DNA from: Bacteroidales bacterium
Lineage (GTDB): Bacteria > Bacteroidota > Bacteroidia > Bacteroidales > Marinilabiliaceae
DNA: 36,977 nt
Direction: 5' to 3'
NCBI GenBank assembly: GCA_024401295.1
Contig: JAKSLG010000022.1
Location: 1-36,977, forward strand
Below are positions 1-36,977 of this stretch, piece by piece. A model generated the notes under the pieces. That model was not told where the DNA came from. It made no database searches and was given only the letters and a program-made list of their open reading frames with translations. The stretch's first letter is position 1. Each line of letters opens with the position of its first letter. Both the position numbers and the translations under genes were made by a program.

Positions 1-30
1 ACCTTTTTTTTGTGTTAAAGTAAGGAATGT

Positions 31-64
31 GACAAAACAGTGTCGTTTTTGTCGTATATATTTG
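31..64 (+). promoter_or_regulatory. Promoter with inverted repeat upstream of the helicase gene
   Basis: A Bacteroidetes -7 box TATATTTG lies at 57-64, 41 bases before the helicase ATG. No good TTTG box sits 19-21 bases upstream. Instead an imperfect inverted repeat, GACAAAAC (31-38) and GTTTTTGTC (45-53), occupies that place and could be a repressor site. The promoter call rests on the -7 match; the operator reading is inference. Confidence 0.5.
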
Positions 65-104
65 CTAACTTTATGGAAAAGAGAACTGAATTAAAATACA
101 AAAC

Positions 105-2942
105 ATGGAGATTTTGGTTTTTGCGATAATATTGGTTGTTGGTGGGTTTCTTGCTGTAGCGGTGGCAAGGATGCTGAATGACGTTAAGACTTCGGGGATT
201 GAAAGTCAGATTGACAATGCTTTGGAGGAATGGAAGCAGATTTGCAATGTAGATAGGATTTGCACTGATGAAGAGTTGTCGAGCTATGTTAAGAAGCATG
301 AGCCTTTGAGGCTTCAGATGCAGAAGCTGTGCAACAACTTCTTTGTGGGACAGAAGACCATACAGAAAAGAAAGCTCAACAGGTACATGGAGTTGACTGA
401 AGGCGATTTGAAGCCGAAAGCGGAGCTTTCAAACAGGACTCATCGAGAGATTGAGGAAGTGAACAAGAATGCAACGGAGGCAGGAAAGGAATTGATAAGG
501 GATTTGCTGAGACCAGGAGTGAGTCCGAAGGACGACGACTATTTGACTTTTTCGAGAGCCGAGTATTTCAAACAGAAGTGGAACAAACTGTTTGAAACGA
601 TGTCGTTCGTTGAGAAACAAGGATATGCGAATCGCATTACTGCGGAGTATATTGATGATTTAAGACAGTTCAGGGACAGATCTGAGGAAGTCAGAAAGAA
701 GCATAATGAAGAGTTTGTTGAGAAGCAATTGACAATCAACAAAGACTATTTCGAAAATGCGTTGAGCTATCCGCTTGACGAGCAACAGAGAAAGGCGATT
801 GTCGACCTAGAAGATGCGTGCCTGGTGATTAGTGGTGCCGGATGTGGAAAGACATCGACGATGGTCGGCAAAGTGAGGTATCTGACGGAGAGGCGCGAAG
901 TTCCTGCTTCGAAGATTCTTGTGGTGACGTACACACGCAAGGCAGCAGCTGAGTTGTCGAGCAGATTGTGCAATGAGTTTCTAAGCTGTGTAACGTTCCA
1001 TTCGTTGGCCATCAGGATTATTGGTGAGGCGACTGGCAAGAAGCCGACAATTGCCCCTGCTGACGTGATGCTAAACTCGTTCTATTTCAACCTTGGGAGA
1101 CCAGAGTACAGGAGGGATGTTGTGTGGTATGTGGAGAACTATATGTCGGGGATGAAGGATGGTTTTGAATATGAGACGGCAAGCGAATATTACAAGGATA
1201 GGCAAAAGTATGGCGTGCAAGCCAACTATCGAGATATGGATGGAAACATCATATTCACGAAGAGCGAGGAAGAGAAGAAAATCTGCAATTTCCTCACTCA
1301 CATGGGAGTGCAATTCAGATATGAGGAGAAATACGAATATGATGTGAAAGACATTGAACATCATCAGTATAAGCCAGACTTTACAATCTATTACAAGGAT
1401 AGCGAAGGAAATCAACGCAAGGTGTATTACGAGCATTTTGGCATAAACGAAAATGGAGAAGTGCCAAAGTGGTTCGGAGACGGCAAGGAAGGTGGCTGGA
1501 GAGAAGCCAACAGAGTGTATAATCAGGGAATCGTATGGAAGAAGGGTTTGCACGAATCACGTGGCACGACATTGGTATATACGACGAGTGCTGATTTTCA
1601 CAGTGGGAAAATCGAACGTCGTCTAAAGTATTTCTTGGAAGCAGCTGGTGTGCCAACTAGAGAGGTGGAGCCTGATGAGTTGTATAAGAAAATGGTGGAG
1701 CGAAACAAGTCACTGGAAAGGACAATCATGCAGACTTGTACGTCGTTCATCTACCTTGCCAAAGCAAACAGAAAGAGCCTCGGCGAGATAATCAAAGACA
1801 ACATAAATGACACTCGAAACTCGTTCGTGCTTCAGAAGATCATTAAGCCTGTTCACGACGAATATTGCAAGAGATTGCAAGAAAGAGACGAAATAGACTT
1901 TACAGATTCAATCCTGCAAGCTGCGGAGCTGTGCCAACGTGGTTTGTGGAAGTCATATGAGTATATCCTGGTTGACGAGTTCCAAGATATTTCAGTTGAT
2001 AGGTATGAGTTCCTGAAGGCGTTGCGTGGTACATATCCAATGGCGAGACTGTTCTGTGTGGGCGACGACTGGCAATCTATTTACAGATTCAACGGAAGTG
2101 ATGTGTCGTTGTTTACTGAGTTCAGTAAATATTTCGGCTTCACTGACACATGCCGAATTGAAACAACATATCGTTTTGGACAGCCAGCAATACAGGCATC
2201 TTCTGACTTTGTGCAGAAAAACCCTGTGCAGTTGAGAAAGGAAATCAGACCGACGGCACCTCATATCGTGTATGACGTACATGGTGAAATCCTTCAAAAG
2301 ATTGAGAGGGAAACAAAGATTGACTTTTTCGAATACGACGCGAGACAGAATAATTTGAGAGGTATAATGGAGCCTCTCATAAATCGAATAGACGCAAATG
2401 ACTCTATCTGCATTCTAGGCAGATATTCATTTGATGTTGATGCGTTGGGATGTGTAGAAGACAGGAGTCTGGAGTATGATGCAAAGCAAGACACGTGGTA
2501 TGTAAACATTGCCAATAGAAAAATAAAGTTCCTGACGGTTCACGCGGCCAAAGGCCTAGAAGCTCAACATGTGTTCTTGATCAATTGCAACAGTGGGTTG
2601 AGTGGATTCCCTTCTTTGATGGCGGATGATCCAGTACAAAGTCTGGTTCTCAGCCAAGCAGATGAATATGAACACGGAGAAGAGCGACGTGTTTTCTATG
2701 TTGCGATTACAAGAGCAAAGAAACATACGTACATATTGTACGATGGCAGAAACCCTTCTCCGTTTGTCAAGGAAATGAATGATGCAATAAAGTATGCAGG
2801 CCATGAGCATTGTCCTGTATGCAGGGAAGGATATAAGATTTTATTCAGAAGTGGAGTAGCTAAAAACGGCAGTCGATACAAGGTGATGAACTGCTCTAAC
2901 TGGAATGTTGGATGCACATACAACGAAACAGTATTTGAATAA
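105..2942 (+). CDS. Membrane-anchored UvrD/HelD-like superfamily 1 DNA helicase
   Basis: ATP-driven SF1A DNA helicase/translocase. Residues about 3-22 are a single hydrophobic segment, followed by about 200 highly charged residues, so the protein is probably tethered to the inner membrane. Walker A SGAGCGKTS lies near residue 244, motif Ia TYTRKAAAEL near 275, motif II VDEFQDIS near 622, motif III GDDWQSIYRF near 652, motif V HAAKGLE near 812 and motif VI VAITRAK near 863. Between Ia and II (about 385-535) is an insert with KPDF and then YYEHFG. It resembles a PD-(D/E)XK nuclease core with EHF where ExK is expected, so it may be inactive. Residues 903-935 form a CPVC...C...C topoisomerase-type zinc ribbon. 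The gene is monocistronic, with its own promoter and terminator. Whether it belongs to the integrative element on its right cannot be decided here. E. coli HelD is the nearest well-known relative; a repair or defence role is inference. Confidence 0.88.
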   Translation: MEILVFAIILVVGGFLAVAVARMLNDVKTSGIESQIDNALEEWKQICNVDRICTDEELSSYVKKHEPLRLQMQKLCNNFFVGQKTIQKRKLNRYMELTEGDLKPKAELSNRTHREIEEVNKNATEAGKELIRDLLRPGVSPKDDDYLTFSRAEYFKQKWNKLFETMSFVEKQGYANRITAEYIDDLRQFRDRSEEVRKKHNEEFVEKQLTINKDYFENALSYPLDEQQRKAIVDLEDACLVISGAGCGKTSTMVGKVRYLTERREVPASKILVVTYTRKAAAELSSRLCNEFLSCVTFHSLAIRIIGEATGKKPTIAPADVMLNSFYFNLGRPEYRRDVVWYVENYMSGMKDGFEYETASEYYKDRQKYGVQANYRDMDGNIIFTKSEEEKKICNFLTHMGVQFRYEEKYEYDVKDIEHHQYKPDFTIYYKDSEGNQRKVYYEHFGINENGEVPKWFGDGKEGGWREANRVYNQGIVWKKGLHESRGTTLVYTTSADFHSGKIERRLKYFLEAAGVPTREVEPDELYKKMVERNKSLERTIMQTCTSFIYLAKANRKSLGEIIKDNINDTRNSFVLQKIIKPVHDEYCKRLQERDEIDFTDSILQAAELCQRGLWKSYEYILVDEFQDISVDRYEFLKALRGTYPMARLFCVGDDWQSIYRFNGSDVSLFTEFSKYFGFTDTCRIETTYRFGQPAIQASSDFVQKNPVQLRKEIRPTAPHIVYDVHGEILQKIERETKIDFFEYDARQNNLRGIMEPLINRIDANDSICILGRYSFDVDALGCVEDRSLEYDAKQDTWYVNIANRKIKFLTVHAAKGLEAQHVFLINCNSGLSGFPSLMADDPVQSLVLSQADEYEHGEERRVFYVAITRAKKHTYILYDGRNPSPFVKEMNDAIKYAGHEHCPVCREGYKILFRSGVAKNGSRYKVMNCSNWNVGCTYNETVFE

Positions 2943-2965
2943 CGGAAGCATCTGGAATAAACCCA

Positions 2966-3006
2966 AACGAGCCGACAATCGGAAGACTGTTGGCTCGTTG
3001 CTTTTT
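2966..3006 (+). terminator. Rho-independent terminator of the helicase gene
   Basis: A 12-bp stem (2966-2977 with 2988-2999, one G-T pair) with a 10-base loop is followed by GCTTTTTA. It begins 24 bases after the helicase stop codon. Confidence 0.85.
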
Positions 3007-3057
3007 ATGGTAGGGAGATTGTTGACGGATCATCAAAGGATGTTCCGGCACAATCGG

Positions 3058-3288
3058 CTAGCATGAGGATGATGGAAGTGTGATGCAATAGAAGTCGGCA
3101 AGGAACTTGACGGCTGATGGTGGAAGAAGTCGAGTGTCGTGAGTGAAGCCGAGTTTTACGAGTTCTTCACGATGAGCCTGAATCCACTTGATCATGGTGC
3201 GACGGCTCACACCTGCAGCACGTGCCAGCTCGTAAGGATACATGGCTGTGAAGACTTGTGTAGATGATGTCTGATTCATAATTCCCAT
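3058..3288 (-). CDS. Small helix-turn-helix protein, DUF4248-like
   Basis: A 76-aa basic protein with one helix-turn-helix: YELARAAGVSRRTMIKWI at about residues 19-36, followed by a conserved hydrophobic C-terminus. Length and pattern match the DUF4248 family of small Bacteroidales DNA-binding proteins, often found beside VirE_N/DUF3987 primase genes, as here. A second in-frame ATG at 3277-3279 gives a 73-aa form. It is divergent from the 159-aa gene, and the space between them holds an inverted repeat that could be its operator. It probably regulates the integrative element. The family assignment is from memory of the pattern; the HTH is directly visible. Confidence 0.65.
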   Translation of the reverse strand: MGIMNQTSSTQVFTAMYPYELARAAGVSRRTMIKWIQAHREELVKLGFTHDTRLLPPSAVKFLADFYCITLPSSSC

Positions 3289-3322
3289 AGATGTTGTTTA
3301 ATGTACGCAAACGCAAATATAT

Positions 3323-3338
3323 GGTCAGTGAGTTGACC
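3323..3338. promoter_or_regulatory. Inverted repeat, possible operator of the HTH gene
   Basis: GGTCA (3323-3327) and TGACC (3334-3338) are perfect 5-bp arms 6 bases apart, 35 bases upstream of the small HTH gene. It is a plausible autoregulatory site. The arms are short enough to arise by chance. Confidence 0.35.
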
Positions 3339-3396
3339 GAATGCCCTATAATGCAACATAATGCGCAATAAAGCAAGAAAATAGAGATATTTCGGT

Positions 3397-3466
3397 GGGC
3401 AAAGGGCTGAAACTGGGAATGGTGTGGGTGATGGGTGCCTGGTGTGACGCTGGTGGTGGGTTGGGG
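3397..3466 (+). other. G-rich, strand-asymmetric tract with seven G-runs
   Basis: Seven runs of three or four G (3397, 3404, 3415, 3426, 3433, 3458, 3463) lie within 70 bases, with G roughly four times as common as C, in an otherwise AT-rich intergenic stretch. This pattern permits G-quadruplex formation on the plus strand. No convincing reading frame covers it. It lies between the divergent HTH gene and the TGCGA boxes at 3530. Confidence 0.5.
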
Positions 3467-3529
3467 TCGGCTGAGGTTAGGAAGATGTAAGGATGATGTT
3501 TGCTATTAGTGTAGTGCAAGAAACAGCAC

Positions 3530-3564
3530 TTTGCGAAGTGCGAATTTTGCGATTTATGCGAATT
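3530..3564 (+). repeat. TGCGA-box repeat, left copy of a 35-bp inverted pair
   Basis: Four TGCGA pentamers spaced 7, 9 and 9 bases apart. The whole 35 bp matches the reverse complement of 7353-7387 at 32 of 35 positions. The pair brackets the 159-aa, excisionase, VirE and primase genes. It could be replication iterons, a partner-protein binding site, or ends of a module. Confidence 0.8.
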
Positions 3565-3613
3565 TTAAATCATTTATATGTGTTGAATTACCGCAAAAAG
3601 AAGTCGAGAGCAG

Positions 3614-3621
3614 TAATTTTG
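3614..3621 (+). promoter_or_regulatory. Possible -7 box for the 159-aa gene
   Basis: TAATTTTG fits the Bacteroidetes TAnnTTTG -7 element and lies 33 bases before the ATG. No clear -33 TTTG is seen at the right distance, so this is tentative. Confidence 0.4.
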
Positions 3622-3654
3622 CAATATCATAAATCAAAAATAAACTAAACATCA

Positions 3655-4134
3655 ATGAGTAGAAAAAGAAAAATTACCACAATGGAGACAAAGGACGATG
3701 TCCTATGTCTCTTTGAACAGGTAGAGAAGACAGATGGAGTGTATGAGAAATACATGATGTTGCTGAAGGCAAGATATGACCTCCTGACAAAGAGTGCAAT
3801 TGAAGCAGGAGATTATGAGTCAGCTCTGGAGTATAAGCAAAAGTTTATCATTGAGGAAGCAGCTGCTTTAGAGAAGTTCGGAACAAAGGAAAGACTTAGT
3901 GTGCAAGAGGTTGTTGAAGTGCTTTTGATGATAATCAAGAAGCATGGTGTTGGTCTGCATAACAACGATATGGCTAAAATTGCACGTTTTATCGGCTTTA
4001 TAACACGTTATTCGCCCGAATCTGTACGAAAATACCTTCGAAATCGCACCCCCGTACCAAATAGTGAAAGGATTTTAACAGTTAACTCATTGTTAAATAC
4101 TTTGGGTTTCAAAGAGTTAGTGAATACCAAGTAA
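3655..4134 (+). CDS. Uncharacterised 159-aa protein of the integrative element
   Basis: I do not recognise a named family with certainty. The N-terminal about 80 residues are charged and helical (many Glu/Lys). The C-terminal half, from LSVQEVVEVLLMIIKK onward, contains a stretch like the C-termini of several Bacteroidales mobile-element proteins: KIARFIGFITRYSPESVRKY, then a short NSLLNTLGF end. There is no signal peptide or membrane segment. It starts just after the TGCGA boxes and is cut off from the excisionase gene by a stem-loop. A DNA-binding or replication-accessory role is possible but only inferred from position. Confidence 0.7.
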   Translation: MSRKRKITTMETKDDVLCLFEQVEKTDGVYEKYMMLLKARYDLLTKSAIEAGDYESALEYKQKFIIEEAAALEKFGTKERLSVQEVVEVLLMIIKKHGVGLHNNDMAKIARFIGFITRYSPESVRKYLRNRTPVPNSERILTVNSLLNTLGFKELVNTK

Positions 4135-4181
4135 TATGGGAAAAGTTTAGCAGTACCAAGGTCGATTTTTCTGTCACTTTG

Positions 4182-4242
4182 TGCCGTTGTAAGGAACAAC
4201 AAAGAAATGTGTTGTTCTGATTACAACGGCATTGTTTTATTT
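4182..4242 (+). terminator. Long stem-loop between the 159-aa gene and the excisionase gene
   Basis: Outer arms of 11 bp (4182-4192 and 4221-4231) and inner arms of 6-7 bp (about 4195-4201 and 4210-4216) stack with small internal bulges. A T-rich run to 4242 follows. It ends 16 bases before the next ATG, so it either terminates the upstream transcript or acts as an attenuator for the downstream operon. Confidence 0.75.
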
Positions 4243-4257
4243 TAATACAGACAGAAA

Positions 4258-4611
4258 ATGACTTTGGAAGATGTATTCTCTTCTATTGACAGAATAGAAG
4301 AAAAGGTGAATGAGACTCTGGAAGTGGTGCAGGACTTGAATGTTTCTGTAGCTCTGCTGGAGAAGGCACAAATGCCTGTTGGCAAGTTGTTGGAAGTGAA
4401 GGAGGCAGCCAATCACATTGGCGTGAACGTGAGGACACTGTATGAGGAGATAAAGGCAAAGAGGTTGCCAGCTGCTCAGATCAATCAGCATGGAAAGTAT
4501 TTCATCAAGGCGGAAGACTTGAAGAAATACATGCTGAACATGAAGGAAGAGAGTGACGACGAGCGACTGAATCGCATCAGGAAGATGCAAGCTCTGAGGA
4601 GAAAGAAGTAA
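4258..4611 (+). CDS. Excisionase-type helix-turn-helix protein
   Basis: A 117-aa DNA-binding protein. The first about 40 residues are a Glu-rich, probably coiled-coil helix (VNETLEVVQDLNVSVALLEK). Residues about 45-95 form a MerR-like winged helix of the excisionase/HTH_17 type: LLEVKEAANHIGVNVRTLY followed by IKAKRLPAAQI and YFIKAEDLKKYM. In integrative elements such proteins direct the integrase toward excision or regulate transfer and replication genes. It is the first gene of a tight run with the VirE-like and primase genes (12-base gap), consistent with co-expression. Xis versus pure regulator cannot be told from sequence. Confidence 0.82.
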   Translation: MTLEDVFSSIDRIEEKVNETLEVVQDLNVSVALLEKAQMPVGKLLEVKEAANHIGVNVRTLYEEIKAKRLPAAQINQHGKYFIKAEDLKKYMLNMKEESDDERLNRIRKMQALRRKK

Positions 4612-4623
4612 AGGAGTGTGGGG

Positions 4624-5607
4624 ATGAACTATCATAAATGGTCTATGATGAGAGAAGAGATATTGATGAAGACTCACAGAGGCTTCGACGTGTATAAGCA
4701 TATCATTTATCTGAGGACTGGCCGAGAAGTGAAGATGATGCCGATAGTGGGAAGACCTGTGAAAGTGCCAAACCCTTGGGACGACGGAAAAGAAAGCCTT
4801 GTGCTGACGATGAGGCCAACGCTGAACAATCATATAACAATGCACCATGACGAAAGCGGAAAGCTGGAGGATGGAAATTGTTTCGACTTTGCACGGAAGC
4901 ATTTTGAGGTGAATGCCGAAAGCGAGTGCAAGGTGATAAATGAATCGATGATGCTCCATGTGGGCGAAGATTATAATGTGAGATTGGGGGCATTTGTGCC
5001 AAAGATACTGGCCAATGATGATTGGGCAATAGAAGATGAGGACGTGAGCCAGAAGCAGTTTTCTTACTTCAAATATCCTGTGTGGAATACCATCCCTTGT
5101 GTGAGTGCTACGCTCTGGCAAGTGTATAGGATGATAAAGGGAGACTTCTACAAATACAGGACTTTGAAACTGAGGGCGACAACGGATGTTGAAGCACGAA
5201 AGGCAATCAAGAATAGTGAGTTTTGCTTCTGCACGTTCTCGGGCGTATTTGCGTACAGGAGTGCTGGCAAGCTCCTGAAGCATAGCGGACTAATCTGCAT
5301 GGACTTTGACCATGTGGAGGATGTTGACAAAGTGAGGGAAACGCTGGTGGCAGATCCATACTTCACGACTGAACTCATGTTCACCTCGCCAAGTGGCGAC
5401 GGTGTGAAGTGGATAATAGATGCGCCGAAGCTGACAGCTGAGAAGCACAGCTATTATGTGGATGCGATATGTAACTACTTGGAAGTTACATACGCACTGC
5501 AAGCCGACAGAGCTGCCAAAGACCTTGCAAGGGCTTGCAATCTTGCTTGGGACCCGGATTGCTATATAAACCCTGCATTGATGAGCCATGGCGAAGAAAG
5601 AGTTTAG
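4624..5607 (+). CDS. VirE_N-domain primase-like protein (BT4734 family)
   Basis: A 327-aa protein. Residues about 190-300 carry the VirE N-terminal/BT4734-type fold, related to the primase-polymerase domains of mobile elements: GLICMDFDHVEDVDKVRE with acidic D-x-D residues, then ELMFTSPSGDGVKWIID. I chose the ATG at 4624 rather than the GTG at 4618 because AAGGAG (4611-4616) is 7 bases from the ATG and only 1 base from the GTG. The end overlaps the next gene by 20 bases, so the two are probably translationally coupled. Together they make a split primase/ATPase that in related elements is one polypeptide. The N-terminal about 180 residues are not assigned. Confidence 0.82.
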   Translation: MNYHKWSMMREEILMKTHRGFDVYKHIIYLRTGREVKMMPIVGRPVKVPNPWDDGKESLVLTMRPTLNNHITMHHDESGKLEDGNCFDFARKHFEVNAESECKVINESMMLHVGEDYNVRLGAFVPKILANDDWAIEDEDVSQKQFSYFKYPVWNTIPCVSATLWQVYRMIKGDFYKYRTLKLRATTDVEARKAIKNSEFCFCTFSGVFAYRSAGKLLKHSGLICMDFDHVEDVDKVRETLVADPYFTTELMFTSPSGDGVKWIIDAPKLTAEKHSYYVDAICNYLEVTYALQADRAAKDLARACNLAWDPDCYINPALMSHGEERV

Positions 5608-7354
5608 ACCAGACGACTGGAAGCCTAAAAGGCAGACCAGGAGTGAGCCCGGATGTCGGGGAAGTGGGGAAGCGTGGGAAAGAGCCGAAGACGTGGTGAA
5701 GCGTATTGAGGCTTTGAGGGTGGACATAACTGCGGACTATAAAGATTGGTTGGGGGTTGGGTTCGCGTTGGCAAGTGAGTTCGGTGAGAGTGGCAGAGCG
5801 TTGTATCATAGAGTCAGTGTATTCTACGCGGGATATAAGGAGCGAGAAACCGACAAACAGTACAACAGTTGCCTAAAGTCGAACGGCAACGGCGTGACGA
5901 TAGCAACATTCTTTGAGCTTGCGAAAAGAGCTGGCGTTTCGATAACGAAGTTCGAGAAAGCCGATAGCCGATACTATGTGAGGCCAAAGAAGCCGATCGC
6001 TCGATCTGCGAAGCAGCTTGAGCAGACGGATGATGAGGAAGAAGAAGAGTCGATGACGATAGTCAGAGAACTAAAGACGGATTTGCCTCCGTTGCTCAAA
6101 ACGGTCGTTTCTTACGCTCATAGCGATGCGGATGCAGATTTACTCATGCTCGGAACGATAGCGGTTGTATCGGCTTGTATGCCCCATGTTTCGGGCGTTT
6201 ACTTCACTCGCAAGCAGTATCCAAACTTGTTTTTGTTCGTGTCGGCTCCAGCAGCTTCGGGAAAAGGTAGATTAGGATTGTGCCGAAGGCTTGTGGACCC
6301 GATACACCGCGAAAAGAAGACTTTGAGTGACCAGGAGTGGAAGGTGTATAAGACGCAAATGGATGCTTACAGGAGTTCGCAAATGAAAGACGGAATAGAG
6401 CCACCTGTGGAGCCTCCTCAACGGATGTTGATCATTCCTGGTAATGCGAGTGCTACGAGCATGTTCCAGATATTGTCGGAGAATGATGAGCGTGGGCTCA
6501 TCTTCGAGACAGAAGGCGACACACTTGCACAGACATTCAAGACGGAGCACGGCAATTATTCGGACGGCTTTAGAAAGGCGTTCGAACATGAGCCGATAAG
6601 CTACGTCAGGCGAAAGAACAGGGAGCATGTTGAGGTAAGAGAGCCACGATTGTCGGCCGTGCTGAGCGGTACACCAAGGCAAGTGAGTGCGTTGATTCCA
6701 GACTCGGAAAACGGGCTTTTCTCGCGGTTCTTGTACTACACTATGCCAATAGAGTCGGAGTGGAAAGATGTCTTTGCAGACTCCGACGATAATAACATGG
6801 ATGTGCAGTTTCAGATATTAGGCTCGAAGCTGTTGAAGCTGTATCACTTCTTGGAACAGACGCAAGACATGAAATTCAAGCTCACGAAAGAGCAAGGCGT
6901 TCATTTCAATGTGCTGTTCAAAGGCATACTTGAAGAATACAAGTTGACGTATGATCATGCGATGGATAGCTACGTCAAGCGGCTTGCAGCGATGACGTTT
7001 AGAATGGCTATGGTGCTGACGGTGATGAGGATGATGGAAGGCCCTGCGTATGTGCCAGTGCTGGAGTGTTGCGATGATGATTATATGACGTGTGTGAGCG
7101 TAGCTCAAAAGATTCTCCTACATGCTGAAAAGGTGTTTGTGCAGCTGGAGCCAGCGACAGCGATAAGCATAAAGAACACAATTGCTTTGGAGATCGTTGA
7201 AGGCTTGCCGGAAACGTTCACCAGAAAGCAATTTATTGAGGCTTGTGAAAGCCGTGGTATAAGAGAGCCAACGGCGAAACGATATATCACAAACTTGAAG
7301 CAGAGTGAAACGATTGCGAAAGTGGCTTGTGCGACTTTCAAGCGATTGCGATAA
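5588..7354 (+). CDS. PriCT-2/DUF3987 primase-associated helicase/ATPase
   Basis: A 588-aa replication protein. Residues about 30-120 form a PriCT-2 module (VKRIEALRVDITADYKDWLG to SCLKSNGNGVTIATFFELAK). Residues about 155-520 form a DUF3987 domain, a P-loop ATPase fold: LFVSAPAASGKGRL as Walker A near 219, GLIFETEGDTL as Walker B near 305, then conserved VLSGTPRQVSALI and NGLFSRFLYY. The C-terminal about 60 residues look like a winged helix (TFTRKQFIEACESRGIREPT). It likely primes and unwinds the element's own DNA. It overlaps the VirE-like gene and stops exactly where the right TGCGA repeat begins. A complete reading frame with intact motifs argues that it is functional. Confidence 0.85.
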   Translation: MAKKEFRPDDWKPKRQTRSEPGCRGSGEAWERAEDVVKRIEALRVDITADYKDWLGVGFALASEFGESGRALYHRVSVFYAGYKERETDKQYNSCLKSNGNGVTIATFFELAKRAGVSITKFEKADSRYYVRPKKPIARSAKQLEQTDDEEEEESMTIVRELKTDLPPLLKTVVSYAHSDADADLLMLGTIAVVSACMPHVSGVYFTRKQYPNLFLFVSAPAASGKGRLGLCRRLVDPIHREKKTLSDQEWKVYKTQMDAYRSSQMKDGIEPPVEPPQRMLIIPGNASATSMFQILSENDERGLIFETEGDTLAQTFKTEHGNYSDGFRKAFEHEPISYVRRKNREHVEVREPRLSAVLSGTPRQVSALIPDSENGLFSRFLYYTMPIESEWKDVFADSDDNNMDVQFQILGSKLLKLYHFLEQTQDMKFKLTKEQGVHFNVLFKGILEEYKLTYDHAMDSYVKRLAAMTFRMAMVLTVMRMMEGPAYVPVLECCDDDYMTCVSVAQKILLHAEKVFVQLEPATAISIKNTIALEIVEGLPETFTRKQFIEACESRGIREPTAKRYITNLKQSETIAKVACATFKRLR

Positions 7355-7387
7355 TTCGCAAAAATCGCAAAAATCGCAGTTCGCAAA
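7353..7387 (-). repeat. TGCGA-box repeat, right copy of the 35-bp inverted pair
   Basis: This is the reverse-complement copy of 3530-3564 (32/35 identical). It starts inside the stop codon of the DUF3987 gene, and extra CGAT/TGCGA motifs precede it inside the coding end (about 7330-7350). See the left copy for interpretation. Confidence 0.8.
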
Positions 7388-7439
7388 TGAAAAGAAAACT
7401 GAGCGTCAACGGACGCCCAGGGAAATGGATAGAAGGAAA

Positions 7440-7482
7440 GACCTCCGCACACTTGAAAACTGTGCGGAGGTCGTTTGTTTTA
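7440..7482. terminator. Bidirectional terminator between primase and integrase genes
   Basis: A perfect 12-bp stem (7440-7451 with 7461-7472) with a 9-base loop, then GTTTGTTTTA on the plus side. It separates the convergent DUF3987 and integrase genes, whose stop codons lie at 7352-7354 and 7480-7482. Confidence 0.85.
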
Positions 7483-8559
7483 GAGCTCTGGAACTTTGCT
7501 TGCTGCGATGAGTGCATTTTCATCGGTGAGGTTGGCGTAATACTTGGCCGTGGTGCTGATGTTGGAATGGCCGAGTAACTTGCTCACTGTGTAGATGTCG
7601 ACGCCATTGTTGATGAGCATAACGCCGTAGGTGTGACGTGCGATGTGGAAGTGAAGATTCTTGGTTATTCCTGCGTAGGTCTGAATTTTTTTGAGTTTCG
7701 TGTTTATGTTTACTGCACTTGAAAGCCTTGGGAAAACCAATTGATCATCAGCCCTACGCTCACCGAGAAGAGAAACGGCAGTCATATTGAGTGGCAGCAA
7801 AGTGTAAGCGTATGCGTTGCCAGTCTCGTCTATCTGCGTCTTCTGCTGAGAAAACATGAGTCGGTTATCCTTGCGAACCTCGCCCCAAGTGAGCTTGCGA
7901 ATGTCGGAGAAACGAAGACCAGTGTAGCAAGCAAAGAGGAAAGCACGCTTGTCGTCGTTGTTGCCCCAACCTTTTTGGAGTTCCTTGAGTGAGCGAAGCT
8001 CGTCGATGGTGAGGTAGGTGACAGGATGGATGGCCAACTTACACTTTGGGAAGTTGTTGAGTACTGAAGGCGAAACAAGGTTGTCAGCAATGCCAGCTTT
8101 GAGAGCCGATTTCAGGCAAGCCATATATGTGTATATGGTATTGCCGGAAAGTACTGAAGTGAGGTGCTCGTGAAACTTCTGCACGTCCTTGTCGGTGAAT
8201 GTGCTGAAAGGTGTGCCTTCGGCAAATACCTTGCTGAACTGCGATGCAGTGGAAGCACCGATGTTCTTGCATCTGTAGTTACGGATGTAAGAAAGGACCG
8301 ATACAGATTTCTGCGACTTGGTCTTGATCAGACCCTCGGTGGCATCTGAGAGGATGGCATCCTCTTTCTTGTTTCGGAGGTTGAGAGCAGCACGCTCAAC
8401 GTCCTTGTTAGCTTCACGTGTGGCCTTGTCCGTGTGGATGAGGTCGACGTAGAGTTTCAAATACTCGTAATAGCGTTTGCCATTACGATACCAATCCAAA
8501 TAATAAGAACCTTGGCCATCAGCCAATTTCTTGATGCGAAGTTTTACTATCTGTTTCAT
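7480..8559 (-). CDS. int: Tyrosine-type site-specific recombinase (integrase)
   Basis: A 359-aa phage/ICE-type integrase. The N-terminal about 150 residues comprise an arm-binding region (MKQIVKLRIKKL...YYLDWYRNGKRYYEYLKLYV) and a SAM-like core-binding domain. The catalytic domain covers about 195-345: first Arg in CYTGLRFSDIRKL, then HIARHTYG (H-x-x-R), LLGHSNISTTAKYY with the conserved His, and the nucleophile Tyr in KYYANL. The Met at 8557-8559 fits family starts; an upstream ATG at 8622 would add 21 hydrophobic residues and precede the likely promoter. It catalyses integration and excision of the element. It faces the replication genes convergently. Confidence 0.93.
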   Translation of the reverse strand: MKQIVKLRIKKLADGQGSYYLDWYRNGKRYYEYLKLYVDLIHTDKATREANKDVERAALNLRNKKEDAILSDATEGLIKTKSQKSVSVLSYIRNYRCKNIGASTASQFSKVFAEGTPFSTFTDKDVQKFHEHLTSVLSGNTIYTYMACLKSALKAGIADNLVSPSVLNNFPKCKLAIHPVTYLTIDELRSLKELQKGWGNNDDKRAFLFACYTGLRFSDIRKLTWGEVRKDNRLMFSQQKTQIDETGNAYAYTLLPLNMTAVSLLGERRADDQLVFPRLSSAVNINTKLKKIQTYAGITKNLHFHIARHTYGVMLINNGVDIYTVSKLLGHSNISTTAKYYANLTDENALIAASKVPEL

Positions 8560-8579
8560 AATCAAAGACTTTAGTACTA

Positions 8580-8610
8580 TAAATATACAAAAAATCTGCG
8601 AGATAGCAAA
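8580..8610 (-). promoter_or_regulatory. Promoter of the integrase gene
   Basis: Read on the minus strand, TTTG (8610-8607) is followed after exactly 19 bases by TATATTTA (8587-8580). That is one base off the TAnnTTTG consensus. It lies 20 bases upstream of the chosen integrase start and supports that start. Confidence 0.65.
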
Positions 8611-8659
8611 CTGAAAAAACAATTATTTATTAGCTATATAAAAATATTTTGGGGTGCTT

Positions 8660-8709
8660 CGAGAAACGGTTTCTCGTGAGAAACGAGAAACGAAATAGAA
8701 ACGGTTTCT
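8660..8709. repeat. GAGAAACG box cluster upstream of the integrase
   Basis: A perfect 17-bp palindrome (8660-8676, CGAGAAACGGTTTCTCG) is followed by two direct GAGAAACG boxes (8678-8692) and a second 13-bp copy of the palindrome core at 8697-8709, 35 bases after the first. This density of one motif in both orientations beside an integrase gene suggests integrase arm sites, excisionase sites, or operators at the attachment end. Confidence 0.7.
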
Positions 8710-8732
8710 TTTGAAAAGGACGTAAAAGGTTT

Positions 8733-8798
8733 GTGTCATTCTCTACGGATGAGGTGTACCGAAGTGTGCTAACTCATTGATATTGTAGGGAATGACAC
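8733..8798. repeat. Large inverted repeat near the right end of the element
   Basis: Arms 8733-8746 and 8785-8798 match at 13 of 14 positions, and inner 5-bp arms 8749-8753 and 8773-8777 extend the stem. It lies between the integrase box cluster and the tape-measure fragment, where the attachment site would be expected. The remaining stretch 8799-8918 is AT-rich with no motif I can name. Confidence 0.6.
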
Positions 8799-8918
8799 TG
8801 ATTTGTGTAATAATGTGCGGTTGTGTTGTTGGGATAGATAAAAATATATAATAAGCAAAGAAATAAACACATTTTAACAAAAAAATAGACAACGGCAATC
8901 GGCTTAATTCAATAAACT

Positions 8919-9371
8919 ATGACAAGAGAAGGAAAATTAGAATTCTGTCATTGCTGCAAAGGTGTAGATGGCAGCCAAATAGATTACGATGATTTAAATT
9001 GGGATACCGAAATGCTATGGTTTGAAGGCATTTTAGACAAATTCGTTCTTCATTTATCTTTTCTGCTTTTGCGTTTTGCACAATTTGCTGCACAGGTGAA
9101 CGGCATGAGCAAAGCCATGGGCGAGTTCTCGGCAAAGGTGGAAGGCACACAGGGCTGGATTATAAAACTGCACTCGAAACTGGCTACGTTCGACCTTCTG
9201 AGCAATGCAGCCCTGAAAACGGCAGATGTTTTCGGCAGGTTCAGCGAGAGCGGAACAGAACATGACAAGCGTATGCACGAGCTCAGCGCCATTGCCGGCG
9301 TAACGGGTCCGATGCTAAGAGAGATTGAGGACTACGCACGGTCGAGCGCCAAGGCATTCGATTTTACATAA
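8919..9371 (+). pseudogene. Chimeric ORF ending in a phage tail tape-measure fragment
   Basis: A 150-aa frame. Residues about 60-150 (VNGMSKAMGEFSAKVEG..., then HDKRMHELSAIAGVTGP and DYARSSAKAFDFT) look like the start region of a phage tail tape-measure protein, normally many hundreds of residues long. The frame stops just where such proteins would continue. The first about 55 residues do not fit a tape-measure start and include an odd hydrophobic patch (FVLHLSFLLLRF), so the frame looks like a fusion. There are no neighbouring tail genes. I read it as a prophage remnant at or next to the element's right junction. The N-terminal part might instead belong to an unrelated small protein. Confidence 0.55.
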
Positions 9372-9442
9372 TAAAATTTTCTTCTAAAATTATTGGTAGA
9401 CCAATAAATTCTGAAAATTTACTCATTGTGAAACATTGATTG

Positions 9443-9487
9443 TATTAAAACTAAAACTTGGTGCTATTTTTTCAATAACACCAAGTT
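9443..9487 (-). terminator. Rho-independent terminator of the rpe operon
   Basis: Arms AACTTGGTG (9455-9463) and CACCAAGTT (9479-9487) pair perfectly, with an extra 4-bp inner stem. On the minus strand a TTTTAGTTTT run follows. It starts 34 bases after the rpe stop codon. Confidence 0.85.
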
Positions 9488-9520
9488 CGTTATGCGTGTT
9501 GTGGATTTGTCTTTCTTGAG

Positions 9521-10165
9521 TTAAAGCGTTTTCATCCAAGAGATTGTGCCTTGCGGATCATCGCTTCCAAAGACAAAGCTTCCAGCTACGAGTGCTGTGA
9601 TGCCGGCCTCGGCTGCCATTGGCGCCGTCGTCTTGTCGATGCCTCCGTCAACCTCGATGATTGTGTTCAAGCCTTTGCGTTCAATCATTGCGCGCAATCT
9701 GCGAGCTTTGTCGAGAGTGTTCATGATGAATTTCTGACCACCGAAACCTGGGTTTACGGACATAAGCAAAACCATGTCAACATCGGCGATGATATCTTCG
9801 AGCACTTCAACAGGTGTGTGTGGGTTGAGTGTCACAGCCGGACGCATGCCGGCTTCACGAATCTGCTGAATCGTGCGATGAAGGTGGCGGCATGCTTCAT
9901 AGTGGACATTGAGAATGTCGGCACCGAGATCGCGAAACATTCCGATGTAGCGCTCTGGGTCAACAATCATCAAGTGGACATCGAGAGGCTTCTTGGCGTG
10001 TTTCTTGATATATTTAATGACTGGTGAGCCGAACGAAATGTTTGGCACAAAAACGCCGTCCATAACGTCAACGTGGAACCAGTCTGCCTGACTATTGTTT
10101 ATCATTTCGCAGTCACGCTGCAAATTGCCGAAATCGGCTGATAATAATGAAGGTGAAACTATCAT
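9521..10165 (-). CDS. rpe: Ribulose-phosphate 3-epimerase
   Basis: A 214-aa cytosolic TIM-barrel enzyme that interconverts ribulose-5-phosphate and xylulose-5-phosphate in the pentose phosphate pathway. Seen directly: the start MIVSPSLLSADFGN, the metal/catalytic strand WFHVDVMDGVFVPN, LDVHLMI with the conserved His, LMSVNPGFGGQKF, the acid-bearing EVDGGI strand, and the phosphate-binding LVAGSFVFG. The start at 10165 matches family length; the frame is open to 10246 but without homology. It is last in a four-gene minus-strand run (panB, RluA-family, TsaC-like, rpe) with gaps of 6-23 bases and a strong terminator. Confidence 0.96.
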   Translation of the reverse strand: MIVSPSLLSADFGNLQRDCEMINNSQADWFHVDVMDGVFVPNISFGSPVIKYIKKHAKKPLDVHLMIVDPERYIGMFRDLGADILNVHYEACRHLHRTIQQIREAGMRPAVTLNPHTPVEVLEDIIADVDMVLLMSVNPGFGGQKFIMNTLDKARRLRAMIERKGLNTIIEVDGGIDKTTAPMAAEAGITALVAGSFVFGSDDPQGTISWMKTL

Positions 10166-10188
10166 AATGTTCTCTGAAATATGCGTTT

Positions 10189-10806
10189 TTATTCTATCAG
10201 TTCTCCCTTGCCCTGACGCAGGATTTCGAAATCGCCTGATGTGCAATCGACGACCGTCGATCCTTCGTAACCGCCATAGCCTCCGTCAATTACGATGTCG
10301 GCAAACGAGCCTATGCGTTCCTCGATGAGCTCCGGATCACAAATATACTCGTCGTCATCATCATCTGCATTTTTTACAGATGTTGAAAGCACTGGATTGC
10401 CGAGCATGCGAACAATCTCCCGAATGATCTTGTTGTCGGGAATGCGAATGCCGACAGTCTTTTTCGAAGCCTTGAAAAGCTTTGGGACATTGCTGTTTGC
10501 TTCGAGTATGAATGTGAACGGCCCTGGCAGATTACGCTTCATCAGCTTAAACGTATGGTTGTCCATCGGCTTGACGTAATCCGAGATGTGGCTCATGTCG
10601 TGGCAGATGAACGAGAGATTTGTCTTTTTTGCGTTGATATCCTTGAAACGCAATATTTTTTCGACAGCCTGCTGGTTCGTAATGTCACATCCGATGCCAT
10701 AGACGGTATCGGTTGGATATACCACGATGCCGCCATTGCGGAGACATTCAACGACTTTGTTGACGTTGCGCTCGTCTGGATTATCTGGATGAATGCGTAT
10801 GAGCAT
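10189..10806 (-). CDS. Sua5/YciO/YrdC-family protein (threonylcarbamoyl-AMP synthase-like)
   Basis: A 205-aa YrdC-fold protein. The family makes threonylcarbamoyl-AMP from Thr, bicarbonate and ATP for the tRNA t6A37 modification. Seen: GGIVVYPTDTVYGIGCD near residue 30, the KKTNLSFICHD segment, LPGPFTFIL, KTVGIRIPD, and STVVDCTSG near the end. The wording of these motifs is closer to the YciO branch (KRxxxxSFIC) than to TsaC proper, so the exact substrate is not certain. An unusual run of five Asp lies about residue 149. It starts 6 bases after the pseudouridine synthase gene stops. Confidence 0.88.
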   Translation of the reverse strand: MLIRIHPDNPDERNVNKVVECLRNGGIVVYPTDTVYGIGCDITNQQAVEKILRFKDINAKKTNLSFICHDMSHISDYVKPMDNHTFKLMKRNLPGPFTFILEANSNVPKLFKASKKTVGIRIPDNKIIREIVRMLGNPVLSTSVKNADDDDDEYICDPELIEERIGSFADIVIDGGYGGYEGSTVVDCTSGDFEILRQGKGELIE

Positions 10807-10812
10807 AAGGAC

Positions 10813-11490
10813 TTATTCGTTGATATCAAAGACATGCCAAACGCGATCGGATGGCAGCGGTGCGATGATTTTTATTGGTTCGTTTTTCACAGGGTGGATA
10901 AATTCGATTGAGCGTGCGTGGAGGTTGATTCCACCACCTTCAATCGAGCGTTTCGCGCCATATTTGAGGTCGCCTCTGATTGGACATCCGATGCGTGAAA
11001 GCTGTGCGCGGATTTGATGATGGCGGCCCGTCTTCAAGCTGATTTTCAGCAAGTTGATATTTTCGGCGCTGGCAAGCAACTTGTATGATAGAATAGCTTC
11101 CTTGTAGCCGCTGCGTGGACTAATTGAAACGAGCGCACGGTTTTTCTCCTCGTTTTTGCCCATGTAGTGGTGAAGTTCCTCTTCAACTTGAGGCGGACGA
11201 TTCTGGGTGATGGCGAGGTATGTCTTCTTGATTGTCTTGTCAACAAACATTTGATTCAGACGGCTCAACGCCTTGCTTGTGCGTGCGAAAATCACAACGC
11301 CGCTCACCGGACGGTCGAGTCTGTGAACTATGCCCAGAAATACGTCGCCTGGTTTGTTGTATTTCTCTTTGATATACGCCTTAACCTCGTCGGCAAGCGT
11401 CTTGTCGCCAGTCTTGTCGCTCTGAACGATGTCAGAGTTTGTCTTGTTGACGGCAATGATATGATTGTCTTCGTAAAGAATATCAAGCAT
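10813..11490 (-). CDS. RluA-family pseudouridine synthase
   Basis: A 225-aa RNA pseudouridine synthase. The catalytic motif HRLDRPVSG near residue 57 contains the conserved Asp. LKTGRHHQIRAQLSRIGCPI and GDLKYGA follow as in the RluA/RluC/RluD group. There is no N-terminal S4 domain, and the length is short for RluC/RluD, so the target base cannot be assigned. It sits between panB (23 bases upstream) and the TsaC-like gene (6 bases downstream), so two of the four genes in this run modify RNA. Confidence 0.93.
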   Translation of the reverse strand: MLDILYEDNHIIAVNKTNSDIVQSDKTGDKTLADEVKAYIKEKYNKPGDVFLGIVHRLDRPVSGVVIFARTSKALSRLNQMFVDKTIKKTYLAITQNRPPQVEEELHHYMGKNEEKNRALVSISPRSGYKEAILSYKLLASAENINLLKISLKTGRHHQIRAQLSRIGCPIRGDLKYGAKRSIEGGGINLHARSIEFIHPVKNEPIKIIAPLPSDRVWHVFDINE

Positions 11491-11513
11491 GATAATAATA
11501 TCCTTTTGTGCGT

Positions 11514-12335
11514 TTAATACTGTTCCTTGTCGTTAGGGAAATTCACTGCTTTCACGTCGCTCACATAATTCTCGACAGCACCAGCAATCTCTTCATACAA
11601 ATGATGGTAGCGGCGAAGGAAACGAGGCGAGAATTCGTTTGTTATGCCGAGCATATCGTGTATGACAAGTACCTGACCGTCAACTTGATTGCCTGCGCCG
11701 ATGCCAATGATTGGAATCTTCAATTCTGAGGCAACTTGAGCAGCGAGTTTGGCTGGAATTTTCTCAAGTACGATTGCGAAGCATCCGGCGTCCTCGAGCA
11801 GATGGGCGTCGCGAATGAGCTTTTGTGCCTCGGCTTCATCTTTTGCACGGACTGTGAAAGTGCCGAACTTGTTGATTGACTGAGGAGTAAGTCCAAGATG
11901 TCCCATGATTGGAATACCTGCCGAGAGGATTCGCTGAACAGACTCGAGAATCTCTTCGCCACCTTCGATTTTAATGGCGTCAGCGCCTGTCTCTTTCATC
12001 ACGCGAACGGCCGAGTTGAGAGCCTCTTTCGAGTTGCCCTGATATGTGCCGAACGGAAGATCGACAACAACGAGTGCACGTTTGACAGCTCTGACAACAG
12101 ATGCGCCATGATAGATCATCTGGTCGAGCGTGATTGGAAGCGTCGTGTTCCATCCAGCCATCACGTTCGATGCCGAGTCGCCGACCAGGATGGCGTCGAT
12201 TCCGGCGTTGTCAACAATGCGGGCCATCGAGTAGTCATACGATGTGAGCATCGAGATCTTCTCGCCACGTTGTTTCATCTCGCCAAAGCTGAAGGTCGTG
12301 ACCTTCTTCTTGTTATTCTCAACTGCTGCAGACAT
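11514..12335 (-). CDS. panB: 3-methyl-2-oxobutanoate hydroxymethyltransferase
   Basis: A 273-aa cytosolic enzyme for the first committed step of pantothenate synthesis: ketoisovalerate plus methylene-tetrahydrofolate to ketopantoate. Seen: [20 protein letters not shown], the metal-binding [44 protein letters not shown], and the C-terminal [18 protein letters not shown]. Length and motifs are those of an intact PanB. It is the first gene of the panB to rpe run. Confidence 0.97.
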
Positions 12336-12364
12336 TTTGAGTACTTTTTTATGTTATTGGGATG

Positions 12365-12372
12365 CAAAGTTA
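12365..12372 (-). promoter_or_regulatory. -7 box of the panB operon promoter
   Basis: On the minus strand TAACTTTG fits TAnnTTTG, 29 bases before the panB ATG. A run of seven T just upstream (about 12375-12381) follows a weak CACG/CGTG hairpin and may also terminate the pbpC transcript. No clear -33 box. Confidence 0.5.
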
Positions 12373-12415
12373 TCTAAAAAAACAACACGTTCGCATCTGC
12401 GTGGCCGTCATTTGG

Positions 12416-14674
12416 TCAGTTCGCGGTAAAACTGACGCTTCGGCTCGAACCTTGCTCATCGACGACGGTTATGGTATGCATGCCAGGTTTTGGATCGATG
12501 GCCATTTCGTGGCGGTCTCTTGTTTCGCCGATGTATGAGCCGTCGAGGTGCCAGAAAAGATGTGCTCCACTGCGATTACATGCCACTCGCACGACTGTTT
12601 TTTCGCGTGTTCCGCCGAAGTTTTTTGGCAATGCAATAGTGGCTCCGTTTTGCGGATAGATAAACTCAATCGCGCGGCTGTTGTCTTCGCATCCGCTTCG
12701 CATTGGTGGCAGCGAACGATAGTCGGCATGTCGTTTCTTGTAGTAATATTCCTGTGTCGGCGGAAGCACGAACCATGTCGTGTCGTGCATGTTCGCAATG
12801 CTTTCGCAAGAACTGTTCACACGCCACTTCAAATCCTTGGTAGTGTGTATTATACGGCAGTAGTGGCACGGCTTTGTCTCTGCTGATTTCAGGGGCATGA
12901 CAAGCGTGTCGACGACTGCGCAGATGTCTGTTGCGATGCATCCGCTCTGTCGGCAGACAGGTGTGAATTCCATGTCGGATAGTGGCTCTTCGAACCATCC
13001 GCCGTCGGGCAGCATCGCAAAGACATCGAACAAGAGCGGCGCTGCATAGCCGATTCCGGTGAGTCCGGCGCGACCTTCGCCCGTGGCATTGCCGACCCAC
13101 ACTCCGACGATGTGCTTGGGTGTGATTCCGATTGCCCATCCATCACGGCTGCCCCAGCTGGTTCCGGTCTTCCATGCGATGCGTTTCATCGAGCGGAATT
13201 GTTGCCAGTCGGCCTCTTCTTCGGGCCTGTTCACGGCGCTCATCGCTTCAAGCGCAAACCAGATGCCCGATTCGCTCATGATCTTGCCGTTGTTGTGGAT
13301 GAAATTATAGTATATGTGGCATAGATCCCAAAGCGTGGCTTCTGCTCCGCCAAGGATCAGCGATGCTCCATAGTGATCTTCGCTGAAGCGTAATGTCGTC
13401 ATTCCCAGAGTCTTGAGCTCGTTCATGAAGCGACTAGTGTTATGCTGCGAAAGCATTCTGACAAGCGGAACATTGAGCGAGAGCGATACCGCTTCGTCTG
13501 CATGGACGGCACCGCTGAATGTGCGGCTGAAGTTGTGGGGCGTGAAACCGTTGATGCTCAGCGGAGTATCGGCAATCAGCATGCGCGGAGTGATTTCGCC
13601 GTTGCTGATCATAGCGGCATAGAGCAGTGGCTTCAGAAGGCTGCCCGGACTGCGTTCGCTCTGGATGATATCAACGTCTTTGGCTTCGGTGCCGTTCGTC
13701 GCATTGCCAATGTATGCAATGACGTCGGCCGTCTGTGCGTCGAGCACGAGGACTGCGATGTTCTCGATATGGTTGGCCCTGTTCGATGTTGCGTGGCTGT
13801 TGGCCGTGTTTTGCACGCGTTTCTGCAGGTTGGCATCAATCTGGCTGTGCGTTGTCTGCCCTTTGGCTGTTCTGCCTACGAAATCCAGGAAGTGAGGAGC
13901 GTCGTTGGGTAGCGGAAGTGGCTGGCCGACAAGTGGTTCCATCTTTGCCAAATCGCACTCTTCTCGCGTGATGGTTTGCTGTTCGCATAGCATTTCGAGC
14001 AGCATGTCGCGCTTTTTCTTCAGCTCATTTCGATTGCGTCCGACATTGACAAGCGAAGGAGAGTTTGGCAAGACTGCCAATGTTGCACATTCTGCCCACG
14101 AAAGGCTCCATGCATCGCGGCCGAAATAGCGCCATGCAGCGGCCTGAAGACCAACGACATTGCCGCCCATCGGCGCCTCTGAAGCATACGCCCGCAGAAT
14201 CTCATCTTTCGAGTGAAATGTCTCTATGTCGATTGCCCAAAGCGATTCGACAATCTTCTGCCAGAAAGTTCGGCTCTGATTGCCGCGAGCCATGCGTGCA
14301 ACCTGCATCGTCAGCGTGCTTCCGCCTTCTGCAAACCGACCTTTTGCTATGTCGTTTTTGACGGCGCGGGCAAGTGCAATCGGGTCTATGCCCCAATGCC
14401 ATCTGAAGCGCCTGTCTTCATAGCAAATGATGCAATCGCGGAATTTGTCCGGAACGCTGTCGATCGGGCCGAAGCGCCACTGTCCGTCGTCTGCAATACG
14501 TGCGCCAAGCAGACGTCCGTCGCGGTCGTAAACAACCGTTGCCGTCGGCCGTCCGAAGAGCGTGCCCGGCATCGCGATGTGAACAATCAGCATGACCACG
14601 AAAAACATCGCAGCGCTGATGACTAAAGGCTTTACAAGATTATGTCTGAAATATCTTTTCAATGAAAATAACAT
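12416..14674 (-). CDS. pbpC: Penicillin-binding protein 1C
   Basis: A 752-aa class A penicillin-binding protein that polymerises and cross-links peptidoglycan at the periplasmic face. An N-terminal membrane anchor covers about 16-36. The GT51 glycosyltransferase domain (about 60-235) shows EDRRFRWHWGIDP and GGSTLTMQVARM. The transpeptidase domain shows the S-x-x-K motif in SPGSLLKP near 343, SLN in SLSLNVPLV, and KTGTSWGSRDGWAIG near 510. The last about 90 residues form the BiPBP_C Ig-like domain typical of the 1C type. It is separate from the panB run, which has its own -7 box. Confidence 0.95.
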   Translation of the reverse strand: MLFSLKRYFRHNLVKPLVISAAMFFVVMLIVHIAMPGTLFGRPTATVVYDRDGRLLGARIADDGQWRFGPIDSVPDKFRDCIICYEDRRFRWHWGIDPIALARAVKNDIAKGRFAEGGSTLTMQVARMARGNQSRTFWQKIVESLWAIDIETFHSKDEILRAYASEAPMGGNVVGLQAAAWRYFGRDAWSLSWAECATLAVLPNSPSLVNVGRNRNELKKKRDMLLEMLCEQQTITREECDLAKMEPLVGQPLPLPNDAPHFLDFVGRTAKGQTTHSQIDANLQKRVQNTANSHATSNRANHIENIAVLVLDAQTADVIAYIGNATNGTEAKDVDIIQSERSPGSLLKPLLYAAMISNGEITPRMLIADTPLSINGFTPHNFSRTFSGAVHADEAVSLSLNVPLVRMLSQHNTSRFMNELKTLGMTTLRFSEDHYGASLILGGAEATLWDLCHIYYNFIHNNGKIMSESGIWFALEAMSAVNRPEEEADWQQFRSMKRIAWKTGTSWGSRDGWAIGITPKHIVGVWVGNATGEGRAGLTGIGYAAPLLFDVFAMLPDGGWFEEPLSDMEFTPVCRQSGCIATDICAVVDTLVMPLKSAETKPCHYCRIIHTTKDLKWRVNSSCESIANMHDTTWFVLPPTQEYYYKKRHADYRSLPPMRSGCEDNSRAIEFIYPQNGATIALPKNFGGTREKTVVRVACNRSGAHLFWHLDGSYIGETRDRHEMAIDPKPGMHTITVVDEQGSSRSVSFTAN

Positions 14675-14735
14675 TGTTGGGCAAAATGCCGTGCAAGATT
14701 AATTATTTTTAGCATAAATGCAAAATGAATAGGCA

Positions 14736-14743
14736 TAACTTTG
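14736..14743 (+). promoter_or_regulatory. Possible -7 box for the TPR/SpoIIE gene
   Basis: TAACTTTG fits TAnnTTTG and lies 90 bases before the ATG at 14834, in the 159-base gap between divergent genes. That would give a leader of about 85 bases. No convincing -33 box is visible. Confidence 0.4.
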
Positions 14744-14833
14744 CACAGCGAAAAAATGTTCGTTTTTGTTGCATTCAAAATTTCATTTTTTCGCGGATTA
14801 TTATTATAATCGCATTTTGAAAACCACTACTGT

Positions 14834-16978
14834 ATGCGAACACTTCTCCACATAGCTCTGTTGGTCGTGATTATGAACATCGCATTGCCGTCTCATTCTC
14901 AGAATGGCTATGGCAATAGTGAGCTCGATTCGCTGTTTCAGATTATGTCTGAGAGTTATAGCACGAATGAAGGTCTGCGAAATATCGACATTTTCCTGAA
15001 AAGGGCGCGTGAACTTGACAATCAGCAGGCAATACGCACCGCATACGGCTACAAAGGCGGAAGCTATACGAACATGCGTATGTATAAACGCCTCGATGCA
15101 TTCATGGACAGCATTGACACTTACACGGACTTAAATGTCAGCGCGCCGTCGATGTACAGCTATCTCATCTATGCCCGAATGATGTCGGACATCTATCAGG
15201 GACGTTATCGTCTGGCAATCGACATCGCCAAGCGCCTCTACAGTGAAAGCCATATCGTTGATGAAGGAGTCGTCGTGACCGACAAGAACCGCGAAGATGT
15301 CATCGGCGCCGTTCAGAAACGCATAGCCGCACTTCGTTGTCTCGGCATCGCCCATTCAAGGCGAAAGCAGGTCGAGAAGGCTCTCAGTTATCTCAACGAG
15401 TGTATCGATCTTGCGAAAAGGTTTACGTCAGAGCTCAACGGCGAGCTGATTGATGCCAATGGCGATCGCGTTCAGATTTCGTTGCGTTCAGACTGGCACG
15501 ACCGTACGCTCGGATATCTGTCTCAATTCGAAAATTCAATCAAGAGATATGTCGAAACTCACGAGAATGGCGAATCGGATGTCATTCTTTATGAGATCAT
15601 ATTGAACTATGGCTATGCCGAGACTTATGTTCATCTTGGCAACATGAAGATGGCATCGTTCTATCTGAAAAAAGCTGAGCAGCAGTTGCTTGACAACAGT
15701 ATTTCGTCGTTCATGAAGACGGATTATTATCGCATCATGTCGCTCTATCATGAGGCTTTCGGCAGCAAGGATTTTGCCTATGCCTATGCCGACAGTTGTG
15801 CACGTTTCTGCCGCGATTCGGGTGAGCTCGAGGATGAAATTAACGCATTGAAAACGGTTTGGAAGATGTCGTCTGATGTTCCGGCGTCGAAATATGGACG
15901 TGAAATAGGCGAGCGCATCATCGCATTGTCGGATTCGCTTTCCGACTCGCGCTATCAGTCGTCTTTGGAAGACATCAGCGCTGTCATAGATCTTGACAGA
16001 TATGAACTTGCTACGCAGAAGCTGAGTGCTCAGCGCAAATACTGGATTCTCTCGTCTATCATCGTGATTCTGGCGAGCCTCGTCGTCGTGTTCATCATCC
16101 TTCGCAGTCGAACAAAGGAGAAGCAGCGCATTCTGGCTCAGCAGAAGGTGATTCTCGAAGCGGAAGTCGAAAGGCAGACATCGGAGATCATTCTCAAGAA
16201 TCGAGACATAACCTCGAGTCTCGAATATGCAAAGAAGATTCAGCAGGCCATCCTACCGGATATGAAGAAATTTGCGGGCGATGCAATAAGTGGCGCCTAC
16301 GTATATTATAGGCCATGCGAAACCGTCAGCGGCGATTTCTATTGGACATACAAGGTCGGTGACACATATCTGTTCGCATGTGCCGATTGCACAGGACATG
16401 GCGTGCCGGGCGCGTTCCTCTCGATGATCGGCTCAACGAGTCTTAACGAGATTTGTGGATATGAACATATTACAAACCCGACAGAGATTCTCAACAGACT
16501 TGATTCTCAGCTGATTGACGTGCTCAACCAAAGTAGCGAAAGCATAATCAAGGACAGTATTGATATCAGCATACTCACCTACAATAGTGTGACTGGCATT
16601 GTCGAAATTGCTTCTGCCCGTCGTCCTGTATATGCATTCATCGATGGAGTCCTGACATACGTAAAAGGTACGCGCCGAAGCATTGGTGATCGCGAGGATA
16701 TCAACCGCAGACGCGAATTTGAGACGACGAAGATGGCGGTCAAGAAGGGTGATGTATTCTACCTTATAACCGATGGTTTCAAAGACCAGTTCGGCGGACA
16801 AACCGAGTATGGTCCTCAGGGAACGCTCTTCACGAGCATTCGTGTCGAAGAGATGCTGAAGCATGTCAGCAAGATGCCGATGTCCGCACAGCTTGGTGCC
16901 ATCGACAAGACATTCGAGACGTGGAAAGGCACATGCAGTCAGGTTGATGACGTCTCGCTCGTTTGTGTGAAAATCTGA
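14834..16978 (+). CDS. TPR sensor with cytoplasmic SpoIIE/PP2C phosphatase domain
   Basis: A 714-aa membrane signalling protein. Signal peptide at about 1-22, then a periplasmic helical TPR-like region to about 400. The transmembrane helix WILSSIIVILASLVVVFIIL lies at about 402-422, followed by a coiled-coil linker (KQRILAQQKVILEAEVERQT). The SpoIIE/PP2C domain spans about 480-714 with the metal-binding Asp residues in VSGDFYW, ADCTGHGVPGAFLSMIG, LITDGFKDQFGG and the final QVDDVSL. Such RsbU-like proteins dephosphorylate anti-anti-sigma or other regulators after an external signal. No STAS or anti-sigma partner is nearby, so its target is unknown. It ends 28 bases before nspC, and the two may share a transcript. 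Confidence 0.9.
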   Translation: MRTLLHIALLVVIMNIALPSHSQNGYGNSELDSLFQIMSESYSTNEGLRNIDIFLKRARELDNQQAIRTAYGYKGGSYTNMRMYKRLDAFMDSIDTYTDLNVSAPSMYSYLIYARMMSDIYQGRYRLAIDIAKRLYSESHIVDEGVVVTDKNREDVIGAVQKRIAALRCLGIAHSRRKQVEKALSYLNECIDLAKRFTSELNGELIDANGDRVQISLRSDWHDRTLGYLSQFENSIKRYVETHENGESDVILYEIILNYGYAETYVHLGNMKMASFYLKKAEQQLLDNSISSFMKTDYYRIMSLYHEAFGSKDFAYAYADSCARFCRDSGELEDEINALKTVWKMSSDVPASKYGREIGERIIALSDSLSDSRYQSSLEDISAVIDLDRYELATQKLSAQRKYWILSSIIVILASLVVVFIILRSRTKEKQRILAQQKVILEAEVERQTSEIILKNRDITSSLEYAKKIQQAILPDMKKFAGDAISGAYVYYRPCETVSGDFYWTYKVGDTYLFACADCTGHGVPGAFLSMIGSTSLNEICGYEHITNPTEILNRLDSQLIDVLNQSSESIIKDSIDISILTYNSVTGIVEIASARRPVYAFIDGVLTYVKGTRRSIGDREDINRRREFETTKMAVKKGDVFYLITDGFKDQFGGQTEYGPQGTLFTSIRVEEMLKHVSKMPMSAQLGAIDKTFETWKGTCSQVDDVSLVCVKI

Positions 16979-17006
16979 TTTACAACATATAGAAAACAAC
17001 AGAAAA

Positions 17007-18149
17007 ATGGCAATTGATTTCAAGCAGGCTCCATCGCCATGCTACATTCTCGATGCCGATCTCCTGCGCAGCAATTTGCGTCTGATAAACAATGTCCGAA
17101 AGGAATCTGGCGCGGAGATAATCTTGGCTTTCAAGGCTTTTGCGATGTGGAATGCGTTCCCGATCATTCGTGAATTCGGATTCCGTTCAACGGCAAGTTC
17201 ATTGTCCGAAGCCCGTCTGGCATACGATGAGCTTGGCGGACTCGCCCACACTTTTTCGCCGGCCTACACCGAAAGTGAATTCCCGACAATCATGGAATGC
17301 AGTAGCCATATTACGTTCAATTCGCTCAGCCAGTACGAGCGTTTTGCACCGCAGGTGGCAAAGGCCGACCATAAGATTTCGCTTGGCATTCGCGTCAATC
17401 CAGAATTCAGCGTTGTCGAAACCGACTTGTATAATCCATGCACGCCAGGTTCGCGACTTGGAGTGATGGCAAGTCAGTTGCCGTCGCGTTTGCCTGATGG
17501 CATTGAGGGACTTCATGTCCATTGTCTGTGCGAGTCGTCGGCCGACGATCTCGAAGGTCTGATGAACCAGATGGGCGAGAAGTTCGCACACTGGATCAAG
17601 CAGGTTAAATGGGTCAATTTTGGTGGCGGACATTTGATGACGCGCAAAGGCTATGATGTCGAAAAACTCATTCGCATCATCAAGGATTTCCGAGAGAAAT
17701 GGGGCGTTGAGGTCATTCTTGAGCCGGGCAGTGCCTTTGGCTGGGAAACGGGCGTACTTGTTTCCGAGGTCGTTGATATTGTCGAGAATTGTGGCATTAA
17801 AACAGCCATTCTGAACGTATCCTTTGCTTGCCACATGCCTGATTGCCTCGAGATGCCATACAAACCGCATATCCGTGGCGCTCACCACGAACCTGTCGAG
17901 GGATTGCCGACTTACAGAATGGGTGGCAACAGCTGTCTGTCGGGCGACTTTGTCGGCGACTGGTCGTTCGATGAGCCTTTGAAAATAGGCGACAGGATAA
18001 TCTTCGAGGACATGATTCACTACACGATTGTGAAGACAACGATGTTCAATGGCGTAACTCATCCATCGCTCGCAATCTACGATCAGAAATATGGATTGCG
18101 CGTCGTCAGAAAATTCGGCTACGAAGATTATAAGAGCAGAATGGGCTAA
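17007..18149 (+). CDS. nspC: Carboxynorspermidine/carboxyspermidine decarboxylase
   Basis: A 380-aa PLP enzyme of the alanine-racemase-fold decarboxylases that removes CO2 from carboxy(nor)spermidine, the last step of the alternative polyamine route common in Bacteroidetes. Seen: the PLP lysine in IILAFKAFAMW near residue 35-45, EGLHVHCLCES, WVNFGGGHLM, the phosphate-binding EPGSAFGWETG, and the active-site Cys/Asp region SFACHMPDCLEMPYKP. Length is typical. The partner dehydrogenase is not in the window. Confidence 0.94.
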   Translation: MAIDFKQAPSPCYILDADLLRSNLRLINNVRKESGAEIILAFKAFAMWNAFPIIREFGFRSTASSLSEARLAYDELGGLAHTFSPAYTESEFPTIMECSSHITFNSLSQYERFAPQVAKADHKISLGIRVNPEFSVVETDLYNPCTPGSRLGVMASQLPSRLPDGIEGLHVHCLCESSADDLEGLMNQMGEKFAHWIKQVKWVNFGGGHLMTRKGYDVEKLIRIIKDFREKWGVEVILEPGSAFGWETGVLVSEVVDIVENCGIKTAILNVSFACHMPDCLEMPYKPHIRGAHHEPVEGLPTYRMGGNSCLSGDFVGDWSFDEPLKIGDRIIFEDMIHYTIVKTTMFNGVTHPSLAIYDQKYGLRVVRKFGYEDYKSRMG

Positions 18150-18185
18150 AATGTAAAGACCATGGCTCAATTGTGGTTTTCGCAA

Positions 18186-18215
18186 TTGCCGATTGGTCAA
18201 ATTACATTATCTTTG
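18186..18215 (+). promoter_or_regulatory. Promoter of proS
   Basis: TTG (18186-18188) is followed after 19 bases by TATCTTTG (18208-18215), a good Bacteroidetes promoter 36 bases before the proS ATG. A CAATTG pair (18168-18173 and 18183-18188) just upstream could form a small hairpin after nspC. Confidence 0.75.
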
Positions 18216-18251
18216 CGCTCAATTTCAATGCAATAAAAAAACATAAGATAT

Positions 18252-19742
18252 ATGGCAAAAGAACTCAACAAGATGACCAAGCGTCAGGATGACTACTCAA
18301 AGTGGTACAACGACCTGGTCGTAAACGCTGATCTCGCAGAGCAATCTGCTGTGCGTGGCTGTATGGTTATCAAGCCTTATGGCTATGCTATTTGGGAAAA
18401 GATGCAGCGTGTACTCGACGATATGTTCAAGCAGCAGGGCGTGCAGAACGCTTACTTCCCACTCCTCATCCCTAAGTCATACCTCTGCCGTGAAGCTGAG
18501 CATGTCGAGGGCTTCGCCAAGGAGTGTGCCGTCGTTACTCACTACCGCCTCAAGGCCGATGCCGAGAAGGGCGTAGTCGTTGACCCTGAGGCTCGTCTCG
18601 AAGAGGAACTCATCGTTCGTCCAACATCGGAAACCATCATTTGGTCTACATATAAGAACTGGATCACTTCACACCGTGACCTCCCAATCCTCTGCAACCA
18701 GTGGTGCAACGTCATGCGCTGGGAGATGCGCACGCGTATGTTCCTCCGTACTTCAGAATTCCTCTGGCAGGAAGGCCACACCGCTCATGCAACAAAGGAA
18801 GAAGCTGGCGAGATGGCAATGAAGATGATCAACGTCTATGGCAACTTCGCAGAGAAGTGGATGGCCGTGCCTGTAATCAAAGGTCCTAAGTCGCCAAACG
18901 AGCGTTTCGCCGGCGCACTCGATACATTCACAATCGAGGCTATGATGCAGGACGGCAAGGCTCTCCAGGCTGGTACTTCGCACTTCCTTGGCCAGAACTT
19001 TGCCAAGGCTTTCGACGTGATGTTCACAAACAAGGAGAACAAGCAGGAGTATGTTTGGGCAACTTCATGGGGCGTTTCAACACGCTTGATGGGTGCACTC
19101 ATCATGACTCACTCTGATGACAATGGTCTTGTCCTTCCTCCAAAACTTGCTCCAATTCAGGTCGTTATCGTTCCTATCTATAACAAGCCGGATCAGCTCG
19201 CTGCACTCACGGAGCGCATCCAGCCATGGGTTGATGCACTTCGCGAAAAGGGTATCAGCGTGAAGTATGACGACGCTGACAACAAGCGTCCTGGCTTCAA
19301 GTTCTCTGAATATGAGCTCAAGGGTATTCCTGTCCGTATTGCTATGGGTGCACGTGACCTTGAGAACGGCACACTCGAACTCGTTCGCCGTGATACTCTC
19401 GAGAAGACGACTGTTCCTCAGGAGGGCATCGTCGAGCGTGTTGTCGCTCTCCTCGACGAGATTCAGGACAATATCTTCGCTAAGGCCAAGGCTATGCGCG
19501 ACGGTTATATACGCCGTGTTGATACTTGGGATCAGTTCAAGGAAGAGATTGAAAAGGGAGGCTTCCTTCTCTGCCACTGGGATGGAACAACTGAGACTGA
19601 GGAATACATCAAGGCCGAGACAAAGGCAACCATTCGATGCATCCCATTCGAGGCTCACGATCCTGAGGATCTCAAGCCAGGTGTCGACATGGTAACAGGC
19701 AAGCCATCGGCTCGTCGTGTACTCTTCGCACGTTCATACTAA
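18252..19742 (+). CDS. proS: Prolyl-tRNA synthetase (archaeal/eukaryotic type)
   Basis: A 496-aa class II aminoacyl-tRNA synthetase that charges tRNA-Pro. It is the short type without the bacterial editing insertion. Seen: [15 protein letters not shown], the proline-pocket [13 protein letters not shown], the motif 2 region [20 protein letters not shown], and [15 protein letters not shown]. Motif 3 is in [18 protein letters not shown], the anticodon-binding domain starts about 290, and the conserved C-terminal FARSY is present. It has its own promoter and terminator. Confidence 0.97.
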
Positions 19743-19761
19743 TCGGATTTAGCAATCATAG

Positions 19762-19789
19762 AGACGCAGCTTCGGTTGCGTCTTTTTTT
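19762..19789 (+). terminator. Rho-independent terminator of proS
   Basis: A 9-bp stem (19762-19770 with 19774-19782, one mismatch-type pair) with a TTCG-type loop, followed by seven T. It begins 20 bases after the proS stop. Confidence 0.9.
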
Positions 19790-19802
19790 ATTCTGTTATA
19801 TC

Positions 19803-20171
19803 ATGAAAGGAATATACACAGTTCTTCTTCTCATCGTGTCAAACATCTTCATGACCATCGCGTGGTATGGACATTTGCGTTTTGGTGAGATGAAGATATT
19901 CAAGGAACATGGTTTGTGGATGATAATCCTTGTCAGCTGGCTCGTCGCATTGTTTGAATATTGCGTGATGGTGCCAGCCAACCGCATCGGTTTTCGCGAC
20001 AACGGAGGTCCGTTCAGCCTCTTCGAATTGAAGATCATCCAGGAAGCCGTATCGCTCATCGTCTTCACGGTTTTTGCTGTGACGATCTTCAAGACCGAGA
20101 CACTGCGACTGAACCATCTCTATGGTTTCGTATTTCTGCTTCTTGCCGTCTATTTCATCTTCAAGAAGTAG
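19803..20171 (+). CDS. DUF486/DMT-like four-helix membrane protein
   Basis: A 122-aa inner-membrane protein with four hydrophobic segments (about 3-23, 32-50, 72-90 and 98-118). Conserved features of the DUF486 (COG3169) family are seen: NIFMTIAWYGHL, VSWLVALFEYCVMVPANRIG and LKIIQEAVSLIVF. The family is distantly like small multidrug-resistance/DMT transporters; its substrate is unknown. The Met at 19803 fits the family start; the 9 upstream residues in frame run through the proS terminator. Confidence 0.88.
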   Translation: MKGIYTVLLLIVSNIFMTIAWYGHLRFGEMKIFKEHGLWMIILVSWLVALFEYCVMVPANRIGFRDNGGPFSLFELKIIQEAVSLIVFTVFAVTIFKTETLRLNHLYGFVFLLLAVYFIFKK

Positions 20172-20192
20172 AAATCCGTATTCGAAAAAAAC

Positions 20193-20227
20193 AAAGCCGC
20201 ATAAGTTCAATCCTATGCGGCTTTTTT
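20193..20227. terminator. Bidirectional terminator
   Basis: A perfect stem (AAAGCCGCATA, 20193-20203, with TATGCGGCTTT, 20213-20223) followed by T on the plus strand and, in the reverse reading, by a T-run from the A-tract at about 20185-20192. It serves the DUF486 gene and the convergent small Cys-protein gene. Confidence 0.88.
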
Positions 20228-20231
20228 CGTC

Positions 20232-20426
20232 CTATTCACTATATTTCGTGAAGTTGTATTTGTCTCGCAATTTCTGCTTCTCTTCAGCCGAAAGCGATGT
20301 GAAGTAACCCTTCCAGCCTGGGCAGAAATTGATGTGCCAACGCCAGAAACGTCCAAGCAACGATTTCGGGCTCTTCTCGTAGTGTGCTCTGAACTTGCAG
20401 TTTGCACAAGGTTTTGTCGATTCCAT
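20232..20426 (-). CDS. Small cysteine-containing conserved protein
   Basis: A 64-aa soluble protein with CANCKFRAHY near residue 7 and FCPGWKGYF near residue 34, ending in a basic, Lys/Tyr-rich tail (LRDKYNF). The three Cys could bind a metal. I recognise it only as a small protein recurrent in Bacteroidales with no assigned function. It follows the small membrane-protein gene by 2 bases, so they form an operon. Confidence 0.7.
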   Translation of the reverse strand: MESTKPCANCKFRAHYEKSPKSLLGRFWRWHINFCPGWKGYFTSLSAEEKQKLRDKYNFTKYSE

Positions 20427-20428
20427 AT

Positions 20429-20698
20429 CTATTCCTCTTTTTTATTGAAAAATGCTTTCAGACGTTTGATGCCTTCAACGCCCAGTATCGTAAGTCCGCC
20501 ATATTGGCAGGTCTTGGCCAGACCAAAGAGAATAAACCACAAAACACCTTTCGCTTCTACGCTGATTGGCAATGCCATTTGTGCAAAAGATAAAATGTAG
20601 AATGGAATGCAACACAGCAATACGATTACTCCCGTTCGGAACGACAAACCGCTGAGCCATTGCTTTATTCTTGCAAATGTATCTTTTATTGATGCCAT
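20429..20698 (-). CDS. Small two-helix membrane protein
   Basis: An 89-aa protein with an amphipathic N-terminus, two hydrophobic segments (TGVIVLLCCIPFYILSFA at about 22-40 and VLWFILFGLAKTCQYGG at about 52-70) and a basic C-terminus (RLKAFFNKKEE). It resembles free-standing 'transporter suffix' type proteins, but I am not sure of that. Just upstream on the minus strand a TATTTTTG (20753-20746) could be its -7 box. Co-transcribed with the small Cys protein. Confidence 0.65.
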   Translation of the reverse strand: MASIKDTFARIKQWLSGLSFRTGVIVLLCCIPFYILSFAQMALPISVEAKGVLWFILFGLAKTCQYGGLTILGVEGIKRLKAFFNKKEE

Positions 20699-20833
20699 CG
20701 ATGTTGTTTCTGTGTATCTCTCTGTTTATAAAGACAACTGACGTCCAAAAATATTTTTGCCCGACAAGACTTTTTTTATGAAATACAAAGTCGGAATACG
20801 ACAAAAATGTTTTCCGTGAGCAGCTCTGCCGAC

Positions 20834-21289
20834 TTATTTCAGGTCGAGAATCTGCTCGGCGTGGATCTTGGTTTTAATCTCTTTTGGACCCATGATGCGC
20901 TCGATGATTCCCTCTTCATTGATGAGGTATGTCGTGCGGATTGTGCCGATGGTCTTGCGTCCGCAGGCAACTTTTTCGCCCCAGCAGCCTAACTCTTGAA
21001 GCAGAGTCGTCTCCGTGTCGGCAATGAGAGGAAATTCCAGGCCGTTTTTCTCAGCGAATTTGGCCTGCGCATCCTGCTTGTCTTTGCTGATGCCGATGAT
21101 TGCATAGCCTTGTGCCTCGAGTTCGGCTTTGTGCGCCTGGAGCGAGCATGCTTCGGCCGTACATCCTGGAGTGTTGGCTTTCGGATAGCTGTAGAGTACA
21201 ATCTTACGACCGCGAAAGTCCGATGCTTTGATTTCGTTGCCGTGCTGGTCTTTTCCGAGCACTTCCGGTATTCTGTCTCCTACGTTCAT
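20834..21289 (-). CDS. bcp: Thioredoxin-dependent peroxiredoxin of the Bcp type
   Basis: A 151-aa thiol peroxidase that reduces hydroperoxides with electrons from thioredoxin. Seen: MNVGDRIPEVLGKDQHGNEI, the peroxidatic-Cys motif KANTPGCTAEACSLQ with the second Cys five residues later (atypical 2-Cys Bcp), AIIGISKDKQDAQAKF, and FPLIADTE. The ATG at 21289 fits the family start. An ATG at 21340 overlaps the stop of the NifX-like gene (ATGA) and would add 17 residues by translational coupling. Either way the two genes form one operon. Confidence 0.94.
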   Translation of the reverse strand: MNVGDRIPEVLGKDQHGNEIKASDFRGRKIVLYSYPKANTPGCTAEACSLQAHKAELEAQGYAIIGISKDKQDAQAKFAEKNGLEFPLIADTETTLLQELGCWGEKVACGRKTIGTIRTTYLINEEGIIERIMGPKEIKTKIHAEQILDLK

Positions 21290-21336
21290 GTTTGTTGCCG
21301 TTTTAGGTTCGTGTTGTTGTTTAAAGCTCTGAAAAA

Positions 21337-21726
21337 TCATGCTTTAGGAATTCTGAATGTAGGCATTTCGTCGTGATGCCCGCAATTGTGATGGTCACAT
21401 ACTTGTGGATTGTCCTTGATGTTGCCCGCGAGATAATCGTTGGCGAGTTTCATGACATCGCCCTGGCAGCCTTTGATTACGTCGATGCCGCACGAAGATA
21501 GCTTGTTGATGGCGCCCTCGCCGATGTTGCCTGCAAGCATGAGCGTGATGCCCATCTCTTGCATCTGATTGGCTATGTTCGATTTGCAACCGCAACCCTC
21601 GGGACTTGACAATGTCGATGTGGCGACGATTGTCCTGTTGTTGTCAATCTCGACGATGGTGTAGTATGCGCAATGGCCGAAATGGCTGTCAACCAAGCCG
21701 TCGCGTGTTGGAATGGCAATTTTCAT
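21337..21726 (-). CDS. NifX/NifB-C-type (dinitrogenase Fe-Mo cofactor biosynthesis) domain protein
   Basis: A 129-aa protein of the Nitro_FeMo-Co fold: MKIAIPTRDGLVDSHFGHC at the start, SPEGCGCKSNIANQMQEMG, then MLAGNIGEGAINKL and a metal-ligand-rich C-terminus (CDHHNCGHH). In organisms without nitrogenase these proteins are thought to bind or carry iron or Fe-S cofactors; no nif genes are present here. It directly precedes bcp on the same transcript, which suggests a redox or iron-related role. The exact function is unknown. Confidence 0.87.
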   Translation of the reverse strand: MKIAIPTRDGLVDSHFGHCAYYTIVEIDNNRTIVATSTLSSPEGCGCKSNIANQMQEMGITLMLAGNIGEGAINKLSSCGIDVIKGCQGDVMKLANDYLAGNIKDNPQVCDHHNCGHHDEMPTFRIPKA

Positions 21727-21824
21727 ATATATATTTTTATGAGTTATTACTTTGTTGTATTTTGAATGCCGCTGCTCGCACCTGTTATGAGTATTACGAG
21801 ATTGCCTTTTGCCATATTCCTGTC

Positions 21825-22295
21825 TTATTCGATAGTTATCTTGTCGATTCTGATTTTCAGCGTGTTGCCTGTTGGCAAATGTGCTTCGGCAACGTCGCCG
21901 ACTTTCTTGCCAACCAACGCCTCTCCGATAGGCGATTGTATGGATATTTTTCCCTCTTTCAGATTCGCCTCATGAGGATTGACAATAGTGTAGGTCATCT
22001 TTGCATTATTGGCCAGATTGGTGAATTCTACCTTGCGTAGCAGGCCGACGACATCGCTGCTCAGGCTGGAAGTGTCAAGAACGCGGGCAAATTGGAGCAC
22101 ATTTGTCTTGAAGCGGATCTTTCCCATGAGTCTTCGGAGTTCGCGCTTGGCTGCATGGTACTCAAAATTTTCGCTCAAGTCGCCTTTTGCGCGAGCCTCG
22201 GCAAGTTCATCTTGTGCCTTCGGAAGTTCGACTTTCGTCAGTTCGTTCAGTTCTGCTACAAGCTGGTCGTAGCATTCTTGAGACATATATTCCAT
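21825..22295 (-). CDS. greA: Transcription elongation factor GreA
   Basis: A 156-aa factor that enters the secondary channel of stalled RNA polymerase and stimulates transcript cleavage. The N-terminal coiled coil (about 5-75) carries the tip motif ARAKGDLSENFEYHAAKRE with the required acidic residues. The C-terminal FKBP-like domain includes SIQSPIGEALVGKKVGD and ends in IRIDKI. Length is typical. It stands alone on the minus strand. Confidence 0.96.
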   Translation of the reverse strand: MEYMSQECYDQLVAELNELTKVELPKAQDELAEARAKGDLSENFEYHAAKRELRRLMGKIRFKTNVLQFARVLDTSSLSSDVVGLLRKVEFTNLANNAKMTYTIVNPHEANLKEGKISIQSPIGEALVGKKVGDVAEAHLPTGNTLKIRIDKITIE

Positions 22296-22383
22296 ATTGT
22301 TGCAGTTTTACTTTTTGTAGATATTCGCCCGGCCATAAACGTGTCGCTGAATTCATGCGGGTAGGCGAGAGTTCAATCAGACT

Positions 22384-22815
22384 TTATTTCTGTAGCAGAC
22401 GTATGGAACTGAATGCATCTCCGCATTCAACCTCGAAAGTTATGGCCCGTGCGCTGGCCGATGGTTCCTTTGACTGGATGTTGACTACGATATTTCCGCT
22501 CTCATCGTACTGTATCTCATACCACTCCTTTGTAAGGTGCATATTCCTGTAGTCTGTCCAGTCTCTGTCTTCTGGCCAAACTTTTGTGTCCTCATTCTCC
22601 ATTACTCTGTTAAGCCACAGCTCTCCATAGTTTTTGGAGTAGATCTTGAATTCACCTCCGTCAGCTGGGACATCGTATGTTGACGATTTCTGTCTTTGTC
22701 CATTTATGGTGATCTGAATCGAATCCCAGTTGCCATCTTTTCCTTCAATATCGCAAGCGATAAGCATAGTCGTCGCCATAAGCAATGGCGTGATATTCAG
22801 TATCTTCTTTGTCAT
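22384..22815 (-). CDS. Lipoprotein with a BACON-like domain
   Basis: A 143-aa predicted lipoprotein. The start MTKKILNITPLLMATTMLIAC gives a signal peptide with a lipobox ending in Cys near residue 21. The rest looks like a small Ig-like beta domain of the BACON sort: STYDVPADGGEFKIYSKN, WYEIQYDESG, and a closing GDAFSSIRLLQ. Such domains are common on Bacteroidetes surface or periplasmic lipoproteins. Function unknown. The ATG at 22839 would add 8 residues. A TATATTTG -7 box lies upstream. Confidence 0.7.
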   Translation of the reverse strand: MTKKILNITPLLMATTMLIACDIEGKDGNWDSIQITINGQRQKSSTYDVPADGGEFKIYSKNYGELWLNRVMENEDTKVWPEDRDWTDYRNMHLTKEWYEIQYDESGNIVVNIQSKEPSASARAITFEVECGDAFSSIRLLQK

Positions 22816-22891
22816 TTTTCTATCGGTTAATCGTGTCATGCGTAGATCTTGTCCGGTTCTGAATCAATTGGACTTCATCCGTGCAACAATG

Positions 22892-22899
22892 CAAATATA
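22892..22899 (-). promoter_or_regulatory. -7 box for the lipoprotein gene
   Basis: TATATTTG on the minus strand, 77 bases before the lipoprotein start; no clear -33 box. The rest of 22900-23122 holds no gene I can support. An ATGTCCA/TGGACAT pair (near 22948-22987) could form a hairpin. Confidence 0.45.
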
Positions 22900-23122
22900 G
22901 AGAATTTTCAACGGTATTAAGATGAGGTCGGGAAATATTGATGACATGTCCAGCCCCAAGTTTTTTGGAAAAATGTAGTGGACATCACGTCTTATATTTC
23001 TAAAAATGTGATTTTGTTATGGAATTCGTTGGTGTTGAACAGTTTATGGGATAACAGTTAAAAATCGGCAAGAAGCCACTCTTTCGCCATGTATAACGTG
23101 TAATAGCGACGTGCTTTTCGCC

Positions 23123-23179
23123 ATTCGTCACCACCTCGGGTTCCGTTCGTCAATTAAAAGGGCACTTTCGTCAAAAAGG
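23123..23179. repeat. Two interspersed short repeats before the FISUMP gene
   Basis: 23123-23140 (TTCGTCACCACCTCGGG core) recurs with small changes at 24750-24767. 23146-23179 recurs at 26087-26120 with 33 of 34 bases identical. Both copies lie in the gaps of the FISUMP/ATPase island and nowhere else that I found in the window. Confidence 0.75.
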
Positions 23180-23189
23180 CGAGTTTTTT

Positions 23190-23220
23190 TTTGTGGTGTG
23201 GTGGGGATGGTGTATCTTTG
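23190..23220 (+). promoter_or_regulatory. Promoter of the FISUMP gene
   Basis: TTTG (23190-23193), 19 bases, then TATCTTTG (23213-23220): a textbook Bacteroidetes promoter, 47 bases before the ATG. Confidence 0.85.
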
Positions 23221-23267
23221 TAGGGTGCTATTGTGCATGGGATGATAATTAAACATTTATAAATAAT

Positions 23268-24629
23268 ATGAAGAGAATTCTATCTTTATTTGTTTCTGCT
23301 TTGTGTGCTGTGGGTGCATGGGCAGAAGAGCCTCTGAGTGGCGAGTATGTCGACCTTGGCTTGTCGGTCAAGTGGGCGACATGTAACCTTGGTGCAACTT
23401 CTTCAACAGACGCAGGATGGTATCTAGCGTGGGGCGAGACATCGCCAAAGACAAATTATACTTGGGAGACTTATCTGTCATACCTTGGCGGTACAATGGC
23501 ATCTTTTAAAGATGCAGGTACTGATAAAGATCCACTGAAAGACTATGTCTATGGTGGTTCTCATTCTGAAGGTATCGGAGCTACAGCTTACGATGCTGCG
23601 ACAGTTGCTTTAGGTGCGGGCTACCGTATGCCTACACAGACAGAGTTTGCAGAGCTAGCAAATACGGACAACTGTGAATGGGTATGGTATGATGAAGACA
23701 ATACCGAATTCAATGGTGTAGCTGGCTATAAGGTAACATCAAAGAAGACAGGCTATACAGGCAACTCTATCTTCCTTCCTGCTGCTGGCTATCGTCGCGG
23801 AGAGGACCTCTACAACGAGGATCCGTACGGCTACTACTGGTCGTCAACTCCTGTCACGGGCGGTGCCAACTACGCGTACCGCCTCAACTTCGGTTCGGGC
23901 GACGTCGCCCCGAGCAGCTACTATGGCCGTTTTTACGGGTTCCCTGTTCGTCCTGTCTATGATGGTCCAGACCCTATCGCCCAGATCACCATCGGCGAGA
24001 CAACGACAGGATATGCTGACACATATTTGTTCAAGTCAGCCATCGAAGCTATCGAAGGTGTTGCTTCTATCAAATTCGTTGACAACGTATCGGGAAATAC
24101 CCCAACAACTCTATACTTGAGCGGATCATCAGATATCACAATCGACCTTAATGGCAAAAGCGTTGATAATATCAACTTTAACGTAAGCGGCAAGCTGACG
24201 ATCAATGACAGCAGTGAAGAGGAAACTGGCATGGTGACTTTTAACCCAGCATATCCTTTCGATGTAAATGAAGGAGCTGAGCTGATTATCAATGGAGGTA
24301 GCTTCTATGGAAGTTACTATGTAAATGGAGGTGAAGGTAGAGTAATTTTAAATGGAGGACACTTCAAAGAGGGATCTTACGGCGCACTCAGTGAATATGC
24401 CATTCTTGGCGAAGGCAAAGCTCTCAAGCTTAAGGACGGCACAATCATTACTGAAATCACTGAGACTATAACTCAGGATTGCGAGGTGATTGATGCGCCA
24501 TCAACTCCAACAGCCATCGAGTCAGTCAATGCCGAGAAGTCTGGTAAGGCAATCAAGACTATCGAGAATGGCAAGGTTGTGATTATCCGTGGTGACAAGA
24601 AATATGACCTTTCAGGTCGCGAATTATAA
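23268..24629 (+). CDS. Secreted FISUMP-domain protein with beta-helix region and conserved C-terminal tail
   Basis: A 453-aa exported protein. Signal peptide at about 1-19 (SALCAVGAWA). A FISUMP/lectin-like domain covers about 25-235: YVDLGLSVKWATCNLGA, YLAWGETSPK, GYRMPTQTEFAEL, FLPAAGYRRGEDLY, GYYWSSTPVTGG and GFPVRPVYD. It is followed by a beta-helix-like stretch at about 240-400 (DITIDLNGK, GKLTINDSSEEE, LIINGGSFYGSYYVNGGEG). The last about 26 residues are a tail, IKTIENGKVVIIRGDKKYDL..., that recurs twice in this window. The segment coding WSST to VRPV is much richer in G+C (about 64% over 23820-23930) than its surroundings, as if exchanged or diversified separately. Probably surface-exposed; ligand unknown. 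It has its own promoter and a downstream hairpin. Confidence 0.85.
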   Translation: MKRILSLFVSALCAVGAWAEEPLSGEYVDLGLSVKWATCNLGATSSTDAGWYLAWGETSPKTNYTWETYLSYLGGTMASFKDAGTDKDPLKDYVYGGSHSEGIGATAYDAATVALGAGYRMPTQTEFAELANTDNCEWVWYDEDNTEFNGVAGYKVTSKKTGYTGNSIFLPAAGYRRGEDLYNEDPYGYYWSSTPVTGGANYAYRLNFGSGDVAPSSYYGRFYGFPVRPVYDGPDPIAQITIGETTTGYADTYLFKSAIEAIEGVASIKFVDNVSGNTPTTLYLSGSSDITIDLNGKSVDNINFNVSGKLTINDSSEEETGMVTFNPAYPFDVNEGAELIINGGSFYGSYYVNGGEGRVILNGGHFKEGSYGALSEYAILGEGKALKLKDGTIITEITETITQDCEVIDAPSTPTAIESVNAEKSGKAIKTIENGKVVIIRGDKKYDLSGREL

Positions 24630-24746
24630 TTGACATGTGGTGTGGAGACGTTTACCTCCGGTCAGTTTCACAGTCATGAAACGTCTCTACAATAATGAAT
24701 GATATGGGAACGGGCATCTCCTGGGTGGGGGTGTCCGTTTCTGTTC
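24630..24746 (+). repeat. Tail/terminator cassette, copy A
   Basis: After the FISUMP stop comes a TGTGGTGTGGAGACG stretch, an inverted repeat GAGACGTTT (near 24645) / AAACGTCTC (near 24679), then an imperfect GC-rich hairpin (24709-24740) with a T-rich end. The stretch 24706-24740 is identical over 35 bases to 26179-26213 (copy B). It acts as terminator of the FISUMP gene and is one of three related copies. Confidence 0.8.
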
Positions 24747-24808
24747 CCCTTCGTCACCACCTTGGGGCGGAACATAAATGGTGAACACTGGGAAAATATC
24801 CTGTCGTA

Positions 24809-24870
24809 TTTGTTGTTTATAGACAATAAATTCATATCTTTGTAGTGTTTGTTATTTATAGACAATGAAT
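24809..24870 (+). promoter_or_regulatory. Promoter of ATPase gene 1 with a two-copy direct repeat
   Basis: Two 23-bp copies (24809-24831 and 24848-24870, 21/23 identical, period 39) flank the -7 box TATCTTTG (24835-24842). The first copy carries TTTG/TTG in the -33 place. The second runs over the start codon of the ATPase (24865). Copy 1 contains the quasi-palindrome TTGTTTATAGACAA. This is consistent with a pair of operator sites bracketing the transcription start. Confidence 0.75.
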
Positions 24871-26073
24871 CTGCATAAAAGAGAGACATATTACAATCAG
24901 CTTTCACGATGGTTGGGTAAGGGCTTGGCGATAGTATTGACAGGGCAACGTCGTGTGGGCAAAAGTTGCATACTGAAACAACTCAAAGAAGAAAAGGAGG
25001 AAAATGCAGCTAATAATGTTATCTACATCGACTTTGAAGATGTAGATTTTCATCATGTCAGAGATTATCTGCAACTCACTGAATATATTGACGGTTTGAT
25101 ATGCGATGACAAGCATAATTATATACTGATAGACGAGATACAGGAGGTGCAGGAATTTGAACGTACGGTGCGTAACTTCATAAAGTATGAGAATACTGAT
25201 GTGGTGATAACTGGCAGCAATGCTCGTATGTTGAGTTCCGACTTGTCGACCATGCTTGCAGGTCGTTACGTTGAGATTCACATCCAGAGTCTGAGCTATG
25301 CGGAATTCCTGCAATTTAACGGCCTTGACGACAGCGATCAGTCGCTGATGAGATATTTGACTCTGGGAGGCTTGCCTCAATTGTGCCATCTAGGTATTGG
25401 GAACGACGAAATAGTTGAGGATTATCTCAAGAATATATACAACACCATACTGCTAAAGGACATAATTTCACGTGAGAAGATACGCAACATACCATTTCTC
25501 ACGAATCTATGCCACTTTATAAGCGACAATATTGGCAAACTGATATCTGCGACATCAATAAGCAATTATATGAAGACACAGCGAGCCGATGTGAGCTCGA
25601 ATGTCGTCATAAGCTATCTGTCATATTTTTGCAATGCATTTGTGATTGACAAGGTGTCGAGGTATGACATTCATGGCAAAAGGCTGTTCGAGATCAACGA
25701 CAAGTACTATTTTGGCGACATAGGCATACGCAACATGTTGAGTCGTGGCACAAGGCAGAATGATATAGAGAAAGTGATAGAGAATGCTGTATATCTTCAT
25801 TTGAAGAGACTGCAATACAATGTCTATGTGGGACAGTTACGCAGTTCGGAGATTGATTTTGTGGCACAGAAGGCGGACAGGACTGTATATGTGCAGTGTT
25901 CTTACCTGATAGCATCGCCAGAAACCTACGAGCGTGAGTTCGGCAACTTGAAGATGATAAAGGATAACCATCCGAAGATTGTGGTGTCACTGAACCCTAT
26001 GTTGGAGGAGGCCAACGAGAATGGCATAAGGCATATTCATCTGCGTCGCTTCCTGAAGCTTGGTGAGTTGTAG
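24865..26073 (+). CDS. AAA ATPase with DUF4143 C-terminal region (ATPase 1)
   Basis: A 402-aa cytosolic P-loop protein of the AAA_14/DUF4143 (archaeal-ATPase-like) group, abundant in Bacteroidetes and of unknown biological role. Walker A LTGQRRVGKSCI near residue 27, Walker B YILIDEIQEV near 93, sensor ITGSNARML, then LSYAEFLQFNGL, a hallmark of the family. C-terminal SSEIDFVAQKADRTVYVQCS resembles a PD-(D/E)XK core with QCS in place of ExK, as I recall for this subfamily, so no nuclease activity is implied. It is followed by a 34-bp repeat and cassette B. The start overlaps a promoter repeat. Confidence 0.85.
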   Translation: MNLHKRETYYNQLSRWLGKGLAIVLTGQRRVGKSCILKQLKEEKEENAANNVIYIDFEDVDFHHVRDYLQLTEYIDGLICDDKHNYILIDEIQEVQEFERTVRNFIKYENTDVVITGSNARMLSSDLSTMLAGRYVEIHIQSLSYAEFLQFNGLDDSDQSLMRYLTLGGLPQLCHLGIGNDEIVEDYLKNIYNTILLKDIISREKIRNIPFLTNLCHFISDNIGKLISATSISNYMKTQRADVSSNVVISYLSYFCNAFVIDKVSRYDIHGKRLFEINDKYYFGDIGIRNMLSRGTRQNDIEKVIENAVYLHLKRLQYNVYVGQLRSSEIDFVAQKADRTVYVQCSYLIASPETYEREFGNLKMIKDNHPKIVVSLNPMLEEANENGIRHIHLRRFLKLGEL

Positions 26074-26086
26074 ATGCTCTTCTCCC

Positions 26087-26220
26087 TTCGTCAATTAAAA
26101 CGGCACTTTCGTCAAAAAGGTTGATGCCAATGATTAACAAGACGGTGTACCGTCTCTACAAACGATAACCAATAATTAGGGAACGGGCATCTCCTGGGTG
26201 GGGGTGTCCGTTTTCTTTTT
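26087..26220 (+). repeat. 34-bp repeat plus tail/terminator cassette, copy B
   Basis: 26087-26120 matches 23146-23179 (33/34). From 26119 the sequence matches copy C (from 27607) through AGACGGTGTACCGTCT, a near-palindrome at about 26140-26155. It then matches copy A over 26179-26213, ending in a T-rich tract. It provides a hairpin terminator after ATPase 1. No tail coding sequence precedes this copy. Confidence 0.8.
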
Positions 26221-26238
26221 GCGTGAAGAAGCTTATTA

Positions 26239-26324
26239 ATTCCGAAAATCTTATAATAAATTTGGATTGGATTCCGAAAATCTTATAATAAATTTGGATT
26301 TGCGTGGTTGAGGTTATATATTTG
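26239..26324 (+). promoter_or_regulatory. Promoter of ATPase gene 2 with a perfect tandem repeat
   Basis: Two identical 30-bp units (26239-26268 and 26271-26300; period 32) lie directly upstream. The TTTG inside the second unit (26293-26296) is 20 bases from TATATTTG (26317-26324), 24 bases before the ATG. Each unit therefore carries a -33 box, but only the second is correctly placed. Confidence 0.82.
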
Positions 26325-26347
26325 CATCTGATAAATGGAAAGAAAAA

Positions 26348-27475
26348 ATGATAGAGAGAAATATAGGCAAAGACGTGACGAAGACTCTTGCTCGGGGCAA
26401 GGCGGCCATCATAATAGGGGCACGTCAGATAGGCAAATCGACATTGCTTGAGCATCTTTTTGCCGGAAGGAATGATGTGTTGTGGCTTAATGGCGATGAT
26501 TTTGACGTGCGTCAGATGTTTGAAAACATAACATCGACAAGGCTGAGAGCCATAATAGGCGACAATAAAGTTGTGGTGATAGACGAGGCGCAGAGGATAG
26601 CCGACGCAGGCCTCAAGCTCAAGCTGATAACCGACCAGATGAAAGATGTGCAGCTTGTTGCCACAGGCAGTTCGTCGTTCCAACTAACATCAATGATCAA
26701 TGAGTCGCTCGCAGGCAGAAAGCGCGAGTTGCGCATGTTTCCACTGTCGTTTGGCGAGATGGTGGCGCACACTAATTTCCTCGAAGAGATGCGCATGTTA
26801 CCGCACCGTATGATATATGGATACTATCCTGAAGTGGTGACGCACATCGGCGAGGAACGTGACATACTGAAGGAACTGGTGGACAGCTATCTCTATAAAG
26901 ATGTGCTCGAACTCGATTCGATAAAGAAGTCAGACAAGATAATGAGGCTGTTGCAGTCGTTGTCTCTGCAGATAGGGTCGCAGGTGTCTTATAACGAGAT
27001 AGGGCAGATGGTGGGACTCGACAGCAAGACCGTGGAGAAATATATTGACATCCTTGAAAAGTGTTTCGTCATATTTCGTCTGCCGTCCTATGCGCGTAAT
27101 ATGCGCAATGAGTTGAAGGCAAGCCGCAAAGTGTTCTTTTATGACATGGGAATACGCAATGCCGTGATAGGTAATTACACACCCCTGGAACTGCGCAACC
27201 CATCAGAGATAGGCGAGATGTGGGAGAATTTTGTGATTGCCGAGCGTCTAAAACGCAATGTGATGTCGGGCAGCAATGCGAAGATGTATTTTTGGCGCAC
27301 TCAGCAGCAGAGCGAAATAGACCTGATAGAAGATAATATGGGCCGACTTGACGCATTTGAATTTAAGTGGAATCCGAAAGCCAAGGCACGAAATCCAAAG
27401 CCATTCCTCGATGCCTATGAAGGCTCGACCTTCAATGTCATTTCGCCCTCCAACATCGAGGTGTTTGTCGGGTGA
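26348..27475 (+). CDS. AAA ATPase with DUF4143 and PD-(D/E)XK-like C-terminus (ATPase 2)
   Basis: A 375-aa member of the AAA_14/DUF4143 group, a different subfamily from ATPase 1. Walker A IIGARQIGKSTLLEHL near residue 22, Walker B VVVIDEAQRIADAG near 78, sensor VATGSSSFQLT, the arginine-rich SLAGRKRELRMFPLSFGEMV, and a helix-turn-helix-like VSYNEIGQMVGLDSKTVEKY near 218-237. The C-terminal end carries QSEIDLIEDNMGRLDAFEFK, a full PD-(D/E)XK signature (E-I-D ... E-F-K), so nuclease activity is possible. It is flanked by related cassettes B and C, and an orphan protein tail follows 16 bases after its stop. Confidence 0.87.
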   Translation: MIERNIGKDVTKTLARGKAAIIIGARQIGKSTLLEHLFAGRNDVLWLNGDDFDVRQMFENITSTRLRAIIGDNKVVVIDEAQRIADAGLKLKLITDQMKDVQLVATGSSSFQLTSMINESLAGRKRELRMFPLSFGEMVAHTNFLEEMRMLPHRMIYGYYPEVVTHIGEERDILKELVDSYLYKDVLELDSIKKSDKIMRLLQSLSLQIGSQVSYNEIGQMVGLDSKTVEKYIDILEKCFVIFRLPSYARNMRNELKASRKVFFYDMGIRNAVIGNYTPLELRNPSEIGEMWENFVIAERLKRNVMSGSNAKMYFWRTQQQSEIDLIEDNMGRLDAFEFKWNPKAKARNPKPFLDAYEGSTFNVISPSNIEVFVG

Positions 27476-27490
27476 TGTTGTCATCACTTG

Positions 27491-27571
27491 GCAATCAAAA
27501 CCATCGAGAATGGCAAGGTTGTCATCATCAAGAATGGTGAGAAGTACGACCTTGCAGGTAGGAAATTGTAA
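27491..27571 (+). pseudogene. Orphan copy of the FISUMP-type C-terminal tail
   Basis: Twenty-six codons (starting AIKTIENGKVVIIKNG, ending in DLAGRKL and TAA) match the tail of the FISUMP protein, but no start codon or protein body precedes them in this frame. The ATPase 2 stop codon lies 16 bases upstream. Homology to 24549-24629 begins abruptly at GGCAATCAA, and the cassette follows just as after the FISUMP gene. This is the 3' remnant of a lost surface-protein gene. Confidence 0.8.
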
Positions 27572-27716
27572 TGCATGTGGTGTGGAGACGCGGCATGCCA
27601 CCATGTGGTTGATACCAATGATTAACAAGACGGTGTACACACCGTCTCTACAAACGATAAAAAATAATTAGGGAAACGGATGTCTCCATTTTTTGGGGAT
27701 GTCCGTTTCTTTTTGT
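27572..27716. repeat. Tail/terminator cassette, copy C
   Basis: It begins TGCATGTGGTGTGGAGACG as after the FISUMP gene, continues into the copy-B-like sequence from 27607, contains the perfect palindrome AGACGGTGTACACACCGTCT (about 27629-27648), and ends in a hairpin at about 27674-27709 with TTTCTTTTTG. The hairpin sequence differs from A and B, but compensating G-T pairs keep the stem. The rest of the gap to 27763 shows nothing further. Confidence 0.8.
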
Positions 27717-27763
27717 TGTAGCATACATCTTTGGATATTTTCAGATTGTCAATGCCTGAAATC

Positions 27764-29095
27764 TTAGATTAATCCTGTCATATATACTGGCAATAGATTT
27801 GTCTGACCATCCTTTCGCATATCTTTGGTGTATATAAGATATCTGTCAGCCACGCGCTCTGAGTATTTCTCGCAGAACATATCCAATGATTTGTGCTTGT
27901 TGTAGCCCGACGACTTCACCTCTATCGGCATTATTTTGCTTCCTCGCGACAACATAAAATCTACTTCGTATGCGTGACGGCTGTTATCGTAGAACGTGTG
28001 GTAAAAGAGTTTAGAACCTGATGCCACCAACATCTGTGCAACAACATTTTCATACACGTATCCCATATTGGAATCAAGCTTATCACTCAACAGTTTCACG
28101 TATATTTCATTGTCTGAAAAATCCTTATCCCAAAATGCGAGAGTTACAAACAGTCCTGTATCGCTAAGGTATATTTTGTATGACTCGTAGTTTGCTGTCA
28201 TTCCGAACCCTACCTTAGGGTCACTTACATTGTGTGCAACATTTATCGTCTTGCTCTCTTTCATCATGGAGATGAGTTCAACTTTTTTCTTGAATTTGAG
28301 ATTCTCCACTATATTGCTTGAGAGGAATCTAGTTGAATTTTTGTATAATTGTGACGGAACAGACAGATAAATCGACTTGGCATAATCAGACGAATCTATC
28401 TTATGAAAATCGTTAGCATACAAATTGATAATGCCACGTTTCACCTTGTCGACCTTGCACATGTCGTTTGTCTCTATATACTCTTTTATCGCCTGAGGCA
28501 TGCCACCTACCAGCATATAAAGTCTGAAGTCTCGCATCAGTTTTCGGTTTATGTCGTCGCCAAGCGACATTCTGCCCATAAACGACTGGCGTATCAACTC
28601 AAATGTTTCAACATCTCCCAACGCCCATCTGAACTCCTCGTAATCCATAGGATGCATTTCCAGAGTCTCCTCCTCGCTTGGAATGACAATATTCTTGATG
28701 TTCTGGCGAATACTTATTAATGAACCGGTCTCAATATAGTCGTAGCGTCCATCGGCTACTAGATATTTTATTGCCTGGCGGGCAAGTGGATGCATCTGGA
28801 CTTCGTCAAAGATGATTACAGATTTTCGTTCATGCAATGATACTCCACCCGACAGAACCTTTAGCTTCATGAAAAACATATCAAGGTTTGTCATGTCATT
28901 GAACAAATTCTTTATATCTGCGGTTGTGTTGGCGAAATCGATGATTATATATGACTCATATTCATTCTTGGCGAATTCTTGGGCGACAGTGGATTTACCT
29001 ATTCGGCGAGCCCCTTCTATAAGAAGCGCAGTTCTGCCTTCTGCTTCATTTTTCCACTGAAGCATACGTTGATATATTTTACGTTTAAAAATCAT
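27764..29095 (-). CDS. AAA ATPase with PD-(D/E)XK C-terminus (ATPase 3)
   Basis: A 443-aa member of the same broad group but a third subfamily. Walker A LLIEGARRIGKSTVAQEFA near residue 25-43, Walker B SVIIFDEVQMHPLARQ near 95, sensor IETGSLISIRQ, then EEETLEMHPMDYEEFRWALG. The C-terminal domain has YEVDFMLSRGSKIMPIEVKS, a complete PD-(D/E)XK signature (E-V-D ... E-V-K). It is transcribed against ATPase 2, and its promoter carries three direct repeats. ATPases of this type are often found alone and are variably present between strains, but their task is unknown. Confidence 0.87.
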   Translation of the reverse strand: MIFKRKIYQRMLQWKNEAEGRTALLIEGARRIGKSTVAQEFAKNEYESYIIIDFANTTADIKNLFNDMTNLDMFFMKLKVLSGGVSLHERKSVIIFDEVQMHPLARQAIKYLVADGRYDYIETGSLISIRQNIKNIVIPSEEETLEMHPMDYEEFRWALGDVETFELIRQSFMGRMSLGDDINRKLMRDFRLYMLVGGMPQAIKEYIETNDMCKVDKVKRGIINLYANDFHKIDSSDYAKSIYLSVPSQLYKNSTRFLSSNIVENLKFKKKVELISMMKESKTINVAHNVSDPKVGFGMTANYESYKIYLSDTGLFVTLAFWDKDFSDNEIYVKLLSDKLDSNMGYVYENVVAQMLVASGSKLFYHTFYDNSRHAYEVDFMLSRGSKIMPIEVKSSGYNKHKSLDMFCEKYSERVADRYLIYTKDMRKDGQTNLLPVYMTGLI

Positions 29096-29119
29096 CTCTC
29101 CTTCAATTGGTTACAACCG

Positions 29120-29220
29120 CAAATGTAGACAAAATGCTCTTAATCGCAAATTTCAAAACACGTAAAATGCTTCTAATCGCAAAATTTATAAAATACAAAA
29201 ATGCTTCTAATCGCAATTTT
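29120..29220 (-). promoter_or_regulatory. Promoter of ATPase gene 3 with three direct repeats
   Basis: On the minus strand TTTG (29150-29147), 19 bases, then TACATTTG (29127-29120), 25 bases before the ATG. Three copies of a 23-24 bp unit lie at 29131-29153, 29164-29187 and 29198-29220 (periods 33 and 34). Each contains TTTGCGATTA or a near variant, and the proximal copy supplies the -33 box. Confidence 0.82.
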
Positions 29221-29256
29221 GCAAGTGGCGACTGCGTTCAAAACAAACCAATTTGA

Positions 29257-29264
29257 TATATTTG
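29257..29264 (+). promoter_or_regulatory. -7 box for the 43-aa mini-gene
   Basis: TATATTTG, 38 bases before the ATG at 29302. No clear -33 box. Its presence suggests the mini-gene kept the promoter of a once larger gene. Confidence 0.5.
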
Positions 29265-29301
29265 CAAAGTAGTTGATGAAACTGATTTAACCTTATATAC
29301 C

Positions 29302-29433
29302 ATGAAAACAACTCTAATCCTTTTGTCTTCTGCAGTCATTGCCACTGGCGTATGTGCGCAGAACACTGAGAATGGTCAGGTAGTGATTGTCAAGGATGGT
29401 GAGAAATATAACTTGGCAGGCATAAAGTTATAA
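29302..29433 (+). CDS. 43-aa mini-protein: signal peptide fused directly to the conserved tail
   Basis: The frame has an N-terminal signal peptide (MKTTLILLSSAVIATGVCAQ, cleavage near 19-20) followed at once by the tail NGQVVIVKDGEKYNLAG plus four residues, and TAA. The tail matches the C-terminus of the FISUMP protein and the orphan copy after ATPase 2. There is no protein body. It is either a deletion product of a larger surface protein or a functional secreted peptide; start, -7 box and stop are all intact. A small CAGACG/CGTCTG hairpin follows (29441-29460). Confidence 0.65.
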   Translation: MKTTLILLSSAVIATGVCAQNTENGQVVIVKDGEKYNLAGIKL

Positions 29434-29488
29434 TAGCGTGCAGACGACGAATTGCGTCTGAAAAAATATTGGGCAGCATTGGAGAAAT

Positions 29489-29534
29489 GAAGTGACCCCT
29501 GAAAGTTTTTTGTCTAACTTTCGGGGGTCACTTC
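29489..29534. repeat. 46-nt IS-end-like palindrome
   Basis: Arms 29489-29507 and 29516-29534 pair at 18 of 19 positions (the last is G-T) around an 8-base loop. Read inward, each arm begins TGACCCC(T/C)GAAAGTT, which resembles the terminal repeats of IS3-family (IS150-group) elements. It may be two such ends joined with no transposase between, or simply a strong hairpin ending the pdxJ operon. There is no T-run. Confidence 0.55.
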
Positions 29535-29590
29535 GCTCTTCTATTTTGACTTAGTATTTACAATACTATATGATATAAATTTTGCTTTCT

Positions 29591-30253
29591 TCACGACTCG
29601 ATAAAGTCACACACCTTGTTGATCTGCTCCGCTATCGTGTCACCGAATTTGTGCTCGAAGAAGGCACTGCCTATGGTGAACGCCCATGGCTCTGCCTGCT
29701 TGATGAATCCTAGGCGCTCATAGCTGTCGATGCTGCCTGCCACACAGACAGGGAGGTTGCCCTTCTTCACTATGTCCGATATAAGTTGCTCCGCATCAGT
29801 AATATATCGATAACCTAGCAGGTCAATGCCAAAGACGCCCTTGCTCTTCAACGCCTTTGCTTCTTCCACCATGCCCTCGATACTGCCCTCAAGGATAGAC
29901 GGACGACCAGTAATCTGACCTACAAAAGGCATGTATGCTATGCCGTGCTGCTGGCATAAGCTGGCAATGGCCTCAGAGTAGCAGGTGCCCATGAGTATGT
30001 CGCAGCCACATTCAACCGCCATTTGTGCTCCTTCAAGACCTTCCTCTTCTGTGTAGGCCACCACCTCAAGCGCCGTACGCTTGCCACACTCCTTCATCCT
30101 TGCATAGATGCGCTTCATCTCCTCTAGGGGAAGCGGCTGCTCCTTGAATCCCCAATACGTGGCTTTTGTGTCGCGACATTGTTCAAAAATCTGATATGCG
30201 TTCTCCACGGTAAGGTCGTTGTGGGTGAGCATCACTATGAGTTCTGGCTTCAT
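29591..30253 (-). CDS. TIM-barrel protein of unknown function, downstream of pdxJ
   Basis: A 220-aa soluble protein with the strand pattern of a phosphate-binding (beta/alpha)8 barrel: MKPELIVMLTHNDLT, KRTALEVVAYTEEEG, CGCDILMGTCYSEA, GVFGIDLLGYRYI, and the phosphate-gripper-like LPVCVAGSIDSYERL followed by AFTIGSAFFEHKFG. I cannot name its substrate; sugar-phosphate epimerases or aldolases are the closest folds. The ATG at 30253 starts 2 bases after the pdxJ stop, so the two are co-translated; a start at 30271 would overlap pdxJ. The context suggests a link to vitamin B6 or to a pdxJ substrate, but this is inference. Confidence 0.75.
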   Translation of the reverse strand: MKPELIVMLTHNDLTVENAYQIFEQCRDTKATYWGFKEQPLPLEEMKRIYARMKECGKRTALEVVAYTEEEGLEGAQMAVECGCDILMGTCYSEAIASLCQQHGIAYMPFVGQITGRPSILEGSIEGMVEEAKALKSKGVFGIDLLGYRYITDAEQLISDIVKKGNLPVCVAGSIDSYERLGFIKQAEPWAFTIGSAFFEHKFGDTIAEQINKVCDFIES

Positions 30254-30255
30254 GA

Positions 30256-30972
30256 TTAGTCTTTTAGGCATGCAAGATACTGACGGATTGTCTCTTCAAT
30301 GCCCAGGTAGAGGGCATCGCTGATGAGTGCGTGGCCTATCGAAACCTCATCGCACCAAGGAATATTCTTGTGGAAGAATGCCAGGTTCTCAAGACTCAAG
30401 TCATGTCCGGCATTGAGTCCGAGACCACATTCACGTGCCACCTCTGCCGCCTTGACGTATGGCTCGATAGCCTTCTCCGGACCCTCCGGATAATGCGTGG
30501 CGTATGGCTCCGTATAAAGCTCTACACGGTCAGCACCGAGTTCCGCAGCCTTGCGCACCATCTCTGGTATAGGATCCACAAAAAGCGATACGCGTATGCC
30601 GCAGCTCTTGAAGTCGGCCACTACCTTTCTAAGGAAGTCAGCATGACGGATTGTGTCCCAGCCTGCATTGCTCGTTATTGCATCTTCCGCATCCGGCACA
30701 AGCGTCACCTGTGCTGGACGTATCTCTTTCACCAGCTCTATGAATTTTGGCACAGGGTTGCCTTCAATGTTGAATTCCTCTGTAAGTACAGGCTTTAGGT
30801 CATACACGTCGGCATAGCGGATATGACGCTCGTCAGGACGTGGATGCACTGTAATGCCCTGCGCCCCAAGACGTTCACAATCCAAGGCAAATTTTACTAC
30901 GTTAGGTGTGTTGCTGCCGCGTGCATTACGTATGGTGGCTACCTTATTGATGTTTATACTTAGCTTTGTCAT
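30256..30972 (-). CDS. pdxJ: Pyridoxine 5'-phosphate synthase
   Basis: A 238-aa TIM-barrel enzyme that condenses 1-deoxyxylulose-5-phosphate with 3-amino-2-oxopropyl phosphate to give pyridoxine 5'-phosphate. Seen: [19 protein letters not shown], the catalytic-His strand [28 protein letters not shown], the Glu strand [10 protein letters not shown], and [12 protein letters not shown] with the second His, then [13 protein letters not shown]. The start at 30972 matches the family; 19 upstream in-frame residues lie across the promoter. Confidence 0.97.
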
Positions 30973-30996
30973 CGGAAAACCATTTAATTTTTTGTG

Positions 30997-31059
30997 CAAA
31001 GCTACAGCGTGTTCCAATAAAACACACATCTTTGTTCCGAAATGGAAAATCTTTGTTCC
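30997..31059 (-). promoter_or_regulatory. pdxJ promoter with an upstream 11-bp direct repeat
   Basis: On the minus strand TAGCTTTG (31004-30997) fits the -7 box, 24 bases before the pdxJ ATG. Upstream, GGAACAAAGAT occurs twice (31059-31049 and 31038-31028) exactly 21 bases apart, i.e. on the same DNA face at about two helical turns. This is typical of a dimeric activator site (AraC- or MocR/PdxR-like). Confidence 0.6.
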
Positions 31060-31187
31060 TTTATTGTAAAAACATCACCACTCAAAGTGTTCGATGAGTT
31101 CTAAAGCATTGGTTATTCTTTCGTGAATTATCACAAGCAGGATTGGTATATATCGTACTCCCCAAAACACATGTTTAAGACATTGTT

Positions 31188-31219
31188 TTTGCATAACGAA
31201 CATATTTTGCATACTTTTG
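31188..31219 (+). promoter_or_regulatory. Promoter of the metal-uptake locus
   Basis: TTTG (31188-31191), 20 bases, then TACTTTTG (31212-31219), fitting the Bacteroidetes promoter, 22 bases before the first candidate start of the 111-aa gene. Confidence 0.7.
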
Positions 31220-31241
31220 CGCCGTTTTATAAAAAAACGCA

Positions 31242-31577
31242 TTGAACAATCTGGCTTCAAAATACAAACTAAAAGGTCTCTTCCTGCTGTTGTTGTATCT
31301 TATGATACTTGCAGCAAGTGCATTGCATACACATGAATGCAATGACGTAGACTTTGTGTGCCAGGATTGCTTGCACCATGTTGAACACAACGCACATGTC
31401 AGTCAGGCTTCCGCTATGGATTTTGACTGTATACTGTGCAAGATAATACACACTTCTTACTTCTCTCCAGAAGCACTGAATCTATCGGTAGCGGTGTTTC
31501 TGACCGTCTTGCTTGCCGTTTTCACACGCACAACATCTCTCAGACGCCACCTGCTATCGACCCAGACAAGGAGCTGA
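31242..31577 (+). CDS. Small His/Cys-rich membrane protein, leader gene of a TonB-receptor locus
   Basis: A 111-aa protein with a hydrophobic N-terminus (LFLLLLYLMILAASA), then a short periplasmic part with paired ligands (LHTHEC, CQDCLHHVEH, CILCKI) and a second hydrophobic segment (LSVAVFLTVLLAVF). Such small His/Cys proteins precede TonB receptors for metals in Bacteroidetes; a role in zinc or copper handling is inferred. The start is a TTG at 31242, the first candidate after the promoter; no ATG lies nearby in frame until residue 21. Its stop TGA overlaps the ATG of the receptor fragment (TGATG). Confidence 0.6.
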   Translation: MNNLASKYKLKGLFLLLLYLMILAASALHTHECNDVDFVCQDCLHHVEHNAHVSQASAMDFDCILCKIIHTSYFSPEALNLSVAVFLTVLLAVFTRTTSLRRHLLSTQTRS

Positions 31578-32620
31578 TGTTTCATCTCCACACGGGAAGT
31601 TCGCAGATTCAATTTCGTCTGACGCCCGACACTTCGTGGGAGTTGTATGGCGGCGTGTCTTTCATGATGCAGAACAACGGGATTGGCGGTTATGGTTTTC
31701 TAATACCATCCTACAAACGTCAAGAAGGTGGTGCATACATGTTAGCCAACTACCGTCATTCATCAGTTCTCCAGCTGAGTGGCAGCATTCGTTATGACTT
31801 AGGACACATTCATTCTCAACAACATGGAGAAGATGTGAGCGAAGTGGACAAGGCATTTCATGACTATTCCATGTCTTGGGGAGTAGAATATAAGCCTGGC
31901 TACAGAGATGTCTTACGAGCATCTGTCGGTCGTGCGTTTCGATTGCCCTCAGTCAATGAATTGACGTCAAACGGTGTTCATCATGGTGCTTTTCGCCACG
32001 AGATGGGCGACAGTTCTCTTGTAGGCGAACATGGGTGGCAAGTTGATTTGTCATACACGTCAAAACGGGGTCGTATAGAATACTCTCTGTCGCCATTCTA
32101 CAGTTATTATTCTCATTTCATAGCGCTACATCCTACAGGGCGTTGGTCGATGCTTCCCGATGCAGGACAAATATACCAATATGTCGATGCGCCGACCACC
32201 TTCATTGGTGGCGAGGTGAGTTTCAATGTACGATTGTGGCGAGGGTTGCACTATTCACTCACAGGTGAATATGTCTATACTTTCGACCATCACTCGCATA
32301 CGGCAACGCCATACTCCCCTCCTGCCAATATGCATAACACGCTGAGCTGGGAGTCCTTACGCTGGCGATGCTACGCCGAATGTCAGAGCGTTGCAGCTCA
32401 GCATAGGGTGTGTCACAATGAAATGGAGACCAATGGCTACAATATATTCAACATAGGCGGAAGTGTTGATATTGCGTTGCATCAACGGAAATTGTCGTTG
32501 ATGCTTAACATTCGCAACCTCTTCGACACCTCTTATTTCAACCATCTTAGTTTTTACCGACGTATCGAATTGCCAGAGGCGGGCATCGATATTCAAACAA
32601 CAATTCGCCTCAACTATTAA
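31577..32620 (+). pseudogene. TonB-dependent receptor lacking its signal peptide, plug and first strands
   Basis: A 347-aa frame equal to the C-terminal half of an outer-membrane TonB-dependent receptor barrel. Seen: SWELYGGVSFMMQNNGIGGY, VLQLSGSIRYDLG, VLRASVGRAFRLPSVNELT, GWQVDLSYTSKRGRIEYSL, LMLNIRNLFDTSYFNH and a terminal aromatic (RLNY). Intact relatives are about 650-750 residues with a signal peptide and plug. Here nothing of those is present, and the frame begins right at the end of the small His/Cys gene, indicating an internal deletion of roughly 0.9-1.2 kb. Without export signal and plug it should not work as a receptor. The open frame extends upstream to 31436 but out of homology. 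Confidence 0.8.
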
Positions 32621-32633
32621 AAAATCAATAATC

Positions 32634-33134
32634 ATGAAAAAGTTTGGTATTCTTTCAATACTCTCAATTGCATTCGCATTCACATTCACAGCATGTGATA
32701 AGGACGATGATGTAGACACTGTCAACCCTGTCATCGAACTCGATGAGCCGGAAGACGGCGACGAATTGCTGATCGGCGCTGGTGTTCACTTTGAGTGTGA
32801 TTTCTCTGACAATGTCATGTTGGGTAGCTACATGATTGAGATTCACAACAATTTTGACGGCCATAGCCACAAGGCAAACAAAAGCGAGGAGGCTCTCGAG
32901 CCATTCTTCTTCAAGAAGTCTTATGACCTCACAGGCTTGCGCAATGCTCACGAACATCATCACGACATTGTCATTCCTGAAAATGCCACTCCAGGCAACT
33001 ATCATCTCGTCGTTTATTGCACCGATGCTGCTGGTAACCAGTCACTCGTAGCACGCGAGATTGTTCTCTCACATGATGCCGAAGAACACCACCATCATCA
33101 CGACGGCGATGATGATGACGATGACGAAGACTAA
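32634..33134 (+). CDS. DUF4625 lipoprotein with His/Asp-rich tail
   Basis: A 166-aa predicted lipoprotein: signal peptide with lipobox FTFTAC (Cys near residue 20), then an Asp-rich linker and an Ig-like DUF4625 domain (NPVIELDEPEDGDELLIGAG, VHFECDFSDN, IEIHNNFDGHSHK, PGNYHLVVYCTDAAGN). The C-terminus is a strong metal-binding stretch (EEHHHHHDGDDDDDDED). It lies 14 bases after the receptor fragment and is probably the metal-binding partner of that receptor. It remains intact although the receptor is truncated. Confidence 0.87.
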   Translation: MKKFGILSILSIAFAFTFTACDKDDDVDTVNPVIELDEPEDGDELLIGAGVHFECDFSDNVMLGSYMIEIHNNFDGHSHKANKSEEALEPFFFKKSYDLTGLRNAHEHHHDIVIPENATPGNYHLVVYCTDAAGNQSLVAREIVLSHDAEEHHHHHDGDDDDDDED

Positions 33135-33155
33135 TCGCGGACAGATAAAAAGAAG

Positions 33156-33200
33156 CCCCCAAGTGCTGTGCGAAACATGACACTTGGGGGTATTTGTTTT
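33156..33200 (+). terminator. Terminator of the metal-uptake locus
   Basis: A 10-bp perfect stem (CCCCCAAGTG 33156-33165, CACTTGGGGG 33181-33190) followed by TATTTGTTTT. It begins 22 bases after the DUF4625 stop. Confidence 0.85.
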
Positions 33201-33301
33201 GCCTCTGTTCTTAGGCAAATATGACATCTATTCTGGTGTCACATCAGAAATATTGGTTATAACTCCCAAAGTTCAGGTATGACAAATACATATAATGTGT
33301 G

Positions 33302-33309
33302 TACCTTTG
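33302..33309 (+). promoter_or_regulatory. -7 box for the DXS-like operon
   Basis: TACCTTTG fits TAnnTTTG and lies 44 bases before the ATG at 33353; no convincing -33 TTTG, as is common for promoters that need an activator. Confidence 0.5.
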
Positions 33310-33352
33310 TACTCGGTTTGTCGTCATCAAAGTAAAATATAATTAATCATTT

Positions 33353-35113
33353 ATGTATATAGAGAAGATTCAGTCGCCAGTCGACTTGAAAGGGCTGGAC
33401 ATTGATGCATTAAAGGTCGTTGCAGACGAGACACGCGCTGCTGTTCTTAATCGCGTCAGCAAGCATGGTGGTCACGTAGGTCCTAACCTCGGATTTGTGG
33501 AGGCAACCGTAGCTCTACACTATGTGTTCAATGCTCCAGAGGATAAGTTCGTGTTTGACGTAAGCCACCAGTGCTACCCCCACAAGGTTCTTACCGGACG
33601 TGCCGCAGGTTTTCTTGGTGACGTAGAGGACATGAATGCCATAAGCGGTTACTCATCACCTGCTGAAAGTCCTGTATATGACAACTTCGAGGTTGGCCAC
33701 ACTTCTACTTCTATCAGCCTTGCTACTGGTCTGCAGAAGGCTCGCGACATAAAGGGTACAAAGGAGAATATCATAGCCATCATAGGTGATGGTTCACTCT
33801 CGGGAGGCGAAGCTTTTGAGGGACTTGACGAAGCATCCGAACTTGGCACAGGCATCATCATCGTGGTCAATGACAACGAGATGTCCATAGCCGAGAATCA
33901 TGGTGGTATTTACAAGAATCTGCGTGCTTTGCGCGAAAGCAATGGCGAGTGCAATCATAACTGGTTTAAGGCGTGGGGCTTCGAATACAAATATCTCGAA
34001 GAGGGCAACGATATCCAGAAGCTCATCGAGCTCTTCAAGACGGTCAAAGATACCGATAAGCCTACCGTTGTTCACATCCATACAGAAAAAGGACACGGTT
34101 TCCAACCAGCCATCGACAACAAAGAAGCATGGCATTGGGGCATGCCTTTCAATATCACCGACGGCAGCCGACCAGCAAGTCTACACTATGAGAGCTACGA
34201 AGAACTCTTCAGCAACTGGATGTTGAAGGAGATGAAATCCGACAAGTCACTCATAGCCGTTACGGCTGGTACACCTGCTGCGGGTGGTTTCTCACCTAAG
34301 AAGCGTCAGGAGGCTGGTATTCAGCATATCGACATGGGCATCGCCGAAGAGCAGGCCTGCGCTATGAGTAGCGGTATGGCCAAGGGCGGTCTTCGTCCTG
34401 TCTGGACTGTCTATTCAACTTTCATCCAGCGCACATACGACCAGATTGCTCAAGACCTCTGCATCAACTCCAATCCTGCTGTCATCAACGTCATGTGGGG
34501 CGGCACAGGCACGATGAACGACATCACTCACATCTGCCTCTTCGACATCCCTATGCTCTGCAGCATTCCTGGTCTTATCTACCTTGCGCCAACAACCTGT
34601 GAGGAGTATTTCGCTATGCTAAGCTGGGCAGTTAAGCAGGACAAGAAACCAATCGCTATCCGCGTTCCTAGCAATGGTGTTCACCACACTTCCGAACTTG
34701 TCGAATCTGAATTCTCATTCACACCTAAGTATAAGGTTGCCCATAAGGGCTCTGAGGTAGCCATCATAGCAGCTGGCTCTTTCTACCAGAAAGCCGAGAA
34801 TGTGCTCATGCTTCTTGCCACTAAGGGCATCAACGCCACACTCATCAATCCACGTTATCTCAACGAGGTCGATGCCACTACTCTCGACTCTCTCAAGGCC
34901 AGCCACAAGCTTGTCGTCACTCTCGAAGACGGTTGCAAGGATGGAGGTTTCGGCGAGCGCATAGCATCATATTACGGAACATCAGACATGAAGGTGCTTG
35001 TCGGTGGCGTTAAGAAGGATCTCTACGACCGTTTCGACCTTAATCAGCTTCTCTCCGACAACCGTCTGCTCGACGAACAGATTGTTGAGGACATCATCAA
35101 GATTATCAAATAA
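33353..35113 (+). CDS. 1-deoxy-D-xylulose-5-phosphate synthase-like enzyme
   Basis: A 586-aa thiamine-diphosphate enzyme of the DXS/transketolase family, shorter than typical DXS (about 620-640). Seen: GGHVGPNLGFVEATVALHYV, FDVSHQCYPHKVLTG, the ThDP motif GDGSLSGGEAF...NDNEMSIAEN near residues 144-180, DMGIAEEQACAMSSGMAKGG and YSTFIQRTYDQIAQD. Where DXS has the DRAG(xVG) segment whose Arg helps hold the substrate phosphate, this protein has MWGGTGTMNDITH; and the later RYPRG is RVPSNG. The acceptor substrate may therefore not be glyceraldehyde-3-phosphate. It is followed 2 bases later by an AraC-type regulator. It may be a paralogue with another role; the housekeeping dxs may lie elsewhere. 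Confidence 0.82.
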   Translation: MYIEKIQSPVDLKGLDIDALKVVADETRAAVLNRVSKHGGHVGPNLGFVEATVALHYVFNAPEDKFVFDVSHQCYPHKVLTGRAAGFLGDVEDMNAISGYSSPAESPVYDNFEVGHTSTSISLATGLQKARDIKGTKENIIAIIGDGSLSGGEAFEGLDEASELGTGIIIVVNDNEMSIAENHGGIYKNLRALRESNGECNHNWFKAWGFEYKYLEEGNDIQKLIELFKTVKDTDKPTVVHIHTEKGHGFQPAIDNKEAWHWGMPFNITDGSRPASLHYESYEELFSNWMLKEMKSDKSLIAVTAGTPAAGGFSPKKRQEAGIQHIDMGIAEEQACAMSSGMAKGGLRPVWTVYSTFIQRTYDQIAQDLCINSNPAVINVMWGGTGTMNDITHICLFDIPMLCSIPGLIYLAPTTCEEYFAMLSWAVKQDKKPIAIRVPSNGVHHTSELVESEFSFTPKYKVAHKGSEVAIIAAGSFYQKAENVLMLLATKGINATLINPRYLNEVDATTLDSLKASHKLVVTLEDGCKDGGFGERIASYYGTSDMKVLVGGVKKDLYDRFDLNQLLSDNRLLDEQIVEDIIKIIK

Positions 35114-35115
35114 CT

Positions 35116-36003
35116 ATGCAAGATATATATCTTAATAGCATACAGGATTTCAACGACTACCAGGGGGTGGAGACTCTCCATCCTTTGGTTAGCGTTGTCC
35201 GTGTCGAAAATACCGACCACATCAAGGAGTGTGTCATGCACTACGGACTCTATGCCGTATATCTCAAAGAAAACAAGGGATGCAAGTTGTCCTACGGCCG
35301 TACGCCATACGACTTCGACGAGATGACGGTCACATCCTTTGCTCCAGGACAGAGCATCAGGGTCGAGCCCAATCCCGATGTGCCTTTTGCTAAGTTTACG
35401 GCTCTTGTCTTTCATCCCGATATTCTGAACCGTACCGAACTTGGCAAGAACATGCGTCGCTACGAGTTTTTCGATTACACAAGCACAGAGGCTCTTCATT
35501 TATCCCAGCAAGAGATTGAGGTGTTCAAGGGCGTACTCTCTATGATCGAACAAGAGCTTCATCGCTCAATCGACAAGCATACTCGTGAGCTCATAGTTTC
35601 GAATATCGAGTTGCTGCTCAACTATTGCCTCCGTTTCTACGACCGTCAGTTCATCACACGCGAGGAGATCAACCATTCGGTGGTCAAGAAGTTCACTTCG
35701 CTACTCGACTCATACATCGAAGAAAAAGCAGAGACGGAAGGATTGCCATCTGTCGCCTATTTTGCCGAGAAATGCTGCCTCTCTACTGGTTATTTCGGTA
35801 CGTTGGTAAAGACCGAGACTGGCCGCACAGCCAAAGACCTCATCAACGAACGTCTGTTGGCACGTGCCAAGGCTCTGCTGAGCGACGACACGAAGACAAT
35901 ATCCGCCATCGGTCAGAATCTCGGTTTCGAATACCCTCAGCATTTTGTCCGTTTCTTCAAAGGATTGACGGGTAAGACTCCAGCCCAGTGGCGAGCAGCA
36001 TAG
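35116..36003 (+). CDS. AraC-family transcriptional regulator
   Basis: A 295-aa protein. The N-terminal about 180 residues form a cupin-like sensing region (MHYGLYAVYLKENKGCKLSY, TVTSFAPGQSIRVEP). The C-terminal about 100 residues hold the two HTH motifs of AraC proteins: LPSVAYFAEKCCLSTGYFGT and TISAIGQNLGFEYPQHFVRF, then GLTGKTPAQWR. The start is 2 bases after the DXS-like stop, so the two are co-expressed. It probably controls this operon; its effector is unknown. Confidence 0.92.
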   Translation: MQDIYLNSIQDFNDYQGVETLHPLVSVVRVENTDHIKECVMHYGLYAVYLKENKGCKLSYGRTPYDFDEMTVTSFAPGQSIRVEPNPDVPFAKFTALVFHPDILNRTELGKNMRRYEFFDYTSTEALHLSQQEIEVFKGVLSMIEQELHRSIDKHTRELIVSNIELLLNYCLRFYDRQFITREEINHSVVKKFTSLLDSYIEEKAETEGLPSVAYFAEKCCLSTGYFGTLVKTETGRTAKDLINERLLARAKALLSDDTKTISAIGQNLGFEYPQHFVRFFKGLTGKTPAQWRAA

Positions 36004-36048
36004 TATCAAACAGAAATAATCTGATACGATTAAATGAATTTTGAAGAC

Positions 36049-36585
36049 ATGAGAAAGATAGTTGTCATCTCCACCAGTTTACGCGTTCACTCCAACTCCG
36101 ACGCTTTGGCCAACGAGTTTATCCGTGGAGCACAGGATGCAGGACATGACGTGGAGAAAATCTCCCTCGTCGACAAGAACATACAGTTTTGCAAAGGATG
36201 TCTTGCCTGCCAGAAATTAGGCAAATGTGTCATAAAGGACGATGTGAATGATATCATGGCAAAGGTTATTGATGCCGACGTCGTTGTTTGGGCTACTCCA
36301 ATATATTACTACGAGATGAGTGGACAGATGAAGACACTTATCGACCGTATGAATGCCATGTATTCACAGGATTACAAGTTCCGCGACATTTACATGCTCA
36401 CTACAGCGGCTGAGAATGAGGAGTCTGTGCCTAAACGTGCGGAGGCTGGACTTACAGGTTGGATCGACTGCTATCCAAAGTGCGAACTCAAAGGCACTCT
36501 CTTCTGCGGTGGCGTGAACGACCCACGAGACATCGAAGGCAACGCCAAATTGCAGGCGGCATACGAAATGGGAGGAAAAATATAA
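36049..36585 (+). CDS. NAD(P)H-dependent flavoprotein with Isf-like cysteine cluster
   Basis: A 178-aa flavodoxin-fold oxidoreductase (FMN_red family). MRKIVVISTSLRVHSNS forms the FMN phosphate loop, VVVWATPIYYYEMSGQMK the second FMN contact. Between them CKGCLACQKLGKC has the spacing C-x2-C-x2-C-x5-C of iron-sulfur flavoproteins (Isf), so a 4Fe-4S cluster is possible but not shown. The Met at 36049 fits the family; an ATG at 36034 would add five residues. It follows the AraC gene and may be its target. Confidence 0.88.
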   Translation: MRKIVVISTSLRVHSNSDALANEFIRGAQDAGHDVEKISLVDKNIQFCKGCLACQKLGKCVIKDDVNDIMAKVIDADVVVWATPIYYYEMSGQMKTLIDRMNAMYSQDYKFRDIYMLTTAAENEESVPKRAEAGLTGWIDCYPKCELKGTLFCGGVNDPRDIEGNAKLQAAYEMGGKI

Positions 36586-36587
36586 TA

Positions 36588-36695
36588 AATAAAATTTGGA
36601 TTGCCGTAGGCGAAGGCTCTATCATCCGTGTGGCTCCTGCTGGCGTACGTGCCTTGCGCAACACCTCCAAGAATAAATGGAAGAAAATCGTATGA
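36588..36695 (+). other. Unassigned short frame between flavoprotein and SDR genes
   Basis: An open frame of about 35 codons (…KIWIAVGEGSIIRVAP, then AGVRALRNTSKNKW) fills the gap, continuing without an ATG from the flavoprotein stop, and its TGA overlaps the ATG of the SDR gene (ATGA). The overlap hints at real or former translation. I do not recognise it; it may be the remnant of a gene lost between the two. Confidence 0.35.
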
Positions 36696-36977
36696 CAATG
36701 AAATCTATTCTTTTGCTCGTAGGAGCAGGTCAAATAGGAATGGCCATTGCCCGACGCATGGGTTACGGCATGAAGATAGTCGTAGCGGACAAGAACATAG
36801 ACCATGCCCATGCCATTTGCAATATAATGCGCAATGCCGGATATGATGTTGAACCCACCGAGATGGATTTGGCGTCAAGGGAATCTATCGTGGCTGCAAT
36901 CGGAAAGGCAACGTCGCTAGGAGAACTGAAGATGATGGTTTGCGCTGCTGGCGTATCACCAAGTCAAGCTCCTATAG
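36692..36977 (+). CDS. Short-chain dehydrogenase/reductase, cut by the window end
   Basis: The partial frame runs off the window: about 95 residues. It begins MTMKSILLLVGAGQIGMAIA with a dinucleotide-binding G-x-G-x-x-G loop, continues KIVVADKNIDHAHA (Asp after the second strand, favouring NAD), EMDLASRESIVAAIG, and MVCAAGVSPSQAP, the counterpart of the SDR NAAG strand. A second Met lies at 36698. It is the last visible member of the DXS-like/AraC/flavoprotein run. The catalytic Ser-Tyr-Lys would lie beyond the window. Confidence 0.82.
   Translation, partial: MTMKSILLLVGAGQIGMAIARRMGYGMKIVVADKNIDHAHAICNIMRNAGYDVEPTEMDLASRESIVAAIGKATSLGELKMMVCAAGVSPSQAPI

Follow-up and report, generated by a model that had tools for sequence, protein, structure and literature searches.

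ATPases of the candidate defence family PDC-S01 probably bind their own promoters through private repeated operators

The window, i.e., the whole stretch of 36,977 nucleotides analysed here (contig JAKSLG010000022.1 of the Bacteroidales assembly GCA_024401295.1), contains three genes encoding ATPases with AAA_14 and DUF4143 domains, each preceded by repeats and promoter boxes (Table 1). PDC-S01, listed in PADLOC-DB as a candidate for phage defence, is presented in PMC12988326 as an ATPase fused to a member of the PD-(D/E)-X-K group. The PDC-S01 profiles of PADLOC match the three window proteins strongly (E-values of 1.6e-140, 2.2e-156, and 7.5e-96 for genes 1, 2, and 3) and over almost their whole length (residues 2-398 of 402, 1-374 of 375, and 1-442 of 443). 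The original prediction had described three unrelated ATPases with their own direct repeats; the repeats are indeed there, but the proteins are related, since they have the AAA_14 and DUF4143 domains in common and are pairwise 21-25% identical over 142-280 aligned columns. In the nuclease-like region, compared in 61 sequences, D325 is invariant and E323, E338, and K340 are conserved in at least 90%. Gene 1 has the stretch EIDFVAQK...VYVQCSY, which, as read from the sequence, contains no lysine at the K340-type place and which we take to be the nuclease-like motif without its usual lysine. No ParA-type ATPase domain was found among the domain matches listed for the window ATPases, the ATPase domain being AAA_14, and the sole match in a sequence search for a solved structural relative was a GTPase (E-value of 0.08, unconvincing).

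Table 1. Positions of the ATPase genes, repeats, promoter boxes, and predicted operator dyad in the window.
Feature	Position	Strand	Description
ATPase gene 1	24865..26073	+	402 aa, AAA_14 + DUF4143, PDC-S01 model PDLC04787
ATPase gene 2	26348..27475	+	375 aa, AAA_14 + DUF4143, PDC-S01 model PDLC04789
ATPase gene 3	27764..29095	-	443 aa, AAA_14 + DUF4143, PDC-S01 models PDLC04786/04792
Winged helix-turn-helix of gene 2	26972..27067	+	residues 209-240; 225-227 (D, S, K) covary with operator
Gene 1 repeat 1	24802..24831	+	palindrome TTGTTTATAGACAA (24813-24826) inside, between -33 and -7 boxes
Gene 1 repeat 2	24841..24870	+	promoter's downstream side into start codon (24865)
Gene 1 boxes	TTTG 24809; TATCTTTG 24835	+	gap 22
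Gene 2 repeat copy 1	26239..26268	+	30 nt
Gene 2 repeat copy 2	26271..26300	+	identical to copy 1; holds -33 TTTG (26293)
Gene 2 boxes	TTTG 26293; -7 TATATTTG 26317..26324	+	gap 20
Gene 2 best predicted operator dyad	26260..26279	+	ATTTGGATTG|GATTCCGAAA, spans junction of copies
Gene 3 repeat, gene-proximal	29131..29150	-	holds -33 TTTG; -7 TACATTTG at 29127-29120
Gene 3 repeat, middle	29164..29183	-	core unit
Gene 3 repeat, distal	29198..29217	-	core unit
Gene 3 boxes	TTTG from 29150, in repeat; TACATTTG from 29127	-	gap 19

The predicted geometry of these promoters was confirmed, with repeat periods of 39 (gene 1), 32 (gene 2), and 33-34 (gene 3), and with TTTG separated from the downstream box by 19-22 bases (22, 20, and 19, respectively). 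The gene 1 repeats are 30 nt long, 87% alike, and spaced by 39; those of gene 2 are identical at 30/30 nt, linker included, with a spacing of 32; gene 3 has three copies at spacings of 33 and 34. The repeat scores of genes 1 and 2 were reached by none of 200 dinucleotide shuffles, and gene 3 scores 19 where the best of 50 shuffles is at most 11. The best palindrome of gene 2 straddles the junction of the copies and the repeat as first drawn is thus out of register; its centre precedes the -7 box by 47 bp (15 modulo 32), and 32 bp to either side there are half-sites only. Each of the three window units was found at its own promoter only, and a wider regulon was discarded because no further sites occur within three mismatches in this genome, which is about 75% complete; within these limits, the predicted privacy of the sequences holds. 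The spacers of CRISPR arrays are usually similar in length to the repeats. The window repeats do not fit a CRISPR array, because with units of about 20-30 bp and a period of 32-39 bp only about 2-14 bp are left between them, too little for repeat-sized unique spacers.

The excess of repeats upstream of this family relative to other genes was borne out in the genus, where 137 matches were reduced to 83, mostly the better-scoring ones, and these to 80 usable frames. Direct repeats were found upstream of 60 of these 80 ATPase genes vs 18 of 284 other genes (one of the 80 was left unscored for having less than 120 bp upstream, and eleven ambiguous open frames were excluded from the comparison), and 20 ATPase genes have no repeat at the threshold. 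When the controls are limited to genes whose free upstream stretch is 100 bp or longer, 16 of 189 have repeats, and at least six of the 18 repeat-bearing control genes use the array of an ATPase. The best period is 32-34 bp in 46 of the 60 repeat-bearing ATPase promoters. Outside the genus, the occurrence of repeats or palindromes is less consistent (13/27 in the phylum and 12/30 in other MAGs vs 39/189 controls), a general enrichment that was set aside as weak. Repeat units go with their cognate proteins, in that different families of Bacteroidota have the same motifs when their ATPases belong to the same subfamily. The named loci of a wider scan are the best 80 of at least 509 relatives from at least 588 matching stretches. 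In the genus, the array is sometimes common to a divergent gene (L040, L063, L045, L065, L068, L070). The divergent neighbours were scanned in two of them, L040 and L063, and that of L040 partly matches HEC-06/Orf5 models.

In the subfamily of gene 2, the "repeat" is a predicted palindromic operator. A motif search with a seed chosen by eye and palindromes rewarded gave a site that scores 8 or more by leave-one-out in 68/80 genes vs 6/270 controls. A direct repeat with a period of 31-33 is present in 42/80 genes vs 2/270 controls, and one of any period in 45/80 vs 26/270. The palindromic units keep their symmetry while their letters differ. Operator and promoter keep a fixed phase: a -7 box is present in 55 of 78 loci (3.5 in shuffles), and in 50 of these 55 a dyad lies 15-18 bp (modulo 32) upstream of it. 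In many relatives, window gene 2 included, the strongest dyad precedes the -7 box by 46-49 bp; elsewhere it is the position at 15-18 bp, between the promoter boxes, that has the best dyad.

The helix-turn-helix of the ATPase covaries with this operator. The analysis used 74 sequences, i.e., 87 relatives of gene 2 minus nine with a site score below 8 and four that were redundant. Base 5 of the half-site covaries with residue 227, base 4 with 226, and base 6 with 225, and it is with these three residues that the recognition helix of the winged helix-turn-helix begins. At base 5, lysine 227 goes with G in 73 of 74 half-sites, glutamate with C in 18 of 20, and asparagine with T in 11 of 12. The top protein columns for bases 3, 4, 5, 6, and 7 are 216, 226, 227, 225, and 227, all within the helix-turn-helix, which makes up 32 of 375 residues. 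At the linker positions, 12-22 from the dyad, a column of this domain is on top in 0/11 cases, and such positions attain a z of 12 through relatedness alone; at position 11 a near-invariant column of the domain comes out on top, and at position 23 it is residue 225. In a tree-aware null with 1000 simulations, residue 227 ranks first of 306 columns for base 5 in each half-site separately (mutual information of 0.79 and 0.93, null maxima of 0.42 and 0.52); residue 226 ranks second and first for base 4, residue 216 comes second both times for base 3 (P = 0.001 and 0.006), and base 6 has only three changes in this test. Tests on 37 sister pairs and on pairs separated by supported branches (one pair for K227), both with few informative pairs, did not single out the helix. 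The rule for residue 227 was fixed before it was applied to held-out loci, where it gave the right base 5 in 53 of 72 half-sites (shuffled mean of 26.9, maximum of 42); prediction of base 4 from residue 226 was weak (49/84 vs 43.9, P = 0.04), and a rule linking S225 to C6 was noticed in the held-out loci themselves. Two of the 65 held-out genes (L280 and L281, identical to L084 and L086) had been in the earlier motif search, outside the 74 of the rule. The covariation and the held-out prediction indicate that, in the gene 2 subfamily, a variable helix in the ATPase's own helix-turn-helix is the likely reader of the promoter operator, which supports the proposal that a promoter repeat is recognised by the cognate ATPase or a partner and narrows it, for this subfamily, to the ATPase.

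The covariation runs for the subfamilies of gene 1 (33 sequences) and gene 3 (32 sequences) concern sites that are hard to align. In the c14 subfamily, at least two TGAGTAA half-sites are present in 27 of 33 loci (0.02 in shuffled sequences, 0/284 controls), a count that excludes the truncated locus L215 and uses a motif first seen in part of the same loci. By analogy, we infer that genes 1 and 3 have the same arrangement with motifs of their own. A phage-borne origin was rejected, IMG/VR giving one partial match, and tblastn with gene 2 matched 13 of 72,556 plasmid records and 5 of 50,697 phage records; the subfamily is therefore rare in them.

The best explanation of these results, which we regard as very probable, is that a private operator lets each ATPase bind its own promoter and most likely repress it. 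The ATPase might instead bind the operator and activate its promoter in a positive feedback; the strongest dyad often lies 46-49 bp upstream of the -7 box, where activators can act, but the 32-bp phase sets another position 15-18 bp before this box, some loci have the best dyad itself between the boxes, and the gene 1 copies flank the -7 box and extend to the start codon, all of which makes activation unlikely. It is very unlikely that a separate regulator binds the repeats and that the ATPase merely co-evolves with it: the covariation peaks within the ATPase's own helix-turn-helix and predicts held-out sites, motifs follow the subfamily across families, and the three window units were found at these promoters only in a genome about 75% complete, even if binding by the ATPase is a prediction and a divergent gene sometimes has the array in common.

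The repeats could also be slippage products or phase-variable elements whose copy number tunes expression, as had been suggested. The genus does show copy numbers of 2 to 7, and the two gene 2 copies have no difference in 30 nt, linker included. Yet, among 14 gene pairs with proteins at least 90% identical, not all independent of one another, 12 have equal copy numbers (two of them 0/0), one has 5/6, and one, 93% identical, has 0 and 3. The best periods cluster at 32-34 and the sites covary with protein residues. Tuning by slippage is thus unsupported, a phase-variable tandem repeat was rejected on the same pairs, and we give this explanation very little credence indeed. Another possibility, an insertion site marked by the repeats or else a CRISPR-like or recombination array that lies upstream by chance, would fit the 3'-end relics of secreted-protein genes that adjoin the ATPases in the window and in two relatives (L056, L030). 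This is extremely improbable, because spacing and promoter phase are alike in many organisms and palindromic units hold their symmetry while letters change.

Under autoregulation through a private operator, each of the three genes would encode, in a single chain, an ATPase, a winged helix-turn-helix, and a PD-(D/E)XK-like part, and this protein would bind an operator repeated in its own promoter, in most cases at intervals of whole helical turns. The operator overlaps the -33 and -7 boxes and the space between them, and binding therefore most likely represses the gene (negative autoregulation) rather than activating it. The nucleotide state of the ATPase may control operator binding, and release, perhaps at phage or plasmid entry, would lead to more effector nuclease being expressed; the function of the window ATPases is presumably antiviral. 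Joint change of the operator and of the recognition helix at its tip would insulate the paralogues from one another. The suggestion of a self-versus-other system is supported only in the sense of this insulation, not as a discrimination between self and foreign DNA. A more speculative possibility, which we advance tentatively and hold to be rather doubtful, is that PDC-S01 proteins are self-tethered sensors, quiet when bound to their array, pulled off it by an invader, and mutually blind among paralogues. This would involve 1) rings or filaments of the ATPase on a helically phased operator array, silencing both gene and nuclease; 2) removal of the protein by invading DNA or a phage factor, which would induce the gene and arm the nuclease at once; 3) fast exchange of helix residues and operators, rendering the paralogues of a cell blind to one another; and 4) the ability of a newly arrived copy to express itself in a naive host.

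PMC12988326 puts PDC-S01 in fourth place among prokaryotic defences by frequency, validation being described there as pending for most such candidates, and a survey of rumen genomes reports it as the most frequent individual locus (PMC13356809). The words "operator", "winged", and "autoregulat" are absent from the main text of PMC12988326, and we found no operators of the family in the literature on DUF4143, PDC-S01, or AAA_14 within a scope that left out many subscription papers and bioRxiv preprints. For this common yet uncharacterised candidate antiviral family, one protein and one oligonucleotide would suffice for a test, now that there are a predicted DNA target, predicted reading residues, a promoter geometry, and a base-residue rule. 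The operator offers a handle by which expression could be followed and triggers sought in reporter screens, paralogue specificity can be predicted from sequence, and the gene family may supply a natural set of mutually insulated repressors.

Toxin-antitoxin systems and the controllers of restriction-modification also combine a private operator with negative autoregulation of a potentially harmful activity; DNA binding in those systems is usually the task of a separate antitoxin or C protein. The window proteins, in contrast, unite ATPase, predicted DNA-binding, and nuclease-like parts in one chain. Type Ia ParA and RepA are described as autorepressor partition ATPases acting on repeated or palindromic sites in their own promoters, ParA with a winged helix-turn-helix, and the RepA proteins of one bacterium as binding their own operators specifically with ADP (PMC8465637, PMC4492784). 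The covariation and the held-out prediction suggest that the helix-turn-helix of the gene 2 subfamily likewise reads a site in its own promoter. Unlike ParA, which is encoded in an operon with ParB and is not known to have a nuclease-like domain, and unlike RepA, the window ATPases are of the AAA_14 type, have a DUF4143 domain, and are encoded by single genes whose arrays have a period of about 32 bp. In Thermus thermophilus, the RNA of TT_P0211, a protein with AAA_14, DUF4143, and helix-turn-helix motifs, is reported to be 6.6-fold up in plasmid-carrying HB27, with no such change without Argonaute (PMC4406477). Its domains are those of the window ATPases, and the rise in RNA is as expected of an inducible gene.

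The three adjacent ATPase genes of the window (a complete contig of 36,977 bases; see the table) had been described as unrelated in the original prediction, but they share both domains and are 21-25% identical in pairs, over part of their length only, and are therefore distant paralogues. All three match PDC-S01, a phage defence candidate of the defence-system profile set PADLOC. The predicted direct repeats at their promoters were borne out, with small corrections of register, and exceed dinucleotide shuffles. Within the source genome (2.3 Mb, about 75% complete), the units of genes 1, 2, and 3 are present in 2, 2, and 3 copies, at their own promoters only (up to 3 mismatches allowed). Gene 1 has a nuclease-like motif without the usual lysine (VYVQCSY), so that some members of the family may lack catalytic activity. 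A secreted-like protein is encoded at 23268-24629, and tails resembling its C-terminal one (IENGKVVIIKNGEKYDLAGRKL) are present in short relics at 27485-27571 and 29302-29433. In the latter relic, a frame of 43 aa, a signal-peptide-like start is joined directly to the tail, as though the gene had lost its central part. Similar tails lie upstream of the ATPases of two related loci (L056 and L030), a possible common insertion point.

Coordinates of the three ATPase genes in the window
Feature	Position	Strand	Domains
ATPase gene 1	24865-26073	+	AAA_14 + DUF4143
ATPase gene 2	26348-27475	+	AAA_14 + DUF4143
ATPase gene 3	27764-29095	-	AAA_14 + DUF4143

Promoter repeats are a common trait of these genes in the genus. 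They precede 7/7 DUF4143 matches of the source genome, the weakest of which (L007, score 14) was above 200 shuffles in one run and not above the best of 50 in another. The genus sample comprised 137 matches in 15 genomes, of which 83, mostly better-scoring, were used and 80 had a usable frame. The proposed comparison with other genes came out as an enrichment: direct-repeat scores of at least 14 were found in 60/80 ATPase upstreams vs 18/284 other genes of the same stretches (independent ORF calling), or 16/189 when the controls were limited to genes having 100 bp or more of free sequence upstream. At least 6 of the 18 repeat-positive controls share an intergenic array with a divergent ATPase. 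The best period of the 60 repeat-bearing upstreams was 32-34 in 46, 22-23 in four, 65-66 in four, and 39, 41, 44, 52, 74, and 76 in the others, most being near whole numbers of helical turns. At six loci (L040, L063, L045, L065, L068, L070) the array is common to the ATPase and a divergent gene, and some operators may therefore serve two genes; the divergent gene of L040 has a partial-length match to HEC-06/Orf5 defence models. Read by eye, repeat units are common within protein clusters: c2, c3, c5, and c6 have a common core near GAAAAAGTGTA with different flanks, and the units of the remaining clusters are altogether different. In an orthologue of gene 3 (L218, 96% identical) units are mostly preserved and spacers drift, and in the gene 1 subfamily the best period is 39-41, with a score of at least 12, in 10/30 loci. 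Two loci of a Treponema MAG (L366 and L373, in the genome of L177) have 33-bp repeats with cores AAAAATGTGTAA and TACACTTTTT, resembling the c2-c6 core.

The operator could be read most closely in the gene 2 subfamily, using the best 80 of at least 509 relatives, which are mostly from Bacteroidota but include MAGs titled Spirochaetia, Chlorobiaceae, Desulfobacteraceae, Delongbacteria, WOR-3, and others. Most of these 80 have a TTTGGATTnnAATCCAAA-type palindrome, in many cases recurring every 32 bp with an AT-rich linker. A DNA-only motif search, which started from a seed chosen by eye and rewarded palindromes, covered 87 loci and yielded the half-site T T T [TGCA] [GCT] G A [AT] T N; it found no good site at some gene 2-type loci, e.g., Spirochaetia L135 and Delongbacteria L149. 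Leave-one-out site scores of at least 8 were obtained for 68/80 genes of the subfamily vs 6/270 controls, repeats of period 31-33 for 42/80 vs 2/270, and repeats of any period for 45/80 vs 26/270. Of the 55 loci with a recognisable -7 box, 50 have the dyad 15-18 bp (modulo 32) upstream of it, which supports an operator locked to the promoter and puts one site between the two promoter boxes. The best dyad of gene 2 itself, at 26260-26279, spans the junction of the two repeat copies, and 32 bp to either side there are only half-sites.

Our analysis supports the hypothesis that proteins of the gene 2 type read their own predicted operator through the start of the recognition helix. A winged HTH is predicted at residues 211-240 of gene 2 (Pfam HTH_24 and HTH_11, below cut-offs with E of 0.04 and 0.11); HTH_11 was found in 24/61 sequences (best 7.9e-5). 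Across 74 non-redundant relatives, whose median identity is 53%, we computed the mutual information between each half-site base and each protein column. Base 4 had its top column at 226, base 5 at 227, and base 6 at 225. In a scan outward from the dyad, every best column for bases 3-7 was inside the HTH, which makes up 32/375 residues, and for linker positions 12-22 this was the case in 0/11; position 11, via a near-invariant column, and position 23 also peak there. Tabulated by residue, the half-sites resemble a code: at base 5, Lys227 goes with G (73/74), Glu with C (18/20), and Asn with T (11/12); for residue 225, Asp goes with G (136/136). In 71/74 loci, Lys227 and a base-5 G in both halves are present together or absent together. 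Relatedness alone produces z up to 12 in the linker. We simulated bases 1000 times on a tree made without the HTH columns, scoring 306 columns. Residue 227 ranked first at each half-site separately, above all 1000 simulations, with at least 20 changes of base 5 on this tree. Residue 225 also ranked first, with only 3 changes of base 6; residue 226 ranked second and first at the two half-sites for base 4, and residue 216 came second at both for base 3. Informative pairs were too scarce in a sister-pair test and in a supported-branch test.

The code was also predictive in 65 further gene 2-type loci, whose best hit in the training set was below 85% identity and whose sites were picked blind to bases 3-5. 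Residue 227, which is K, E, N, or Q in 36 of the loci, predicted base 5 in 53 of their 72 half-sites with no score threshold (shuffled mean 26.9, maximum 42): K-G 14/18, E-C 4/4, N-T 32/46, and Q-C/A 3/4. With site scores of at least 8 it was correct in 25/28. When base 6 was hidden too, it was correct in 49/72 (shuffled mean 27.0), and Asp225-G held in 39/54. Residue 226 was a weak predictor of base 4 (49/84 vs 43.9). GTCA occurs in both half-sites of 6/13 held-out Ser225-Lys226-Asn227 relatives (L281, L326, L328, L331, L334, L335) and not in the other 7, which suggests a Ser225-C6 rule beyond those set in advance.

A second subfamily, with relatives outside the genus too, has candidate operator sites of its own. 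Cluster c14 and its relatives in the phylum, with matches in 36 genomes of more than ten families of Bacteroidota, have at least two TGAGTAA/TTACTCA half-sites in 27/33 loci (0.02 expected from shuffles; 0/284 control genes), spaced by 9, 13, or 22 in 42/45. In c15 and c17, 5/6 proteins with Asp225 and Lys227 have, by eye, an upstream GGA half-site, which fits the code. Generic repeats or palindromes exceeded 40 shuffles in 65/79 loci within the genus, and in 13/27 of the phylum and 12/30 of other MAGs vs 39/189 controls. Outside the genus this is only about twice the control frequency, and dense direct-repeat arrays therefore seem to be a speciality of the window's genus and of some subfamilies.

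We propose that binding would block RNA polymerase, that the nucleotide state of the AAA domain could tune binding, as is reported for RepA proteins (PMC4492784), and that release from the operator would induce the ATPase gene. With Argonaute present, the Thermus relative TT_P0211 is reported to rise 6.6-fold in cells that carry a plasmid (PMC4406477), which would agree with an inducible gene without proving it. PDC-S01 is described as very common, and most candidate systems like it still await validation (PMC12988326); the passages of the DUF4143 and PDC-S01 literature that we searched describe no operator for this family. Autoregulating ATPases such as ParA and RepA are already known (PMC8465637, PMC4492784). 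What would be new is the principle in the AAA_14/DUF4143 family, with a putative recognition code and insulated paralogues.
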